DNA of 64,000 nucleotides from Natronomonas gomsonensis (GTDB taxonomy: Archaea; Halobacteriota; Halobacteria; Halobacteriales; Haloarculaceae), in the NCBI RefSeq assembly GCF_013391635.1, contig NZ_JACAWU010000002.1, forward strand, positions 186,001 to 250,000, read 5' to 3'. The notes under the pieces were generated by a model. It made no database searches and was not told where the DNA came from. It saw nothing but the letters and a program-made list of their open reading frames with translations. Position 1 is the first letter of the stretch. The number at the start of each line of letters is the position of its first letter. The position numbers were made by a program, and so were the translations under genes. This document shows, piece after piece, positions 1-64,000 of the stretch.

Positions 1-1265
1 AAGCACCGACGCCCAGAGCGGCTCTAACGGCGGCAGAGTCACCACGGACGCTTTGGGCTGCCCCAGGCGAGTCGACGGTCGTCGGCAGCGGCGCGGCAGC
101 GACCATCACGGCGGACGGCCCCGGCCGTTTCGACGCGATTCGAGAGGCGGCGACGGAACTCTTCTCCGTCGGCGACGTTCACGCCGGGACGCTCGCGGCC
201 CGACCCCGCGTGTTCGGCGGGTTTTCGTTTCACGACGAACACGTCGGGGAGGGGCCGTGGGAGGGGTATCCCGGTGCCCGATTCGTGCTCCCTCGCGTGC
301 AAGTCACCTACACCGACGACGAGGCGTGGGTGACGGTCAACGCGATCGACGCCGGCGCCGCCGACGTCGAACGCCGACTCGACACCGCCACCGAAGCGCT
401 CCTCGACACGTCGGAGCCAGCCGTCTCCGCGGGACCGCCGGGCGTCGAAAGCCGGACACGGACCACCTCGAAGGCGGAGTGGCGCGACAGCGTCACGGCT
501 GCTATCGACCGCATCGACGCCGGCGAGCTCCGAAAGGTCGTCCTCGCACAGGCACTGGAGGCTCGTCTCGACGCGCCGCTGTCGATTCCCGACGCGATTG
601 CCCGACTCGGCGACACCTATCCGAACTGTTTTCGGTTCCTCTTCGAACCGGAGGTCGGCCGTTCGGGGTTTTTCGGTGCGACGCCGGAGCGACTCGTCGG
701 CCTCCGGGGTCGAACGGTCGAAACGGGCGCCATCGCTGGCACGACCGGCCGCGGCGACACCCCGGAAGAAGACGAGTGGCTCGCCGAGGAACTGCTGGCA
801 GACGAAAAGAACGTCCACGAACACGAACTCGTCGCCGACGCCATCCGGGAGCAACTGGAACCCTATGCAGCGTCCATCCGCGCGGGCGAGCGTGGCATCC
901 GTCGGTTGGCGACCGTCCAGCACATCGAGACGCCGATTACCGCCGAGTTGGCCGTCGACGAACACGTCCTCTCGCTCGTCGAGGCGCTACACCCCACACC
1001 GGCGGTCGGCGGACTGCCCCCGGACCGCGCACTGGATACCATCCGCGACACCGAACCGTTCGAACGTGGCTGGTACGCCGCGCCTGTCGGGTGGTTCGAC
1101 GCCGCCGGCTACGGCTCCTTTGCGGTTGCCATACGGTCGGCAGTCGCCCGTGAGGATGTCGCGACGCTGTTCGCTGGCGTCGGCATCGTCGGTGACTCCG
1201 ACCCCGACCGCGAGTGGGACGAAGTGCAACTGAAGTACCGGCCCATCCTCGACGAACTCGAGTGA
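1..1265 (+). CDS. menF: Isochorismate synthase MenF (5' end cut by window edge)
   Basis: Converts chorismate to isochorismate, the first committed step of menaquinone synthesis. The reading frame is open to the left edge, so the true start lies outside; codons are in frame from base 3. The chorismate-binding domain fills the visible part: RKVVLAQ around base 530, then GATPERLVGL, ETGAIAGT, HPTPAVGG and finally AGVGIVGDSDP followed by EWDEVQLK, all hallmarks of the MenF/EntC/DHB synthase family. It stops 5 bases before menD, so the two are almost certainly co-transcribed. Other chorismate-utilising enzymes (TrpE, PabB) share the fold, but the direct linkage to menD, menB, menA, menC and menE settles the role. 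Confidence 0.93.
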   Translation, partial: APTPRAALTAAESPRTLWAAPGESTVVGSGAAATITADGPGRFDAIREAATELFSVGDVHAGTLAARPRVFGGFSFHDEHVGEGPWEGYPGARFVLPRVQVTYTDDEAWVTVNAIDAGAADVERRLDTATEALLDTSEPAVSAGPPGVESRTRTTSKAEWRDSVTAAIDRIDAGELRKVVLAQALEARLDAPLSIPDAIARLGDTYPNCFRFLFEPEVGRSGFFGATPERLVGLRGRTVETGAIAGTTGRGDTPEEDEWLAEELLADEKNVHEHELVADAIREQLEPYAASIRAGERGIRRLATVQHIETPITAELAVDEHVLSLVEALHPTPAVGGLPPDRALDTIRDTEPFERGWYAAPVGWFDAAGYGSFAVAIRSAVAREDVATLFAGVGIVGDSDPDREWDEVQLKYRPILDELE

Positions 1266-1270
1266 CCGAG

Positions 1271-3031
1271 ATGAACGTCAACACGCTGTGGGGGGAGGTC
1301 ATCGCCGACGAACTGTCGAAGGCGGGTGTCGAGGCGGCAGTACTGGCGCCGGGAAGTCGTTCGACGCCGCTGACCGTCGCCGCCGCCGAACACGAGGGTA
1401 TCGAGACGTACTCGCTTCTCGACGAGCGGTCGGCGGCGTTCTTCGCTCTGGGTCGAGCCAAACGGACCGGAACACCGACGGCGCTCGTCTGCACCTCCGG
1501 GACGGCGCTGGCGAACTTTCACCCGGCGGTCATCGAGGCCGACCGCTCCCGCGTTCCGTTGCTGTTGTTGACGGCGGACCGTCCGCCCGAACTGCAGGAC
1601 AGCGGTGCCAACCAGACCATTGACCAGGAGCGACTGTACGGCGACGCGGTGCGTCAGTACCGGAAGCTTCCGGAACCGGAACCTGCGGACCGAAAGCTCC
1701 GGTCGCTTCGGACCGCACTCGCGCGGGCGGTCGGCACCGCGACGGGGGGCGAACCCGGACCCGTTCATCTCGATGTACCGCTCCGCAAGCCGCTGGAACC
1801 GACCGCTGGTGGGAAGGCGGCCCCGCTCGGCGTCCCCGACGGCGCGGTGCCTGGGGGGTTCGTCGACGACCACTCACTCGCCGTTGAGGGCCGCGAGGGG
1901 TCGTTCGTCGAAGTGACGCGTGGTCAATCGACGCTATCCGCTGCGGACCGACGAAACCTCGTCGAGGTAATCGAAACCGCGGATTCCGGAGTCGTCGTCT
2001 GCGGTCCCACCGACCGCTCGGCGCCCGCTGTCGATGCACTCGCCGAGTTGGCCCGGGCCAGTGGATTCCCCGTGTTTGCCGACCCGCTCTCGGGGATTCG
2101 GTTCGGCGGACACGTCGACAGCGATGGCGTAACCGTCTGCGGTGGGTACGATTCGTATCTCGCTGCAATCGAGGCGACGCCCGACGTGGTCGTCCGTTTC
2201 GGCGCCTCTCCGACCTCCAAGCCGCTCCGGAACTACCTCGCGCGGTCGGGGGCCCGTCAGTTCGTCGTCGACCCGGCCGGGGGATGGCGCGAGGCGACGT
2301 TTACCGCGACGGACCTCGTCGTCGCCGACGAGACGTGGGTCGCGAGTGACCTCGCGGCCCGAGTCGAACGCGAACCCGGACCGTACGCCGACCGACTCCG
2401 AGAGGCCGAGGCGGCGTACTGGCAACTCGTCGCCGGCGCGGAACCGGAGGAGGGTGCGGTCCTCACCGATGCCGTCGAGGCCGCACCGGATTCGACGACG
2501 CTGTTCGTCTCGAACTCGATGCCCGTCCGGGACCTCGACCGGTTCGGTCGTCCCCGACCGGCTGATTTGACCGTTCTCGGAAACCGCGGCGCCTCCGGCA
2601 TCGACGGCATCACCTCGACGGCGCTCGGGGCGGGGTCGGTCTCCGACGACCCGCTCGTCCTCGTGACGGGTGACCTCGCGTACTACCACGACATGAACGG
2701 CCTGCTCGCCGTCGGTCGCTGCGATGTCGACGCGACCGTTGTCTGCATCAACAACGATGGGGGCGGCATCTTCCATCTGCTCCCAATCGAGGCCCACGGC
2801 ACCTTCGAGGAGTGGTTCCGGACGCCGCACGGACTGGACTTCGAACATTCGGCGGAGTTGTACGACCTCGAGTTCGCGCGCACGGGCGACCGCGAAGGGT
2901 TCCGGGAACTGTACGCCGACTCCCTCGCGAGCGACGGGACGCAGGTCATCGAGGTCCGTACTGACAGCGACCGCAACCACGCCGACCGGACGGCACTGCA
3001 GGAACGCGTCGTCGAGGAGCTCTCGCAGTGA
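1271..3031 (+). CDS. menD: SEPHCHC synthase MenD (thiamine diphosphate enzyme)
   Basis: 586-residue thiamine-diphosphate enzyme that joins 2-oxoglutarate to isochorismate to form 2-succinyl-5-enolpyruvyl-6-hydroxy-3-cyclohexene-1-carboxylate. The N-terminal pyrimidine-binding half shows APGSRSTPL and TSGTALANFHPAV; the C-terminal pyrophosphate-binding half shows GDLAYYHDMNGL at about residue 466, followed by INNDGGGIFHLLP, the Mg-ThDP motif typical of MenD. The ATG at 1271 is chosen over the in-frame codon at 1214 because the latter would overlap menF by 50 bases and the family starts close to NTLWGEVIADEL. The stop codon overlaps the start of the next gene (GTGA), which implies translational coupling. 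Confidence 0.95.
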   Translation: MNVNTLWGEVIADELSKAGVEAAVLAPGSRSTPLTVAAAEHEGIETYSLLDERSAAFFALGRAKRTGTPTALVCTSGTALANFHPAVIEADRSRVPLLLLTADRPPELQDSGANQTIDQERLYGDAVRQYRKLPEPEPADRKLRSLRTALARAVGTATGGEPGPVHLDVPLRKPLEPTAGGKAAPLGVPDGAVPGGFVDDHSLAVEGREGSFVEVTRGQSTLSAADRRNLVEVIETADSGVVVCGPTDRSAPAVDALAELARASGFPVFADPLSGIRFGGHVDSDGVTVCGGYDSYLAAIEATPDVVVRFGASPTSKPLRNYLARSGARQFVVDPAGGWREATFTATDLVVADETWVASDLAARVEREPGPYADRLREAEAAYWQLVAGAEPEEGAVLTDAVEAAPDSTTLFVSNSMPVRDLDRFGRPRPADLTVLGNRGASGIDGITSTALGAGSVSDDPLVLVTGDLAYYHDMNGLLAVGRCDVDATVVCINNDGGGIFHLLPIEAHGTFEEWFRTPHGLDFEHSAELYDLEFARTGDREGFRELYADSLASDGTQVIEVRTDSDRNHADRTALQERVVEELSQ

Positions 3032-3345
3032 GCGACCCGCGCGTCGGTCCGTGGCTGTTCACGACGGTGACGGCGATGCTCGCTGGGTTCGCCGCGCTCG
3101 TCCTCTCGGGAATTCCGCTTGTGGTCGGCGCCGCAGTCATCGTGGCGACGGTGGCGGCGACGGCCGTCGGTCGTTCGGAGTTGCCCTCGCCGGCGCGGAT
3201 GGGGGACCGCCGGGCGGTCGGGGCGGCGACGCTGTTCGCGGTCGTCCTCGGCGCCGGGGTTCTGGGCGGGGAGCCGACGACCGGGCTGCTCGTCGGGATG
3301 GGGCTGTACCTGACGGTGTGGCTGCTCGGCGTGAGCAGTTGGTGA
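3028..3345 (+). CDS. Small membrane protein between menD and menB
   Basis: 105-residue hydrophobic protein with about four predicted membrane segments (roughly residues 8-25, 28-46, 62-78 and 84-101) and a short charged loop at 47-60 (GRSELPSPARMGDRR). It starts with GTG inside the menD stop (GTGA, 4-base overlap), so it is read from the men message. No catalytic motif is visible and I do not recognise the family. Its position suggests, but does not prove, a role linked to a membrane-bound step of quinone synthesis. Confidence 0.75.
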   Translation: MSDPRVGPWLFTTVTAMLAGFAALVLSGIPLVVGAAVIVATVAATAVGRSELPSPARMGDRRAVGAATLFAVVLGAGVLGGEPTTGLLVGMGLYLTVWLLGVSSW

Positions 3346-3390
3346 GTTGCGGTCGGGTGGCTTTTTGCTGGCGCCGGTCCCACCTCCGGC

Positions 3391-4278
3391 ATGGTATCGG
3401 ACATCTTCGATTCCGCGCGCTGGGAACCGGTCACCGACGACTTCGAGGACCTCACCTACCACCGGGCGGAAGACAGCGGCGTCGTCCGCATCGCCTTCGA
3501 CCGCCCCGAGGTCCGCAACGCCTTCCGACCGGAGACGGTCGACGAGCTGTACACCGCCTTAGAACACGCCAAACGGCAGACGGACGTGGGCTGTGTGCTG
3601 TTGACCGGCAACGGCCCGTCGCCGAAAGACGGCGGCTGGGCGTTCTGTTCCGGCGGCGACCAGCGCATTCGTGGCGAGGCCGGCTACGAGTACGAATCCG
3701 AACCCGAAGCCGAACAGCAGGACGCGCCGCGACTCCACATCCTCGAAGTCCAGCGGCTCATCCGTCACATTCCGAAGCCGGTCATCGCCGTCGTTCCCGG
3801 GTGGGCCGTCGGCGGCGGCCACTCCCTGCACGTCGTCTGTGACATGACGCTGGCCTCCGAGGAACATGCCAAGTTCCTCCAGACCGACCCGGACGTGGCG
3901 TCGTTCGACGCGGGCTTCGGGTCGGCGTACCTCGCCCATCAGGTCGGTCACAAGAAGGCCCGGGAGGTGTTCTTCCTCGGGAAAACCTACTCCGCCGAGG
4001 AGGCCGTCGAGATGGGGATGGCGAACGAGGCCGTCCCCCACGAGGAACTCGAGGAGACGGCCCTGGAGTGGGGCGAGCGTATCCTCTCGAAGTCGCCGAT
4101 GGCGATTCGAATGTTGAAGTACGCGTTCAACCTCGACACCGACGGACTCGTCGGCCAGCAGGTGTTCGCGGGCGAAGCCACCCGACTCGGCTACATGACC
4201 GACGAGGCCCAGGAGGGACGTGACGCGTTCAACGAGAAACGGGACCCCGAATTCGAGAAGTTCGACTGGTACTACTGA
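3391..4278 (+). CDS. menB: 1,4-dihydroxy-2-naphthoyl-CoA synthase MenB
   Basis: 295-residue crotonase-fold enzyme that cyclises o-succinylbenzoyl-CoA to DHNA-CoA. Visible: CSGGDQR at residues 86-92 (oxyanion-hole region), PGWAVGGGHSLH, and QTDPDVASFDAGFGSAYLA with Asp166 and Asp173, then the C-terminal EGRDAFNEKRDPEF that closes the active site of the neighbouring subunit. Asp166 sits where bicarbonate-dependent (type I) MenB enzymes have Gly, so this is a type II enzyme carrying its own side-chain carboxylate. A T-rich box near 3360 lies about 27 bases before the ATG, so it may have its own leaderless promoter in addition to read-through from menD. Confidence 0.95.
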   Translation: MVSDIFDSARWEPVTDDFEDLTYHRAEDSGVVRIAFDRPEVRNAFRPETVDELYTALEHAKRQTDVGCVLLTGNGPSPKDGGWAFCSGGDQRIRGEAGYEYESEPEAEQQDAPRLHILEVQRLIRHIPKPVIAVVPGWAVGGGHSLHVVCDMTLASEEHAKFLQTDPDVASFDAGFGSAYLAHQVGHKKAREVFFLGKTYSAEEAVEMGMANEAVPHEELEETALEWGERILSKSPMAIRMLKYAFNLDTDGLVGQQVFAGEATRLGYMTDEAQEGRDAFNEKRDPEFEKFDWYY

Positions 4279-4423
4279 CGCGTCGTCCGTTCGTCACTCG
4301 GTGACACTCGGATGCAATAATTGGTTCTGACGTTGTTTTATCCTACCTGGCTGTGGAACGACGAGTCGAACAGGCCGTCGACGAGGTAACTGAACGCTCC
4401 ATCCGTATTCTCAAACCATTTCT

Positions 4424-4460
4424 TGGTATTGAGTGGTATTTGGTGGTAAGAGTTATATAG
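4424..4460 (+). promoter_or_regulatory. Promoter with heptamer repeats before phasin-like gene
   Basis: A TATA-like box (gttatatag, 4452-4460) lies about 27 bases before the ATG at 4485. Directly upstream the heptamer TGGTATT occurs at 4424-4430 and 4434-4440, with a degenerate TGGTGGTA at 4441-4448, giving a 10-base (one helical turn) spacing. Such phased direct repeats against a TATA box look like a regulator-binding site. The binding protein is unknown. Confidence 0.45.
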
Positions 4461-4484
4461 TCGGGACGCGTTAGTTCAATTACA

Positions 4485-5153
4485 ATGAGCCAAAACGACT
4501 CCGCGGTCAGCACGATGTTCAGTTTCCAGCGCAGCACCCTCGAACAGACCCAGAACGCCATCGAATCCGGCGTCGAGTTCCAGCAGAACGTCAACGAGCG
4601 TCTCGTCGAGAGCTTCGACACGACCCGAGAGTTCTCGGAACGCAGCAGCGATATCGTCCGCACGGGCATGGACGCCTACTTCGACGCCGTCGAAGCGGCC
4701 GTCCCCGGCGACCAGGACGTTCTCGTGGACATCCGTGAGACCCTCGACGAACAGCTCGACGAACTCGAAGCCAACCAGTCCGATGCCTTCGACGCCCTCG
4801 AGGAGAACCTCGACGACGGCCACGAGTCTGTCGACGAACTCCTCGAGGACTTCCTCGAAACCCTCGACGAGCAAGTCGCCCAACTGCTCGAGGCCAGCGA
4901 GGACCTCGAAGACCAGACCGTCGACGCCCTCGAGAACCTCCAGGAGTCCATCGAGGACCTTCAGGAGCAACTCGACGAGCGCTCCGAGGAGTTCCAAAAC
5001 CAACTCGACGAGCAACTCGACAGCATCCAGGAACAACTCGAGGAAGGCGCCGACACGCTGCAGGAGCAGATCGACGACGTCTCCGAGCAGGTTCAGGACG
5101 CCGCCGAACAGGTCGAAGACGCGGCCGACGACGCGACCGGCAGCTCGGCGTAA
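4485..5153 (+). CDS. Phasin-like coiled-coil protein
   Basis: 222 residues, extremely acidic, no membrane segment. The N-terminal about 75 residues (FSFQRSTLEQTQNAIESG, then VRTGMDAYFDAVEAAVPG) resemble haloarchaeal phasin-like proteins, which coat polyhydroxyalkanoate granules; that assignment is by recollection of the family, not by search. Residues about 80-215 form one long heptad coiled coil rich in LDEQL, LEEN and LQEQ units, ending in an Ala-rich tail. It stands alone with its own promoter, between menB and menA. A generic filament or scaffold protein is the alternative. Confidence 0.6.
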   Translation: MSQNDSAVSTMFSFQRSTLEQTQNAIESGVEFQQNVNERLVESFDTTREFSERSSDIVRTGMDAYFDAVEAAVPGDQDVLVDIRETLDEQLDELEANQSDAFDALEENLDDGHESVDELLEDFLETLDEQVAQLLEASEDLEDQTVDALENLQESIEDLQEQLDERSEEFQNQLDEQLDSIQEQLEEGADTLQEQIDDVSEQVQDAAEQVEDAADDATGSSA

Positions 5154-5184
5154 GCGGTCTTCACGACTCCCGACACTTTCTCCG

Positions 5185-5190
5185 TTTTTT
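5185..5190 (+). terminator. Oligo-T stretch after phasin-like gene
   Basis: Six consecutive T residues about 30 bases past the stop at 5153, before the separate menA promoter. Archaeal RNA polymerase stops at such U-tracts without a required hairpin. Confidence 0.4.
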
Positions 5191-5247
5191 CACCGCAGAT
5201 AGCGCTGCTGTCCGATGACCGCGAGCCATCGGCTCGGACCACCCGAC

Positions 5248-5255
5248 ATTATACC
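5248..5255 (+). promoter_or_regulatory. TATA-like box of menA
   Basis: The box cattatac lies about 26 bases before the ATG at 5278, the normal haloarchaeal spacing for a leaderless transcript. It decides the start: an upstream in-frame codon at 5215 would lie ahead of the promoter. Confidence 0.55.
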
Positions 5256-5277
5256 CCTCCCGGACGCAGCACCGACA

Positions 5278-6219
5278 ATGACTGAGGCGGTTTCACCCGC
5301 GAAAGCGTGGCTGATGGCGGCCCGCCCGCAGACGTTGCCGGCGGGAGCGGCGCCGGTCATCGTCGGGACGGGGCTGGCGATTCACGACGATTTCTTCGCA
5401 CCGGTGTCGGCTGCGTTCGCCCTCGTCGGGGCGTTACTCCTCCAAATCGGGACGAACTTTGCCAACGACTACTACGACGCCGTTCGCGGCGCCGACACCG
5501 AGGACCGCGAAGGGTTCACCCGCGTGACCGCCGGCGGCATCATCGCCCCGCAGTCGGTCAAGCGGGCGATGTACGCGACGTTCGGTCTCGCAATCCTCCT
5601 CGGCACGTACCTCGTCTACCTCGGCGGCGTCCCCATCCTCGTCATCGGCCTCGCCAGCGTAGCCGCGGGCATCACCTACACCGGTGGCCCGCTCCCCTAC
5701 GGCTACCGTGGCCTCGGCGACGTGTTCGTGTTCGTCTTCTTCGGTCTCGTCGCTGTCGCGGGGACGTACTACGTTCAAGCAGTCACCTACGCCGCCGAGC
5801 CGTTCCCGCTGTGGCTTCCCGAGGGAACTGTGCCACTGGCGGCCGTGGTCGCCGCACTCCCTGTCGCGGGGCTGTCGACTGCCATCCTTGTCGTCAACAA
5901 CATCCGTGACCGCGAGACCGACGCCGCGGCCGGAAAGCGGACGCTCGCCGTCATGCTCGGTTACCGACTCAGCCGCATCGAGTGGACCGCGTTGGTCGGA
6001 ATGGCCTACGCCGTTCCGGTCGTCTTCTGGGCCGCCGGATACGGCCTCTCGGTCCTTCTTCCGCTGTTGACCGCACCGCTCGCCGTCTCCCTCGGCGGGA
6101 CGGTCTGGACCCACACCGACGGTGAAGCGCTCAACCCGGCCTTAGAGCGGACGGGCCAACTCCTGTTTGCCCACTCGCTTGCCTTCGCCGTCGGCCTCGC
6201 GGCACCGGCGTTGGTATGA
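5278..6219 (+). CDS. menA: DHNA octaprenyltransferase-type prenyltransferase MenA
   Basis: 313-residue integral membrane UbiA-superfamily enzyme that attaches the polyprenyl tail to 1,4-dihydroxy-2-naphthoate. It begins [14 protein letters not shown], typical of MenA, and carries the first Asp-rich prenyl-diphosphate motif [14 protein letters not shown] and the second [19 protein letters not shown]. About eight or nine membrane segments. Start 5278 is taken because a TATA-like box sits 26 bases before it. The stop overlaps the menC ATG (ATGA), so menA-menC-menE form one operon. Confidence 0.93.
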
Positions 6220-7214
6220 GAGTAGAGCGCTTTTCCCTCCCGCTTGCCCACCCGCTCGACACCGCCGCGGGCCGCATCGAGCGTCGAGACGGGTTCCTCC
6301 TCGAGGTCGATATCGACGGTATCGAGGGACTCGGAGAAGCGACACCGCTTGCCGGCTGGACCGAATCGCTTTCCGAATGTGCCGCCGCCCTGCGGTCGGT
6401 CGAAGACCCACTCGATGCTCTCACCTCGCTCGAAGCGAGGCCGGCCGCACGACACGGGGTTTCGCTGGCGGTCCTCGACGCTCGCGCGCGGACGGCCGGG
6501 AAACCGCTGTATCGCCATCTCGGTGGCGAAACGCGCGTCGAGAGCGTCCCGGTCAACGCGACTATCGGGGACGGAACACCGGCGGACACTGCCGCGGCCG
6601 CCCGCCGTGCTGTCGTCGAGGGGTATCCGGCGCTGAAAGTGAAGGTCGGCGCACGCTCGCTCGCAGTCGATATCGAGCGACTCGAGGCGGTCCGGGAATC
6701 CTGTCCCGATGTCGAACTCCGGGCCGACGCCAACGGCGCGTGGGACGAGCCGACCGCCGAGCGCGCCTTCGAGGCGTTCGAGGCTCTCGATGTCGCCTTC
6801 GTCGAACAGCCACTGCCCGCCGAGAATCTCGCAGGTCACGCTGGTCTCCGTGGCGGCGAGGTCGGCGTCGGCCTCGATGAGGGACTTCTCGAACACGGTC
6901 TCGCCGCCGTCCTCGAAGCGGATGCGGCGGACGTCGTCGTCTGCAAGCCGATGGCGCTGGGCGGCGTCGACCGAGCGCGGGAAACTGCCCTGAAGGCACG
7001 CGATGCCGGTGTCGACCCTGTCGTCACGACGACCATCGACGGGGCAGTCGCGCGTGCCGGTGCAGTCCACCTCGCGGCGTCGATACCCGATAGACGGCCC
7101 TGCGGGCTGGCGACCGGCGATTTACTCGCCGAGGACGTCCGGGCGGATATCGCAGTGGCCGAAGGTGGGTCGATATCCGTTCCACAGGGAAAAGGCAATA
7201 TTCCCCCCTCGTGA
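6216..7214 (+). CDS. menC: o-Succinylbenzoate synthase MenC
   Basis: 332-residue enolase-superfamily enzyme that dehydrates SHCHC to o-succinylbenzoate. The catalytic set is complete: KVKVG with Lys141 and Lys143, Asp171 in DANGAW, Glu197 in EQP, Asp221 in DEG, and Lys244 in CKP. N-terminal capping domain about residues 1-95, barrel after that. Overlaps menA by 4 bases and is followed by menE after 15 bases. Other superfamily members (dipeptide epimerases) share these residues, but the operon makes MenC clear. Confidence 0.93.
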   Translation: MRVERFSLPLAHPLDTAAGRIERRDGFLLEVDIDGIEGLGEATPLAGWTESLSECAAALRSVEDPLDALTSLEARPAARHGVSLAVLDARARTAGKPLYRHLGGETRVESVPVNATIGDGTPADTAAAARRAVVEGYPALKVKVGARSLAVDIERLEAVRESCPDVELRADANGAWDEPTAERAFEAFEALDVAFVEQPLPAENLAGHAGLRGGEVGVGLDEGLLEHGLAAVLEADAADVVVCKPMALGGVDRARETALKARDAGVDPVVTTTIDGAVARAGAVHLAASIPDRRPCGLATGDLLAEDVRADIAVAEGGSISVPQGKGNIPPS

Positions 7215-7229
7215 ATCGGGCGACGGACG

Positions 7230-8729
7230 ATGCGAGATTGGCTGGCCACACGAGCGGATGGGACGCCCGAGGCGACGGCGGTAGCCGCCGGTGGCGACGT
7301 GGCGACGCCCCGGAGTTACGCCGACCTCAACGAGCGGGTGGAAGTGCTGGCCGGCCGCCTCGCCGCCCGTGGCGTCGGCGTCGACGACGCCCTCGCCGTG
7401 TGTGCCGAGACCCGCATCGAATTCCTCGAAGCCGTCCACGCCGCACAGCGACTGGGGGCAGTTCTCGTTCCGCTCAACGCACGGCTGACGGCCGACGAAC
7501 TCGCCGTTCGTCTCGAACGAATCGACCCCGCGGCCGTCGCCTGCGAGACCGACACCGAGCGCCCCGTCACCGACGCCATAGAAGCGATTGAAGCGAACGA
7601 CACCACTGTTCTATCATTCGACGAGCCGACCGCTGGAGCCGAACGCCTCGAGAGCGTCCGACCGGAACCGTTCGACCTCCCGGAGTGGGAACCCGACCAC
7701 CCGCTGGTCGTCATGTTCACCTCGGGGACGACGGGCGACCCGAAGGGAGTCGTGCTCACACTGGCGAACGTGCTGGCGAGTGCGACCGCCTCCGCGTTCC
7801 GCCTCGGCGTCGGCGGCGCCGACTGTTGGCACGTCACGCTCCCGATGTATCACATGGGCGGGCTGGCACCCGTCTACCGGTCGGTGCTGTACGGTTCTTC
7901 TATCTCGGTCCAGCGCGGCTTCGACCCCGAGCGGACCGCCGAGGCGATGCGTCGAGCCGACGCCACGTGCGTCTCGCTGGTTCCGACGATGCTCGAGCGG
8001 ATGCTCGACGCCGGTGAGTTCCCAGACTGCCGATTCGTGCTGTTGGGCGGGGCCGCCTGCCCACCCGAGTTGCTCGCTCGCGCCCACGACCGGGGTGTTC
8101 CGGTTGCTCCGACTTATGGGATGACCGAGGCGGCCTCCCAAATCGCCACCGCGACGCCCGAACAGTCACGCCAACACCCCGATACGGTCGGCAACCCGCT
8201 CATGTTCGCGGAGGTGACCGTCGTCGACGACGCCGGCGCGGTGTGTCGCCCCGGTGAGACGGGCGAACTCGTCGTCGCCGGGCCGATGGTGACGCCGGGG
8301 TACCTCGACGACGCGGCGACGCGAGAGGCGTTCACCAACGGCGGACTCCGGACTGGCGACGTGGGCCACCGCGACGAGGCCGGCCGAGTGTACGTCCACG
8401 CTCGCGTCGACGACACGATCGTCACCGGCGGGGAGAACGTCGACCCGAGCGAAGTCGTCGCCGCGCTCCGAGACCACCCGGCCGTCGACGACGCGGCCGT
8501 CGTCGGCATCGACGACGTGGAGTGGGGCGAACGCGTCGCTGCATTGGTCGTCCTCGTCGACGGCTCGGAGGTTGCACCCGACGCCCTCCGGGAGCAATGC
8601 CGGGAGCACCTCGCCGGCTACAAACTCCCGCGAACCGTTGGCTTCGCCGACTCGCTGCCGCGGACGGCCTCGGGTACCGTCGACCGCGAGGCGGTTCGAA
8701 CGGCCCTGGAAGCGGTCGACGACGCCTGA
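7230..8729 (+). CDS. menE: o-Succinylbenzoate-CoA ligase MenE
   Basis: 499-residue adenylate-forming enzyme that activates o-succinylbenzoate with ATP and CoA to make the MenB substrate. AMP-binding signature MFTSGTTGDPKGVV near residue 160, then YGMTEAAS, a TGDVGH core motif near 375, VDDTIVTGGENVDP, and the C-terminal hinge-domain lysine in PRTASGTVDRE. It is the last gene of the menA-menC-menE operon. Acyl-CoA synthetases for other acids have the same motifs, so the specificity rests on the context. Confidence 0.92.
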   Translation: MRDWLATRADGTPEATAVAAGGDVATPRSYADLNERVEVLAGRLAARGVGVDDALAVCAETRIEFLEAVHAAQRLGAVLVPLNARLTADELAVRLERIDPAAVACETDTERPVTDAIEAIEANDTTVLSFDEPTAGAERLESVRPEPFDLPEWEPDHPLVVMFTSGTTGDPKGVVLTLANVLASATASAFRLGVGGADCWHVTLPMYHMGGLAPVYRSVLYGSSISVQRGFDPERTAEAMRRADATCVSLVPTMLERMLDAGEFPDCRFVLLGGAACPPELLARAHDRGVPVAPTYGMTEAASQIATATPEQSRQHPDTVGNPLMFAEVTVVDDAGAVCRPGETGELVVAGPMVTPGYLDDAATREAFTNGGLRTGDVGHRDEAGRVYVHARVDDTIVTGGENVDPSEVVAALRDHPAVDDAAVVGIDDVEWGERVAALVVLVDGSEVAPDALREQCREHLAGYKLPRTVGFADSLPRTASGTVDREAVRTALEAVDDA

Positions 8730-8771
8730 ACCGGAGGCGGCTTTATTTTCGAGGCGAACCTACCGCCTACC

Positions 8772-9503
8772 GTGTGTACACTCATCGTCGCGTGGCAGGT
8801 CTTCGAGGAGGCGCCCATCTGTGTCGCGGCCAACCGCGACGAGGCGTTCGGACGCCCGTCGACGCCGCCTGCGGTCCGGGAGGGCGACCCCCGAATCGTC
8901 GCCCCTCGCGACGAAGAGGCCGGCGGGACGTGGCTCGGCTACAACGAAGACGGCGTTCTCGTCGCCATCACGAACCGGTGGGTCGAGGGGGAAGGCGAAC
9001 GCTCCCGTGGCCTCCTCGTCGACGACGCGCTCTCGGAACCGACCGCACGCGCCGCCATCGAGCGCGTCGAAAGCGAACTCGAGGCCCGCGAGTACGCCCC
9101 CTTCCATCTGCTCGCAGCCGACGGCGAAGATGCCCTGCTCATCGAGTGGGGCGACGTACACCGAGTGACGGAATTCGACCCCGGCGTCCACATCGTCGTC
9201 AACGTCGGCTTCGACGGCGAGTGGTTCGTCCCACCGATGCGACCCGAAGCGGGACGCCAGCAGGCGAACAACGCCGAACGCATCCGGGCGGAACTCCAGC
9301 CGAGAGACGGCGAAACAGCCGAAGCGTGGACGCATCGGGCCGGCGAGATACTCGGCGACCACGAGTTCGGCGCTTGTATCCACCGCGACGGCTTCGGCAC
9401 CCGGTCGTCCTCGCTCGTCCGACTCGGCGACGAACGGGTCTTCGAGTTCGCCGACGGCCCGCCGTGTGAGACGCCGTTCGAACCGACCGAAAGCAGGATT
9501 TAA
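8772..9503 (+). CDS. NRDE/TANGO2-family protein
   Basis: 243 residues. The GTG start gives a mature N-terminus with Cys2 (MCTLIVAW), a candidate Ntn-hydrolase-type nucleophile, followed by the family motif NRDE at residues 20-23 and GGTWLGYNEDGVL near 55. These are the marks of the NRDE (DUF833, TANGO2) family, whose biochemical role is unsettled; a part in haem or lipid handling has been proposed for eukaryotic members. No signal peptide. Monocistronic as far as visible; its stop codon overlaps the TATA-like box (atttaaac, 9498-9505) of the next gene. Confidence 0.85.
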   Translation: MCTLIVAWQVFEEAPICVAANRDEAFGRPSTPPAVREGDPRIVAPRDEEAGGTWLGYNEDGVLVAITNRWVEGEGERSRGLLVDDALSEPTARAAIERVESELEAREYAPFHLLAADGEDALLIEWGDVHRVTEFDPGVHIVVNVGFDGEWFVPPMRPEAGRQQANNAERIRAELQPRDGETAEAWTHRAGEILGDHEFGACIHRDGFGTRSSSLVRLGDERVFEFADGPPCETPFEPTESRI

Positions 9504-9529
9504 ACGGCTCGCCGGCGGAAGGGAGTACA

Positions 9530-9892
9530 ATGAGTACCACCGCCGACGAGGAGCAGGAGCTCACGGAGGCCGAACGAGCGGGGCTCGAACTGATTCGGTC
9601 GACCGGTGGCATCCACCAGAGCGACTTCTGGAAGGAACTCGACGTCGACTCCCGGAAGGGAAGCCGCATCATCGACTCACTCGAGGAGAAGGGCCTCGTC
9701 GAACGGGAGGACACTGTCTACGAGGGCCACAACACCTACTACATCACGCCGATTCGGGACCCGAAAGACCTCGATTTCTCGCTGCTGATGGCTGGCGACA
9801 TGCTCTCCCCGTTCGTCGGCGACGAGGAGGCCGACGCCCAAAGCGACGCCTTCTCTCACTGGGTGATGAACCTGGCCTACGAGGAGTACTAA
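9530..9892 (+). CDS. Winged-helix transcriptional regulator
   Basis: 120-residue acidic protein. Residues about 10-65 form a winged helix of MarR-like type: an N-terminal helix, the HTH in GGIHQSDFWKELDVDSRKGSRIIDSLEEKGLV, and a wing at VEREDTVYEGHNTYYI. The C-terminal 45 residues are acidic with no known ligand domain. A TATA-like box about 27 bases upstream suits a leaderless message. Target unknown. Confidence 0.75.
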   Translation: MSTTADEEQELTEAERAGLELIRSTGGIHQSDFWKELDVDSRKGSRIIDSLEEKGLVEREDTVYEGHNTYYITPIRDPKDLDFSLLMAGDMLSPFVGDEEADAQSDAFSHWVMNLAYEEY

Positions 9893-9983
9893 CAACCCAC
9901 TTTCTGCACACTCCGGCGCGGCAAACCGCTCGTATCGCGGGTCCCGTCATCACGCTTTTGAGCACCGCCGCTGTCGGTTCGGT

Positions 9984-10913
9984 ATGACGGACGCCCCTCG
10001 AATCGCCGCCGTCGGCTCCTACAACCACGACATGTCGGTCACCGTGCCGTCGCTTCCGGTTCCCGGCGAGACGGCCTCCGGCGAGGATTTTCAGGAACAC
10101 GCCGGTGGCAAAGGGTCGAATCAGGCCATCGCTGCCGCCCGCAGCGGTGGCGACGTAGCCTTCGTCGGATGCGTCGGTAACGACCGCTTCGGCGAGTCCG
10201 CCCGCGAGCTGTGGGTCGAGGAGGACATCGACGCCGCAGTCCGATCGGTCGAAACTGCAACCGGCGTCGCACTCATCCACGTCGACGAAGCCGGTGAAAA
10301 CGCCATCGCCGTCGCCAGCGGGGCGAACGACGAACTGGACGCCGAGGCGGTCCGGTCGGCCGACGGCGACCTCGCGGGCAGTGACGTGTTCCTGTCACAG
10401 TTGGAGATACCGCTTGAAGCCGTGACCGAAGGAGTCGCTATCGCCACCGATGCCGGCGCCGACGTCGTCTTGGATCCTGCCCCGCCCCGTGACCTTCCCG
10501 ACGACCTCCTGGCGAGAGTCTCCGTCCTCACGCCGAACGAAAGCGAGGTCCGCCTGCTGGCTGGCCACGAACCCGACGCCGATATCGGCGAGGAGACGGC
10601 CGCACGAGCCGTTCTCGCCCGCGGACCCGACGCAGTGGTGGTGACGCTGGGCGCCGACGGCGCGCTCGTGGTGACCGACGACGACGCCACAGCGGTCGAC
10701 CCGATTCCCGTCGACGTGGTTGATACGACCGGCGCCGGCGACGCGTTCAACGGCGCCTTCGCGGTCGCTCGCGGGAACGGACTGAGTCTGCTTGCAGCGA
10801 CCGAACGTGGTATCGCTGCCGGCGCACTCGCCTGTACCGAACGCGGCGTCGTGCCGTCGCTGCCCGAACGGAGCGCCATCGACGAACTGATAAAACGAGG
10901 GCGGTCGGCGTGA
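9984..10913 (+). CDS. rbsK: PfkB-family carbohydrate kinase, ribokinase type
   Basis: 309 residues with the two PfkB signatures: HAGGKGSNQAIAAARSG (substrate-side, residues 40-55) and DTTGAGDAFNGAFA (residues 247-260) holding the catalytic base Asp253 and the anion hole. Closest by eye to ribokinases, which phosphorylate ribose at O5; the adenosine, fructose or other sugar kinase branches cannot be ruled out. No neighbouring sugar transporter. Ends exactly against the convergent MaoC gene with no spacer. Confidence 0.8.
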   Translation: MTDAPRIAAVGSYNHDMSVTVPSLPVPGETASGEDFQEHAGGKGSNQAIAAARSGGDVAFVGCVGNDRFGESARELWVEEDIDAAVRSVETATGVALIHVDEAGENAIAVASGANDELDAEAVRSADGDLAGSDVFLSQLEIPLEAVTEGVAIATDAGADVVLDPAPPRDLPDDLLARVSVLTPNESEVRLLAGHEPDADIGEETAARAVLARGPDAVVVTLGADGALVVTDDDATAVDPIPVDVVDTTGAGDAFNGAFAVARGNGLSLLAATERGIAAGALACTERGVVPSLPERSAIDELIKRGRSA

Positions 10914-11378
10914 CTACTTCATCAGCGAGGTCATCTCACAGGAGACGACCGTCTGGTCGCGCTGATTCTTGATTTCGACGGCGTTTTTGACCGTCCCGTT
11001 GCCGGGTCCGTCGGGCTTCTCGCGGGTCTCCAGCACCTCGGTTTCGACGCGGATGGTGTCGCCGATGTACACCGGCTGTCGGAACCGGAGTTCGTCCATA
11101 CCGTAGAAGGCGACGACTGCCTCCCGCTCTTCGACGGTTCGAGACTGCCACAACAGCCCCGTCGCCGCACTGACGACGAGCATACCGTGGGCGATTCGCT
11201 CGCCGAACATGGAGTCACCCATCCGCTCCTCGTCGGTGTGAAGGTGGTTGAAGTCCCCCGAGACGCCGGCGAAGTTCGTCACGTCGGCCTCGGTGATGGT
11301 TCGTCCCTGCGTGACGTCCGTGTCTCCCTCTTCGATATCGGCGAAGACGCTCACGTCTTCGGTGTCTTGGTGGCTCAT
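10914..11378 (-). CDS. MaoC-like hydratase (R-specific enoyl-CoA hydratase type)
   Basis: 154-residue single hot-dog domain. FAGVSGDFNHLHTDEE followed by FGERIAHGMLVVS carries the hydratase-2 Asp and His of MaoC/PhaJ enzymes, which hydrate trans-2-enoyl-CoA to (R)-3-hydroxyacyl-CoA. Its start is the ATG at 11378, which overlaps the stop of the thioesterase gene by 4 bases; a longer frame upstream is just antisense noise. Last gene of a three-gene acyl-CoA operon. PhaJ-like supply of hydroxyacyl-CoA for polymer synthesis is possible given the phasin-like gene at 4.5 kb, but that is inference. Confidence 0.85.
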   Translation of the reverse strand: MSHQDTEDVSVFADIEEGDTDVTQGRTITEADVTNFAGVSGDFNHLHTDEERMGDSMFGERIAHGMLVVSAATGLLWQSRTVEEREAVVAFYGMDELRFRQPVYIGDTIRVETEVLETREKPDGPGNGTVKNAVEIKNQRDQTVVSCEMTSLMK

Positions 11379-11824
11379 TCTCTGAACAGCCTGTAGCTGG
11401 TGCCGCCGGTGGCGACGGTTTTCGTTTCGCCCTGGTGGACGGTCGTGACCTCGCTTTCGGTGAATCCAATCGACCCGCCGGCCCTGACGACTTCGGCTTC
11501 GACGCGGAGGTCGTTGCGGGCGGGCCGGACGTATCGGACGTTGAGGTCGGTCGTCGTCAGCCGCGCGGTCGCGGGGTCGTCGAACCTCGACCGCAGGGCA
11601 AAGCCGGAGGCGGTGTCGATGACCGTCGCCGTGACGCCGCCGTGGACGGTACCGGAGGCGAGGTTGGCGAACTTCTCGTCGAACGGCAACTCGAAGACGA
11701 CGCGGCCGGGTTCGACGACGTCGATGTCGAGGTTCAGCCACTCGAAGAGGCCGTGCTCCCGGAGCTCACGCTCTAGGGTGTCGTCGCGTTCGCCGTCCGA
11801 CGCGCTCGCCTCGCAGTCGCTCAT
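11375..11824 (-). CDS. PaaI-type acyl-CoA thioesterase
   Basis: 149-residue hot-dog thioesterase. Residues about 55-110 carry the PaaI core: FANLASGTVHGGVTATVIDTASG, where the HGG and the following Asp are the catalytic elements, then the T-L-N-V-R-Y-V-R-P strand. Middle gene of the operon, with 4-base ATGA overlaps at both ends. Likely hydrolyses CoA esters arising in the linked hydratase/dehydrogenase pathway. DHNA-CoA thioesterase (missing from the men cluster) has the same fold, so that role is a less likely alternative. Confidence 0.85.
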   Translation of the reverse strand: MSDCEASASDGERDDTLERELREHGLFEWLNLDIDVVEPGRVVFELPFDEKFANLASGTVHGGVTATVIDTASGFALRSRFDDPATARLTTTDLNVRYVRPARNDLRVEAEVVRAGGSIGFTESEVTTVHQGETKTVATGGTSYRLFRE

Positions 11825-13773
11825 TTCCCCTCGAACTCGGGTTCGCGGTCCTCCATGAACGCGGAGGCGCCCTCCATCATGTCGTCGGTCGACAGCAGCA
11901 GGCCGAACGCCTGCGATTCGAGTTCGAGGCCCGCGGAGATGTCCTGGTCCCGACCCTCGTTCATCACCTTCTTGGCCTTCCGGAGGGCGATTGGCGGGCC
12001 GGAGACGAGGTCGGAGACGTACTCCTCGACGGTCTCCTCGAGTTCGTCGTCGTCGACCGCGCGGTTGATGAGACCCCACTCCTCGGCGAGTTCGCCGTCG
12101 ATGCGGTGGCCGCGGAAGACGAGTTCCTTCGCGCGTGCCTCGGTGAGCATCCGCATCGCGCGCTGGGTGCCGCCGCCGCCCGGGATGAGGCCGAGGTTGA
12201 TTTCGGGGAAGCCGAACTCCGAGTCCTCGGTGGCGATACGGAGGTCACAGGCGAGTGCGAGTTCGTTGCCGCCGCCGAGACAGTAGCCGTCGATCTTCGC
12301 CAGCGTCGGTCGCGGGAAGTCGTTGACCGTCTGGAAGACGGGCGTCACCTCGACCTCGTGGGGTTCGATACCCGCGAAGCCGGTGATGTCGGCGCCGGCA
12401 CAGAACGCGCGGTCGCCCGCGCCTTCGAATGTGACCGCCCGGACCTCGTCGACGTCGACGTTCTCCAGGAGGTGGACGATTTCGTCCATCATGTCGGCGT
12501 TGAGCGCGTTCATCCGGGCCTGTCGGTCGAGTTCGATTTCCAGCAGGCCGTCGTCGTTCAGCGAGTGGTTGATGGTCGTGTAGTCGCGCTCGGCGGAGTC
12601 GCCGTAGTCGAAGAAGCCTGCTCCTGCGTCCTCGCCGGTGTTGCCCGCTTCGACGAGTTCGCGCAGGTAGTCGGCGGCATCGTAGCGTTCCTCGCCGTAC
12701 TCCTCGTGGAGGTCGTCGAGTTTCTCGAGGACGGTGTCGAGACCGATTTTATCGGCCCGGCGACACGGCCCCTCGGGGAAGCCGGCGCCGAGTCGGAGAC
12801 CCGTGTCGATGGCTTCCGCGGTGGCTACATCGTTGCCGATGAGTTTCGCGGCCTCGTTGACGATTCGGGATTCGATGCGGAGCCAGTCGACGTCCTCGCC
12901 CTGTCCGGCCTCGTAGGTCGTCCCCTCGCCGTCCTCGTAGTCGTAGTAGCCCTTCCCGGTCTTCTGGCCGAGTTCCTCGGCTTCGACCTTCTCCTCGACG
13001 ATGGGCGGGATGGGTTTGCCGGCCTCCTTGCGGACGTGGTAGCCGATGTCGATACCCGTCATGTCCGACAGCTCGAACGGCCCCATCGGGTAGCCCCGCT
13101 GGTGGACCATCGCGGCGTCGATTTCTTCGACGCTCGCGACGCCCTCGCTTGCCATCCAGGCGGCCTCGTCGCCGAACGGACCGAGCACCGAGTTGACGAC
13201 GAAGCCGTTGACGTCCTTGCGGACGTAGATCGGCGTCTTGTCGATAGATTCGACGAACTCGTAGGCCGTCTCGGCGGTGTCGTCGGTCGTCTCGTCGCCG
13301 TAGATGACCTCGACGAGTTCCATCTTCACCGGCGGGTTGAAGAAGTGCATCCCACAGACCTGCTCGGGGCGGTCGGTGGCGGTGGCGATTTCGGTAATCG
13401 ACAGCGAGGAGGTGTTCGACGCGAGGATGGCACCCTCGGGTGTGTACTCGTCGAGTTGCCCGAAGATGTCCTTCTTGATTTCCATCTGCTCGGGGGCGGC
13501 CTCGATGACGAGGTCGGCGTCCTCGGTAGCGGTTTCGAGGTCGACTGCGGTGTCGATTCGGTCCATCACGTCCGCAGGTGCCTGGTCGATGAGGCCCTTC
13601 TCGGCGAGCTTTTCGAGGGACCACTCGATGTCATCGTAGCCGTCGTCGACCAACTCCTGTTCGATGTCGCGCATCGTAACCTGATACCCCGCCAAGGCAA
13701 CGACCTCAGTGATACCGTGTCCCATGCTCCCCGCGCCGAGAACCGTCACGCGGTCGATGTCGTCGATAGTCAT
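11821..13773 (-). CDS. 3-hydroxyacyl-CoA dehydrogenase / enoyl-CoA hydratase fusion
   Basis: 650-residue bifunctional enzyme. Residues about 5-185 are the NAD-binding domain (VLGAGSMGHGI, SNTSSLSI, MHFFNPP), 186-380 the helical 3-hydroxyacyl-CoA dehydrogenase domain, and about 395-650 a crotonase domain (FCAGADITGF, GGGNELALACD, PEINLGLIPGGGGTQR). The dehydrogenase comes first, the order seen in archaeal crotonyl-CoA hydratase/(S)-3-hydroxybutyryl-CoA dehydrogenases. First gene of the operon with a TATA-like box about 27 bases before the ATG and a palindrome upstream. Works in beta-oxidation or in butyryl/crotonyl-CoA turnover. Confidence 0.92.
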   Translation of the reverse strand: MTIDDIDRVTVLGAGSMGHGITEVVALAGYQVTMRDIEQELVDDGYDDIEWSLEKLAEKGLIDQAPADVMDRIDTAVDLETATEDADLVIEAAPEQMEIKKDIFGQLDEYTPEGAILASNTSSLSITEIATATDRPEQVCGMHFFNPPVKMELVEVIYGDETTDDTAETAYEFVESIDKTPIYVRKDVNGFVVNSVLGPFGDEAAWMASEGVASVEEIDAAMVHQRGYPMGPFELSDMTGIDIGYHVRKEAGKPIPPIVEEKVEAEELGQKTGKGYYDYEDGEGTTYEAGQGEDVDWLRIESRIVNEAAKLIGNDVATAEAIDTGLRLGAGFPEGPCRRADKIGLDTVLEKLDDLHEEYGEERYDAADYLRELVEAGNTGEDAGAGFFDYGDSAERDYTTINHSLNDDGLLEIELDRQARMNALNADMMDEIVHLLENVDVDEVRAVTFEGAGDRAFCAGADITGFAGIEPHEVEVTPVFQTVNDFPRPTLAKIDGYCLGGGNELALACDLRIATEDSEFGFPEINLGLIPGGGGTQRAMRMLTEARAKELVFRGHRIDGELAEEWGLINRAVDDDELEETVEEYVSDLVSGPPIALRKAKKVMNEGRDQDISAGLELESQAFGLLLSTDDMMEGASAFMEDREPEFEGK

Positions 13774-13797
13774 ACGGCCGATTCTGCTGTCGGCAGG

Positions 13798-13843
13798 GAC
13801 TTAAGGATACCCCATGCTGTTACCGTTGTTAGGAATTATTCCT
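13798..13843 (-). promoter_or_regulatory. Promoter of acyl-CoA operon with AGGAAT palindrome
   Basis: Read on the minus strand, the TATA-like stretch around 13808-13799 (tatccttaag) lies about 27 bases before the ATG at 13773. About 25 bases further upstream, 13831-13843 is a perfect dyad, AGGAAT-T-ATTCCT. The divergent neighbour encodes an Lrp-type regulator, making this a plausible operator; no binding evidence is visible. Confidence 0.45.
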
Positions 13844-13956
13844 GACTGGTCAATAGTTGTAAACAGAAAACGAGTGTTGTTTCGACCTTGCTTCGCCACG
13901 CCGGACCGGTTTTCTTCTTCGGAAGATATTTTTTCACGGACAGAAAAGATACCCCC

Positions 13957-14382
13957 ATGAGCGCGGAGACGGAGGACCGAATACTCGCCGTCCTCGAGGA
14001 CGACGCCCAGGCCTCCTACGCCGAAATCGCAGACCGTGCGGAGGTATCGAAGCCGACGGTTAGAAAGTACATCGAGAAACTGGAGTCCGAGGGGGTCATC
14101 GTCGGCTACTCGGCCGACATCGACCCGAAGAAGCTCTCCGGGAAATCCATCGCCTTGGTCGGTATCGACGTGGCGAGCGAACGCTACGTCGAGGTGACCC
14201 AAGAGCTGAAAAACCTCGATGCGGTCGAGTCGCTGTACACCTCCAGTGGCGACCACATGCTGATGGCCGAGGTGCGTGCCTCGGATGGCGACGCAGTCGG
14301 CGATGTTATCCGCGAGGACATACTCGCACTCGATGGCGTCGAAGCAGCCCACCCCTCCTTCCTCCAGGAACGGCTGAAGTGA
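13957..14382 (+). CDS. Lrp/AsnC-family transcriptional regulator
   Basis: 141 residues. N-terminal HTH (EIADRAEVSKPTVRKYIEKLESEGVI, about residues 22-48) followed by a RAM/AsnC ligand domain (VGIDVASERYVEVTQELKNLD to the end). The ATG at 13957 is chosen because a T/A-rich box (gatatttttt, 13924-13933) lies about 28 bases before it; the longer frame from 13888 would place the promoter inside the gene. Divergent from the acyl-CoA operon, so it may control that operon or itself. Confidence 0.87.
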   Translation: MSAETEDRILAVLEDDAQASYAEIADRAEVSKPTVRKYIEKLESEGVIVGYSADIDPKKLSGKSIALVGIDVASERYVEVTQELKNLDAVESLYTSSGDHMLMAEVRASDGDAVGDVIREDILALDGVEAAHPSFLQERLK

Positions 14383-14453
14383 CCGGCTCTCTCGGTCAAT
14401 CCGTCGATTTCCGCCGCCCGTGCCGTTTTGCCGTTGGCGCCCCTCTGTAAGGT

Positions 14454-14933
14454 ATGGCTACGTACCGACGCGAGACGTTCGTCGACGCCCCCTTCGAGGA
14501 CGTGTGGGCGTTTCACTCCACTATCGACGGGCTCGACGCACTGACGCCCGGCTTCATGAACCTCGAAATCGAGCGCGTCACCGGTCCCGACGGCGAACCG
14601 GACCCCGAGATTCTGGAGGTCGGTTCCCGAATCGAGCTGTCCATTCGCCCCTTCGGCGTCGGTCCGCGACAACACTGGACCTCGGTCGTCACCGAACGCA
14701 CCGAGGAAGACGGTGCTGCGATGTTCCACGACGCCATGGAGGAAGGACCGTTCCCGACGTGGGAACACACCCACCGGTTCTTCGCCGACGGCGACGGAAC
14801 CATCGTCTCCGACCGCGTGGAGTACGAACTCCCCGGCGGTGCCCTCGGACGTGCGGCGTCGCCGCTCGGGTGGGTCGGTTTCGAGCCGATGTTCCGGGGT
14901 CGACACAAGAAGACGAAGGAACTGCTGGAGTAG
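14454..14933 (+). CDS. SRPBCC (START-like) fold protein
   Basis: 159 residues with the helix-grip pattern: it opens YRRETFVDAPFEDVWAFHSTIDGLDALTPG and ends FEPMFRGRHKKTKELLE, the usual SRPBCC start and closing helix. These proteins bind hydrophobic ligands or act as cyclases/hydrolases; no catalytic residue can be named here. Ends exactly against the convergent SDR gene. Confidence 0.8.
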   Translation: MATYRRETFVDAPFEDVWAFHSTIDGLDALTPGFMNLEIERVTGPDGEPDPEILEVGSRIELSIRPFGVGPRQHWTSVVTERTEEDGAAMFHDAMEEGPFPTWEHTHRFFADGDGTIVSDRVEYELPGGALGRAASPLGWVGFEPMFRGRHKKTKELLE

Positions 14934-15827
14934 CTACCAGCCGCTGTTCAGCCGCGTCGTCTCGAAGCCGTCGGTCAACTCCGACCAGCGCTCGGCTAAC
15001 TCCGTAGCCGACCAGCCGTCGTCGCTGTCCGTCGACAGAGTTCGCTCACGCTCGGGGTCCGAGACGATGGAGACGCGGTCGCCGGCGACGGCCAGCGTAC
15101 AGCCCGTGACGCCTTCGGCGGCCTCACTCGACAGGAAAACGGGAACGCCCGTAACGTGTTGGGGGCCGAGGTCCTCGGGGTCTGCGGCGGCCATCGCCGG
15201 CAGGTCCTCGGTCATCCGAGTGACCGCCGTCGGCCACATCGCGTTGACGCGAACGTCGTACTGGTCGAGTTCCAGCGCCGCGGTTCGCATCAGGCCGAGA
15301 ATCCCCGCCTTCGCCGCCGAGTAGTTCGCCTGCCCGACGTTGCCGACGGAGACGCCGCTGGAGAGACAGACGAACGACCGCTCCCGGTCGAAGCCGCCCT
15401 TGGCCTTGTGTCGCTGCCGCCAGTGGCTGGCGGCGTTCCGAAGCAGCGAGAAGTGGCCCTTCAGGTGAACGTCGACGACCGTGTCGAACTGTTCTTCGGA
15501 CATCTTGAACAACATCCCGTCGCGCAACACGCCCGCGAAGTTGACGATGCCGTGGACGGCGCCGTACTCCGAGACGGTGTCCGCGATGAGTTCTTCGGTG
15601 TAATCGAGGTCGGTCACGTCCCCGAAGTGGGCGGTCGCCTCGCCGCCGGCGGCTTCGATGCGTTCGACGGTTTCCTCGGCTGGCTGTTCGTCGCTACCCT
15701 TTCCGGAAACGTCGACGCCGAGGTCGTTGACGACGACCGAGGCTCCCTCATCGGCCATCGCAACGGCCGTCTCTTCGCCGAGTCCGTGTCCGCCGCCGCA
15801 GACGATACACACCGTGTCTTCGAGCAT
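14934..15827 (-). CDS. Short-chain dehydrogenase/reductase
   Basis: 297 residues. Rossmann cofactor motif GGGHGLGEET near residue 11, NFAG at about 95, catalytic Ser in CLSSGVSVG and the YSAAK pair (Tyr and Lys) about 13 residues further. Asp-rich loop VVVNDLGVD with an acidic residue after strand 2 suggests NAD rather than NADP. The arrangement, with a long C-terminal tail after MTEDLPAMA, resembles SDRs related to the MFE-2 hydroxyacyl-CoA dehydrogenase domain. Substrate unknown. Confidence 0.85.
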   Translation of the reverse strand: MLEDTVCIVCGGGHGLGEETAVAMADEGASVVVNDLGVDVSGKGSDEQPAEETVERIEAAGGEATAHFGDVTDLDYTEELIADTVSEYGAVHGIVNFAGVLRDGMLFKMSEEQFDTVVDVHLKGHFSLLRNAASHWRQRHKAKGGFDRERSFVCLSSGVSVGNVGQANYSAAKAGILGLMRTAALELDQYDVRVNAMWPTAVTRMTEDLPAMAAADPEDLGPQHVTGVPVFLSSEAAEGVTGCTLAVAGDRVSIVSDPERERTLSTDSDDGWSATELAERWSELTDGFETTRLNSGW

Positions 15828-15899
15828 GTGCAGGCGGTTCTCCCCGCGGTGTCTATAGCGTACTGCCGCGGACTGCCGGTTCGTTATGCCGGCGGTCGG

Positions 15900-16760
15900 C
15901 TACCGTCTCGTGACGAGGACGACGCCGACCAACACCAACCCACCGCCGACCAACACGACGACCGAGACCGGTTCGGCGAGGAACGCCGCCCCCAGCGCGA
16001 CCGTCACGACCGGTTCGACGGCGCTGAGAATCGACGCCGGCCCGGCGCCGATTCTGGACAGTCCCGCGAAGAACGCGAAGATGGGAATCGCCGTCGCCAC
16101 GACGGCGATGCCGACGACGGCTCCCCATCCCACGCTCGTCGACGGAACCGAGAGGCTGTTCGTCGCGAGGCCGATACCGAGGAAGGTCACCGCGGCCGCC
16201 GGCAGGACGTGTGCGGTCAGCGTCGGCGCGCTCACGTCCGTGAGCGTCGTTCGACTCACCGTGATGTACGTCGCGTAGACGACGGCCGCCACGAGGACGA
16301 TACCGACGCCGCGGGGGTCGGCCGCCGCGGGGTCAGCCCCCGTGATGAGTGCGATGCCCCCTAGCGTGACCAACAGGGCGGCGACGCGCTGTCTGTCGAC
16401 CGGTTCGTCGAGAAACGCGGCCGCCAACACGAGGACGAAGACGGGGTAGGTGTAGAGGACGATGCCGACCATTCCGGCGGTCATGAACTCCAGTCCGACG
16501 AAGTACAGGCCGCTCATCGCGGCGTAGCCGAACGCGCCGAGTGCGACCCCGACCAGCAGGTTCCGCCCGGATAGTAGCTGCAGCTCGCCTCGAATCGCGA
16601 GAATGCTCCAGACGAGGACCGTCGCGAGAGCGAACCGGAAGAACAGCACGGTCGGTATCGACAGCCCCTCCTCGCCCGCGACGACGCCGAGGACGCCCAG
16701 CGTACCGAAGCCGGCCCCCGAGCAGAGTACGAACAGCGCGCCGACGCGGGAGTCGTCCAT
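15900..16760 (-). CDS. EamA/DMT-family transporter
   Basis: 286 residues, ten membrane segments as two EamA repeats (about 5-140 and 150-286). Repeat ends carry the usual LDEPVDRQRV and LAEPVSVVVLVGG motifs after segment 4/9. Exports or imports a small metabolite; the substrate cannot be read from sequence. Start taken at the ATG 16760 since the longer frame adds a charged, non-hydrophobic leader. Divergent from a second EamA gene 87 bases away, but the two proteins are not obviously close paralogues. Confidence 0.85.
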   Translation of the reverse strand: MDDSRVGALFVLCSGAGFGTLGVLGVVAGEEGLSIPTVLFFRFALATVLVWSILAIRGELQLLSGRNLLVGVALGAFGYAAMSGLYFVGLEFMTAGMVGIVLYTYPVFVLVLAAAFLDEPVDRQRVAALLVTLGGIALITGADPAAADPRGVGIVLVAAVVYATYITVSRTTLTDVSAPTLTAHVLPAAAVTFLGIGLATNSLSVPSTSVGWGAVVGIAVVATAIPIFAFFAGLSRIGAGPASILSAVEPVVTVALGAAFLAEPVSVVVLVGGGLVLVGVVLVTRR

Positions 16761-16847
16761 ACCGTCGTCTTCAGTCGACCCCGCAAATCGGTTGCGGAAC
16801 CGTCGCCGTCCCGGAACCGACAAGTCGGCTCCCCCACCACGTCGAGT

Positions 16848-17741
16848 GTGCTCGCGCGACTCGAATCACGGACGCCTCCACTGGCCGCCCTCGCCGTCGC
16901 CATCCTCGCGGTGTCGACGAGTGCCGTTCTGGTCCGGTGGAGTACGGCCCCGTCGGTCGTCCTCGCGTTCTACCGAGTCCTGCTCACGACGCTTCTCGTC
17001 GCGCCCTTCCTCCTGACGCGGTACCGGGGTGAGTTCGCGCGATTTCGCCCTCGTGACCTTCTCGTTGCGACCCTGACTGGCGCCGCACTCGCCTTGCACT
17101 TCGCCGCGTACTTCGAGAGCCTCTCGTGGACCAGCGTCGCCGCCAGCGTCACGCTCGTCCAATCCCAACCGCTGTTCGTCGCGGTTGGTGCGGCGCTGGT
17201 GTTGAGCGAGCGAATCGGCGCGCGGAAAGCCCTCGGTATCGCCGTCGCCGTCCTCGGAATCGTCGCCATGTCGGCTGCGGAGTTCCTTTCTGGCGCCGCA
17301 GTCGCGGGGTCCCGTCCGCTGTACGGCAACTCCCTCGCCGTCCTCGGTGCGGTGATGGCCGCCATCTACGTCCTCGTCGGGCGGTCGCTCCGTCAACGCG
17401 TCGCACTCGTTCCGTACGTCCTCGTCGTCTACACCGCCTGTACGATTACGCTCCTGGTCGTCGCGTTGGTCGACGGCCAGCAGTTGACTGGCTACGGGCG
17501 ACGGGAGTGGCTTATCTTCCTCGCGATGGCGGTCGGTCCGGGTCTCTTCGGCCACACCGTCGTCAACTGGGCACTCGAACACGTCGAGTCTTCGGTCGTG
17601 AGCGTCTCGCTGCTCGGCGAACCCGTCGGCGCAACAGTGCTGGCACTCGTTTTTCTCGGCGAAGCGCCGGGCGTGACGACGGTCCTCGGCGGTGTCGTGG
17701 TGCTTTTCGGCATCTACGTCACGTCCTCCGCGCGGGCATGA
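16848..17741 (+). CDS. EamA/DMT-family transporter
   Basis: 297 residues with ten membrane segments in two EamA repeats; LSERIGARKALGIAVAVLG and LGEPVGATVLALVFLGEAPG mark the conserved repeat ends. Begins at a GTG, with another GTG two bases earlier out of frame. Substrate unknown; drug/metabolite exporter by family. Divergent from the other EamA gene. Confidence 0.85.
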   Translation: MLARLESRTPPLAALAVAILAVSTSAVLVRWSTAPSVVLAFYRVLLTTLLVAPFLLTRYRGEFARFRPRDLLVATLTGAALALHFAAYFESLSWTSVAASVTLVQSQPLFVAVGAALVLSERIGARKALGIAVAVLGIVAMSAAEFLSGAAVAGSRPLYGNSLAVLGAVMAAIYVLVGRSLRQRVALVPYVLVVYTACTITLLVVALVDGQQLTGYGRREWLIFLAMAVGPGLFGHTVVNWALEHVESSVVSVSLLGEPVGATVLALVFLGEAPGVTTVLGGVVVLFGIYVTSSARA

Positions 17742-17749
17742 GTCGAGAT

Positions 17750-18166
17750 TCACTCCTCGGATACGTCACGGTGGACGCTGGCAACCGTCCGTTGTAACTC
17801 GCCACCGTCGGCCCCGTAGGCGAGGTGACTGGGACAGTCACAGTCCGACGCTCCGAACCCCTCGACGGGGCCGTCGGGCAGGCGCTCGGCGACGGCACAC
17901 TCCACGTCCGCACCGACCGTCCGAACGTCACCCCGGAGCGCTGCCGCCTCCTCTCCTAGCAGGTAGTCGACGTGCCAGTGGCGGGTCTCCCGGTCGCCCG
18001 CCGCGAGTTCGTAGTGGCGGTCGACCCGCGAGAACCCGCCCGACCCGAGTGCGCTGCCGGTGTAGGCGTACCAGCCGGGCCGAAAGCGGTGTTCGCCGAG
18101 GGCGCCGACCTCGATGGTCGCGGCCTCGGGGAGTTCGACGAGGAGCGTGTAGGTGCCGTCGGCCAT
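17750..18166 (-). CDS. DUF123 (GIY-YIG-like) protein
   Basis: 138 residues fully covered by one DUF123 domain: GTYTLLVELPEAATIEVG, FRPGWYAYTGSALGSGGFSRVDRH and HWHVDYLL, with a Cys cluster near the C-terminus (GASDCDCPSHL). DUF123 is a diverged GIY-YIG nuclease fold, found fused to endonuclease III in some bacteria, which hints at DNA repair. Stand-alone here. The YAYTG element corresponds to the YIG part of the fold. Confidence 0.82.
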   Translation of the reverse strand: MADGTYTLLVELPEAATIEVGALGEHRFRPGWYAYTGSALGSGGFSRVDRHYELAAGDRETRHWHVDYLLGEEAAALRGDVRTVGADVECAVAERLPDGPVEGFGASDCDCPSHLAYGADGGELQRTVASVHRDVSEE

Positions 18167-18252
18167 GAGCGAGTTTCGACGGCCGGAGGCAAAACCCCCG
18201 CGGACGGCCGGGACCCGCCATACTTTTGGCCGGTCCCCACGCAGGTAGGTTC

Positions 18253-18447
18253 ATGAAGGAGTCGCTGATGGACATCCTGTGCTGTCCGCTGGACAAGAGC
18301 GACCTCGAACTGGAGGTCATCCGCGAGAACGACGACGAGATTCTGGAGGGTCGACTCGTCTGTACCGAATGCGGCGAGGAGTATCCCATCGAGGACGGCA
18401 TCCCGAACCTGCTGCCGCCGGACATGCGGGACGAAGCGGCCGCGTAG
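18253..18447 (+). CDS. Trm112-family zinc-binding protein
   Basis: 64 residues: MDILCCPLDKSDLELE and LVCTECGEEYPIEDGIPNLLP form the Trm112/YcaR zinc ribbon with two Cys pairs. Archaeal Trm112 is a partner that stabilises and activates several SAM methyltransferases acting on tRNA, rRNA and release factor. The ATG at 18253 is chosen because a TATA-like box (catactttt, 18219-18227) lies about 28 bases before it. Confidence 0.82.
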   Translation: MKESLMDILCCPLDKSDLELEVIRENDDEILEGRLVCTECGEEYPIEDGIPNLLPPDMRDEAAA

Positions 18448-18774
18448 GTCCCTTTTCCAATCGACGTTCTTCGACACAGTATCAGCCGAAGTGATGTTTA
18501 CTGTCCGCGCGAGCGCAGCGAGCGCGGTTCTCCGAGCCGACCGGAGGGAGGCGTCGGTAGCGCGCACGGACTGACGCGAGCGAAGCGAGCGGAAGGAGTA
18601 CGCGCTATTTTCCCCCACGTTTTTGCCGTCATCAAATCGCGTAGCGATTTGATTGCCCATCAGATTCCACAGGAATCTGATGACCGCGGAGGCGTGTTCG
18701 CCCTCGGCGCACCGCCGGAGCGTGCAAAAAGTGGGAGGCGAGTATTTTTAACCTCACCGGCCGACCCCCTGCCC
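18448..18774. other. Repeat-rich intergenic gap (327 bases, no gene)
   Basis: No supportable gene. It holds two near-identical copies of CGCGAGCG-N-AGCGAGCG (18508-18526 and 18575-18592), a T5 run at 18620-18624, two tandem perfect hairpins (18631-18682, listed separately), and at 18739-18751 an A/T-rich TATA-like box (agtatttttaa) for the next gene. An in-frame upstream extension of that gene runs through the hairpins and is not believed. Confidence 0.6.
18631..18682. repeat. Two tandem perfect hairpins
   Basis: 18631-18653 is a perfect 10-base inverted repeat (ATCAAATCGC) with loop GTA; 18658-18682 is a perfect 11-base inverted repeat (CATCAGATTCC) with loop ACA. The outer flanks GTCATCA (18628-18634) and TGATGAC (18678-18684) are also complementary, so a larger fold is possible. 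Similar short palindromes recur between genes in haloarchaeal genomes; function unknown. Confidence 0.7.
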
Positions 18775-19341
18775 GTGACTCGAACGCTCGGCGTCGACAT
18801 CAATCGGTCGGGCCTCCACACGCTGGACGCGCCGACGACGTTCGAAGCCGACGGGCCGTTCGTCGTCGAACTGCGGAACCACGGTGAGGCCTCCCACGTC
18901 CACCTCCATCTCGACGATACGCTCTCGGAGATCGCACGCATCGAGGCGTCGAACCACTACGTCGAATCCGAGGAGGCTCGCGGCGTCCAAGTCGAGGTTC
19001 GACCGCGACCGGAGTGGCCACGCGAGAGCATCCGCGGGAAGTTGAAAGTCGTCACCGCCCACGGCGGTGAAACCCACTTCGTCGACGTGATTTTCGACCG
19101 GACGCCGGAGAAAGAGCCGGTCGAAGTCGACCCGGACCTCTCGAAGCCGCAGCAGACCGACGATTCGTCGACGCCGTCGACGAACCTCCGGGCGTTGCCG
19201 GTCGTCGTCCTCGCGGCAATCGCGCTGCTGTTGGCCGTCGCTGCGCTGATTACGGCCGACGGAATCAACTTCGTGATGGGCGCCTTCGCCGTCCTCGCGG
19301 GCGGTCTGTGCGCCGTCGCGGCGTACTATCTCCTCGGTTAG
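18775..19341 (+). CDS. Haloarchaeal membrane-tail protein, unknown function
   Basis: 188 residues. Residues 1-115 form a soluble beta-rich domain that looks immunoglobulin-like (PFVVELRNHGEASHVHLHLDD, then VVTAHGGETHFVDVIF), followed by an acidic Ser/Thr linker (about 116-138) and two membrane segments (about 139-160 and 166-187). The GTG at 18775 is taken because a TATA-like box lies about 30 bases before it. No signal peptide, so the orientation of the soluble domain is open. Converges with the DR2241-type gene, overlapping it by 4 bases at the 3' ends. I do not recognise a named family. Confidence 0.7.
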   Translation: MTRTLGVDINRSGLHTLDAPTTFEADGPFVVELRNHGEASHVHLHLDDTLSEIARIEASNHYVESEEARGVQVEVRPRPEWPRESIRGKLKVVTAHGGETHFVDVIFDRTPEKEPVEVDPDLSKPQQTDDSSTPSTNLRALPVVVLAAIALLLAVAALITADGINFVMGAFAVLAGGLCAVAAYYLLG

Positions 19342-20429
19342 TTCTCCTCGTCATCGGTCGGGACGCCACAGAGCCGTCCCTCGTCGTCGAACCGCTTGGC
19401 TCTGAGGAACCGCGTCCGATAGCGGTTGGCGCCCTCGTACACGTCGGCCTCGCGGATGTCGTCGGCCTCCCCGTCGGCGACGGCGTCGATGATGTCCTCG
19501 ATTTGTTCCTTCTCGGAGGGCGTCAACTCGAACTCGTAGGTTTTCGACTGTTCGCCCTCGAGTTTCGTCCACTGGCGGGCCGCCGCGATGACGAGCGAGC
19601 AGGGTTCCCGGCAGGGGAAGGCGCCGTCGCCGCCGTCGACCGCGAGGTCGGTGTCGTCGTCGTACTCCCACTCCCGACGCTTGAGACACTGAGAATCCGC
19701 ACAGCAGGCCTCCGCCACCCAGTCGACGTGTTCGTGGCCTTCACCTCGGTCCCACGTCTCGACGACGCCGTAGATGCCCGTCTGTCGCTCCATCGTCTCC
19801 GTCCAGTTCGAGACGTCGAGGTCGCCTTTTCGCTCGAGATACCAGTTGGCGACCGTCGCAGGGTAGACGATGTCGACGGTCCGGGCCAACGCCCGACCGT
19901 CGAGGTCGAGAAACGCCCACCCAGTCGGGAGCGTCGGAGCGGTCTTCAGCGGCCGGTATCGGCCTCTGTCGTCGCGTTTGACGAGTTCGCGCGCTTCAAG
20001 CGGGTCGGTGTGGACATCGAGGGACGCGGTGTCGGCGTCGGCGTCGTCCTCGTGGCGGAGCGTGTAGGTCCGGTCGCCGTCGTCGCCGAGACCGATTTCG
20101 ATGGCGAGTTCTCCCCACGATGCCTCGATGCCGCCGTCGGCGAGTGCCTCGTACCGTTCGGGCACCGGGCGGTCGTCGGCGCCTTCGAGCCATCGGAGGT
20201 ACGCCGTCTCCGCTTCGGGCCGGTCGCGCTCGTTCCAGTAGTGCCAGTTCGAGACGAACCACGGGTTCTCGGTCGCATGCTCGCGGAGTCCCGATTCGGC
20301 GAGTCCCTCGTGGGTCTCGCCGGGCAGTTCGAACGTGTAGGCGTCGCCGTCGGCGGTGACGCGGAGGCCGTCGCAGTCGACGCCCTCGTCGGCGGCCGCC
20401 ACCAGGGCGTCGAGTTGTGCGTCGTTCAC
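19338..20429 (-). CDS. DR2241-type protein linked to CbiX
   Basis: 363 residues. A C-terminal Cys cluster, ACCADSQCLKRREW then FPCREPCSLV (five to six Cys at about residues 252-287), could hold an iron-sulfur cluster. The overall form matches the DR2241 family that is found next to sirohydrochlorin chelatases in haloarchaea. Starts at a GTG one base after the cbiX stop, so the two are co-translated; a role in sirohaem or cobalamin synthesis is inferred from this pairing only. Family name is from memory. Confidence 0.72.
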   Translation of the reverse strand: MNDAQLDALVAAADEGVDCDGLRVTADGDAYTFELPGETHEGLAESGLREHATENPWFVSNWHYWNERDRPEAETAYLRWLEGADDRPVPERYEALADGGIEASWGELAIEIGLGDDGDRTYTLRHEDDADADTASLDVHTDPLEARELVKRDDRGRYRPLKTAPTLPTGWAFLDLDGRALARTVDIVYPATVANWYLERKGDLDVSNWTETMERQTGIYGVVETWDRGEGHEHVDWVAEACCADSQCLKRREWEYDDDTDLAVDGGDGAFPCREPCSLVIAAARQWTKLEGEQSKTYEFELTPSEKEQIEDIIDAVADGEADDIREADVYEGANRYRTRFLRAKRFDDEGRLCGVPTDDEEN

Positions 20430-20430
20430 G

Positions 20431-21321
20431 TCAGTCCCCCACGCTCGCGTTGCTGTCGGCACCCGCCACGCGCGTCCGGCGGCGGATTTCCTCGATTGCG
20501 TTCCCGACGTTGGCGCCGGCGTCGGCGGCCCGCTCGATGATGACGTCGGCGGTCAGCGCCTCGGTGCCGACGGCGCCGGCGTACCAGATGCGGTGGCCAT
20601 CGACTTCGGCGGGCGTCTCCCACCCCGTCCGGTAGTCTTCGGTCAGCCCCATGTCCTCGGGGATGTCCTCCTGGGTGTGATAGCCGTCGGCGACGAACAG
20701 CGGGACGACGACGATGTCTTCGCTCTCGAAGAAGTCGGTCACGTCGTCGATTTCGGGGTCCTCGTCCATGAACAGCGCCTTCACCTCGTCGAAGCGGCCC
20801 ATCTCGCCGATGCGCTCGGCGTGGTACTCGATCGCCTTCGCGGAGTTCTCGTTGCGCTCGGTGCCGTGGCCGACGACGGCCAGTCCGAACCCCTCTCCCA
20901 CGTCGGGGTCGTCGGTCACCGTCTCGGCTCTGCGGACGATGACGTCGCTCATCGCGTCGTGGGTGCCGACGGGACCGCAGTAGTGGACCGTCTTCTCCAC
21001 GTCGCCGGCCTCCAGCGTGCTGTGGGTCGCACTCGTGCCGTCGGAGTCCCACTCGGCTACGTCCCAGTCGTCGAGGCGGAGCTCTCGGGGGATGACCTGC
21101 TCGGTGAAGTACCCCTCCGAGATGAACAGCGGGACGACGTACACTTCCTCGCTTTCGATGGTCCGAAGCACCTCGCGGAACGACGGCTCTTCCTTCCAGA
21201 AGGCGGTCCGGACCTCGTCGAAGACGCCGGCCGCACGCACGGTATCGGCGTGCTCGTAGGTGGGCGTACTCGCGTCCGGGTTCAGATGCGACCCGTGGGC
21301 GACGATGACGAGCGCTTGCAT
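20431..21321 (-). CDS. cbiX: Sirohydrochlorin chelatase CbiX, two-domain form
   Basis: 296 residues made of two CbiX repeats. The first (residues 1-130) has VAHGSHLNPDAS with the metal-binding His and VPLFISEGYFTEQVIP; the second (about 145-296) has VVGHGTERNENS and VPLFVADGYHTQEDIP. Each pair of His residues lies where class II chelatases bind metal. Inserts cobalt (cobalamin route) or iron (sirohaem route) into sirohydrochlorin. Followed after one base by the DR2241-type gene. The start is the ATG at 21321 (MQALVIVAHG); four extra codons upstream are possible. Confidence 0.9.
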   Translation of the reverse strand: MQALVIVAHGSHLNPDASTPTYEHADTVRAAGVFDEVRTAFWKEEPSFREVLRTIESEEVYVVPLFISEGYFTEQVIPRELRLDDWDVAEWDSDGTSATHSTLEAGDVEKTVHYCGPVGTHDAMSDVIVRRAETVTDDPDVGEGFGLAVVGHGTERNENSAKAIEYHAERIGEMGRFDEVKALFMDEDPEIDDVTDFFESEDIVVVPLFVADGYHTQEDIPEDMGLTEDYRTGWETPAEVDGHRIWYAGAVGTEALTADVIIERAADAGANVGNAIEEIRRRTRVAGADSNASVGD

Positions 21322-21419
21322 ACCCGAAGGCACGGCCAGCGCGCTCTTAGGGGCTTCGCAACCCGAAGGTCGGGTTCGGGGACCGACATCGGTTTGTCGC
21401 CGCGCCGAGTGCGACCGAC

Positions 21420-21887
21420 ATGACCGTCGCTGCCGACACCCGCGAGGCCGTCCGCGAACACCCCTTTCTGGAGACTGCCCTCCGGGCCGGCGTCGTCAAC
21501 TACACCGCCGCCGCACGCTTCCTCAACGTGGGGGACGTCGAGGCCGTCACCGCCGCGCTCCGACGGTACGCCGAGGAGTTAGCGGAGTACGAACCCCCGA
21601 ACCGCCGCGCCAGCGTCTCGATGAAGTCGGGTGTCGGTCCCGCCGACGGGGACACCGAGGCCTTGCTCGTCGTCGGCGACACCGCCTTCGCTGCGGACGG
21701 CGGCGACAGCACCGCCGTCGTCGCGTCGGGTGATGTCGATGCCGATGCTCTCGCCGACGTACTCGGACGGCTCCGGACCGCCGAAGTCGGTGTCGAGGCG
21801 GCCGCCGGCACGGAGGGAACGCTCGTCGTCGTGGTCGGCCACCGGGACGGCGCCAACGCCGTCCGGGCCGTCGAGGACGCGTTATAA
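21420..21887 (+). CDS. Uncharacterised haloarchaeal protein
   Basis: 155 residues. N-terminal part (TREAVREHPFLETALRAGVVNYTAAARFL, about residues 7-35) is helical and looks like a DNA- or protein-binding helix pair; the C-terminal half alternates short hydrophobic strands and Ala/Asp-rich turns (TLVVVVGHRDGANAVRAVEDAL) in an ACT-like pattern. An ACT-type regulatory protein is the best guess, not an assignment. Separated from cysS by 38 bases, so co-transcription is possible. Confidence 0.65.
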   Translation: MTVAADTREAVREHPFLETALRAGVVNYTAAARFLNVGDVEAVTAALRRYAEELAEYEPPNRRASVSMKSGVGPADGDTEALLVVGDTAFAADGGDSTAVVASGDVDADALADVLGRLRTAEVGVEAAAGTEGTLVVVVGHRDGANAVRAVEDAL

Positions 21888-21925
21888 CGACGCATTGAAA
21901 CCGACCCGGGGAGTTCCCTCCGACA

Positions 21926-23407
21926 ATGACTCTTCGTGTGCTGAACACGCTCTCCGGGGAGCGCGAACCGTTCGAGCCGGCCGACCCCGACGACGTACTG
22001 CTGTACTACTGTGGACTGACCGTCTCGGATGCGGCCCACCTCGGACACGCACGCACGTGGACGCACGTCGACGTCATCCACCGCTGGCTCGAACACCTCG
22101 GCTACGGCGTCCGCCACGTCGAGAACATCACCGACGTGAACGAGAAAATCGTCGCCCGAATCGGCGAGGACGACCTCGGCGACAGCGAAGGCGCGGTCGC
22201 CGAACGGTTCGTCGGCCAGTTGCTCTCGGATATGCGCGCGCTGAATCTCAAGCGGGCGGAGGTGTACCCGCGGGTTTCCGAACACGTCCCCGAAATCATC
22301 GACCTCATCGAGACGCTGGTCGAGAAGGGCTACGCCTACGAGTCCAACGGGTCGGTGTACTTCGACGTGACCGAGTTCCCCGACTACGGCAAACTCTCGA
22401 ATCAGCGACTCGAGGACGTCGAGGCACAGGGCGTCGACGAGGAGCGCTCGGAGAAACGCCACCCGGCGGACTTCGCGCTGTGGAAGGCCGACGGCGTCAG
22501 CGAGTCCGCCGTCGCGGAACACCGCCACGACGACCGCACCTACGCCGTCGACTCGCCGGCCGGCGAGACGTGGGAGTCGCCGTGGGGCGAGGGTCGTCCC
22601 GGCTGGCACATCGAGTGTTCGGCGATGTCGATGACCCACCTCGACAGTTCCATCGACATTCACATGGGTGGTCGGGACCTCGTCTTCCCACACCACGAGA
22701 ACGAAATCGCTCAAAGCGAGGCGGCCACCGGCGAGCAGTTCGCGAAGTACTGGCTGCACGCCGACCTCTTCCAGATGGGCGACGAGAAGATGTCCTCCAG
22801 CCTCGGCAACTTCATTCCCGTCTCGGAGGCCGTCGACCGCTTCGGGACGAACGCCCTGCGGATGTTCTTCGTCTCGGCGTCGTACAACTCCACGCAGACC
22901 TACAGCGACGACGCCATCGAGGAAGCCATCGAACGCTGGGAACGGCTCGAAAACGCCTACAGACGCGTCGTCGATGCCGTCGACTCGCCGGACGCCCACA
23001 CGAAAGTCGAAAGCGACCTCCGCGGCGCAGTCGAGGAGACTCACGAGGCGTTCACGGAGGCGATGAACGACGATTTCAACACTCGCGAGGCGCTGGCGGC
23101 GCTGTTCGACCTCGCCTCCGCCGCCAACGCACACCTCGACGAACGCGACGACTACGACTACCGGGCGCTCCGTCGGACCGTCGAGACCTTCGAGGAACTG
23201 GGCGGGGACGTGTTCGGCTTCGATTTCACCGGCGACGGCGATGGCGAGGCGACGCTGGCGGGCGAACTCGTCGAACTCGTCCTCGACGTGCGGGAAGCCG
23301 AACGGGAGGCCGGAAACTACGAACGCGCCGACGAACTCCGTGACGACCTCGAAGCTCTCGGCGTCGAGGTACAGGACACCGACGACGGGCCGACGTATCG
23401 GCTCTGA
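21926..23407 (+). CDS. cysS: Cysteinyl-tRNA synthetase
   Basis: 493-residue class I synthetase charging tRNA-Cys. HIGH motif is HLGH at residues 38-41; the KMSKS loop is KMSSS at 288-292. Zinc ligands: Cys29 in YYCGLTV, Cys in WHIECSAMS and His/Glu in FPHHENEIAQSEA. The C-terminal helical DALR-like anticodon region ends LEALGVEVQDTDDGPTYRL. Length normal. The presence of CysRS means charging does not depend on the SepRS/SepCysS route of methanogens. Confidence 0.96.
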   Translation: MTLRVLNTLSGEREPFEPADPDDVLLYYCGLTVSDAAHLGHARTWTHVDVIHRWLEHLGYGVRHVENITDVNEKIVARIGEDDLGDSEGAVAERFVGQLLSDMRALNLKRAEVYPRVSEHVPEIIDLIETLVEKGYAYESNGSVYFDVTEFPDYGKLSNQRLEDVEAQGVDEERSEKRHPADFALWKADGVSESAVAEHRHDDRTYAVDSPAGETWESPWGEGRPGWHIECSAMSMTHLDSSIDIHMGGRDLVFPHHENEIAQSEAATGEQFAKYWLHADLFQMGDEKMSSSLGNFIPVSEAVDRFGTNALRMFFVSASYNSTQTYSDDAIEEAIERWERLENAYRRVVDAVDSPDAHTKVESDLRGAVEETHEAFTEAMNDDFNTREALAALFDLASAANAHLDERDDYDYRALRRTVETFEELGGDVFGFDFTGDGDGEATLAGELVELVLDVREAEREAGNYERADELRDDLEALGVEVQDTDDGPTYRL

Positions 23408-23495
23408 ACTCGCGCGCCTTCGGCTCACGACTGTCGAAACATCGTAGCGAAAGCAGAAGTCGGTTTCCGCACCGAATCCGGAGGAGGGTTGGAGG

Positions 23496-23981
23496 TTATT
23501 CGTCAGTCGGGTCGATTTCGTCGAGCGCCTGTTGGAACACGAAGCCCAACGCGAGGTGCTGTTGCATCGCGTCTTCGAGCGTCTCTCGGACCGCTTCGCG
23601 GTCGTCGATGCGGTACTCTTTGGTCTGGATGAGTTCGTGCATCTCGAGGAGGCCATCCTCGTCGAGGTCGTGAAGCGCCGGGTAGACGGTTCCCGGACTC
23701 AGATCGGCACCGAAGAATCGGGTGAGGTCCTCCATGATGCCCTTCCCGTGGGCGTCGTCGGTTCGAAGCCCGACGAGCAACAGGAGCAGCGGGGAGAGGG
23801 ACTGTTTCACGAGTCCATCGTCGATGTTCAGACAGCCTTCGGGCGCGAGCGTCCCGGAGGTGTCGGTCACGAGCTGTTCGGTGCGTGCAGCGGGGTCGCC
23901 CGTACCGTTGCCGCCGCCGTCTTTTGATAGTTTTCCAACCAGTTCCTGTAACTCCGCCTCGGACTGCTTTCGAGAACTCAT
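23496..23981 (-). CDS. PadR-family transcriptional regulator
   Basis: 161 residues. PadR winged helix about residues 62-150: LLLLLVGLRTDDAHGKGIMEDL, then LSPGTVYPALHDLDEDGLLE and the wing around QTKEYRIDD. The N-terminal 60 residues are an acidic tail unique to this type. Start is the ATG at 23981, which has GGAGGTG seven bases upstream, an unusual clear Shine-Dalgarno for this genome; a TATA-like box (tttatatacc) lies near 24030 on the same strand. Clearly paralogous to the gene at 57858. Confidence 0.88.
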   Translation of the reverse strand: MSSRKQSEAELQELVGKLSKDGGGNGTGDPAARTEQLVTDTSGTLAPEGCLNIDDGLVKQSLSPLLLLLVGLRTDDAHGKGIMEDLTRFFGADLSPGTVYPALHDLDEDGLLEMHELIQTKEYRIDDREAVRETLEDAMQQHLALGFVFQQALDEIDPTDE

Positions 23982-24212
23982 GCGGCCACCTCCGGTGTGC
24001 AAAGCATATTCTTCACTAGTTATGATGGTATATAAATTCCCGGAAATTTCTCATTATTTGTTCATAACTTGTGTTTGCTATCATCGTCTCCGTCCGCTGG
24101 AGACAACGGACCGTCGGGTTTGGCGGCGTGTGACCGCTGAGAACGCGTGCCGTGAAATACGTTGCCACGACGGCCACGTAACTTATACACCACCGACATG
24201 ATACCGTCGAGT

Positions 24213-24848
24213 ATGAAACGACGCACGGTGCTTGCCGGCGTTCCCTCGGCACTGCTCGTGGGTAGTATGGCAGGTTGTACCGACCTCATCACCGGCGACG
24301 AGGCCCGGTTCGAGGCGGCAACGGCGACGGTTTCCGAGCAGGCCCGCTCGGACACGGACTACGAAGAACAGTCCGTCGAAGAGGACGTACGAGAGCGGAA
24401 CTTCGAGCAGGTCGACCGAACCGTTAAGGTTGTGAACATGCTCGCGGAGTACTCCCGGTCGGTCGACATCGGCCTCGGTCTCAGTGGGGAACTCGCTCGG
24501 TTCACCGTCCTCTCCACCCCGCAAGTCGAAATCGCCGGCAAGGCGTTCAACCCCATCGACGATTTGGACAACAAGGAACTCGCTTTGCGGCTCCAAGAGC
24601 AGTACGACGGCATCGACAACGTCCAGCCCGTCGACGAGCGCGACGGGTCACTGCTCGGCGAGACGGTTACCGTCTCTCGGTTCGAGGCCGAAGCACAGAC
24701 GAACGGCGAGAGCGTCGAGGTCTTCATCCACATCGCACAGACCCAAAGCGAGAGCGATTTCGTCGTCGCGCTGGGCGTCCACCCGAAGGATATCGAGGAA
24801 ACCGACCGAATCGACCGCCTCCTGGAAGGCGTCCAGCACCCGGCCTGA
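24213..24848 (+). CDS. Tat-type lipoprotein (DUF6517-like)
   Basis: 211 residues. The signal is MKRRTVLAGVPSALLVGS with a twin Arg, followed by the lipobox MAGC, so Cys21 is expected to be lipid-modified after Tat export. The mature part is a soluble alpha/beta domain (TATVSEQARSDTDYEEQSVEE to the C-terminus) with no catalytic motif; it resembles the haloarchaeal DUF6517 family, from memory. The TATA-like box acttatac at 24181-24188 lies about 28 bases before this ATG and decides the start. A surface lipoprotein of unknown role. Confidence 0.8.
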   Translation: MKRRTVLAGVPSALLVGSMAGCTDLITGDEARFEAATATVSEQARSDTDYEEQSVEEDVRERNFEQVDRTVKVVNMLAEYSRSVDIGLGLSGELARFTVLSTPQVEIAGKAFNPIDDLDNKELALRLQEQYDGIDNVQPVDERDGSLLGETVTVSRFEAEAQTNGESVEVFIHIAQTQSESDFVVALGVHPKDIEETDRIDRLLEGVQHPA

Positions 24849-24865
24849 AACTCTGACGGCTCTTT

Positions 24866-26089
24866 TCACCCGACTACGATTGGCCCGATGAGTACGCCCA
24901 TCAAATTCGCCCGTCTGGCACCGAACCGCGCGGGAACCAACCCGACAATCGTCGCGGCGACGTAGGCAGCCACGCCAAGCCCTCCTGCGAACAGCCACGA
25001 GAGTCCGGCGAGTCCGACCAACACGGCCACCGAAAGACGTGTTGGGTCCATTCGACCGACGGCCAACAGATACCGGTCGCCCACCGCCGGGACGGCGACG
25101 AATCCGACGGCCGCCGCGACGCCCACGGCGACGAGCAGGTGCGGAAGCGACAGCGGGACGCCGGCCGATTCGACAGCCACGAGGACGCCCGTTCGTGGGG
25201 CACCGAGTGCGACCAGCGCGAACAGCGCGAAGACGCAGTTCGCCGTGTTAACACCCGAAGTCGTGACGACGAACCCGCGGGCACCGTGACGGCCCGGAAC
25301 GGCGAGCAACGACAGCGTCGACGCGATAGCGCTCGACACTGCGGGAACGTAGCCCACGACGGCACCGGAAAGCGTTCCGAGGCCCGCCAGCCCGGCGACA
25401 GACCCCTTCGACAGCGCGACGCCGGCGTCGTCCTGCGGTGGTACGCCGTCCCCGTCGAGCGCATCGAGCAGTACTGGCGCCCCGAACAGGCCGGCGAACA
25501 GCGGCGCCAACATGCCGCCCGCCGACAGCGGTGCCTCCGGAGAGAGTTCCAAGGTTCCGAGCCCGAGTAACGCACTCGCCGTCAGCGAACCCACGGCGAC
25601 ACCTTTCGCGAGGAGGCCGCGCTCGGTGAGCACCAACGCCGCGACTACGCCGAGCAAGACGACCGTGAGGTTCGAACGCAGCGTCGGCCAGACCGCGGCC
25701 ATCGCTCTCGTCACCGGAATCGCCAGCGGTGCCGCGAGTGCCACTGCAGCGCCGCTGCCGAGCGCCGAGAGTCGCAACGCCTCGTGGCCTCGCCCCTCCA
25801 ACACGAGTCGATGCCCCGGGAGTGCAGTAACGGCCATCGCAGCGTCGGGGACACCGAGGGCCAACGCGGGTACGATGTCGAGAAACGTGTGGACGACGCC
25901 GGCCGACAGCATCGCCATCCCGACGTACAGCGGCGGCCCCGGAACCGACGGGGCGACGCCCGCGAGGACGAGCGCCATGTTGTTGGCGTGGAGGCCTGGA
26001 ACGAGACCGCTCGTAGTTCCCAGGGCGACGCCACCCAACACGAAGCCGAGCGCGACGGCGGTTTCACGGGGCGTGAAGACGAGTTCCAT
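24866..26089 (-). CDS. TctA-like (DUF112) membrane permease
   Basis: 407 residues, about ten to twelve membrane segments. The first loop carries GTTSGLVPGLHANNMAL, the conserved Gly/Pro motif of the tripartite tricarboxylate transporter large subunit TctA, repeated in diverged form at GYVPAVSSAIAS. Archaeal members stand alone without the TctB/TctC partners, as here, so solute and mechanism are unknown. The ATG at 26089 is used; a longer frame upstream is antisense to rpl12 and not real. Confidence 0.82.
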   Translation of the reverse strand: MELVFTPRETAVALGFVLGGVALGTTSGLVPGLHANNMALVLAGVAPSVPGPPLYVGMAMLSAGVVHTFLDIVPALALGVPDAAMAVTALPGHRLVLEGRGHEALRLSALGSGAAVALAAPLAIPVTRAMAAVWPTLRSNLTVVLLGVVAALVLTERGLLAKGVAVGSLTASALLGLGTLELSPEAPLSAGGMLAPLFAGLFGAPVLLDALDGDGVPPQDDAGVALSKGSVAGLAGLGTLSGAVVGYVPAVSSAIASTLSLLAVPGRHGARGFVVTTSGVNTANCVFALFALVALGAPRTGVLVAVESAGVPLSLPHLLVAVGVAAAVGFVAVPAVGDRYLLAVGRMDPTRLSVAVLVGLAGLSWLFAGGLGVAAYVAATIVGLVPARFGARRANLMGVLIGPIVVG

Positions 26090-26177
26090 CGCGGAGAGTT
26101 GGTCGCGTCCCGATAGGTAAACCCTCGGCCGGTGCTGCCGCTGTGCAGTCGATAAAATGAAGAAGGTGTGTCCGGAG

Positions 26178-26516
26178 TTAGCCGAACAGCTCGCCGAGGC
26201 CTTCGCCGCCGTCGTCGTCGTCCTCGTCTTCCTCTTCCGCTTCGGCCTCTTCGGCTTCTTCTTCGGCGTCCTCGTCGGCCTCGTCGGCGGACTCTTCCGC
26301 CGCACCGCCCGCGGCGCCACCGGCACCGCCGGCGGGAACGGCCGCGGCCGTCTCGATGGCCTCTTCGATGTCGACGTCCTCCAGCGCGGCGACGAGCGCC
26401 TTGACGCGGGATTCCTCGACATCGACGCCCGCTGCGTCGAGTACGTCCGTCAGATTGTCTTCGTTGAGCTCTTCACCGGTCTCGTGCAGGATGAGTGCTG
26501 CGTAAACGTATTCCAT
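26178..26516 (-). CDS. rpl12: Ribosomal protein P1 (archaeal L12)
   Basis: 112-residue acidic stalk protein. N-terminal dimerisation helices ([22 protein letters not shown], residues 1-60), a Gly/Ala hinge ([13 protein letters not shown]), and a long acidic tail that ends GEGLGELFG, the factor-binding motif. Recruits elongation factors and binds the C-terminal helices of uL10. Last gene of the uL1-uL10-P1 operon, six bases after rpl10. Confidence 0.96.
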
Positions 26517-26522
26517 TGTAAG

Positions 26523-27575
26523 TCACCCGAACATGTCGCCAAGGGCGTCGCCGCCGTCACCGTCTTCGGTGTCGTCGGCGTCCTCGGCATCGCTTTCGTC
26601 AGTTTCCGCTTCCGTTTCGTCTTCGTCGGCCGTCTCCTCGCCCTCGCTTTCGGGCTCGCTACCCGTGTCGGCAGGCTCTTCGACGCCGCGGAGTTCCTCC
26701 GGGAGGGCCTCCTCGTCGTCGATGACCGCTGCGAGCGCGCGGACCTGTGCGTCCGCCTTCGAGACGAGGTCGTCGGCGAGGTCGGGGCTCTCCACTGCGG
26801 CAGAGATGCCCACGGACTTGGCCTCGCCGGCGGCCTTCGCCAGCATCGACGGCGCCGTCTGGGCCGTCGGGTACTCGGCGTTGAGCGAGAGGTTCCGCGC
26901 CGCTGCGGCAGCGGACTGGATGTCCGCTTCGTACTCCTCGACGTCGATGGCGAGTTCCTCCGGCGCGAACAGCACGCCGTCGGAGAACACGCCGCGGAGG
27001 TCGAGACCGACCTCTTTCGGCTCGATGCCGAGTTCGCCGAGCACGTTCGCGAGGTCCTGTGAGACCTCCTCGCCGGCCGACAGCACCGTCGAGTCCTCCA
27101 TCACCTTGATGGAGCCCTCGTCGATGCGGGCGTTGGCGCCGATGGACTGGAGTTCACCCACGAATGGACCCGGGTCGACACCCGTGTCGCCTTCGGGGAT
27201 GACGATGTCGTTCGGCGCGACTTCTCCGGCGTTGATGGGTGCCGGCGTCTTCGACTCCTCGAGCTGTTTGTACAGCCCGAAGGGGTTGTCGTTCGTGCCG
27301 ATGAGTCCGACCTGCCCGGCGACGTGCTCGGTCAGGTCCTCGAGGCCGTCGTCGACCTCTTCGAGCGCCCGCTCCATGAGCGTGTTCCGCGAGACGCGCA
27401 GGGCTGCGGTGCCGTGCAGTTCACGGCGCATGTCCTGCAGTTGGCGGCTCGGGATGCCGGTGACGTCGACGATGCCGACGGAGTCGTAGCGTTCGAGGAA
27501 CGCGACGATGTCGTCGACTTCCTCCCGTTTCCACTCCGGAATCGTCTCGGTTTTGCGTTCGGCTTCGGCGCTCAT
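26523..27575 (-). CDS. rpl10: Ribosomal protein uL10 (P0)
   Basis: 350 residues: rRNA-binding domain at the N-terminus ([21 protein letters not shown]), P0 insertion domain in the middle, helices that bind P1 dimers ([21 protein letters not shown]) and a highly acidic tail ending LGDMFG, the same tail motif as P1. The start overlaps the rpl1 stop by 4 bases. Forms the stalk base of the 50S subunit. Confidence 0.96.
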
Positions 27576-28210
27576 GCGGGCACCTCCACGGCCGGCCCCA
27601 TCGTCGTCTTCACGTAAATCGCGTCGATGTTCTGCGGGCCCTTCTCGAGGTCCGTGAACAGTCGACGGATGATGACGTCGATGTTGTCGGAAATGTCCTC
27701 GGCAGACATGTCCTCCGCGCCGACGCGCGTGTGGAACGTCCGTCGGTCGCGGGAGCGAACCTGAACGGTGTTCTTCATCCGGTTGACCGTCTCGACGACG
27801 TCGTCGTCGGGCTGCAGGGGCGTCGGCATCTTACCACGGGGACCGAGTACGGTACCCAGATAGCGACCGATGTCCTGCATCATGTCGGCCTCGGCGATGA
27901 AGAAGTCAGTGTCGTCCGCCAAGTCTTTCGCCGCGTCGTCGTCGTCTCCGAGGTCTTCCAGCTCGTCGCCGTCCAGGACGTCGTCTGCGACGTCCTGGGC
28001 GCGAATCGCTGTCTCACCTTCGGCGAACACGACGATACGCGTGTCCTGGCCCGTACCCGACGGTAGGACGATGCTCTCGTCTACCCGGTTGTTGGGGTCG
28101 TCTAGGTCTAGGTCGCGCAGGTTGATAGCGAGGTCGACCGTCTCACGGAAGTTCCGCTCGGGTGCCTCGTCGAGTGCGCGAGATACTGCGTCCTGTATCG
28201 AATCTGCCAT
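27572..28210 (-). CDS. rpl1: Ribosomal protein uL1
   Basis: 212 residues, two-domain L1 protein ([20 protein letters not shown] at the N-terminus, [13 protein letters not shown] in the middle, which is the diagnostic loop, ending [11 protein letters not shown]). Binds the L1 stalk of 23S rRNA and, in archaea, represses its own operon by binding mRNA. A folded 5' leader with a GAGGTG ribosome-binding site (28216-28221 on the minus strand) precedes the ATG. First gene of the uL1-uL10-P1 operon. Confidence 0.96.
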
Positions 28211-28213
28211 CGT

Positions 28214-28305
28214 TCACCTCCGTAGTCGCAGCCACGTGGGCTACTACGGTGTGAAACAGGCTACGCCTGTCTCGTATCGAGCGAGGAGTATGACGCACTT
28301 AAGGC
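28214..28305 (-). promoter_or_regulatory. Structured leader and promoter of the uL1 operon (L1 autoregulation candidate)
   Basis: Read on the minus strand: a TATA-like box (gccttaagtg, about 28305-28296), then a predicted leader of about 65 nucleotides. It contains a perfect hairpin ACAGGC/GCCTGT with a 3-base loop (28256-28270) and a second stem CCGTAGT/ACTACGG (28220-28249) enclosing an AGCC/GGCT stem, directly before the Shine-Dalgarno at 28216-28221. Leaders of haloarchaeal L1 operons are reported to mimic the 23S L1-binding site; the match here is structural by eye only. Confidence 0.6.
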
Positions 28306-28336
28306 CGTCGAACCGCTTTCGGCGTGCCGACGCCTC

Positions 28337-28765
28337 TCACTCCTCGAGGAACCGCGATTCGAGGCTCTCGTCGGGCATCATACAGGACTCGCGCTTCCCG
28401 AACCATCCGTAGCGGTGGTCGGCGACGAAGTCGTAGATACGGTCTCGAACGAAGCGCGGCAGGACCACTGCGGGATACAGCGCCGAGTACGGAAGCCCGA
28501 GGCCCTTCAGAACACGTAACGCTGCGGTCGACTTGGTGTAGTAGTTCTCACCATCGACGAGGACGAAGGTGTCGAAATCTTCGGTGGGCAGGTCGTGGGC
28601 TTCAAGCAGTCGCTGGCCGGCGTCGGATTGCAGGGCCGAAAACTGGAACCGCCCCTCCGGGTCACGCTCGATGACCCACTGGACGAGGCCGTTACAGAGG
28701 TTACAGACCCCATCGAACAGCAAAACCGGGTGACCCTCCAGAGCTGTCGCTTCGTCGTCGTTCAC
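28337..28765 (-). CDS. DCC-family (DUF393) thiol-disulfide protein
   Basis: 142 residues. The family motif DGVCNLCN (DxxCxxC) lies within the first 25 residues, followed by FQFSALQSDAGQRLLE and the closing YDFVADHRYGWFGKRE typical of DUF393. Thioredoxin-like redox role proposed for the family; partner unknown. GTG 28765 is preferred; a TTG at 28792 would add nine residues. It sits between rpl11 and the uL1 operon on the same strand, but with its own TATA-like box (ggtaattatcc near 28825). Confidence 0.82.
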   Translation of the reverse strand: MNDDEATALEGHPVLLFDGVCNLCNGLVQWVIERDPEGRFQFSALQSDAGQRLLEAHDLPTEDFDTFVLVDGENYYTKSTAALRVLKGLGLPYSALYPAVVLPRFVRDRIYDFVADHRYGWFGKRESCMMPDESLESRFLEE

Positions 28766-28834
28766 GTCTCTATCGAGGAGTGGCGCAGTCAAAAGTTCGC
28801 GGTGTGACTGCTGGACGGATAATTACCGCCCGGA

Positions 28835-29326
28835 TTACGCTGCGGCTTCGGATTCGGCAAACGTGTCGTCGAACTCGCCGTCTTCCAGTCGCTGCTTGTA
28901 GGTGCGTGCGTCCTCGCCCTCGATGGTGACGCCGAGCGAGACGCAGGTGCCGGCGACCTCCTTGGAGGCGCCGCGGGCGTCGTAGGCCAGCAGGTCGGGG
29001 AGTTTCTGCTCGGCGATTTTCTTCAGCTGCTCTGCGGACATGTCGGCGACGAAGTCCTCCTGGGGGACGCCGCTGCCGGTCTCGAAGCCGAGTTCGTCCT
29101 TGATGAGCGCCGCCGTCGGCGGCACACCCACGTCGATGCTGAACGACCCGTCGTCGTCGTAGTCGACGGTGACGGGCACTTCCGTGCCGTCGAACGCCGC
29201 GGTCTGTTCGTTGATTTCGTTGACGACCGCCTGCACGTCCACGGGGGTTGGGCCGAGCTCCGGGCCGAGCGGCGGTCCGGGGTTGGCCTGCCCGCCGGGG
29301 ACGAGCACTTCGATAGTTCCAGCCAT
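28835..29326 (-). CDS. rpl11: Ribosomal protein uL11
   Basis: 163 residues: MAGTIEVLVPGGQANPGPPLGPELGP is the Pro-rich N-terminal domain that contacts thiostrepton-site rRNA, and AYDARGASKEVAGTCVSLG the C-terminal rRNA-binding domain. Part of the GTPase-associated centre. A TATA-like box near 29352 on the same strand suits a leaderless start. Separated from rpl1 by the DCC gene. Confidence 0.96.
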   Translation of the reverse strand: MAGTIEVLVPGGQANPGPPLGPELGPTPVDVQAVVNEINEQTAAFDGTEVPVTVDYDDDGSFSIDVGVPPTAALIKDELGFETGSGVPQEDFVADMSAEQLKKIAEQKLPDLLAYDARGASKEVAGTCVSLGVTIEGEDARTYKQRLEDGEFDDTFAESEAAA

Positions 29327-29410
29327 ATCGAAACGAACTATCGCCGCGACTTTAAGGGTTGTCGATTCACTCCGGCGTGTGGTGCAGTCTCAGCCATCGC
29401 CGGTCGTCTC

Positions 29411-29611
29411 CTAGGGGAGCGAGATACCCTGTCGAACCAGATACTCGCTGACCTCCTTGATGACGACGGGGCTACCGATGATGCGGGCAGCGTTTCCCTC
29501 GTCGTAGACGGTGACGGTGAACTGCGCTTCGAGGTCGGCTTGCACCCCGTCCAGCGACGCCCACGGGAGAACGATCTGGGTGCTGTCGCGGAGACTGGAG
29601 GGGCTTGCCAT
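29411..29611 (-). CDS. Small VNG_1110C-like protein
   Basis: 66 residues, soluble, mixed alpha/beta (STQIVLPWASLDGVQADLEAQF, then RIIGSPVVIKEVSEYLVRQGI). The sequence and its place beside rpl11 fit the conserved haloarchaeal family named after Halobacterium VNG_1110C; that name is from memory. A TATA-like box (tttaatgac near 29640) lies about 29 bases upstream, giving a leaderless message. Function unknown; the conserved position by translation genes hints at a link to them. Confidence 0.75.
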   Translation of the reverse strand: MASPSSLRDSTQIVLPWASLDGVQADLEAQFTVTVYDEGNAARIIGSPVVIKEVSEYLVRQGISLP

Positions 29612-29673
29612 CGAGAAATTGTTTCTTGTACCCGGTCATTAAATTGTTGAAACCCGTCCGAACGTGGTTCGAA

Positions 29674-29838
29674 TCAGGCGTTGACGAGCAGGAGACCGAA
29701 TATCGCGGCGACGATGAGGATACCGCTCACCTGCCGGAAGCCGTAGCCGAACAGCGTCGAGAAGACGAAGTGGAAGACGCCGACGAAGGCCAATCCGACA
29801 CAGATGAGGCTGTAGGCGAGTTTCTTCTTGCCCTCCAT
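29674..29838 (-). CDS. Two-segment membrane microprotein (54 residues)
   Basis: Starts MEGKKKLAYS and has two hydrophobic segments (about residues 8-28 and 35-53) separated by GYGFRQ. Too short to stand out by length, but a strong TATA-like box (ttatatc, about 29867-29860 on the minus strand) lies about 26 bases before this ATG, exactly the leaderless spacing, and the composition is typical of a real membrane peptide. Divergent from the Drg-type GTPase, 96 bases away. Function unknown. Confidence 0.7.
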   Translation of the reverse strand: MEGKKKLAYSLICVGLAFVGVFHFVFSTLFGYGFRQVSGILIVAAIFGLLLVNA

Positions 29839-29934
29839 ACCGCCGCTTATCGCTGTCGCGATATAATCCCCGCGCTCGGGGCGAGTGAGGCACAACCGAA
29901 CGCCTTTTTCGGCACCGACGACAGTACTCGCGTA

Positions 29935-31050
29935 ATGGGGCTCAAAGAGGAGATCGAGGCGATCGAAGAGGAGATCGCCAACACCCCGTACAACAAATCG
30001 ACCGAACAGCATATCGGTCGGCTGAAGGCCAAACTCTCCGAGAAAAAAGAGGAACTCGAACGCAGACAGTCCTCCGGAGGCGGTAGCGGTGGCTACGCCG
30101 TCGAGAAACACGGCGACGCGACCGTCGCGTTGGTCGGGTTCCCCTCCGTCGGCAAATCGACGCTCCTCAACGCCCTCACGAACGCCGACAGCGAGGTCGG
30201 TTCCTACGAGTTCACGACGCTCGATGTCAACCCCGGCATGCTGGAGTACAACGGCGCGAACATCCAACTGCTCGACGTGCCCGGCCTCATCGAGGGTGCC
30301 GCCGAGAACCGCGGCGGCGGCCAGGCCGTCCTGTCGGTCGTCCGAACCGCCGACCTCGTGTTGTTCGTCCTGTCGGTGTTCGAGATTCAGCAGTACGAGC
30401 GCCTGCGCGAAGAACTGTACAAAAACAAGGTTCGCCTCGACACCGAGCCGGTGCAGGTCAACATCCGCAAGAAGCACAAAGGCGGCATCAACCTCACCAC
30501 CTCCGACCGGGTGACCCTCGACGACGATACTATCATGGGCGTCCTCCGGGAGTACGACTACGTCAACGCCGACGTGACCATCCGCGAGGACCTCACCATC
30601 GACCAGTTGGTCGACTCACTACAGGCCAATCGGGAGTACCTCCCGTCGATGGTCTGTGTCAACAAAGCCGACCTCATCGAACCCGACTACCTCGAAACCG
30701 TCAACGAGCAGTTGCGGGACCACGACATCGACCCCGAGGAAGCGGTCTTCATCAGCGCCGAAGAGGAGAAAGGACTGGACTCCCTGAAACAGACTATCTG
30801 GGAGGAACTCGGCCTCATCCGCATCTACATGGACAAGCCGGGGCGCGGCGTCGACCGCGAGGAACCGCTCATCCTCACCGAGGAGGAAAACACCGTCGAC
30901 GACGCCATCGACAAACTCGGCGGGAGCTTCGACGAGCGGTTCCGGTTCGCTCGGGTCACCGGTTCATCGGCAAAACACGACGAACAGCAGGTCGGGAGGG
31001 ACCACGAACTCCACGACGAGGACGTCCTGCGAATCGTCGCCCGGAAGTGA
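29935..31050 (+). CDS. drg: Drg-type Obg-family GTPase
   Basis: 371 residues. N-terminal coiled coil (EEIEAIEEEIANTPYNKSTEQHIGRLKAKL), then the G domain: G1 GFPSVGKS at residues 68-75, G2 TTLDVNPG, G3 DVPG followed by LIEGAAENRGGG, G4 NKAD, G5 SAEEE, with a Drg-type insertion before G4 and a TGS domain at the C-terminus (PLILTEEENTVDDAIDKLGGSF). Eukaryotic DRGs bind ribosomes and assist stalled translation; the archaeal role is likely similar. ATG 29935 fits the family N-terminus. Confidence 0.94.
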   Translation: MGLKEEIEAIEEEIANTPYNKSTEQHIGRLKAKLSEKKEELERRQSSGGGSGGYAVEKHGDATVALVGFPSVGKSTLLNALTNADSEVGSYEFTTLDVNPGMLEYNGANIQLLDVPGLIEGAAENRGGGQAVLSVVRTADLVLFVLSVFEIQQYERLREELYKNKVRLDTEPVQVNIRKKHKGGINLTTSDRVTLDDDTIMGVLREYDYVNADVTIREDLTIDQLVDSLQANREYLPSMVCVNKADLIEPDYLETVNEQLRDHDIDPEEAVFISAEEEKGLDSLKQTIWEELGLIRIYMDKPGRGVDREEPLILTEEENTVDDAIDKLGGSFDERFRFARVTGSSAKHDEQQVGRDHELHDEDVLRIVARK

Positions 31051-31520
31051 TCGCCGTGAGCGACGACTCGGCCGCACGTCGCAGATTGCTCGCCGTAATC
31101 GCGGTAGGGCTGCTCCCGTGGACCGTCCTCCTCGTCGGCCAGACGACGTTCGTCTTCTCGTTCGGACTGGTGAGTCTCGACCCGCTCCATCTGACCAACG
31201 TCTACGAGTTCCTCTTCGTCTACACCGACGCCCTCCCACGTCGACTGCAAGCGTGGCCGGCCGGAATACTTCTCTACACGGGCGCGCTCGCAAGCGCGGT
31301 GTCCGGCCTCTGGGATTTCGAGGACCCTCGGCTCACCGGCGGCCTACTCGCATTCGCCGGCGTCGCCCATGCACAGGTGTCCTACGGACTGTTTCGGACA
31401 TACGCGCTTCCACTCTCGGAGTTTCCGGTGATTCCGCTCGGCGCCATCGCCTCCTGGACCGTCGTGTGGTGGTACTACTGGCCGCTGGCTCGACAGAAAG
31501 GCCTCGGCCCGCTGGATTAG
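31047..31520 (+). CDS. Haloarchaeal membrane protein (TIGR04206-like)
   Basis: 157 residues with about four or five membrane segments (for example 14-33, 70-88, 98-115 and 124-146) and Trp-rich end segment WTVVWWYYWPLARQ. The GTG at 31047 overlaps the drg stop (GTGA); a second GTG at 31056 is an alternative start giving VSDDSAARRR. It resembles a haloarchaeal family catalogued as TIGR04206, from memory. Translationally coupled to the GTPase gene. Function unknown. Confidence 0.7.
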   Translation: MIAVSDDSAARRRLLAVIAVGLLPWTVLLVGQTTFVFSFGLVSLDPLHLTNVYEFLFVYTDALPRRLQAWPAGILLYTGALASAVSGLWDFEDPRLTGGLLAFAGVAHAQVSYGLFRTYALPLSEFPVIPLGAIASWTVVWWYYWPLARQKGLGPLD

Positions 31521-32617
31521 GACTCGGTTTCAGTTGGGGTTGAGTCCTCGGAAACGCGCCACGTTCCGTCGACAGCGACGCGGACTCCATCGACCGAAAC
31601 GTCACGCGTCGTCGCCGATGTGCCGATTTCGTTTTCGATCGTGGCCCGGTCGGGCACCTCTCCCTCCGGATAGACGGCCGCGAGGGACGCCGTTCCCTCC
31701 TCGGGTCCGAGCGTGAAGGAACTCACGAGGCCTGTTGCGGATTCGAGCACTGGGCCGCTCTCTACGAACTGACCGGTGTCGGCCTCCTCTCCGCCCGCAC
31801 CGCCCGATTCGGGGTCGATTCCCCACGCACCCAGCGTGACGTGGCCGTTGCCAGCGGTCTCCAGTGCCCACCCGCTGTCGTCGGCCTCGCCGAACCGTTC
31901 GGTTTCGCCGGCGATGGTGTCGAGTACGGTGTCGAGGCTCGATTCGCTGTCCAACAGCGTGACGAGCGTGTCCTCGCGGACTGCGAAGGCCAACCCCTCC
32001 GTCGAGAGAAAGCCCTCGCCGGTGCCCTCGTACACCTCGAAGTCGCCCCGCTCCTCGCCGGGTTCGAACCCCTCGGAGGCGGCGACGACGGCATCGGCGT
32101 CGAAGGAGCCACGGAAGACACCGACGCCGTCGACGAGCAGCATCGAATCGACGCGGAGTTCGTTCCCTGAATCGGGAGTCGCCGTCGACGAATCGGTGTC
32201 GTTGTCGGCGGTTTCCTCGGGGAGTTCCCCATCGCCAAGGGGGCCGAGAAGCCGGTCGGCGAACCCATATGGAACGAGTCCGAACCCGAGGCCGATGCTC
32301 CCTATGAGGAGACCGGCGGTGGGGTAGGCGACCAGCGGGTCGACGTTCACCGGCGCGGTGTCGGAACCGATGTCGATGTCGACGGCGTCCGGGAGCTCCT
32401 CGGCGTAGGGGAGTTCTTCCTCGCCATCGTAGCGTCGGAGCCACTCGGCGTCGATGTGGACGAAGAACACGCCGGCGTCGTCGTTTGCGCCGTCTTTGGG
32501 CGTGCTGTCGTTGTATGCCGGCGTTTCACCGCCGTCGAGAACGCCAGTACAGCCAGCAACTGTCGCCAGCGGGAGGGCGGCCGTCGCTTTCAGTACGTCG
32601 CGTCGGTGGAGGTCCAT
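31517..32617 (-). CDS. Tat lipoprotein of unknown function
   Basis: 366 residues. Signal MDLHRRDVLKATAALPLATVAGCTG with twin Arg and lipobox VAGC, so it is an anchored lipoprotein after Tat export (Cys23). The mature part is strongly acidic with two similar halves of about 150 residues (LLVDGVGVFRGSFDADAVVAA and LVSSFTLGPEEGTASLAAVYPEG) that look like an extracytoplasmic beta/alpha fold. A hydrophobic stretch near 100-125 (AGLLIGSIGLGFGLVPYG) could be buried core. No motif identified. Its 3' end overlaps the upstream convergent gene by 4 bases. Confidence 0.75.
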   Translation of the reverse strand: MDLHRRDVLKATAALPLATVAGCTGVLDGGETPAYNDSTPKDGANDDAGVFFVHIDAEWLRRYDGEEELPYAEELPDAVDIDIGSDTAPVNVDPLVAYPTAGLLIGSIGLGFGLVPYGFADRLLGPLGDGELPEETADNDTDSSTATPDSGNELRVDSMLLVDGVGVFRGSFDADAVVAASEGFEPGEERGDFEVYEGTGEGFLSTEGLAFAVREDTLVTLLDSESSLDTVLDTIAGETERFGEADDSGWALETAGNGHVTLGAWGIDPESGGAGGEEADTGQFVESGPVLESATGLVSSFTLGPEEGTASLAAVYPEGEVPDRATIENEIGTSATTRDVSVDGVRVAVDGTWRVSEDSTPTETES

Positions 32618-32716
32618 GCGTTCAATGACCCGACGAGACCGTATAGGTCATACGGCCGACGGTGGCCGACTGCCGCCGCCGCTACGTTTTCCTGTCGCGG
32701 ACTCGTCGGTCCGAGT

Positions 32717-33478
32717 ATGCACGCGACACTGGACCACGTAATGATGCGCGTCGAGGACTTAGAGGAATCCCTGGAGTTCTACACCACCCACTTCGACTAC
32801 GAGGAAAAGGGCCGCTGGGAGGCCGACACGTTCACGAACGTCTTTCTCGGCCCCGAGAACGTCCACGAGGAAGGTGCGCTGCTGGAACTCACCTACAACC
32901 ACGATGGACGCACCTACGACATGGGCGACGCGTGGGGGCACATCGCGGTCCGCGTCCCCGAGGACGAACTGCAGGAGTCCTACGACGAACTGATGAAAAG
33001 CGGCGTCGAGGACTATCGCGACCCCGAGTCCTGCGACAACCGCTACGCCTTCGTGAAAGATCCCGACGGCCACGAAATCGAGTTGGTCAAACGCGACCAC
33101 GGCGAGAAGTGGAGTCTCGACCACACCATGCTCCGCGTCGAGGACGCGGACGAGGCCATCGGCTGGTTCAGCCGGAAACTGGAGTACGACCTCTTCCGCC
33201 GGGCCGAGTTCGACGACTTCGCGCTGTACTTCATGAAGCCCGAAGACGCCGCCGAGGAGGCGATGAGCGTCGAGTTGACCTACAACTACGACGGCCGGAG
33301 CTACGAGATGGGCGACGCGTGGGGCCACGTCGCCGTCCGATGTGACGACCTCGATTCGACGTGGGAGACGCTGATGACCCGCGACGCCGCCGACTACCGT
33401 GACCCCGAATCCTGCGACAACCGCTATGCGTTCACGAAGACGAACGACGGGCACGAAGTGGAAGTAGTCACGCGGTAG
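32717..33478 (+). CDS. Tandem VOC-fold (glyoxalase I-like) protein
   Basis: 253 residues built of two VOC modules, about 1-125 and 130-253. Each opens with a metal-binding His (LDHVMMRV; LDHTMLRV), has GDAWGH followed by AVR, and ends with HEIEL or HEVEV, matching His and Glu ligands of glyoxalase I. The two halves share DPESCDNRYAF exactly. Likely detoxifies methylglyoxal-type adducts; the thiol cofactor is not glutathione in haloarchaea. Followed by a hairpin and T6 terminator. Confidence 0.85.
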   Translation: MHATLDHVMMRVEDLEESLEFYTTHFDYEEKGRWEADTFTNVFLGPENVHEEGALLELTYNHDGRTYDMGDAWGHIAVRVPEDELQESYDELMKSGVEDYRDPESCDNRYAFVKDPDGHEIELVKRDHGEKWSLDHTMLRVEDADEAIGWFSRKLEYDLFRRAEFDDFALYFMKPEDAAEEAMSVELTYNYDGRSYEMGDAWGHVAVRCDDLDSTWETLMTRDAADYRDPESCDNRYAFTKTNDGHEVEVVTR

Positions 33479-33490
33479 TCGACCCTAAGC

Positions 33491-33520
33491 GGCGACGGAG
33501 TCGCCGTAACCGTCTTTTTT
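33491..33520 (+). terminator. Hairpin plus T6 terminator after VOC gene
   Basis: Perfect 6-base stem GGCGAC/GTCGCC with a GGA loop (33491-33505), then T6 at 33515-33520, 13 bases past the stop codon. Looks like a factor-independent terminator. Confidence 0.55.
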
Positions 33521-33632
33521 CTCCCACAGCCACCGACGTCCCACCACGGAGCAGCGGCGCCGTCCCGTGGCCGTGCGCTCGTCGCGCCTTCGACGACAAA
33601 ACATATACTCGTCGTCCTGTATTGCTTCGACA

Positions 33633-34586
33633 ATGAGTCTCTCCGCGCTCCCGACGAGTGGCCCATCGGTGTTGCCGGTCACCGACGTGCTCGCGTGGAT
33701 TATCGTCGCTGTTTTCTTCGCCGGCGTGCTCGCGGAGTCGACGGACCGCCGTGCGGCGGCCCGAAAACTGACCGCGGGCGCGTGGGGGCTGTTTTCCGTG
33801 TTCTGGCTGCTCCTCATCCACTTCTACGTCTTCGTCCACCGGAGCATCGTCGAGACGGTGTTGGTCGCCATCGCCGTTCCGGCGTGTCTGTACGTCGGCT
33901 GGCGGCTGTATCACGGCCGAGATTCGCTGCTCGTGGTCTCCAGAGCCGTCGCGTTCATGGGGCTGCTGTACTTGCCCTTCGAGACCTCGCCCGTCGCCCG
34001 GCAGTTCCTCATCGAGACGGTCGCCACGCAGACGGCGTGGCTCATCGAGGCACTCGGCTACGGCGGGGGAATGGAACTCGTCGAGGACCCCTTCGACGAA
34101 TCGGGGTACGTGAACACGTTCTTCTTCCCGGCGACGGGTCGGTCCTCCCAAATCGTCTTCGCCTGCACCGGGTTGGCGAGCATGGCGATTTTCGGCGGCC
34201 TCTCGGCTGCCGTCGACGCGCCGCTCCGCCGGAAAGTGACCGCAGCCGTCGCGTCGGTGTCCATCATCTGGGTGCTCAACCTCGGCCGAAACGCCTTCAT
34301 CGCCCTGGCGAACGGCCACCAGTGGTTCGATTACGCGTGGCTCGAAGGGCCGGTGATGTTCGTCTTCGGGCTGTCGGACCCCGGGCGGGTGTCGTTTTTC
34401 GTCGCCGACCGAATCCTCTCACAGGGGCTCGCGGTGTTCGCGCTCATCGGCGTCGCTTGGCTCGTCTCGCGGTGGCTGCCCGAACTGTTGGACATCGCCG
34501 AGGAACTGCTGTCGCTGCTGACGGGTAGTGAGGTGACCCTCCGCTCGCCACAGACGGCCACTGACGGAGGTGACCCCGAGCCGTGA
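33633..34586 (+). CDS. Archaeosortase (ArtA-like)
   Basis: 317-residue membrane transpeptidase-like protein, about eight segments. Catalytic-type residues: Cys178 in VFACTGLASMAIF, Arg219 in LNLGRNAF (41 residues on, as in Haloferax ArtA C173/R214), and a third Arg, most likely Arg260 in VADRILSQ. ArtA removes the C-terminal PGF-CTERM signal and attaches lipid to surface proteins. ATG 33633 follows a TATA-like box (acatatac, 33601-33608). Its stop overlaps the next gene by 4 bases. Paralogous to the gene at 35668. Confidence 0.9.
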   Translation: MSLSALPTSGPSVLPVTDVLAWIIVAVFFAGVLAESTDRRAAARKLTAGAWGLFSVFWLLLIHFYVFVHRSIVETVLVAIAVPACLYVGWRLYHGRDSLLVVSRAVAFMGLLYLPFETSPVARQFLIETVATQTAWLIEALGYGGGMELVEDPFDESGYVNTFFFPATGRSSQIVFACTGLASMAIFGGLSAAVDAPLRRKVTAAVASVSIIWVLNLGRNAFIALANGHQWFDYAWLEGPVMFVFGLSDPGRVSFFVADRILSQGLAVFALIGVAWLVSRWLPELLDIAEELLSLLTGSEVTLRSPQTATDGGDPEP

Positions 34587-35596
34587 CCGAGGACTCACGG
34601 CTGGAGGGTCTCCGTGAGGTATCGAGGCGGCGCTTTCTCGCAGGTGCAGGCGCGACGCTCGGCGGAGTCGGTGCGGCGAAGGCGATTCACAACACGACGC
34701 TCGGGTACGGCCAACTCGGCATGGGGACGAACCTCCACGAGCAGGACCTCGCTCCGGTCGTCACCGAGCGCTTGACGCCGAGTTACGACGAGACGGTCGA
34801 CGGCACGCGGCTTCGCCTCGTCGAGAACGGCGTCACGGCGTGGAACGACGACGCGACGCACCGACTCGAGTTCAGGGAGGACTCTATCGACGATGCCCGC
34901 GAGGTCGATTCGGAACTCGGTCTCGGTGGGCGCCTCGCCGCGCTGTTCGCCGACGGCGAAGCGCTGTTGGCTGGCGACTACACCTTCGAGTTCAGCCAAC
35001 CGGAGGCGTTCTTCGAGCGCGTCACGCAATCCGACGCTCGCCCCGACGCCGTCGCGGCTGTTCGGGGCCGTCGTGACCGAACCGTCGACCCGGCCATCGT
35101 CGAGCGGTTCGCCGATGTCGCCCCAGCGAAAATCGAAGCCCTCGTCGACGGTCTCGTTGCGGGGTTCCGCGAGCACGCGGGGTACGACATCCCTCGGTAT
35201 CTCGCCGGCTCCGTCGAAGACAACGTCGCCTTCGGCACCGTCGACCTCCGGAAGCACTTCGAGGGGGAGGTCACCTTCGAGGCGATTTTAGAAAACGACG
35301 GGACGGGGCTGTTCTGCTGGGAGTTGGTCCATCGCTCGATAGACGCGCTTCAAGCGGTCGGCCCGTGGCAACAGAGCGTTCCGGTCGCGGCCTGTTACAT
35401 CAGCGACCGGCGGCACAAACACGCCTTCACGGGCGTTACGAGCGTCATCCGCGAAGACGGCGGCCTCGTGTTCCCGATGACGTTCCTCGATTACACCCAC
35501 TCGACGCTGTACGACGACCTCCACATCACGGGCGTGACGGGTGAGGGATTGGCGGCGTACACCGACGGCCACCGCGCCGACGAAGTGTTCTGGTGA
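34583..35596 (+). CDS. Tat-exported protein of unknown function in archaeosortase locus
   Basis: 337 residues. Tat signal: SRRRFLAGAGATLGGVGAAKA at about residues 14-34, then a soluble domain with no lipobox. It is translationally coupled to the archaeosortase upstream (GTGA overlap). The C-terminal third shows a possible Cys-His-Asp set: Cys245 in GLFCWELVHRS, His278/His280 in DRRHKHAF and Asp303 in FLDYTHS, with spacing that recalls transglutaminase or papain-like enzymes. This is inference. Tat signal is followed by no membrane anchor. Possible surface-acting partner or substrate of the archaeosortases. Confidence 0.8.
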   Translation: MTEDSRLEGLREVSRRRFLAGAGATLGGVGAAKAIHNTTLGYGQLGMGTNLHEQDLAPVVTERLTPSYDETVDGTRLRLVENGVTAWNDDATHRLEFREDSIDDAREVDSELGLGGRLAALFADGEALLAGDYTFEFSQPEAFFERVTQSDARPDAVAAVRGRRDRTVDPAIVERFADVAPAKIEALVDGLVAGFREHAGYDIPRYLAGSVEDNVAFGTVDLRKHFEGEVTFEAILENDGTGLFCWELVHRSIDALQAVGPWQQSVPVAACYISDRRHKHAFTGVTSVIREDGGLVFPMTFLDYTHSTLYDDLHITGVTGEGLAAYTDGHRADEVFW

Positions 35597-35667
35597 CGGT
35601 TCCGCGTGGACTGGACACGGGCCAACAAGGATTTTACCGCACCGACCCTTCCTGTCGGTACGCATAG

Positions 35668-36636
35668 ATGCTCCCCTTCGACGTACTGGCGGTGACGGAC
35701 CCGCTGGCGTGGGTTCTCATCGCGCTGTTCGGCGGCGGCGTCCTCGCCGAGCGATGGCGTCCGGACCTCGCACGCTACGTCGTCGGCGCTGCGTGGGGGC
35801 TGTTCGCCGTCTTCTGGCTGCTGCTCGCGCCGTTTTTCTTCTTCGAGCAGAACAGTTTCGTCGAGGCGTTGCTCGCTCTCGTCGGGGTGCCGGCGTGTCT
35901 GTACGCTGGCTACCTGCTCGTCGACGGGCGAGACTCGCTGTTCGTCCTCTCGCGGGCCGTGGCGGTGATGGGGGTCATCTACCTCCCGGCGGAGACGATA
36001 CCGCTGGTCCGACAGCTGTTGGTCGAACACGTCGCCAGCCAGACGGCGTCGCTGATGTCGTTACTCGGCTACGACCCGACGCTGCAACCCATCGGGCCGG
36101 AGCGGCCGGCCTACGAGGGGTTCCACGCCGCGTTCTTCTTCGAGACGGCCGACCCGAACCACGCCGGCATCGTCTACAACATCATCATGGCGTGTACGGC
36201 GCTGGGGAGTATGGCTATCTTCGCCGGCTGTATCGCCGCGGTCCGGGCGCCGTTGCGACGCAAGCTCCGGGCGCTGGCCGTCTCTATCTCCATCATCTAC
36301 GTCCTCAACATCATCCGGACGACGTTCATCGGGCTCGCCTTCGGCCACCAGTGGTTCGACGGGCCCTATACGCCCTATCTACTGACGCTGTTCGGCGAAT
36401 CCGACCCCTACATGGTGTCCCACATCGTCGCAGAGGGCGTCATCAGCCAGCTGCTGTCGGTCGTCGCGCTGGTGGCGATCGCGTGGTTCGTCATCCGCGA
36501 ACTCCCCGAGTTGCTCGTCATCATCGACGACGTGGCGTACATGGCGACCGGCGAGGACCGCGACACGGCGTCGGAACTCGGACTGCTACCTGATGCCAAG
36601 GATGCGGTGACCGAACGGCCGACCAGCGACGACTGA
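35668..36636 (+). CDS. Second archaeosortase-like protein, altered third catalytic residue
   Basis: 322-residue paralogue of the protein at 33633. Cys176 (MACTALGSM) and Arg217 (LNIIRTTF) are kept with the same 41-residue spacing. In the block equivalent to VADRILSQ it reads VAEGVISQ, so the third Arg is missing, with His252 four residues before. C-terminal tail is acidic and soluble. Own TATA-like box (gattttacc near 35632) fits a separate transcript. May be an archaeosortase with different substrate range, or a reduced-activity partner. Divergence from the first paralogue is large, so duplication is old. Confidence 0.88.
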   Translation: MLPFDVLAVTDPLAWVLIALFGGGVLAERWRPDLARYVVGAAWGLFAVFWLLLAPFFFFEQNSFVEALLALVGVPACLYAGYLLVDGRDSLFVLSRAVAVMGVIYLPAETIPLVRQLLVEHVASQTASLMSLLGYDPTLQPIGPERPAYEGFHAAFFFETADPNHAGIVYNIIMACTALGSMAIFAGCIAAVRAPLRRKLRALAVSISIIYVLNIIRTTFIGLAFGHQWFDGPYTPYLLTLFGESDPYMVSHIVAEGVISQLLSVVALVAIAWFVIRELPELLVIIDDVAYMATGEDRDTASELGLLPDAKDAVTERPTSDD

Positions 36637-36646
36637 CTCGCCTTCT

Positions 36647-37447
36647 CTACACCGGGTCGGGAAGCGACTCCTCGGGTGCGCCTGCCAACGTCGACAGCGC
36701 GTCGTGTTCGATGACGTGGAGGTCGCCCGGAATCACGAGCAGGTGCAGTGGGTCGCCAAAGCTTCGGTCGGCGAGGGAATCGAGTCGGTCGGCGGCGACC
36801 ACCGGGTCAGGGCTTCCCGCGCGGGCGACGACACAGCCGACACAATCGAGTTCCTCGGAGAGCAGCTCGGCGGCGTAGTCGGCTGTCATGTACTCCTCGT
36901 GGTCGGGGTCGATTCCCGACGGTCCGGTACCGACCTTGATGTCGAGGTAGACGAGGGTGTGGAGTCCGCGCTCGCGGTTGTCGGCGATGGTGTCGTGGAC
37001 GCTGCCCGGAACGCCGTCGGCGCCGTGGGCATAGGGGAAGGGGAGCGTCGTCGCCTTTCCGAAGCGGTAGTTCTGGAGGCCGGTCAGGGAGGCAGCGGCC
37101 GCCTCGGCGGTCGTCCCGTGGACGACGTGGGTCTCGATGCCGCGCTCGGCGGCCCGGAGTCGCAGGTCGACGTGGGTGGTGGAAATCATCGTGTCGCCGG
37201 CGGTGAGGAAGACGCACTCACCGTCCTCGGCAGCGTCGAGTATCGGGCCGGGGTCGGATTCGACGCCGGGGCGGTCCCGGACCTCGATGTCGGTGTCGTG
37301 GTAGGATTCGAGGGATTGGACGCTCGCTCCGGCGAGTTTGCTGGTGTAAAATTCCGCGAAGACGCGGTCGGCCGACCGAATCGCCTCCCGCCCCTCGACG
37401 GTTATCGAGCGTTCGTCGTAGAGGCCGAGACCAACGAAGGTGAGCAT
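36647..37447 (-). CDS. dphB: Diphthine synthase DphB
   Basis: 266-residue SAM methyltransferase of the CobA/DphB fold. MLTFVGLGLYDERSITVEG and FLTAGDTMISTTHVDLRLRA mark the DphB active site; the C-terminal part contains RAGSPDPVVAADRL and GDPLHLLVIPGDLHVIEHDAL. Makes diphthine on eEF2 His, the precursor of diphthamide. Start 37447 (MLTFVGLG) is the family N-terminus. Convergent with the second archaeosortase. Confidence 0.93.
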   Translation of the reverse strand: MLTFVGLGLYDERSITVEGREAIRSADRVFAEFYTSKLAGASVQSLESYHDTDIEVRDRPGVESDPGPILDAAEDGECVFLTAGDTMISTTHVDLRLRAAERGIETHVVHGTTAEAAAASLTGLQNYRFGKATTLPFPYAHGADGVPGSVHDTIADNRERGLHTLVYLDIKVGTGPSGIDPDHEEYMTADYAAELLSEELDCVGCVVARAGSPDPVVAADRLDSLADRSFGDPLHLLVIPGDLHVIEHDALSTLAGAPEESLPDPV

Positions 37448-37537
37448 ACCTCCGTTCGGGGGCCCGCGGTCAAAAGCGCCGCGCTCGCCGGCCGCGGAAG
37501 CGTCAGGCTTACCGCCCACGCCCGCCGACCGCCCGTA

Positions 37538-38524
37538 ATGACCGTTCCCTGCGTCCGCGTCCCCCGCGAGCGCGGCGAGGAGACCAGACAGCGACTCGCC
37601 GAAGCGGACGCTATCGCCGACGGCTACGAAATCGAGGTTGTCGACGGCGACATTTACATCCCCGTCGAGGAGTCACTCGACCCGACCGCGGTCGACGGCG
37701 ACTTAGTCTACCGGGACGCACCCGTTCGAGAGGGGCAGATGCTTCCGAAAGACCTGCTCGGCTTCGACCCCTCCTACGAGCGACTCGGCAAGATAGCCAT
37801 CATCGACGAGGACGACGACGAACGCGCCAACGAAATTGCCGACGCGCTCATGGATTCGGACCTCCCCATCGAGACGGTCGTCAACCGCGCCTCGCCAATC
37901 GAAGGTGAACTCCGGGTTCGAAACTGGGACGTACTCGCCGGTGAGACGACCGAAACCGTCCACCGCGAGTACGGCTGTGCGTTCGAACTCGACATCGCCC
38001 ACGTGTTCTTCTCGCCGCGACTGGCGACCGAGCGCCACCGAGTCACCGAACAGGTCGAGTCGGGCGAGCGTTTCTTCGATATGTTCGCCGGCGTCGGGCC
38101 GTTCGTCATCCCTGCCGCGAAGCGAGGCGCCGACGCAGTCGGTGTCGACCTCAACGAAGCCGCCATCGAGTACCTCCGTCGAAACGCCGAGCGGAACGGC
38201 GTCGAAGACCGCGTGACTGCCATCGAAGGCGACGTTCGGGCGGTCGAGGGGTACGATGACTGGGCTGACCGAATCGTGATGAATCTCCCCCACAGCGCCG
38301 ACGAGTTCCTCGACACCGCCGTCGAACTCGCCGGCGACGACTGTGTGGTTCATTACTACGACATCCAACACGACACCGACCCGTTCGGTCCCGGCGAGGC
38401 CGCAATCCGGGCGGCCGCCGAACCGGCCTACGAGGTCACCGTCGAAACCAGACACGACGTGCGGTCGTATGCTCCCCACGAGCGCAACGTCTGTCTCGAC
38501 GTTCGCCTTCGTCGCTCCCGGTGA
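37538..38524 (+). CDS. trm5: tRNA (guanine37-N1)-methyltransferase, Trm5 family
   Basis: 328 residues. The SAM-binding Rossmann part starts FFDMFAGVGPFVIPAAKRG near residue 181; the NLPHSADEFLD motif is the Trm5 form of the catalytic NPP-like motif. N-terminal domain ETRQRLAEADAIADGYEIE and LLGFDPSYERLGKIAIID are the D1/D2-like parts. Methylates G37 of tRNA to prevent frameshifting, possibly also making wyosine precursor. ATG 37538 fits length; a longer frame upstream is antisense to dphB. Confidence 0.92.
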   Translation: MTVPCVRVPRERGEETRQRLAEADAIADGYEIEVVDGDIYIPVEESLDPTAVDGDLVYRDAPVREGQMLPKDLLGFDPSYERLGKIAIIDEDDDERANEIADALMDSDLPIETVVNRASPIEGELRVRNWDVLAGETTETVHREYGCAFELDIAHVFFSPRLATERHRVTEQVESGERFFDMFAGVGPFVIPAAKRGADAVGVDLNEAAIEYLRRNAERNGVEDRVTAIEGDVRAVEGYDDWADRIVMNLPHSADEFLDTAVELAGDDCVVHYYDIQHDTDPFGPGEAAIRAAAEPAYEVTVETRHDVRSYAPHERNVCLDVRLRRSR

Positions 38525-38614
38525 GAGGCCCTCACGCAATCATTTGGATGCGTTTGTCAGAACTCCTTTAGAGTGATGTGAGAACCGTCGTAGTAACCAG
38601 GGGTTCCCCAGAAT

Positions 38615-41239
38615 ATGCGTACCGAATCGACAACCACGGAGCGTGTTCGTTCGCTGCTGTTGGTCGCCGTGATGATTTGTGCTCTCGTCGGCGGCTCTGT
38701 CGCGGTGGCCGGGTCGGCGACGGCAGACCTCGACACCTCGTCGAGTTTCACGACCGACGACACGAGCAGCGACAGTACCGACAGCACCGAGAACAGGTCC
38801 GAAACGGACAGCGGGACGAACACGACCGAGTCGGAGGAGACGGCCGAGAACGAAACCCGGACACACACCGGAGAGGCGACGGCCGGGCCGGATAGCGTCG
38901 GCGTGACTGCTGGGGCGGATGGACAACCGGCAATCGCGACCGCCGATGCCGGGCCGGCCACGCTGCGGTTCACGGAGGACGAGGCCAACGGCTTCCCGGC
39001 CGATGGGACGGCAACGCTGACGCTCCCCGAAGACGGCGGCGTGACGTTCGACACCGAGGCGAGTTCGGTCTCGGTGACCGCGACCAACGGGACGGTCTCT
39101 GAGACGATGCTGTCGGAACGGGAACTCTCGATTGCGGTCGACACCGAAGACGGAACCGACACCGAAATCGCCGTCGACGGACTTCGGTTCGTCGCCACGT
39201 CGGATGCGACAACCACCGAGGCGACGTGGTCGTTCGGAAACGCGACCGGAACAACGACGGTCGAACCGGAGCGAATGACGGCCGCCGGATTCGGCTCGAT
39301 CGTCGCACGCGGCGTCGACGGCGGTCCCGACGGTGGCGCCGGATTCTCGCTGCAACCCGACCCACAGAACGCCCGGACCAACGGCTTTCACGAACGGGGC
39401 GAGTTCGTCGGCGTCTTCATCCCCGAGGAGTACGCCGACCGAATCGCCTTCGACCGCTCTTCGATCGACGACCTCGAAATTCGGACCAGCAACCGGTGTC
39501 ACCGGGACAATCTCGCCGAATCGACGGGCACCAGAAACGCCTACGTTCAAGGCAACGTGCTGTTCTTCAGAGTCTACTGCCAACTCGACCACGACGACTA
39601 TCTCACTGTCCAGAACGTCCGGTTCAACGTGACGGGTGCGACTGCGGACGAGACTCCCGACTTCGATGCGGCACTCGACGTGAAGTACGACCCCGTGAAC
39701 AACACCGACTCGACGCGTGTGGCGGCCGACGGCGACACCCAAGTGTCCGTCCGCTCGCCGACCGTCGAGGGGGTGAACACCTCGGTCGAACGAAGTTCGA
39801 ACGCCACCGCCGGCGACCAGTCGGTGTCGGTTACGGTCGCCGACGAACACGGCGGGCTGGTCGCCGATGGGAGCCAACTCACCGTCTCGCTGACCGGCGG
39901 CGACGGCGTCTCGTTCGACGACTCTCAGAGCGTCGAAGTCGTCTCCGAGAGCGACTCCTTCACTGCGACGGTCGCCGACGTAACGCCGGACTCGCTCGTC
40001 CTCGACGTCGACGGCGACAGTTCCGCGGGCGATTCGCTGACGATTCAGGGCGCCAACGAGAGCGGCCTCGCTTTCGATGTCGGCGAGAACGCCTCCGACG
40101 CCAACCTGACGGTGACGACCAACGCCGGGGGCGACGACGTGACCCAGTCGGCGGGGAGCGTCTCAGTCGGTGGTTCGGACTCCGGGGCTGACGAAGGAGA
40201 CGAGGGAGAGGACGAAGACAGCAGTGGTGACGACGGTGGTGGTGAGGATGGAATCGGCGATGGTGACGATGGCGACTCCGACGGTGATGGCGAAGACGGT
40301 GAGAACGATGATGGCGAAGACGGTGAGAACGATGATGGCGAAGACGGTGAGAACGATGATGGCGAAGACGGCGAAGAAGACAGCAGCAACGATAGCGACG
40401 ATAACACTGGCGACGGAACCGACGACGGAACTGAAAACGCAGATGACGACTCCGGTCCCTCCGGCGGCTCCGGGGACTCGCCCCCGAGTTCCGGCGGTGG
40501 CGGCGGCGGAGGCGGAGGTGGCGCCCCCGCGGATGACTCGACCGACGACTCCGCTGCCGACGACAACGCCGCAGCGACGGCGACCCAACCCCTCGAGGAC
40601 GCCGCACCCGACCAGCCCGGCACGACCGTCGAGTTCGACATCGGCATGCTCGATTCCATCACCTTCGCCGAGGGGGCGTCGGGCAACGTCACGGTGACGG
40701 TCCACGAGGCGCTCCCCGAGGGCGTCCCCGCCACGCCCGGGACGATGATACGGGCGATGACAATCGAGGTGCCCGAGGAACTCGAAAACGAGTCGGCCAC
40801 CATCACCATGTCAGCCGATGCCGACTCGCTCGATGCCGACGCCGAGCGGGTCGTGCTTGGTCACTACGACGACGGGGATGGCGAGTGGGACACCCTCGAA
40901 ACGACGGTAAGCGAGTCCGAGAGTGGCGAGTTGACCTTCGAGGCGACCACGCCCGGATTCTCGCTGTTCGCGGTCCAGACGACCCAGTCGACGCCCACTC
41001 CGACGGCGGCACCGACGCCGTCCGGGAGTGACGGGACGGCAACGCCGGCTGATTCCGAAACGGAAACGACAACACCCACCGCCGCCCCCGGCGACGACGC
41101 TGGTGGTGACGGCCCCCTCAACGAAGCCGCCGGTTTGACCGAATCGATGGGAACGAGCGTTCTCCTCGGCGTCGCGATTGCCGCGCTGCTGCTCGTCGTC
41201 TCGGGTATCCGGCTGTACCGTCGCAACGATAGCCTGTAG
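38615..41239 (+). CDS. Large Ser/Thr-rich surface protein with PGF-pre-PGF-like region
   Basis: 874 residues. Signal peptide near 12-37 (SLLLVAVMICALVGG...), then a Ser/Thr/Asp-rich stretch, a beta-rich ectodomain (about 240-560, with a possible disulfide Cys pair near 294 and 321), an Asp/Glu/Gly-rich repeat (560-610), a poly-Gly stretch near 627, and at about 670-790 a block ending ATTPGFSLFAV, which resembles the PGF-pre-PGF domain found before PGF-CTERM signals. A Thr/Pro stalk and one membrane helix (about 846-866, then RRNDSL) end the protein. The anchor lacks PGF. Likely glycosylated surface protein. Confidence 0.85.
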   Translation: MRTESTTTERVRSLLLVAVMICALVGGSVAVAGSATADLDTSSSFTTDDTSSDSTDSTENRSETDSGTNTTESEETAENETRTHTGEATAGPDSVGVTAGADGQPAIATADAGPATLRFTEDEANGFPADGTATLTLPEDGGVTFDTEASSVSVTATNGTVSETMLSERELSIAVDTEDGTDTEIAVDGLRFVATSDATTTEATWSFGNATGTTTVEPERMTAAGFGSIVARGVDGGPDGGAGFSLQPDPQNARTNGFHERGEFVGVFIPEEYADRIAFDRSSIDDLEIRTSNRCHRDNLAESTGTRNAYVQGNVLFFRVYCQLDHDDYLTVQNVRFNVTGATADETPDFDAALDVKYDPVNNTDSTRVAADGDTQVSVRSPTVEGVNTSVERSSNATAGDQSVSVTVADEHGGLVADGSQLTVSLTGGDGVSFDDSQSVEVVSESDSFTATVADVTPDSLVLDVDGDSSAGDSLTIQGANESGLAFDVGENASDANLTVTTNAGGDDVTQSAGSVSVGGSDSGADEGDEGEDEDSSGDDGGGEDGIGDGDDGDSDGDGEDGENDDGEDGENDDGEDGENDDGEDGEEDSSNDSDDNTGDGTDDGTENADDDSGPSGGSGDSPPSSGGGGGGGGGGAPADDSTDDSAADDNAAATATQPLEDAAPDQPGTTVEFDIGMLDSITFAEGASGNVTVTVHEALPEGVPATPGTMIRAMTIEVPEELENESATITMSADADSLDADAERVVLGHYDDGDGEWDTLETTVSESESGELTFEATTPGFSLFAVQTTQSTPTPTAAPTPSGSDGTATPADSETETTTPTAAPGDDAGGDGPLNEAAGLTESMGTSVLLGVAIAALLLVVSGIRLYRRNDSL
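40286..40372 (+). repeat. 24-base tandem repeat in surface-protein gene
   Basis: The unit gatggcgaagacggtgagaa plus cgat repeats head to tail three times (40286-40309, 40310-40333, 40334-40357) with a partial fourth copy, encoding Asp-Gly-Glu-Asp-Gly-Glu-Asn-Asp. The copies are nearly identical, so this is a likely site of slipped-strand length change. Confidence 0.8.
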
Positions 41240-41302
41240 TCGCGTCCCTCGAAGTAGTTCGCAACCCTTATTGCGATTATCCTCCCACGGTGGAATAGGC
41301 GC

Positions 41303-41375
41303 GCCGGAGTAGCTCAGCTGGCAGAGCGATTCCTTCGTAAGGAATAGGTCGAGGGTTCAAATCCCTCCTCCGGCT
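41303..41375 (+). tRNA. tRNA-Thr, anticodon CGT
   Basis: Folds as a normal tRNA: acceptor GCCGGAG/CTCCGGC (41303-41309 with 41368-41374), D arm GCTC/GAGC, anticodon stem ATTCC/GGAAT with loop TTCGTAA (41334-41340, anticodon CGT at 41336-41338), variable AGGTC, T arm GAGGG/CCCTC around TTCAAAT, discriminator T at 41375. Reads codon ACG. No intron, no encoded CCA. Confidence 0.96.
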
Positions 41376-41445
41376 TCTTCTGCCGAACGACGTGAGGCGA
41401 AAGCCGAGCGTGGGATTCGAATCGAGAACAGCTCCGCTCCGACCC

Positions 41446-41490
41446 CGGTTCACAATCATCTCATCCGGCTTTTTGACGGAACGAAGTGGA
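41446..41490 (+). repeat. Degenerate copy of the tRNA-Thr 3' end
   Basis: The segment cggttcacaatcatctcatc, then cggctttttgacggaacga, lines up with 41353-41397 (T arm, acceptor and the bases just after the tRNA) at roughly three in four positions. A similar near-palindrome, gggattcgaatc, sits between at 41412-41423. Looks like decayed tRNA fragments, as left by past insertions at a tRNA or by duplication. Rest of the 130-base gap to the next gene shows nothing else. Confidence 0.4.
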
Positions 41491-41506
41491 GTCGGAGCGC
41501 GAGGAG

Positions 41507-42178
41507 CTAGGCTGGGTCCGTCGACCGGAGCAGCGCCGACAGCATCTTCGATTCGGCCTTCCGGAGGTGTTCGTCGACGGTGGAGGGCGCACACTCCAGT
41601 TCGTCGGCCAACTCGCCCTGATTGACCTGTCGGGGGATGTCGTAGTACCCCATCTCGACGGCGGTTTCGAACACTTCCCGCTGGCGGTCGGTCAGCATCG
41701 ACAGCATGTCACGTGTACCGGGGGAGTACTGGCCGACCTGTTGAATCGAGACGCTGATGTGGTCGGGGACGGCTTTCAGCGCCTCTCTGAGCATATCGTG
41801 GGTGCCGACGATGGTGACGAGGACGCCGCCGCGGTCGGTGAACTCGATGGGCGTGTCGATGATGAGCGCGAACTCGTAACACAGCGCCATCAGCGTCCCT
41901 GCCGGTTCGCCCGGGTGGACGTGGACGTAGAGGTGGAAGGTGTTCTCGGCTTCGACGTCGAGGACGTCGTAGCTGATGACGGAGTCGTGGGCTTCGACCG
42001 CCTCGACGACGGCGTCGCGGTCGCCGTTGAGTCGGTACAGCAACACGCCGGTGCCGTCGCCGAAGGAGTCGATGTGGAGCAGCGCTTCGCGTCCGACCCC
42101 GTCGATACGGGACAGCTCCGCGTCGACCGGGTGAATCCCGTTGTGTTCCGACGTGAGGACGAGGTCGAAGTATCGCAT
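41507..42178 (-). CDS. Bat-type transcriptional regulator with HTH_10 domain
   Basis: 223 residues. The C-terminal 55 residues (LTDRQREVFETAVEMGYYDIPR, then ELADELECAPSTVDEHLRKAE) are the HTH_10 (bacterio-opsin activator) DNA-binding domain. The N-terminal 150 residues form an alpha/beta sensor-like part with no identified ligand site. Divergent from the cupin gene (118-base gap), so mutual control is plausible. Confidence 0.87.
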   Translation of the reverse strand: MRYFDLVLTSEHNGIHPVDAELSRIDGVGREALLHIDSFGDGTGVLLYRLNGDRDAVVEAVEAHDSVISYDVLDVEAENTFHLYVHVHPGEPAGTLMALCYEFALIIDTPIEFTDRGGVLVTIVGTHDMLREALKAVPDHISVSIQQVGQYSPGTRDMLSMLTDRQREVFETAVEMGYYDIPRQVNQGELADELECAPSTVDEHLRKAESKMLSALLRSTDPA

Positions 42179-42296
42179 GGACTGTTCGTGTCCCGTGTAT
42201 CACACCCATTGGGGTAATCGTTTGGGTCACCACGGGTATTTTCGCACCGTCTACAACCGGGAAACTGTTTATACGGACGGGACAACTGAAAGACGC

Positions 42297-42800
42297 ATGC
42301 GCAAGGTTGCCATCGACGATGTCGACATCGAGTTGAGTCCGCTGGGCGTCCACAGCGTCAGACGGCCGGTCTCGGATGCGCTGGGCACCGACCACTTCGC
42401 GATGAACTACTTCGAACTCGAGCCCGGCGAGTCCTTCTCCGGTGGACTCCACACCCACCACGACCAAGAGGAGGTGTTCTACGTCCAGTCCGGGGAGGCG
42501 ACGTTCGAGGTCGCGGACGAACCAAGCACCGACGCCACCGAATCGGTCACGGTCGGTGCCGGCGAAGTGATTCGGTTCCCGCCGGGGCAGTTCCAAGAGG
42601 GCTCTAACGACGCCGACAACGACCACCCGGTGGTCGGATTCGCATTCGGAGCGCCGTCGTCGAAACACGACTGGGACTCCATCGAATCGGTGATGCCTTG
42701 CAGCGAGTGCGGCGAGGAGACTGGCCACGGTCTCTCGCTCACCGAGGAGAACACCTTCGAGTTCACGTGTACGGAGTGTGGGAACGAACTGACGATTTGA
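42297..42800 (+). CDS. Cupin protein with C-terminal zinc ribbon
   Basis: 167 residues. Cupin motif 1 is GGLHTHHDQEEVFYVQSGEATFEV (residues about 49-72, with His and Glu metal ligands), motif 2 is around GEVIRFPPGQFQEG. The C-terminal tail holds two Cys pairs, PCSECGEE and FTCTECGNE, a zinc ribbon not usual in small cupins. TATA-like box (gtttatacg, 42267-42275) gives a leaderless start at 42297. Substrate unknown; could bind a nucleotide or small metabolite and act with the divergent regulator. Confidence 0.82.
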   Translation: MRKVAIDDVDIELSPLGVHSVRRPVSDALGTDHFAMNYFELEPGESFSGGLHTHHDQEEVFYVQSGEATFEVADEPSTDATESVTVGAGEVIRFPPGQFQEGSNDADNDHPVVGFAFGAPSSKHDWDSIESVMPCSECGEETGHGLSLTEENTFEFTCTECGNELTI

Positions 42801-42878
42801 ACGTGTCGGCCCCGCGAGGACGTATTTTTCACCGGTCAGGGGAAAGATACTTGTGATTGGGTACTACCCGTCTAACGT

Positions 42879-43037
42879 ATGCCACACTGCCGGAACTGCG
42901 AAGGGTTCGTAACGGAGAGTTACGTCCGCGTGTTCGCACCACAAGAGATGTCGTCGGTACGTGTCTGTCCGAACTGCGAGGACAAGTTGCGGGATGGGGC
43001 AGAGGTGCGGGAGGCCCGTTCGACACGGCAGAACTGA
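42879..43037 (+). CDS. 52-residue zinc-finger protein
   Basis: A short open frame with CRNC at residues 4-7 and CPNC at 30-33, giving a treble of CxxC pairs typical of small haloarchaeal zinc-finger proteins. Sequence runs MPHCRNCEGFVTESYVRVF, then MSSVRVCPNCEDKLRDG. A TATA-like box (aaagatactt) near 42845 lies about 30 bases upstream. Likely folded around one zinc; haloarchaeal microproteins of this form act in regulation or biofilm control, so role uncertain. Confidence 0.75.
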   Translation: MPHCRNCEGFVTESYVRVFAPQEMSSVRVCPNCEDKLRDGAEVREARSTRQN

Positions 43038-43059
43038 TTTTTTACGAACGAGAACCGTC

Positions 43060-43317
43060 TCAGTCGTCGCTCGGGACGATGGCGACGGTGCCCTCCTTGA
43101 GGTAGCGCTCACCCCGTTCGGTCACCGCGTAAATCACTTCGCCACTGACCGGTTCGAGCAAACCGTGGTCGACGAGTGTGTCGACGCGCCGTTCGACGTA
43201 GCCGAGGTGCATCCCGAGCCGATTGGCGATAAGCGGCACGTAGTCCGGCGGGTTCTCCGAGAGGAATCGAAGGATTCGCTCGTCGGCCGGATGGGTCCAA
43301 TCGGGGCTCGTCGACAT
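43060..43317 (-). CDS. Small winged-helix regulator (phage-repressor type)
   Basis: 85 residues, all winged helix: ADERILRFLSENPPDYVPLIANRLGMHLGYVERRVDTLVDHGLLEPV is the HTH, followed by a wing IYAVTERGERYLKEG. Resembles PhiH1-repressor-like proteins of haloarchaea. The ATG at 43317 has a TATA-like box near 43345 (ctactaatag on the minus strand). Target unknown. Confidence 0.82.
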   Translation of the reverse strand: MSTSPDWTHPADERILRFLSENPPDYVPLIANRLGMHLGYVERRVDTLVDHGLLEPVSGEVIYAVTERGERYLKEGTVAIVPSDD

Positions 43318-43434
43318 ACTGTTTGCCTCCGTCCACACTATTAGTAGAAGGACCCACAAAACTGTGTCGATTGTTCACAAGGAACATGGCACTTCGAGCG
43401 AAAGTGGTAGGCCGTCCCCATCGTAAGGAACGCC

Positions 43435-43692
43435 ATGGATTCCGCCTTCGAGGACCCGTGGTCGCCCGACCGGCGGCGTGACGCCGCACGAATCGGCGCG
43501 GGACTGCTCGCGTTGGCCGTGACGGTGGTGTGGTTTCGGGAACCGCTCGCCGCCGTCTGGCCGCTCGTCTACCCGCCGACGGACACGATGGCCGCCACGC
43601 TGGCGTTGGTCGTCGTCTTCTCGCTTTTCCTCCCAATGATGGTGGCTGCAGGTCTCGTCGATTTGCTTTACGACCGCTTCGTGGGTGAGTGA
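43435..43692 (+). CDS. Small membrane protein
   Basis: 85 residues, two membrane segments (about 19-36 and 50-72), with a charged N-terminus MDSAFEDPWSPDRRRDAAR. The stop lies inside the 3' end of btuD, so the two convergent genes share 25 bases. No motif. Family not recognised, but the codon use matches the neighbourhood. Confidence 0.65.
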   Translation: MDSAFEDPWSPDRRRDAARIGAGLLALAVTVVWFREPLAAVWPLVYPPTDTMAATLALVVVFSLFLPMMVAAGLVDLLYDRFVGE

Positions 43693-44852
43693 GCCGGCGA
43701 CGTCGCCTCGGCTGCGGCCGTCAACTCGGCCTCGGTGACGACGTCCGCCCGTCCGTTCGGCGTCTCGACGCCGTCGAGCGCGAGGAGTCGAGCGCTGGCC
43801 GTGGCCACCGTCGCGTTCGCGTCGTCGAGCGGGGCGGCGATGACGGTCGCGTCGGCGCGCTCGGCCAGCGAACTCGCTGCTCGAATCCGGTCGTCCGGGA
43901 CCGAACCGAACGGAGGCGCCGTGACCAGGTCGCTCGCGACGCTCCGAGCGGTCGACGCCGCGGCGTCGCCCTCGGGGAGGACGCCTGCCGTCACTTCGAT
44001 GCCGGCGTCGACCAATCGACCGATGGTCCGTGCGGCCCGCTGGCCGCCGCCGAGAACGTGGACGTGCTTCTCGCCCGGCGGTGCGTCCGAAAGCGGGGTC
44101 ACCGTCGGCGTTCCCGTGATGGGATTCGTTCCGACGGCGCTTCGCACGTCGAATGCCGTCTCCAGACGCTCGGCGTCGAGAACCTCTTCGGGCCGGCCGC
44201 TGGCGAGAATCTCTCCGTCGGAGAGCAACGCGACGCTGTCGCAGAACCGCGCCGCGAGGTCGAGGTCGTGGATGGCTGCGACGACCGTCTTTCCCTCCGA
44301 CGCGAGGTCGCGGGCCAGCGACAGCGTCCGAACCTGATGGTTGATGTCGAGGCTCGCGGTCGGTTCGTCGAGCAGTAGCACCGGCGTCTCCTGTGCGAGC
44401 GCGCGGGCGAAGACGACTCGCTGGCGTTCGCCGCCGCTCAGCGCGCTGGCCGAGCGGTCAGCGAACTGCGCCGTGTCGGTCCGGTCGAGGGCCGACTCGA
44501 CGGCGGCTCGGTCGGCCTCACTCGCCGTCGAAAATCGCGACCGGTGTGGCGTCCGTCCCATCGCGACCACCTCGGACACCTCGAAGTCGAACGCCACGGT
44601 GGTCTCCTGTGGCACCGTCGCGACGAGCCGACCGACTTTTTTGGCCGACAGTTCCGAGACGTCCCGTCCGTCGACGGTGACCGTCCCACGAGACGGCTCC
44701 AGCAAGCCGTTGCACGTCCGGAGGAGCGTCGTCTTCCCTGCTCCGTTCGGACCGACGAGCGCGAGGAACTGCCCGTCGTCGACCGACAGGGAGACGCCAT
44801 CGAGGACGGTCGTCTCGCCCAACTCGACGCCGATGGAGTCGAGCGTTATCAT
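43668..44852 (-). CDS. btuD: Corrinoid ABC transporter ATP-binding protein BtuD with extra C-terminal domain
   Basis: 394 residues. ABC domain 1-250: Walker [10 protein letters not shown] at 34-42, signature LSGGE at 138-142, Walker B VLLLDEP at 158-164, H-loop His195. Residues about 264-394 form an added Rossmann-like domain ([21 protein letters not shown]), not found in bacterial BtuD. Overlaps btuC by 4 bases (ATGA). ATG 44852 (MITLDSIG) is the family N-terminus; a longer frame upstream is antisense to btuC. Confidence 0.9.
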
Positions 44853-45934
44853 AACGCGTGCACCTCCCGTTTCGTCAACAGATACAGAAAGAAGGGTGCG
44901 CCAAGCGCCGCCGTGATGATGCCGACGGGCATCTCCGCCGGTCCCATCCGGGCGACGGTGTCGGTGGCGACCAGAAAGACCGCTCCCGCGAGCGCGCTCG
45001 TCGGAAGCAGTATCCGGTGGTCGGGGCCGACGACGAGCCGCATCGCGTGTGGGACGATGAGGCCGACGAACCCGATGACGCCCGACACCGCCACCGCGGC
45101 GGCGGTGACGATGCTCGAAGCCGCAAGCAGCACGCGCTTCGTGCGTTCGACCTCGATACCGAGGGTTCGAGCGTCGTCCTCGCCGAGCAACAGGACGTTC
45201 AAATCCCGAGCGTACGCCAACAGCAGGACGAAGAAGACGGCGACGACCGGCAGGGCGACCCGGACCCGCCACCAGCTGCTGTACTGAAGGTGACCCATCA
45301 GCCAGTGGACGGCTCCTTCGAGGCCGTCGCCGGCGTGCAACAGCATATACGAGATGACCGCCCCGAGGAACGTCTGGATGGCGACGCCGGCCAAAAGCAG
45401 CGTCGCGACGGGCGTCCGGCCGCCCTCGCTGGCGATGAGGTAGACGCCGAAGGCGGTGACCACGGCGCCGACGAACGCGAAGGCGGGGAGTCCCCACCCG
45501 GCGACGATTTGGGGGACGATGCCCCCAACCGCCGACGTGAGCGCCGCGCCGAAGACGATGTAGGCGACCGCACCGACGGCCGCACCGGTCGAGACGCCGA
45601 TTATCGAGGGGTCAGCCATCGGATTTCGGAAGAACCCCTGCATCACGGTGCCGGCCAATGCGAGTGCGAACCCCACGACGCCCCCGAGGACGATGCGCGG
45701 GAGCCGTATCTCCCGAACGATAGTCGTGGTCGTCGCCGGCACCGCGAACTCGAAGGGGTGAACCCAGGCCACTCCCGAAGTGTCGACGGTCGGCACCGCG
45801 ACCGCGTTCAAAACGACGTAGGCAACCGACAGCGGCGTGATGTCGGCGTAGCCGAGCGTCGCGCTCACGAGCACGACGGCGACGAACAGCAGGGCTAACC
45901 CCGCCGACCACGCCAGCGCCCGTCGGAAGACCAT
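44849..45934 (-). CDS. btuC: Corrinoid ABC transporter permease BtuC
   Basis: 361 residues, about ten membrane segments, FecCD type. The [22 protein letters not shown] and [20 protein letters not shown] segments and [22 protein letters not shown] are hallmarks of the family. The ATG at 45934 (MVFRRALAW) is chosen over a TTG 9 codons upstream because a TATA-like box lies 27-30 bases before it. Exports substrate from the BtuF binding protein across the membrane inward, powered by BtuD. Confidence 0.92.
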
Positions 45935-45957
45935 AGACACAACTGCGGTTGGATTAG

Positions 45958-45972
45958 CCAAATACTTATTGC
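45958..45972. promoter_or_regulatory. Shared bidirectional TATA element of btuC and btuF
   Basis: The 59-base gap between divergent btuC (45934) and btuF (45994) has one A/T-rich element, ccaaatacttattgc. Its reverse complement, gcaataagtatttgg, is nearly the same as itself, so one near-palindrome can serve as TATA box both ways, about 25-28 bases from each start codon. Both transcripts would be leaderless and co-regulated. Confidence 0.5.
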
Positions 45973-45993
45973 CCTCGTCTCTCTGTTCGGTCG

Positions 45994-47070
45994 ATGACCC
46001 GACGCTACACTGCCGTCTTCGTCACGGCGCTTCTCGTCATCGCGCTCTCTGCGGCCGCCGCCCCCGCTGCGGGCGCGACCGCACAGGAAGACGCCGACTG
46101 TTCGTTTCCGTTCACTGCCACCGACGCCACAGGGACGAACGTGACCGTCGAGGAACGGCCCGACAGCATCGTCGCGCTTCAGCCGAGTGCCGCCCAGACG
46201 CTGTGGGAACTCGACGCCCAGGCCCGCGTCGTCGGCGCCCCGGTCGGCTCCTACACCGACTACCTCGAGGGCATCGACGGGAAGACGAACGTCCTCAACG
46301 ACGACGGGTTCTCCGTCAACCAGGAGGCCGTCGTCGAACTCGACGCCGACATCGTGTTGGCACCGAACATCGTCCCTGACGAGACCGTCCAGAGCCTCCG
46401 AGAGGCCAACCAGACCGTCTACAAGTTCGGCTTCGGCAACTCCCTGCAGTTCGTCGCCGACAAGACCGAACTGACCGGCCAACTCGTCGGCTCCTGTGAT
46501 GCCGCCGAGGCGACCAACGAGGAGTACTGGAACCGCATCGACTCGGTCCGGAACGGCACCGACGCCTACGAGTCGCCGCGCGTACTGCACTTCACCGACA
46601 ACTTCACCGCCGGGTCGGGGACGTTCATCGACGAACTCGTCACGACCGCCGGCGGCGTCAACGTCGCCGCCGAAAACGGCGTCGAGGGATACGGCCAAAT
46701 CAACGACGAGGCCCTCGTGGAGTGGAACCCCGAGGTAATCATCGTCGCCGACGACGAGGGTCGGGTCCCCAACACGGCTGCCTACGAGTCGACGTTCGCC
46801 GTCCAGAACGACCAGGTCGTCGCCATCAACGGCAACTACCTCAGTCAACCGGCGCCCCGAATCGCCATCGCACTGGAGTCAATCGCCGAGGCGTTCGCCG
46901 AGGCCGAACTGGAATCCGACGCGACGCCGGCCGATCCGGAGCAGACACCGGATGACCCGGAGCCGTCGACGACCGAACCGGACTCGACTGACGGCGACGG
47001 CGACGGCTTCGGTGCGCTCGTCGCACTCGTCGCACTCCTCGGCGCCGCGCTCCTCGCGCGTCGGCCGTAA
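45994..47070 (+). CDS. btuF: Corrinoid-binding protein BtuF with PGF-CTERM-like tail
   Basis: 358 residues. Signal peptide about 1-30 ([20 protein letters not shown]), then a class III periplasmic-binding domain ([45 protein letters not shown]). An Asp/Pro/Thr stalk is followed by the C-terminus [24 protein letters not shown], which matches the PGF-CTERM archaeosortase signal except that Pro is Asp. So it is likely ArtA-processed and lipid-anchored. Works with BtuC/BtuD; corrinoid specificity is by family and neighbours. Confidence 0.9.
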
Positions 47071-47107
47071 CCGCCCTCTTTTTACGCCGCCGTCGCCCAC
47101 GTCGACT

Positions 47108-47386
47108 ATGGTCGAGAACGTCATCTGGCCCGCCTATCTCGACGCGGAGCTATCGCGCAGCGAGGGCCGGCGCGTCCCCGCGGACCTCGCCGTCCCCGAA
47201 CCCACCGTCGACGAGATAGCCAGCGCGGTCCAGCAGGTCGGCTACGACGCCGTCATCGAACGCGAGAAGACGTATCCACGGGAGTACGAGCCCCGGGGTC
47301 GCGTCCTCGTGAAGGACGCCGACGACGCCACGAAATCCGACCTCCTCGGAGCCGTCGCGGCGTACGTCTCCGCCCTCCGGGAATGA
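47108..47386 (+). CDS. srp19: Signal recognition particle protein SRP19
   Basis: 92 residues: [38 protein letters not shown] is the SRP19 RNA-binding core. Binds 7S RNA and helps SRP54 load. ATG at 47108 with TATA-like stretch ctttttacg near 47080. Its stop overlaps gar1 by 4 bases. Confidence 0.92.
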
Positions 47387-47610
47387 AGCGCGTCGGCGAG
47401 GTCGTCAGGACCGCCCAGGGGTTGGCCGTCGTCCGCTGTCCCGACGACGACCACCCGGACATGGGGGCCGCAGTCGTCGACCAGGACCTCGATTCGGTCG
47501 GCCGCGTCGTCGACGTGTTCGGGCCCGTCGACCGCCCCTACGTCGCCGTTTCCCCCGAGGAGGGCGTGGACCTCCCGCTGTTGCTCGGGACGAAACTGTA
47601 CGCCCGGTAA
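47383..47610 (+). CDS. gar1: H/ACA RNP protein Gar1
   Basis: 75 residues: a small beta-barrel ending [19 protein letters not shown], with [20 protein letters not shown] typical of archaeal Gar1. Part of the pseudouridine-making H/ACA complex with Cbf5, Nop10 and L7Ae. ATGA overlap with srp19 shows co-translation. Confidence 0.9.
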
Positions 47611-47663
47611 GGGCGTCGTTCGGAGACCGCAACGCCCAAACGACCGCCACCGGACCGTAGAGT

Positions 47664-48680
47664 ATGAAGCGGGCCTACGTCGCCGTCGCCGCCACTGTCG
47701 GTATCTTCCTCCTCGTCCAGTTGGGCGCCCTCGCCCTCGTCGAACCGTTCATGGACGCCGGCTACCAGACCGTCGAGGACCCCTCCGACCCGACCAACAG
47801 CGTGCTGTACATCGGCGCCATCCTCGTCGCGACGGCGGTGATGCTCGTCGCCCTGAAGTTCGGCGTCGACCAACTCCTGCAGGGACTCATCGTCTTCGCG
47901 TCGGTGTTCCTGTCGTTCTACGTCTTCTCGGTCGTGATTCCCGCCGTGGTCACGGTCGGGAGCCTCAACGTGCTGGCTGTCGGCGCCGCACTTTTGTTGG
48001 GCGTCGGCCTGCTCGCGTACCCCGAGTGGTACGTCATCGACGCCGCCGGTATCGTCATGGGAGCCGGCGCGGCGGGACTGTTCGGCATCAGCTTCGGACT
48101 GCTACCCGCTCTCGTCTTGCTCGTCGTGCTGGCAGTGTACGACGCCATCTCGGTGTACGGCACCGAACACATGCTCACGCTGGCCTCCGGCGTGATGGAC
48201 CTCCGACTGCCGGTCGTGTTGGTGATTCCGCTGACGCTGTCGTACTCGTTCCTCGAAGAGGAGGGGCCGGAGACGATTTCGGACGACGACGCCGGGGAGA
48301 CGTCCGAGGCTGAAAGTGACGACACCGAGGGAGCCACCGAGGAAGAGGAGGAGCCACCCGAACCGTTCGAGCGCGACGCCTTCTTCATCGGCCTGGGCGA
48401 TGCGGTCATCCCCTCGATTCTCGTCGCCTCGGCGGCCTTCTTCCGTCCCGGCGACGCGCCGCTGTTGGACGTGCCCGGGCTCGCGGTCACCGTCCCCGCA
48501 CTCGGCGCCGTCCTCGGGACCACCGTTGGACTGCTCGTCCTCATGTGGATGGTGATGAAGGGTCGGGCCCACGCCGGACTCCCGCTGCTCAACGGCGGCG
48601 CAATCGCGGGCTACCTCCTCGGCGCACTCGTCGCCGGCATCGCTCTCGTCGACGCCGTCGGCCTCGCACCATACCTCTGA
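47664..48680 (+). CDS. Presenilin/SPP-type intramembrane aspartyl protease (PSH)
   Basis: 338 residues, nine membrane segments. Catalytic Asp160 in VYDAISVYG (YD motif), Asp246 in FIGLGDAVIP (GxGD motif), and LPLLN at about 306-310 for the PAL-like motif near the last segment. The loop between segments 6 and 7 is very acidic (about 199-235). Cleaves transmembrane helices of target proteins; haloarchaeal homologue of JCVI MCMJR1-type PSH enzymes. Natural substrates not known. Confidence 0.88.
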   Translation: MKRAYVAVAATVGIFLLVQLGALALVEPFMDAGYQTVEDPSDPTNSVLYIGAILVATAVMLVALKFGVDQLLQGLIVFASVFLSFYVFSVVIPAVVTVGSLNVLAVGAALLLGVGLLAYPEWYVIDAAGIVMGAGAAGLFGISFGLLPALVLLVVLAVYDAISVYGTEHMLTLASGVMDLRLPVVLVIPLTLSYSFLEEEGPETISDDDAGETSEAESDDTEGATEEEEEPPEPFERDAFFIGLGDAVIPSILVASAAFFRPGDAPLLDVPGLAVTVPALGAVLGTTVGLLVLMWMVMKGRAHAGLPLLNGGAIAGYLLGALVAGIALVDAVGLAPYL

Positions 48681-48731
48681 CAGAAACGCGTTTCTGCTGA
48701 GGCTTAAGGGCGCCCGCCGAGGAGTGGGCGT

Positions 48732-49586
48732 ATGTCGAGCCAACGGCTCTCGCCGGCCGAGGCGTTCGAGATACTCGGCGACGACGTGCGGCTGTCGATT
48801 CTGCAGGCGCTCAAAGACGACCGGAACCCGGTGTCGTTCTCCGAACTCCGAGAGCGGGCCGACGTCGACGACAGCGGCCGATTCAACTACCACCTCGACC
48901 GGCTTCGCGGCCACTTCATCCGCCGGACCGACGACGGCTACGAACTCCGGTATCACGGCAAACGGGTCGTCGAGACCGTCCTCTCGGGGACGTTCACCGA
49001 CACCGCGACGGTCGGGCCGTTCTGCGTCGAGGGGTCCTGTTACGCCTGTGAGGGGGCGCTGGAAGGCGTCTACGACGACGAGCGCGTGACGATTCGCTGT
49101 ACCGACTGCGAGGAGCGAATCCTCTCTATCGACTACCCGCCGAGTGCGCTGCAGAACCGCGACACCGAGGAACTGATGGAGGCCTACCGCCGCTGGGCGA
49201 CCACGGGGATGACGCTCGCGGCTAACGGCGTGTGTCCGAGCTGTGGCGGCAAGACGGAGCGGTATCTCTACGAACCGGACAATCACCTCCCGTTCGAGGT
49301 GCTCGTCGGGTTCGAGTGTCTCGTCTGTACGAACCGCTCTGCGACCTCTTTCGCCGCGCTCGCGCTCCGAAAATCAGTCGTCGAGTCGTTCTACGCCGAC
49401 CACGGCGTCGACGTCGAGACCCGCCCCTACTGGGACATCGAACCCTGCGTCACGGGGGAGTACACGACCGTCGAGTCCCGCGACCCACTCGACGTGGAGG
49501 TCACGTTCCCGGCGGGCGAGGAGGAACTCCGCGTCCGGCTCGACGACGACCTGAGCATCGTCCGGACGGTCCGCGAGCGGGTCTAA
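48732..49586 (+). CDS. ArsR-type regulator with two zinc ribbons
   Basis: 284 residues. Winged helix at about residues 10-78 (AFEILGDDVRLSILQALKDD and SFSELRERADVDDSGRFNYHLDRL), then two Cys-pair zinc elements: CYAC paired with CTDC (about 103-130), and CPSC paired with CLVC (about 172-203). The C-terminus is a beta-rich domain. A regulator whose DNA binding may depend on metal or ligand. Ends exactly against the convergent dehydrogenase gene. Confidence 0.83.
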   Translation: MSSQRLSPAEAFEILGDDVRLSILQALKDDRNPVSFSELRERADVDDSGRFNYHLDRLRGHFIRRTDDGYELRYHGKRVVETVLSGTFTDTATVGPFCVEGSCYACEGALEGVYDDERVTIRCTDCEERILSIDYPPSALQNRDTEELMEAYRRWATTGMTLAANGVCPSCGGKTERYLYEPDNHLPFEVLVGFECLVCTNRSATSFAALALRKSVVESFYADHGVDVETRPYWDIEPCVTGEYTTVESRDPLDVEVTFPAGEEELRVRLDDDLSIVRTVRERV

Positions 49587-50585
49587 CTACTCTCCCGTCA
49601 GCGCCTCGCTTCCGGGGGCGAACTCGATGGTCTCGCCGAGACCGCGCTCTTTCGCCCGCTCGTACAGTCCCCACGCCGCCGCGACGGTTTCGATGCCGGT
49701 TCCACCGCTGTCGAACAGCGTCACCTCCTCGTCGCTCGTCCGGCCCACCGCCGACCCGGCGACGACTTCACCCAACTCGGCGTAGATGTGGTCGTCGTCG
49801 ACGACGCCGGCGTCCCGTGCCGCGAGGAACGCGCCTGCGTCCTGGAACGCTCGCGCCCGGAGGTCCGGAACGTACGTCGACCGGGCGACCGTCTCGGCGC
49901 TGACTTCCTGTTTTCCGCGGTCGTACTGACCCATCGCGGTGACGTGGGCACCGTCGGCGAGGTCGTCGTCGTCGAAGACGGGGTCGGAGGCCTTCGTCGC
50001 CGTGATAACCACGTCGGCTCCCGAGACGGCCGCACTCGCAGAACCGACCGCCGTAACGTCGGCAGCGAGTCGGTCGTCGAAGTCGGCGGCGAATGATTCC
50101 CGATTCTCCGGCGTCGGTGAGAACACGCGAATCTCCTCGAAATCCCGAACCGTCGCCGTGGCCTTCAGTTGCCCCCGCGCCTGTGCGCCTGACCCGACGA
50201 CTGCGCAGGTGCTCGCGTCCTCTCGTGCCAGTTCGTCCACCGCGAGGGCGCCGGTCGCGCCGGTCTTGAAGGGGTTCATCGACGCCCCATCGAGCAACGC
50301 GAGCATCCGACCGGATTCGGCATCGAACAGCGGGAGCGCGAAGTGTACGTCGCCGTCGCCGAAGCCGGCGGCGTAGGTGTAGCCACCCATCCCCCCGACC
50401 TCGGGAAGGATGGCGAGGTAGCCGGTACACATTCCCGGTGGGTCGCCGTTGACGAGTTTCGTCCGCGGTTCGGCAGTGCCGGTCAGCCCGTGGCTCTCGT
50501 AGCCGGCGTGAACCCACTCGACGTACTCCGCGGGCGTCGCGAGCCCTGCGAGTTCGTCGCTTCGAAGGAACAGAACGTCCGTCAT
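49587..50585 (-). CDS. Ornithine cyclodeaminase / alanine dehydrogenase family protein
   Basis: 332 residues of the mu-crystallin family. NAD-binding motif AVVGSGAQARGQLKA near residue 127, preceded by GASMNPFKTGATGALA with the catalytic Lys in the K-T-G element; C-terminal GGTGIETVAAAWGLYE. Could make proline from ornithine or act as alanine dehydrogenase; sequence alone does not decide. No amino-acid operon nearby. Confidence 0.82.
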   Translation of the reverse strand: MTDVLFLRSDELAGLATPAEYVEWVHAGYESHGLTGTAEPRTKLVNGDPPGMCTGYLAILPEVGGMGGYTYAAGFGDGDVHFALPLFDAESGRMLALLDGASMNPFKTGATGALAVDELAREDASTCAVVGSGAQARGQLKATATVRDFEEIRVFSPTPENRESFAADFDDRLAADVTAVGSASAAVSGADVVITATKASDPVFDDDDLADGAHVTAMGQYDRGKQEVSAETVARSTYVPDLRARAFQDAGAFLAARDAGVVDDDHIYAELGEVVAGSAVGRTSDEEVTLFDSGGTGIETVAAAWGLYERAKERGLGETIEFAPGSEALTGE

Positions 50586-50622
50586 ACCGACGCTTCGGGC
50601 GGCGCCCGCTTAGGGACTGCGA

Positions 50623-50859
50623 CTAGTCGGCAGTGACGTTCGACGCCGCAGTCTCGGTCCCCGACTGCCCGCGTTCGTCCCCGGCGCTGCCCGGGACGGG
50701 CGCGTTGACGAACAGTGCGTGGTAGATGAGGGCGACCGCGGCCACCGAGGCCAGCGGAATCGAGACGGACAACGACAACCCGGCGAAGAGGAACACGGCG
50801 GTCAGGCCGGCGAACGACGCGGGAATGAGCCCGAGAACGATGTCGTAGTAATCCGTCAT
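50623..50859 (-). CDS. Small two-segment membrane protein
   Basis: 78 residues, two membrane segments (about 7-27 and 30-52), then a polar Thr/Ser/Asp tail (SAGDERGQSGTETAASN). Starts MTDYYDIVLGLIPASFAG. A TATA-like stretch (gtttaagt, near 50890) on the same strand lies about 30 bases upstream. Conserved in haloarchaea by impression; function unknown. Confidence 0.65.
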   Translation of the reverse strand: MTDYYDIVLGLIPASFAGLTAVFLFAGLSLSVSIPLASVAAVALIYHALFVNAPVPGSAGDERGQSGTETAASNVTAD

Positions 50860-50964
50860 AATACGCCGTAAACTACTACCGATTGTTACTTAAACATTTT
50901 TCAAAATCATCTGATATTCAACGCAGTAACCACGAATTGGCTCTTGAAAAGTAGTGAAGCAAAT

Positions 50965-51066
50965 TTCTATAACTTATAGAATGGTTATCAAAGAAAACAT
51001 GTGGCCGGTTCGTGGGCCACCTTCGGGCGCGCTACGGCGGGTAGCCGCGAGTCCGTTCGCTTATAT
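50965..51066 (+). promoter_or_regulatory. 17-base palindrome and TATA box before MFS gene
   Basis: 50965-50981 (ttctataacttatagaa) is a perfect 17-base dyad with one central C. About 80 bases further, the TATA-like box cttatatcg (51058-51066) sits 25-28 bases before the ATG at 51091, giving a leaderless message. The whole gap (50860-51090) is A/T-rich. The dyad is a good candidate operator for the MFS gene or for the divergent small membrane gene. Confidence 0.45.
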
Positions 51067-51090
51067 CGGGGCCACGACAACCGCCGGGCA

Positions 51091-52398
51091 ATGAGTGAAG
51101 ACGCGTCGTCCGAGGGGCCCGACCGCCCGTCCGAAATCGACTACGACGGGCGAGCGCGGGAGATACTCGGGTTCTCGCGGTGGTGGCAGATCGTCGCCGC
51201 GGCCGGCATGATGGCCGCCGTCAGCCCCTATCAGTACGTCTGGTCGTCCATCGAGGGGCCGCTCGCCGAGAGCCTCGACATCGCCCTGCCGGCGCTCGGT
51301 GCCGTCTTCTCGTTTTACGTCGTCTTCCAGTCGCTGTCGCAGTTCCCCGCTGGCTGGTGGCGGGACCGCCGCGGCCCGCGACTGTTGATGTTCCTCGCGG
51401 CGCTGCTCGCCGGCGGCGGCTACGTCGGGTTGGCCTACGCCACGAGCATCTGGCAGTTGTACGTCCTGTACTCGCTGGGTGCAGTCGGCGTCGGCATCGT
51501 CTACACCGTCGCCGTCAACACCGCCGTCAAGTGGTTCCCCGACCGAACCGGGCTCACGACGGGTATCGGGACGATGGCCTTCGCCGGCGGCAGCGCCCTC
51601 GTGGTCCCCTACGTCCGGGCGAACGCGACCGTCGCCAGTTACGCCGACGTGTTGCGGAACGTCGGTATCGTCATCCTCCTCGTCTTGCTTCTCGGTGCGG
51701 TCCTCCTCCGTGACCCGCCGAGCGACTGGCTCGGCCTCGACGACGGCGACGGCGACCGCTCGAACATCGCGGCGTCGCTGCGCGGTCGCTCCTACACGAC
51801 CAGAGAGATGCTGAAGACGTGGCAGTTCTGGCTGCTGTATGCGATGTTCATCGCGACCGCCGGTGCCGACCTGCTCGTCATCGCGAACGTCGTCCGCTTC
51901 GCCGAACACCTCGGATTCGCCGCGGTCATCGCCACTGCCGCGGCCACGCTGTTGCCCATCGCCGCCGGGGTCTCCCGGATGATTCTGGGTGAGGCCTCCG
52001 ACCGCTTCGAGCGCAAGCACGTTATGGTCGTCTCGTTCGTCCTCGCTGGCCTGTTCCGGCTCGGCCTCATCGCCGCCGGCAGCGCCGACGCCGGCATCGC
52101 CTTCGTCGCGATGGTGATGGGAGCGATGTTCTTCTCCTCGCCGCTGTACGTCTACTTCCCGGCGATGATAGCCGACTACTACGGCTCGGAGTACTCCTCC
52201 AGCAACTACGCGGTCATCTACAGTGCGAAAATCGGCGGCGGCGTCTTCGCCGGCACCGTCGCTGGCTTCCTCGTCGCTGCCTTCGGCTGGATTGCCACCT
52301 TCACGCTCGGCGGCGCCCTCGCCATCGCCGCGGGGGTGGCCGCACTCGTTCTCCGGCCGCCCGCCGGGTCGGGACTGAACGCCGACCCGACGGAGTGA
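51091..52398 (+). CDS. MFS transporter, OFA-like
   Basis: 435 residues, twelve membrane segments. GWWRDRRGPRLLMFL is the loop 2-3 motif of major facilitator proteins; the second half has EASDRFERKHVMVVSF in the equivalent place. The general form and length resemble the oxalate/formate antiporter (OFA) group. Start at ATG 51091, given by the TATA box; a GTG 90 bases upstream would put the promoter inside the gene. Confidence 0.85.
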   Translation: MSEDASSEGPDRPSEIDYDGRAREILGFSRWWQIVAAAGMMAAVSPYQYVWSSIEGPLAESLDIALPALGAVFSFYVVFQSLSQFPAGWWRDRRGPRLLMFLAALLAGGGYVGLAYATSIWQLYVLYSLGAVGVGIVYTVAVNTAVKWFPDRTGLTTGIGTMAFAGGSALVVPYVRANATVASYADVLRNVGIVILLVLLLGAVLLRDPPSDWLGLDDGDGDRSNIAASLRGRSYTTREMLKTWQFWLLYAMFIATAGADLLVIANVVRFAEHLGFAAVIATAAATLLPIAAGVSRMILGEASDRFERKHVMVVSFVLAGLFRLGLIAAGSADAGIAFVAMVMGAMFFSSPLYVYFPAMIADYYGSEYSSSNYAVIYSAKIGGGVFAGTVAGFLVAAFGWIATFTLGGALAIAAGVAALVLRPPAGSGLNADPTE

Positions 52399-52448
52399 CC
52401 GCGGGACAATCCGCAAGGACTTGAAGGGGTGGCCTCGAAGCCTCGCTC

Positions 52449-52862
52449 ATGGCAGACCAGTCGTTCCTCGAACAGCGACTCGACGCGAGTACGTGGCCGA
52501 TTGCGGTCGGCGATATCGTCGTCCTGATGGCGTTCCTATTCGTCGGGACGCTTCAACACACGCCGATGGAGCGGTTGCAGGCCGAACCGATAATCTACCT
52601 CTACGCCGCCGGGCCGTTCATCCTCGGGTGGCTCGTCTGTGCGCCGCTGGTCGGAGCGTACTCGCCGGGCGGTGGGTCGGCGCCGAACTCCTCGATTCCG
52701 CTCGCCATCCGGTCGTGGGTGCCTGCGGCCATCGTCGGCATCGTCGTCCGCGTCCTCGTCGTTCCGGACCGTGGTTTCGACCCCATCTTCGCGGGCATCA
52801 TGCTCGTCGGCGGCGCGTTCGTGCTGTCGGTGTGGCGGTTCCTCTACTTCAAAATCAGCTGA
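52449..52862 (+). CDS. DUF3054-like membrane protein
   Basis: 137 residues, four membrane segments (about 17-36, 48-65, 82-100 and 111-129). Motifs GDIVVLMAFLFVGTLQH and RSWVPAAIVGIVVRVLV fit the DUF3054 family, from memory. Role unknown. 51 bases after the MFS gene. Confidence 0.8.
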   Translation: MADQSFLEQRLDASTWPIAVGDIVVLMAFLFVGTLQHTPMERLQAEPIIYLYAAGPFILGWLVCAPLVGAYSPGGGSAPNSSIPLAIRSWVPAAIVGIVVRVLVVPDRGFDPIFAGIMLVGGAFVLSVWRFLYFKIS

Positions 52863-52878
52863 GACGGTCGGTCTCTTC

Positions 52879-53436
52879 TCACTCTTTGACGCCCGCGATG
52901 GTCATTCCGAAGCCGTACTCAAGTGGCCGGGGGTGGAGGCCGGCGTCGTCGATTGCGGCTTGCAGTTCCGCCGCCGTGTAGAACCGCGAATCGAAGCCGA
53001 CGAGTCGTTCACTCACGTCGAGCAGTCGACCGCGTCGCGTCGAGCGGTCGAACTCCGAGACGACGAGGACGCCACCCGGAGCGAGCACGCGGGCGGCTTC
53101 ACGCAGGGCCCCCTCGTGGTCGGGGAAGTGATGGAACGCGTCGACGATGAGGACGGCGTCGACCGAGCCGTCGGCGAGTGGCAGCGATTCCGCGACACCC
53201 TGGACGGTTTCGAGGCCACGGCCACGAGCCCGCCGGAGCATCCCCTCGGCAGGGTCGACGACGGTGGCTCCCACCTCCCGGGCCACTCGTCCCGAACCGC
53301 CGCCGACCTCGACGATTCGTTCGAGTTCGCGGTCGGCACAGACCAGTCCCTTCCGGAGTGCGAGCCTGTCGGCCGGCGGCATGAACAGGTCGTACAGCGG
53401 TGCGAAGGTGTCGAAGGCGCGAACGTCCCAACTCAT
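52879..53436 (-). CDS. Class I SAM methyltransferase (methyltransf_11 type)
   Basis: 185 residues. SAM-binding motif I IVEVGGGSGRVAREVG near residue 42, then DAVLIVDAFHHFPDHEGALREAARVLAPGGVLVVSE. Small UbiE/MenG-like form; MenG, the last methylation step of menaquinone, is absent from the men cluster, so this is one of several candidates, unproven. ATG 53436 (MSWDVRAFD) is the natural start. Confidence 0.82.
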   Translation of the reverse strand: MSWDVRAFDTFAPLYDLFMPPADRLALRKGLVCADRELERIVEVGGGSGRVAREVGATVVDPAEGMLRRARGRGLETVQGVAESLPLADGSVDAVLIVDAFHHFPDHEGALREAARVLAPGGVLVVSEFDRSTRRGRLLDVSERLVGFDSRFYTAAELQAAIDDAGLHPRPLEYGFGMTIAGVKE

Positions 53437-53487
53437 TGTCGGGGAATCGAGCGCCGGGCATAACTCCGTTGCCCCCATCGGTCGGGT

Positions 53488-54057
53488 ATGGCCTCCGAGT
53501 TCCCGACCCCCGAACTCCTCGGCTGGCCGGCCGACGGCCCCACGCTCCGACTCGATTACCGGCGGTTCAGCTACGCCGGGAAGTTCGTCATGTCGAACAC
53601 GGGGAAGGCAGTCGTTCGGGCCGGTGAAGGGACCGACGGCGAGTTCGACGACAGCGTAGTCGCAGCAGTCGCGTTCAATGCCGACCGGACGGACCCGGAG
53701 ACGCTGTGGATCCGATACGTCACCGTTCGGGAAGACCGCCGCGGTGAGGGACTCGGCCCGCGACTATGTCGGTTCGTCGTCGAGCAAGCGGCTGACCGGG
53801 GCTACGAGCGCGTCCGCATCGCGGTCAACAATCCCTTTGCCTACGAGGCGCTGTACCGGGCGGGGTTTTCCTTCACCGGCGAGGAGACCGGCATCGCCGA
53901 GTTGGTGCTGGAACGACCCGCCGACGCGCCGGCGGAGCGCTCGACAGCGCGATACCAGGAGGGAATCGACCGGTACCGACAGCGCGACCTCTCCGAAGAC
54001 GAACGGGCGTTTCTGGAGCGAAAACGGGGCGAAGAACCGCCCGCGCCGCCTGAGTGA
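53488..54057 (+). CDS. GNAT-family N-acetyltransferase
   Basis: 189 residues. Motif A: IRYVTVREDRRGEGLGPRL, with R-x-x-G-x-G/A acetyl-CoA loop, and motif B near PFAYEALYRAGFSFTGEETGI. A charged C-terminal tail (about 150-189). Acceptor not known; protein or small amine. Confidence 0.83.
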   Translation: MASEFPTPELLGWPADGPTLRLDYRRFSYAGKFVMSNTGKAVVRAGEGTDGEFDDSVVAAVAFNADRTDPETLWIRYVTVREDRRGEGLGPRLCRFVVEQAADRGYERVRIAVNNPFAYEALYRAGFSFTGEETGIAELVLERPADAPAERSTARYQEGIDRYRQRDLSEDERAFLERKRGEEPPAPPE

Positions 54058-54060
54058 GCG

Positions 54061-54315
54061 CTACCGATACCGGCTGCCCGGCATCCCGACGCCGCTGAGT
54101 CGATACAAGAGGAGTGCGGCGAGCGCTCCCACGAGGACGAAGACGGGGACGACGGATATCCACGCGGTCGGCGGGACGACTTCGACGATGGTCCCTTCGA
54201 GGTACGGGTCGGTGACGGACCAGCCGACGGCGATGCGGAAGACGACGAGGCCGAGTACGGAGACTGCGGCGAAGACCAGCAGTGCCGCTCCGTCGACCGT
54301 TCGCTCTCGGTCCAT
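54061..54315 (-). CDS. Small membrane protein
   Basis: 84 residues, two membrane segments (about 9-30 and 53-71). Begins [16 protein letters not shown], ends [15 protein letters not shown]. Between a GNAT gene and fen1, all on different strands. A coding frame of hydrophobic runs with proper charged flanks, but no family recognised. Confidence 0.6.
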
Positions 54316-54402
54316 TGCGCCAGCGTACGGCACCGGCCGACGAAAACCCCACGACTCCGGCGTGGCGGGGGATTCAAGCGCCCGACGCCCCAACGACCGC
54401 CA

Positions 54403-55389
54403 ATGGGAAACGCGGACATCCGGCAGTTGGCGGTCATCGAGCCGAAACCCTTCACGGAGTTGGCCGGGTCGGTCGTCGCCATCGACGCCCACAACTGGCT
54501 GTACCGGTACCTCACGACGACGGTGAAGTTCACCCGAACCGGGGCCTACACCACGGACGACGGCGAGGAGGTCGCGAACCTCATCGGTGTCGTTCAGGGG
54601 CTGCCGAAATTCTTCGAGAACGACATCACGCCCGTGTTCGTCTTCGACGGCGGCGTCACCGAACTCAAAGACGACGAGGTCCAGTCGCGTCGCGAACAGC
54701 GGGAAACCTACGAGGAACAACTCGCGGAGGCCCGCGAACGCGAGGACGCCGAGGCGGCCGAAATCGCGACGCTGGAGTCTCGAACTCAACGACTCACCGA
54801 CACGATACAGGAGACGACCCGCGAACTGCTCGCGCTACTCGACGTGCCGGTCGTCGAGGCGCCCGCTGAGGGGGAGGCACAGGCGGCCCACATGGCCCGC
54901 TACGGTGACGCCGACTACGTCGGCTCGGAGGACTACGACGCGCTACTGTTGGGCGCTCCCTACACGCTGCGGGGATTGACGAGCAAGGGCGACCCCGAGT
55001 GTATGGACTTCGAGGCGACGCTCGAAGAACACGAGTTGACGTGGGAGGGGTTGGTCGACGCCGCCATCCTGATGGGGACGGACTTCAACGAGGGCATCTC
55101 CGGAATCGGCCCGAAGACGGCCGTGAAACTGATTCGGGAACACGGCGACCTCGACGGCGCACTGGCGGCCCGCGGGGAGTCCATCGCCCACGCCGACCGC
55201 ATCCGGGAGATGTTTCTGGACCCCACGGTGACCGACGAGTACGACTACGACACCGACATCGACCCGGACATCGAGGCCGCAAAGCGGTTCGTCACCGAAA
55301 CGTGGGGTGTCCCGGCCGAAGAGGTCGAACGCGGCTTCGAGCGCATCGAGGAGTCGGTCGTCCAGACGGGATTGGACCGATGGACGTAG
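54403..55389 (+). CDS. fen: Flap endonuclease FEN1
   Basis: 328 residues. XPG N domain ([12 protein letters not shown], Asp28; [12 protein letters not shown]) and XPG I domain ([33 protein letters not shown]) supply the metal-binding acidic cluster, followed by the H3TH helices [23 protein letters not shown]. Ends QTGLDRWT, a PCNA-interacting peptide variant with a final Thr in place of Phe. Removes 5' flaps at Okazaki fragments and in repair. Confidence 0.95.
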
Positions 55390-55414
55390 GTGAGTCGGCG
55401 ACACACACGGTACC

Positions 55415-55651
55415 ATGACGCCGGAAGACGTCGAGGAAACAATCGAGGCGGCAATCGAGGAGTGTGAGGCGACCGTCGAGCGTGCCCGCGGCGACCACGA
55501 CGACGACCACCTCCGGGCGACGGTCGTCTCGCCGGCCTTCGAGGGACTGTCGCTGCTCGAGCAGCACGACCTCGTCTACGACGCCCTCGGCGAGGCGATG
55601 ACGACCGACGTCCACGCCTTGGAGTTGACGACGCGGACGCCTGAGGAGTAA
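55415..55651 (+). CDS. BolA-family protein
   Basis: 78 residues. The central helix motif HLRATVVSPAFEGLSLLEQHDLVYDALGEAMTTDVHALEL is the BolA/YrbA core. BolA proteins work with monothiol glutaredoxins in Fe-S trafficking; their role in archaea is not settled. 26 bases after fen1. Confidence 0.85.
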   Translation: MTPEDVEETIEAAIEECEATVERARGDHDDDHLRATVVSPAFEGLSLLEQHDLVYDALGEAMTTDVHALELTTRTPEE

Positions 55652-55724
55652 CGACGGGCCGACGCTGCTCGACGCTCGCGGCGGATTCGGTGATTTTTAC
55701 GTGCCCCGACGCGACGCCTCTCGT

Positions 55725-57137
55725 ATGTCCGACGACCAGGAGTTCCGAACCGAACGCGACAGCCTCGGCGAGATGCAGGTGCCCGCGGACGCCTACTGGG
55801 GCGCCCAGACCCAGCGTGCCGTCGAGAACTTCCCCATCTCGGGGCTGACCTTCCAGCGGCGGTTCGTCCGCGCGCTCGGCATCGTCAAGAAGGCCGCCGC
55901 GAAGGCCAACGAGGAACTCGACCTCCTCGATTCCGAGAAGGCCGACGCTATCGTCGAGGCCGCCGACGAGGTCATCGCCGGCAACCACGACGAGCAGTTC
56001 CCCGTCGACGTGTTCCAGACCGGGTCGGGAACCTCCTCGAACATGAACGCGAACGAGGTCATCTCCAACCGCGCTACCGAGATTTTCGGTGGCGAAATCG
56101 GCACCCGGGAGATTCATCCCAACGACCACGTCAACTACGGTCAATCGAGCAACGACGTGATTCCGACGGCGATGCACGTCGCCGCACTGGAGGCCGTCGA
56201 GCGCGACGTGATTCCGGCGCTGGAGACGCTGGCGGACGAACTCGCCGAGAAGGAAGGCGAATTCGACGACGTGGTCAAGACCGGCCGAACACACCTGCAG
56301 GACGCCACGCCCGTCCGTCTCGGACAGGAGTTCGGCGGCTACCGGACCCAAATCGAGAAAGGCATCGAGCGCGTCGCGGCGACGCGGGACCACCTCGGCG
56401 AACTCGCCCTCGGCGGCACCGCCGTCGGGACGGGCCTCAACACCCACCCCGAGTTCCCCGGCCTCGCCGCGGAGTACATCTCCTCGGAGACGGGCCTGGA
56501 GTTCCGGGAGGCCGACAACCACTTCGAGGCACAGGCGGCCCACGACGCGATGAACGAGGCCCACGGCGCCCTGCGGACGGTCGCCGGGTCGATGAACAAG
56601 ATCGCCAACGACCTCCGACTGCTCGCCTCCGGCCCCCGCAACGGCCTCGGCGAAATCGAACAGCCGGAGAACCAGCCCGGCTCCTCGATCATGCCCGGCA
56701 AAATCAACCCGGTCGTCGCCGAGTCGGTCAATCAGGTCCACAAGCAGGTCGTCGGCAACGACGCCGCCGTCTCCGCCGGCGCGGCCCGCGGCGAAATCGA
56801 CCTCAACCTCTACAAGCCGGTGCTCGCGTACAACTTCCTGCAGAGTGCGAACCTCGTCGCCAACAGCGCCGCCGTCTTCGGCGAGCGTTTCGTCGGCAAA
56901 CTCGAAGCCAACGCCGACCACTGCCGGAAGAAGGTAGAGGGGTCGATGGCGCTCGCGACGGCGCTGAACCCCGCCATCGGCTACGACAAGGCCTCGAAGG
57001 TCGCAAAGCAGGCCCTCGCAGAGGGCAAGACCGTCCGCGAGGTCGCCGTCGACGAGGGCTACCTCACCGAGTCGGAGGCCGACGACGTCCTCGACCCGCG
57101 TGCGATGACCGAGCGGGTCATCCTCGGCGACGACTGA
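55725..57137 (+). CDS. fumC: Class II fumarate hydratase
   Basis: 470 residues. Fumarase/aspartase signature SSIMPGKINPVVAESVNQV at about 319, FQTGSGTSSNMNANEV and HPNDHVNYGQSSNDV at 90-150. Iron-free fumarase of the citric acid cycle. ATG 55725 follows a TATA-like stretch (gatttttac near 55692) by about 30 bases. Confidence 0.95.
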   Translation: MSDDQEFRTERDSLGEMQVPADAYWGAQTQRAVENFPISGLTFQRRFVRALGIVKKAAAKANEELDLLDSEKADAIVEAADEVIAGNHDEQFPVDVFQTGSGTSSNMNANEVISNRATEIFGGEIGTREIHPNDHVNYGQSSNDVIPTAMHVAALEAVERDVIPALETLADELAEKEGEFDDVVKTGRTHLQDATPVRLGQEFGGYRTQIEKGIERVAATRDHLGELALGGTAVGTGLNTHPEFPGLAAEYISSETGLEFREADNHFEAQAAHDAMNEAHGALRTVAGSMNKIANDLRLLASGPRNGLGEIEQPENQPGSSIMPGKINPVVAESVNQVHKQVVGNDAAVSAGAARGEIDLNLYKPVLAYNFLQSANLVANSAAVFGERFVGKLEANADHCRKKVEGSMALATALNPAIGYDKASKVAKQALAEGKTVREVAVDEGYLTESEADDVLDPRAMTERVILGDD

Positions 57138-57230
57138 TACGAATCGTCACAAGAGTGCTCGGTTCGGTTTGCTGACCGCCACGCACATCCCCGGGGTGTT
57201 GATGCCGGCTCACGGCGTCGTTTCGGTATC

Positions 57231-57719
57231 ATGGCAACGCACACGGCTTCGGGGGCGGCGTCGTCGGCCGGTGGCTTCGACCTCGTCGACCCGCGGGCCC
57301 CTCGGTTCGGACAGACGCTCACTGCGGTCGGTCTGGCGGCCGGCATCGCACTCGGAGAGCCGCTTTTCGTCTTCGGCATCACTGCGGTGTTGGTCGTGTC
57401 GGTAGTGTCTCGGTGGCGAGTCGACCTCTATGGATTCCTCTGGCAGTCGCTGGCGCTGTCGGTCGTCGCTGCACCAGAGCGCCGCGAGCCCGCGGCACCC
57501 CACCGCTTCTCGAAGCTCATGGGTGCGGCGTTCACCGCCGTCGCCAGCGGCTTCCTCTCGCTTGGAGTGATTGCCGAAAGCGCCACCGCGATGTATGTCG
57601 GCTTTGCCGTCGCCGGTATCGTCGCCCTCCTCGCGGGTACCGTGGCCGGACTCGACTACTGTATCGGCTGCCGCCTGTATCAGCAGGTGTCGTTCTTCCG
57701 GCGTCTCGGACTCGTCTGA
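57231..57719 (+). CDS. DUF4395-like membrane protein
   Basis: 162 residues. DPRAPRFGQTLTAVGLA at the start, four membrane segments in two pairs (about 31-48, 49-66 then 105-140), and a conserved LDYCIGCRLYQQV near the C-terminus with two Cys, which fits DUF4395. Role unknown. Confidence 0.78.
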   Translation: MATHTASGAASSAGGFDLVDPRAPRFGQTLTAVGLAAGIALGEPLFVFGITAVLVVSVVSRWRVDLYGFLWQSLALSVVAAPERREPAAPHRFSKLMGAAFTAVASGFLSLGVIAESATAMYVGFAVAGIVALLAGTVAGLDYCIGCRLYQQVSFFRRLGLV

Positions 57720-57772
57720 CCACGATGGCCGGTCGGAATGCATGTGAAATAGCCTGAAAACCGTCACTAGGC

Positions 57773-57816
57773 GTATTTAATATAAATCCATCGGCGGGTT
57801 TTCTGCCGGAGAAAAC
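57773..57816 (+). promoter_or_regulatory. Promoter and inverted repeat of the second PadR gene
   Basis: TATA-like box in gtatttaatataaat (57773-57787). At 57798-57816, the perfect inverted repeat GTTTTCT-N5-AGAAAAC falls where transcription would start, a typical place for autorepression by a PadR regulator. No equivalent dyad is seen at the first padR gene. Confidence 0.5.
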
Positions 57817-57857
57817 AGGGTCAATGGGTTATGTACACACGGGGTCTCGACGGTGAT

Positions 57858-58337
57858 ATGAGTCCGATGGAGTCCGCCTCCGAATCGAACCCGCAAATCA
57901 GTATCGACCGACTGCAAGCGGAACTCACCGGCGAAGACGAGTCCGCCGCCTCCGGCAGTGCCGTGGCCGAACTCGTTTCCGATGTCGAATCTTCGGTCGC
58001 CGACAGTGGGTTCTCCTTCGGTGAATCCTACGTCAAAACGTCGCTGGACGAACTCCTGTTGGCGCTCGTCGGACTCCGGACCTCGGACACCCACGGAAAG
58101 CAACTGCTCGACGACCTCGCAAGCGAGTTCGACACCGTTCTCAGCCCGGGCACCGTCTATCCTCGACTTCACGGTCTCTGTGACGGCGACGTACTCGAAC
58201 AGCGCGAACTGGTGAAGACGAAGGAGTACACCCTCGCGGACGAAGACGCTGCCCGCGGGCAGGTCGCCGAGGCGGCCCGACAGCACCTCGCTTTGGGGAT
58301 GGTGTTTCACGCCGCGCTGGAAGCCGGGGAGTTCTGA
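57858..58337 (+). CDS. PadR-family transcriptional regulator
   Basis: 159 residues from the ATG at 57858. PadR winged helix: LLLALVGLRTSDTHGKQLLDDL and LSPGTVYPRLHGLCDGDVLEQ, wing around KTKEYTLAD; closing helices RQHLALGMVFHAALEA. Paralogous to the protein at 23496, with the same unusual acidic N-terminal tail of about 60 residues and conserved LSPGTVYP. Start could also be the ATG at 57867 or upstream at 57831. Confidence 0.87.
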   Translation: MSPMESASESNPQISIDRLQAELTGEDESAASGSAVAELVSDVESSVADSGFSFGESYVKTSLDELLLALVGLRTSDTHGKQLLDDLASEFDTVLSPGTVYPRLHGLCDGDVLEQRELVKTKEYTLADEDAARGQVAEAARQHLALGMVFHAALEAGEF

Positions 58338-58383
58338 GCGCCCGAACACCAACTCCCGCTCCGTCGGTCCCGCGGATGGTGTC

Positions 58384-58389
58384 TTTTTT
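58384..58389 (+). terminator. T6 run between padR and gatE
   Basis: Six T residues 46 bases past the PadR stop, read as an archaeal stop signal. It also lies about 27-30 bases before the gatE ATG, so it may serve as a weak TATA-like box instead. Confidence 0.35.
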
Positions 58390-58415
58390 GACGCTCCCCA
58401 CCGGAGCGGTTCGTA

Positions 58416-60269
58416 ATGAGCTACGACTACGAGGAGTTGGGTCTCGTCGCGGGGCTGGAGATTCACCAGCAACTCGACACCGAGACCAAACTCTTCTGTA
58501 ACTGTCCGACGGAGCGCCGCGAACCGGAGGAGTCCGTCCGGTCGTTCACGCGATACCTCCACCCGACGAAATCCGAACTCGGCGAACTCGACGAGGCGGC
58601 CCTCGAGGAGTCCCGCGTCGACCGCGAGTTCGAGTATCTCGCCTTCGATTCCACCTGTCTCGTCGAAGAGGACGACGAGCCACCGCATCGCCTCGACGAG
58701 GAAGCCCTCGACACCGCGATGGAAATCGCCTCGCTGCTGGACTGTGAGGTCGTCGACCAGGCCCACGTCATGCGGAAAATCGTTGTCGACGGCTCGAACA
58801 CCTCGGGCTTTCAGCGCTCCTCGCTCGTCGCCACCGACGGCGAAATCACCACCTCGGAGGGGTCGGTCGGCATCGCGGATATGCTGCTCGAAGAGGAATC
58901 CGCTGCCCGAATCGAGGAGCGAGAGAGCGGTGTCACCTACGGGCTGGACCGCCTCGGCATCCCGCTCGTCGAAATCGGAACCAAACCGGACATCCGCTCG
59001 CCGGAGCAGGCCCTGGAGGCCGCCGAGCGAATCGGCATGTTGCTGCGCTCGACGGGGAAGGTGAAACGCGGCCTCGGGACCATCCGACAGGACGTGAACG
59101 TCTCCATCGCGGAGGGCGCCCGCGTCGAGATGAAAGGCGTCCAGAGCCTCGACGACATCGACGACCTCGTCGAGGGCGAGGTCGGCCGACAGGTCGCGCT
59201 GCTCGACATCGCCGAGGAACTGCAGGCGAGAGACGCTGCGGTCGCCGAACCACAGGACGTGACCGAGGTCTTCGCGGACACCGACAGCGGCGTCATCGCC
59301 GGTGCGGAGGCCGTCCACGCCGTCCGACTTGAAGGGTTCGACGGCCTCGTCGGCCGCGAGATTCAGCCCGACCGCCGTCTCGGAACGGAGTTCTCCGACC
59401 ACGCCAAACGACACGGGGCGGGCGGCATCTTCCACACCGACGAACTGCCGGCCTACGGCGTCACCGAAGCCGAGGTCGAGGCGCTTCGTGAGGCCGTCGC
59501 TGCGGAGACCGACGACGCCGTCGCGCTGGTGGCGGCCGATACCGAGGTTGCCGAGGGGGCCATCGACGCTGTCGCCGACCGCGCCGAGGTCGCCATCCAC
59601 GAGGTGCCCGAGGAGACCCGCGGTGCCAACGAGGACGGCACCTCCCGGTATCTCCGGCCACTTCCCGGCGCGGCGCGGATGTACCCCGAGACCGACGTGC
59701 CGCCGGTCGAACCCGACCCCTCTACCGTCGAGACACCCGAACTGCTCACCGAGAAGGTCGAGCGCTATCAATCCGAACTGGGGCTCGGCGAAGGACTGGC
59801 CGACCAGGTCGCCTACGGCCGACACATGTCGACGTTCGAGGAGGCCGTCGACCGCGGCATCGACCCGACGACGGCCGCCGGCACGCTCGAGTCGACGCTG
59901 ACGGAACTCAGACGCGACGACGTGCCCGTCGGAAACCTCACCGCAGAGCAGTTGCTCTCGGTGCTGGAACTCGTCGAGGACGGCGAATTGGTCAACGAGG
60001 GCATCGGCCCGGTCCTGACGGAGTTGGCCGAAGACGGGTCGCTGTCGGCCGAGGAAGCCATCGAGGAGGCCGGACTCTCCGGCGTCGACCGCGAGGAGGT
60101 CCGCGAAGTCGTCGAGGAGGTCGTCGAACGCAACGCCGACCAGGTCGAAGCCGAGGGGATGGGCGCGTTCTCGGGGCTCATGGGCGAGTGCATGGGCGCC
60201 CTCCGCGGGAAAGCCGACGGCGAAGTCGTCTCGGAGTTGCTGCGAGAGGAAATCGGCAAGCGGAGCTGA
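58416..60269 (+). CDS. gatE: Glu-tRNA(Gln) amidotransferase subunit E
   Basis: 617 residues: GatB/E catalytic cradle (LVAGLEIHQQLDTETKLFCNCPT, SNTSGFQRSSLVATDG, IGTKPDIRSPEQA, TIRQDVNVSI), an AspRS-like insertion that marks GatE (about 270-400, then AARMYPETDVPPV), and the C-terminal GatB/Yqey tail. With GatD it converts Glu-tRNA(Gln) to Gln-tRNA(Gln) in archaea; gatD is not in this window. Confidence 0.95.
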   Translation: MSYDYEELGLVAGLEIHQQLDTETKLFCNCPTERREPEESVRSFTRYLHPTKSELGELDEAALEESRVDREFEYLAFDSTCLVEEDDEPPHRLDEEALDTAMEIASLLDCEVVDQAHVMRKIVVDGSNTSGFQRSSLVATDGEITTSEGSVGIADMLLEEESAARIEERESGVTYGLDRLGIPLVEIGTKPDIRSPEQALEAAERIGMLLRSTGKVKRGLGTIRQDVNVSIAEGARVEMKGVQSLDDIDDLVEGEVGRQVALLDIAEELQARDAAVAEPQDVTEVFADTDSGVIAGAEAVHAVRLEGFDGLVGREIQPDRRLGTEFSDHAKRHGAGGIFHTDELPAYGVTEAEVEALREAVAAETDDAVALVAADTEVAEGAIDAVADRAEVAIHEVPEETRGANEDGTSRYLRPLPGAARMYPETDVPPVEPDPSTVETPELLTEKVERYQSELGLGEGLADQVAYGRHMSTFEEAVDRGIDPTTAAGTLESTLTELRRDDVPVGNLTAEQLLSVLELVEDGELVNEGIGPVLTELAEDGSLSAEEAIEEAGLSGVDREEVREVVEEVVERNADQVEAEGMGAFSGLMGECMGALRGKADGEVVSELLREEIGKRS

Positions 60270-60277
60270 GACGACGG

Positions 60278-61240
60278 CTACGCGTTGCCGTGATTCGACT
60301 CCTGTGCCGCGGCCATCTCCCTGAGTCGCATCACCCGCTCGTCCGTCGGCGGGTGGGTCGCGAGCGGCCGAACCAGTCGGTTCCCGGGTGAAACGATTGC
60401 AAGCGAGCCAGCGCTCGCGACGGTACGGAAGTCCTCGGTCGGTCGTTCCTCGATATCGTCGTCGATGGCACGGAGTGCACTCGCCAGGGCCGCGGGGTCG
60501 CCGGTCGCCGTCGCGGCGGCGCTGTCGGCGACGAACTCGCGAGCCCGTGACAGCGAGGCGGTCAACAGCTCCGCCAGCGCCCACACCGGTGCAACCAGGA
60601 CGAGTCCGACCGCCAACAGCGCGTCGGTCCGTTTGACGTGGCTGGTCTGACCGTACCGCACTGCGGTCCGACCCCGGAGGAGGTCGGTGACTCGCCGGAA
60701 GGCGACGAGGGGCAGCGACGCGGCGGTCATCACCGCGGCGTCGCGGTTCTTCAGATGGGCGAGTTCGTGGGCGAGAACGGCGCGGAGTTCCGCGTCGCCG
60801 AGGCGTTCGAGCAGGCCGGTCGAGACGACGAGGTGGGCGTCGGCGGCGCCGTAGCCGGTCACCAGCGATATCGGGGTGTCCGTCGCGACGAGGTGTTGTC
60901 GTGGGCGCTCGACATCAAGTTGTGCCGCGATGGCCGTCGTCTCAGCGTCGAGTCGCCGCTGCTGGTCGTCGCTTCCGGTTCCGACCGTCTCTGCGTAGGC
61001 GACCAACTCGGCGGGCGCGGACCGCTCGCGGGCGACCAGCCACGCGGCAGAGGCGAGCGTGACGACGGCCGCAACCGCGAGGAGTGCTTCGAGGGGGAGC
61101 CCAGCGAGGCCCTCGCCCGTGATGAATACGATACCGAAACCGACGACGAGGGTCACGTACGCCGTCGTCGCGGCCACGACACAGAGGATAGTTAGAGCCA
61201 GTCCGAACAGGGTAAGCGCCATGCGATAGCGGAGGGCCAT
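60278..61240 (-). CDS. htpX: HtpX-like M48 membrane metalloprotease
   Basis: 320 residues. Two N-terminal membrane segments (about 8-30, 33-68), zinc motif HELAH at 158-162, then a further membrane pair and the conserved SRAREFVADSAAATATGDP with the third zinc ligand Glu. Degrades misfolded membrane proteins. Confidence 0.9.
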   Translation of the reverse strand: MALRYRMALTLFGLALTILCVVAATTAYVTLVVGFGIVFITGEGLAGLPLEALLAVAAVVTLASAAWLVARERSAPAELVAYAETVGTGSDDQQRRLDAETTAIAAQLDVERPRQHLVATDTPISLVTGYGAADAHLVVSTGLLERLGDAELRAVLAHELAHLKNRDAAVMTAASLPLVAFRRVTDLLRGRTAVRYGQTSHVKRTDALLAVGLVLVAPVWALAELLTASLSRAREFVADSAAATATGDPAALASALRAIDDDIEERPTEDFRTVASAGSLAIVSPGNRLVRPLATHPPTDERVMRLREMAAAQESNHGNA

Positions 61241-61282
61241 CGTCCGACGCTTTCGCGCCGAGGCGCAAACATCTTACCCTCG

Positions 61283-62035
61283 TTACTCTTCGTCGTCCTC
61301 GTCGCCGCGGGGAATCTCACCGGTCGCCCGTAGCGCCCCGCGCCGGAGGACGCCGCGCATCGTTCTGGCCTCACGCCCGGTTGGTTGGCCGCGGGCGATG
61401 AGCCGCCGGAACAGCCGTTCGGTCTTCCCGATTTTCTCCTCGGGATGACCCACGTCGTGGAGGTACTCCGAGAACGTCTCGTATAAACCTTCGATTTCGT
61501 GTTCCTCGGCGCGGACGTGGGCGTTTTCGGGATGCTGCGTCTCCTCGACAGTCAAATCCCGGAGTTCGTACAGGACGATAGTTGCAGCCTGAGCGAGGTT
61601 GAGAACGGGGTATTCGCCGCTAGCCGGAATCGAACAGACTCGGTCCAGTCGGGCGATTTCCTCGTTGAGCAGGCCGACGCGCTCGCGGCCGAAGACGATG
61701 CAGACGTCGGCGTCGAGGTCCGCCAACTCGTCGGTGAGGTCGGCGGGTTCGACGAACGGGTAGCGGACGTGTTTGCGTGCGTCCTCGTTGGTCGTCGCGG
61801 TGCAGGCGACGGTGTAGAAGTTCTCGACGAGGTACTCGAAGGACACCTCACGGGCGTTCGGCAACACGTCCTCGCGGGCGTGGCCGGCGAAGCCGTAGGC
61901 CTCGCCCTCGGGGTCGAGTTCCGGCGGGTCGACGAGATACAGCTCCGAGAGGCCGAAGTTCTTCATGCCGCGGGCGATGGTGCCGACGTTGCCCGGTGTC
62001 TCGGCACCGACGACGGCGACTGCGATGTCGACCAT
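61283..62035 (-). CDS. trmJ: tRNA (cytidine/uridine-2'-O-)-methyltransferase TrmJ-type
   Basis: 250 residues of the SPOUT class. Motifs: VAVVGAETPGNVGTIARGMKNFG, VFGRERVGLLNEEI and the knot motif PVLNLAQAATIVLYE. Acts at nucleotide 32 of tRNA in its family. Follows the neighbouring gene with no gap; the C-terminal tail is acidic and differs in length from bacterial TrmJ. Confidence 0.9.
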   Translation of the reverse strand: MVDIAVAVVGAETPGNVGTIARGMKNFGLSELYLVDPPELDPEGEAYGFAGHAREDVLPNAREVSFEYLVENFYTVACTATTNEDARKHVRYPFVEPADLTDELADLDADVCIVFGRERVGLLNEEIARLDRVCSIPASGEYPVLNLAQAATIVLYELRDLTVEETQHPENAHVRAEEHEIEGLYETFSEYLHDVGHPEEKIGKTERLFRRLIARGQPTGREARTMRGVLRRGALRATGEIPRGDEDDEE

Positions 62036-62551
62036 CTACGTGATGTCGGAGTAGTCCATCCCGATGGCGTCGAGGTCCTCGTCGTCGAGTTCCTCGATCG
62101 CCTCCTCGAGTTCCGGCACGTCCTCGCCCATGTCGGGCGTCGGAATCTCGTCGGGTTCGGTGTCGACGTACTCCAGTCCCTCGTAGTCGTCGGGTGCGCG
62201 GTTGCCTGCGGCGAACCACTCGTGGAACAGGTCCGCGAAGTTCGAATCGCCCTTCGCACGCTGGCCCGGCCCTTCCCGGAACCAGTAGAGGAAGTGCGGT
62301 TCGTGTTCCGGACAGAGCAGTACCTCCGAGAGGGGTTCGCCGTAGACGATGCGGGCGACGTTGCAGTCGGCCTTCTTCTCGTTGAGTAGCCAACACACGT
62401 CACACGGTTCGCCGGCGACGACGCGAAGGCGGATGAGACGCCGACGCGTCTCCTCGCTCATCTCCTCGAGCGGTCGGATGTCGTCGTTCTCGTCGAACAC
62501 CTCCTCCTCGTCGAAGCGCCACCCCCGAAGCGCGATGGAGACCTTTCCCAT
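62036..62551 (-). CDS. Uncharacterised Cys-motif protein upstream of trmJ
   Basis: 171 residues. ALRGWRFDEEEVFDENDD at the N-terminus, then CDVCWLL and LLCPEHEPHFLY with a further Cys in ADCNVA, a possible zinc-binding site, and a long acidic tail (about 130-171). It precedes trmJ without a gap, so the two are co-transcribed, and may help in tRNA modification. Family not recognised. ATG 62551 is the first Met that gives a sensible N-terminus. Confidence 0.7.
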   Translation of the reverse strand: MGKVSIALRGWRFDEEEVFDENDDIRPLEEMSEETRRRLIRLRVVAGEPCDVCWLLNEKKADCNVARIVYGEPLSEVLLCPEHEPHFLYWFREGPGQRAKGDSNFADLFHEWFAAGNRAPDDYEGLEYVDTEPDEIPTPDMGEDVPELEEAIEELDDEDLDAIGMDYSDIT

Positions 62552-62654
62552 GGGCGGGATTTCGTGACGGGAGCGTATAAGCGCGTCCGTCCGCGACGGC
62601 GTCGTCGGCTGCCGATACCCGACGGCTTTACCGGGCGGCACCCGAATTCGAGGT

Positions 62655-63782
62655 ATGCGAACGGTAGACGCCGCAGGGCTCTCCATCGGCGACGACCACC
62701 CGCCGCGAATCATGGGCGTGTTGAACGTCTCCGCGGAGTCGCCGTACGACCCGAGCGTGTTCGACGACGCCGGCGAGGCCGCCGCCTACGTCGACCGCGA
62801 ACTCATCGACGAGGGCGCCGACATCGTCGACGTAGGGCTGGAGTCGGCGAACAAGCGCTTCGAGGTGCTGTCGGCCGAGGAGGAACTCGACCGCCTCGAC
62901 ACCGCCGTCGAGACGCTGGAGTCGACCTCCGGTGACGCCGTCTGGTCGATAGAGACGCGGTATCACGAGGTCGCCGAAGCGGCTCTCGATGCGGGCTTCG
63001 AGATGGTCAACGACATCTGTGGCTTCGCCGACCCCGAGATGCCGCGGGTGTGCGCGGAGTACGACGTGGCCGTCTCGAAGATGGCCTCGCCGCCGGACCT
63101 CGAACGTCCCGGTGCGGTCGAGGCCCCCGACGACATCTACGAGGCGCTGTCGATGAACGGTTTTACCGAGAAGACGCTCGTCGACCCCGCTTTCGGCGGC
63201 TGGTCGGAAGACAAGACCCTCGAGGACGACCGCGAGACGTTCGACCGCCTGCGGGAGTTCCGCGGCTACGGCCGACCGATTTTGGTCTCCATCAACCGGA
63301 AGAACTTCCTCCGAGAAATCGCGGGACGAGACACCGAAGAGGCGCTGCCGGTGTCGCTCGCCGCCACGTCGATGGCGGTCGAACGCGGCGCCCACGTCGT
63401 CCGAACCCACGACGTCGCCGAGACCCGCGACGCCGCCCTCGTCGGCTACGAGTTCCGACGTGACCGGCTTCGGGACCCCGAAATCGATGTCGAGGAGCTG
63501 GACGTGACAACGGACGGGGAGTTCGCCCGTCACCTCGACCGCGTGACTGACTCCGAGGACGAACCCGCAGTCACGACCCACGCCTTCGAACTCCGCCTGC
63601 CCGAGGAAGTCGAACGCTACGTCGCCAGACGCGCTACGGCCGAGGGAGTCCGAGCCTACCGCGGTGACGGGCTTTTGCTCGTCGGAACCGCGGCCGAACT
63701 CCGCTCGCTCCAGTCGGTCGTTCGCTCGGGACCGAAATCTGCCCAAAACGCTTTAAGAGTGATATCGGCGTCTCTGGAGTAG
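62655..63782 (+). CDS. folP: Dihydropteroate synthase-like protein
   Basis: 375 residues. TIM-barrel of the DHPS type: RIMGVLNVSAESPYDP near residue 19 (the pterin-binding region), DEGADIVDVGLESANK, and VNDICGFADPEM. C-terminal 80 residues extend beyond normal DHPS. Joins hydroxymethylpterin and a 4-aminobenzoate-type group, in the archaeal folate/methanopterin-type pathway. An mptE-like gene follows, in agreement. Confidence 0.87.
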   Translation: MRTVDAAGLSIGDDHPPRIMGVLNVSAESPYDPSVFDDAGEAAAYVDRELIDEGADIVDVGLESANKRFEVLSAEEELDRLDTAVETLESTSGDAVWSIETRYHEVAEAALDAGFEMVNDICGFADPEMPRVCAEYDVAVSKMASPPDLERPGAVEAPDDIYEALSMNGFTEKTLVDPAFGGWSEDKTLEDDRETFDRLREFRGYGRPILVSINRKNFLREIAGRDTEEALPVSLAATSMAVERGAHVVRTHDVAETRDAALVGYEFRRDRLRDPEIDVEELDVTTDGEFARHLDRVTDSEDEPAVTTHAFELRLPEEVERYVARRATAEGVRAYRGDGLLLVGTAAELRSLQSVVRSGPKSAQNALRVISASLE

Positions 63783-63819
63783 TCTGACGTATGTCGGACG
63801 CTTGGCATTCAGTACAAGA

Positions 63820-63908
63820 AAGCTTATGCCAGACCGACCGGAATGACCGACTGGAAGCCCGGAGCGCACATCTGGGTAGGGGTACCTTGGTGCGCTCTGG
63901 GCCCAGTC
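63820..63908 (+). ncRNA. Stem-loop leader or small RNA before the mptE-like gene
   Basis: A TATA-like box (agcttatgcc, 63821-63830) points to a start near 63850. There begins a long hairpin: GACTGG (63849-63854) with CCAGTC (63903-63908), an AA bulge, then a 13-base stem, GCCCGGAGCGCAC with GTGCGCTCTGGGC (one G-T pair), around a 20-base loop that itself holds GGTA/TACC. No reading frame inside. Either a 5' leader of the next gene or a separate small RNA. Confidence 0.4.
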
Positions 63909-63927
63909 TTTACGTCCCGTAGTGGCG

Positions 63928-64000
63928 ATGCTATATCAGGAGTGGAATCCCGCATACGAGGCGATACTGTCCGATTTCGGGTTCGACCGGGCGGCGGACG
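63928..64000 (+). CDS. mptE: mptE-like (DUF115) protein, 3' end cut by window edge
   Basis: Only 24 codons are visible: MLYQEWNPAYEAILSDFGF, then DRAAD. That opening resembles archaeal DUF115 proteins (6-hydroxymethylpterin pyrophosphokinase, MptE), and the upstream DHPS-like gene supports a pterin role. A GTG two codons earlier (63922) is an alternative start. Identification is tentative because so little is seen. Confidence 0.5.
   Translation, partial: MLYQEWNPAYEAILSDFGFDRAAD

Follow-up and report, generated by a model that had tools for sequence, protein, structure and literature searches.

Two archaeosortase genes flanking a conserved Tat protein gene in Natronomonas, and a glycine-type class of PGF-CTERM tails accompanying the second archaeosortase

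Introduction

Our question was why a haloarchaeal genome should hold two archaeosortase genes side by side, with a gene for an exported protein between them. In Haloferax, PssA and PssD are needed for the maturation of ArtA substrates (PMC7157517), and Arg253 of ArtA is reported as critical (PMC9263693, citing Abdul Halim 2018). More than 70 haloarchaeal genomes have been reported to lack a clustering of artA with pssD (PMC7157517).

Results

The window (the whole stretch analyzed, 64,000 nucleotides of Natronomonas gomsonensis DNA) contains an artA1-tat-artA2 array at 33633-36636, flanked by TIGR04206 and dph5. All three genes are found where the preliminary description had placed them, with two archaeosortase genes within 3 kb and a Tat gene in between. 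The features considered here are:

31047-31520, + strand: TIGR04206 'near_ArtA' membrane protein (NCBIfam, 123 bits, cutoff 90)
33633-34586, + strand: ArtA1, Tat-linked archaeosortase A, 317 aa (TIGR04125, 331 bits; Cys178, Arg219, Arg260)
34583-35596, + strand: Tat protein of a new haloarchaeal family, predicted to be exported, 337 aa, GTG start
35668-36636, + strand: ArtA2, archaeosortase A paralogue, 322 aa (TIGR04125, 321 bits; Cys176, Arg217, Gly257; own clade; dN/dS below)
36647-37519, - strand: dph5, diphthine synthase (TIGR00522), a conserved flank that marks the canonical artA site
45994-47070, + strand: BtuF-like PGF-CTERM protein with the tail GDGDGFG (TIGR04126, 37.8 bits; PF01497 and PF18204)

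The obg, TIGR04206 and VOC genes on one side and dph5 on the other form the standard artA neighborhood of Haloarculaceae. The artA1 stop and the tat start share four bases (GTGA), and the same overlap recurs in most of the Natronomonas relatives examined and in Halalkalicoccus, in agreement with the translational coupling proposed earlier. The window also holds a Tat lipoprotein-like gene with a TVAGCTG lipobox (31517-32617, - strand), located between the near_ArtA and VOC genes and present in few relatives only, and a gene for a large surface protein (38615-41239, + strand) with a halo signal-like start and a PGF-pre-PGF domain (TIGR04213). The latter has no PGF motif ahead of its C-terminal membrane helix and is kept beside the locus in Natronomonas. 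In many relatives (L129, L137, L140, L143, L145, L159) an S-layer-like PGF-CTERM gene lies directly upstream of artA/tat, where its product carries a QPGF or QAGF tail; it is missing from that spot in the window.

ArtA1 and ArtA2 both pass the TIGR04125 family model (331 and 321 bits at a cutoff of 75; E-values 5e-99 and 6e-96), share 50% sequence identity and are the only artA copies in the 3.38 Mb genome. We inferred the Haloferax ArtA numbering through the g44 loci as Cys173, Arg214 and Arg253, which agrees with the residues reported for Haloferax (PMC9263693). The corresponding residues in our alignment are Cys178, Arg219 and Arg260 in ArtA1, which completes the set anticipated for the first enzyme, and Cys176, Arg217 and Gly257 in ArtA2, with 41 residues separating Cys from the first Arg in both proteins. 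The altered third position noticed earlier in the second enzyme is thus borne out by the alignment, and we could find neither a nearby basic residue that substitutes for Arg253 nor a replacement Arg in ArtA2. A sequence search of solved structures with ArtA1 as query returned no meaningful match.

Comparison of 151 haloarchaeal ArtA sequences revealed the catalytic Cys and the first Arg in every one of them (151/151), whereas the Arg253 column holds Arg in 90, Asn in 27, Ser in 9, Gly in 8, Lys in 7, His in 6, Thr in 2 and Tyr in 1 sequence, with one gap. The third position is non-Arg in 60 of the 151 proteins (59 substitutions and one truncated row), and with Arg in 90 of 151 only, the third Arg is not a defining feature of ArtA across haloarchaea. 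The single ArtA of Natrialbaceae uniformly contains His-Asn or His-Ser at this site, and yet these genomes keep 5-15 PGF-CTERM proteins each (six genomes tested), so that the third Arg cannot be a universal requirement. We therefore rejected its loss as proof of inactivity, the replacement extending over whole families that still have Cys and the first Arg; as a mark of functional difference between the two paralogues, the role given to it in the preliminary description, it is likewise weak. On this alignment, Gly257 need not by itself mean that ArtA2 has lost activity. A correlation of Arg loss with the presence of the Tat protein was also rejected, since Natrialbaceae without the Arg occur both with and without tat. 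The Natronomonas ArtA2 clade alone has a Glu-Gly or Glu-Ser pair in place of the Asp-Arg found in most ArtA: every Natronomonas ArtA2 that covers position 253 has Gly or Ser there, preceded by Glu. Among close relatives, dN/dS is 0.06-0.10 for artA1, 0.08-0.12 for artA2 and 0.12-0.16 for tat, and all three genes are thus under purifying selection. At L120 (genome G354), the second ArtA is very divergent and has Glu-Tyr at the site of Arg253.

Tandem artA genes are rare in the order: ArtA is found in 386 of 392 genomes, and more than one match in only 21, some of them fragments. Eleven of the 18 Natronomonas genomes with ArtA carry the artA1-tat-artA2 trio, with tat fragmentary or inverted in a few, and the trio is hence not confined to the present genome. 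Halomarina, Haloglomus and Halorarius have the order tat-artA-artA, and in Halorarius an HTTM gene separates tat from the two artA copies. We conclude that the pairing of artA1, tat and artA2 is real and conserved, and not due to chance. All seven Natronomonas with a single artA keep the ArtA1 type, adjoining tat, and form one clade (support 94). ArtA1 clades with the Halalkalicoccus-type ArtA linked to tat in family f14 (SH-aLRT 98), and ArtA2 forms a separate clade among canonical ArtA (support 100, branch length 0.92). At L139 (genome G336), the two artA genes enclose an inverted gene for a Tat protein of a different lineage, as though it had taken the place of the usual middle gene.

To compare potential substrates, we counted PGF-CTERM proteins (TIGR04126), of which this genome has 15 above the cutoff and 16 at E <= 0.001. 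At the latter threshold the counts are 5, 4, 6, 7, 7 and 5 in six ArtA1-only Natronomonas and 16, 17, 23, 12, 17, 13 and 11 in seven Natronomonas with both enzymes. The ranges (4-7 and 11-23) are disjoint (exact Mann-Whitney p 0.0012), where p values overstate the link between ArtA2 and Gly-type tails, the ArtA1-only species being one clade and one evolutionary event. ArtA1-only genomes are smaller on average. We next assigned tails to classes by the residue directly ahead of [P/A]GF, using the tails among the matches listed, that is, the better-scoring ones. Within this set, Gly occupies the position in 47 of 66 tails from Natronomonas with both enzymes, in 1 of 29 from ArtA1-only Natronomonas (the lone case is in genome G244) and in 0 of 40 from Natrialbaceae; genomes with canonical ArtA only were hardly sampled, contributing a single tail. 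Natrialbaceae genomes with 13-15 PGF-CTERM proteins still show zero Gly-type tails among the matches listed. Both Natronomonas groups have ∼4-6 tails of the Q, L and S types per genome, among them those of the S-layer-like proteins encoded next to artA1-tat. The Gly-type tails retain the architecture of GF, transmembrane segment and basic residues. Tail peptides used as queries against plasmids gave no match, probably owing to the low-complexity filter. Both the difference in PGF-CTERM counts and the distinct Gly-type tail class that accompanies ArtA2 are new here.

The simplest reading of this co-occurrence across Natronomonas genomes is a partnership between ArtA2 and the Gly-type tails. Our best reading is that Natronomonas would have two archaeosortases with separate substrates, ArtA1 acting on S-layer-type QPGF tails and ArtA2 on Gly-type tails. 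We propose the BtuF-like protein at 45994-47070 as a putative ArtA2-type substrate; its tail is Gly-type, and its relatives in Haladaptatus, Halarchaeum and Natrinema end in QPGF, SPGF or IPGF.

The Tat protein contains the motif SRRRFLAGAG followed by a hydrophobic stretch, and Arg15 and Arg16 are invariant in 32 homologues, although the protein does not reach the cutoffs of the generic Tat models. Searches of Pfam and NCBIfam detected no domain beyond this sub-threshold Tat signal. The closest named record is from Natronomonas sp. CBA1123 (94% identical). Homologues are present in 73 of the 392 genomes of the order (∼18%; 4 of these are weak), and a sample of 247 genomes from the phylum yielded no homologue beyond the order. 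Besides the twin Arg, the invariant residues include Cys245, His278, His280 and Asp303, the last in alignment A2. In an AlphaFold2 model (mean pLDDT 83), a helix begins at Cys245 and a strand at His280, and Asp303 comes after a strand, a predicted layout that resembles the order seen in thiol enzymes. Homology to transglutaminases was rejected (hhalign probability 0.6%), a Foldseek search with the model gave weak arylamine N-acetyltransferase matches only, none at E <= 0.001, and a sequence search of solved structures with the Tat family returned no meaningful match. As judged by these searches, the Tat protein represents a new, conserved haloarchaeal family with no known domain.

Its gene adjoins artA in Haloarculaceae and Halalkalicoccus, and in Natrialbaceae, Halostella, Haloarchaeobius and others it adjoins the NF038088 'protein sorting system archaetidylserine decarboxylase' (pssD). 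The four-base start/stop overlap is seen in most of the tat-artA cases tested and in several of the tat-pssD pairs; in several lineages tat adjoins neither gene. We rejected the view that the pssD-tat adjacencies are many independent events, as genomes that lack tat at this place often have pssD in the same block, and the linkage is probably one old event. On the Tat tree, which is weakly supported in its deep branches, the tat-artA linkage requires a minimum of five changes. The pssD of the present genome is located away from the locus. The preliminary description had included the Tat protein in the arrangement as a protein of unknown function, and it proves to be more than a neighbor, coupling to artA or pssD depending on the lineage. 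From its coupling to artA in some lineages and to pssD in others, we infer that it is probably part of the lipid-anchoring pathway, which makes it a new candidate component of that archaeosortase pathway. An HTTM-domain membrane protein adjoins tat in Haladaptatus, Halorarius and a MAG (L126, L151, L265, L138) and is a possible third partner.

Discussion

Our explanation for the locus, which we consider somewhat better than an even bet, is that two working archaeosortases divide the PGF-CTERM proteins of one cell between them and are joined by an exported partner. ArtA1 would be the main enzyme and process S-layer-type tails (QPGF and similar), while ArtA2 would be a specialized enzyme for the second class, the tails in which Gly directly precedes [P/A]GF; the Glu-Gly or Glu-Ser pair of ArtA2 may be part of this specificity. 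The Tat protein would be extracellular, act in the same lipid-anchoring pathway and probably be accessory to the ArtA/PssD step. A more specific version appears unlikely to us: in one cell, two archaeosortases from a single family would each have substrates of their own, split by the pre-PGF residue and matched by the pair at the Arg253 site, and a new exported enzyme of the Cys-His-Asp type would help to move the cleaved protein onto lipid. The suggestion of a housekeeping enzyme plus a specialized paralogue in the preliminary description fits with the retention of ArtA1 in all seven single-artA Natronomonas and with ArtA2 being present only together with Gly-type tails; the regulatory paralogue offered there beside it is not favored, since a purely regulatory or dead ArtA2 sits poorly with a dN/dS of 0.08-0.12.

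Redundancy of the two enzymes is the rival we take most seriously, if still as an improbable one: the loss of ArtA2 and of Gly-type tails in one Natronomonas clade would then reflect lineage history or genome reduction. It is consistent with a single event in a single clade, with the smaller average size of ArtA1-only genomes and with a shared GF-TM-basic architecture that might suit one ArtA. However, reduction would have taken Gly-type tails almost alone, as Q/L-type tails stay at ∼4-6 per genome in both groups; Natrialbaceae rich in PGF-CTERM proteins (13-15) show no Gly-type tails; and ArtA2 is held under purifying selection. We regard it as very doubtful that ArtA2 is regulatory or catalytically weak for want of the third Arg, serving for instance to tune ArtA1 or to bind tails that it does not cleave. 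The Gly or Ser with preceding Glu in every Natronomonas ArtA2 covering position 253, the long branch (0.92) and the critical role reported for Arg253 in Haloferax (PMC9263693) all speak for it, but there are many single-copy ArtA without this Arg whose genomes still encode PGF-CTERM proteins, every copy has Cys and the first Arg, and selection is not relaxed.

The Tat protein, in turn, might be a passenger beside artA and pssD and unrelated to sorting, an alternative that we also find unlikely. Its linkage to pssD lies within one old syntenic block that also exists without tat and counts roughly once, it occurs in only ∼18% of the sampled haloarchaea, and in several lineages it stands beside neither gene. 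Against this, the tat-artA linkage arose or changed several times (at least five changes, with weak deep support), start and stop codons overlap with both artA and pssD, and G336 has a different Tat lineage at the same site, inverted. A division of labor between ArtA1 and ArtA2 with an exported partner remains our preferred explanation.

The locus resembles the ArtA (TIGR04125)/PGF-CTERM (TIGR04126) system of Haloferax volcanii in that both proteins pass the family model and contain the Cys173 and Arg214 equivalents, and the genome encodes PGF-CTERM proteins. It differs from it by two side-by-side paralogues, two tail classes and an exported partner between the enzymes, and by the lack of an Arg253 equivalent in ArtA2. 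As in the Methanosarcina artA-pssA-pssD cluster (PMC7157517), an archaeosortase gene is grouped with a gene that probably belongs to the lipid-anchoring pathway, but here this gene encodes the new Tat protein, whose relatives pair with pssD in other haloarchaea.

Haft and colleagues reportedly described bacteria with several exosortases per cell, each paired with a separate family of C-terminal signals. Natronomonas likewise has several transpeptidase-like enzymes per cell, but both enzymes and both tails belong to one ArtA/PGF-CTERM family, and the tails differ mainly in one residue before PGF. The locus bears on how ArtA chooses its substrates, on the role of the third Arg and on what else lipid attachment requires in archaeal surface biology: it offers a natural enzyme pair with a predicted substrate split, reveals that entire families have replaced a residue described as critical, and adds the Tat protein as a new candidate part of the anchoring pathway.

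Three genomes (G003, G059, G075) contain ArtA and gave no match to the NF038088 decarboxylase; another lipid donor or enzyme may serve there. In two haloarchaeal MAGs (L337 in G009 and L339 in G025), pssD is located directly next to artA, as it is in Methanosarcina.
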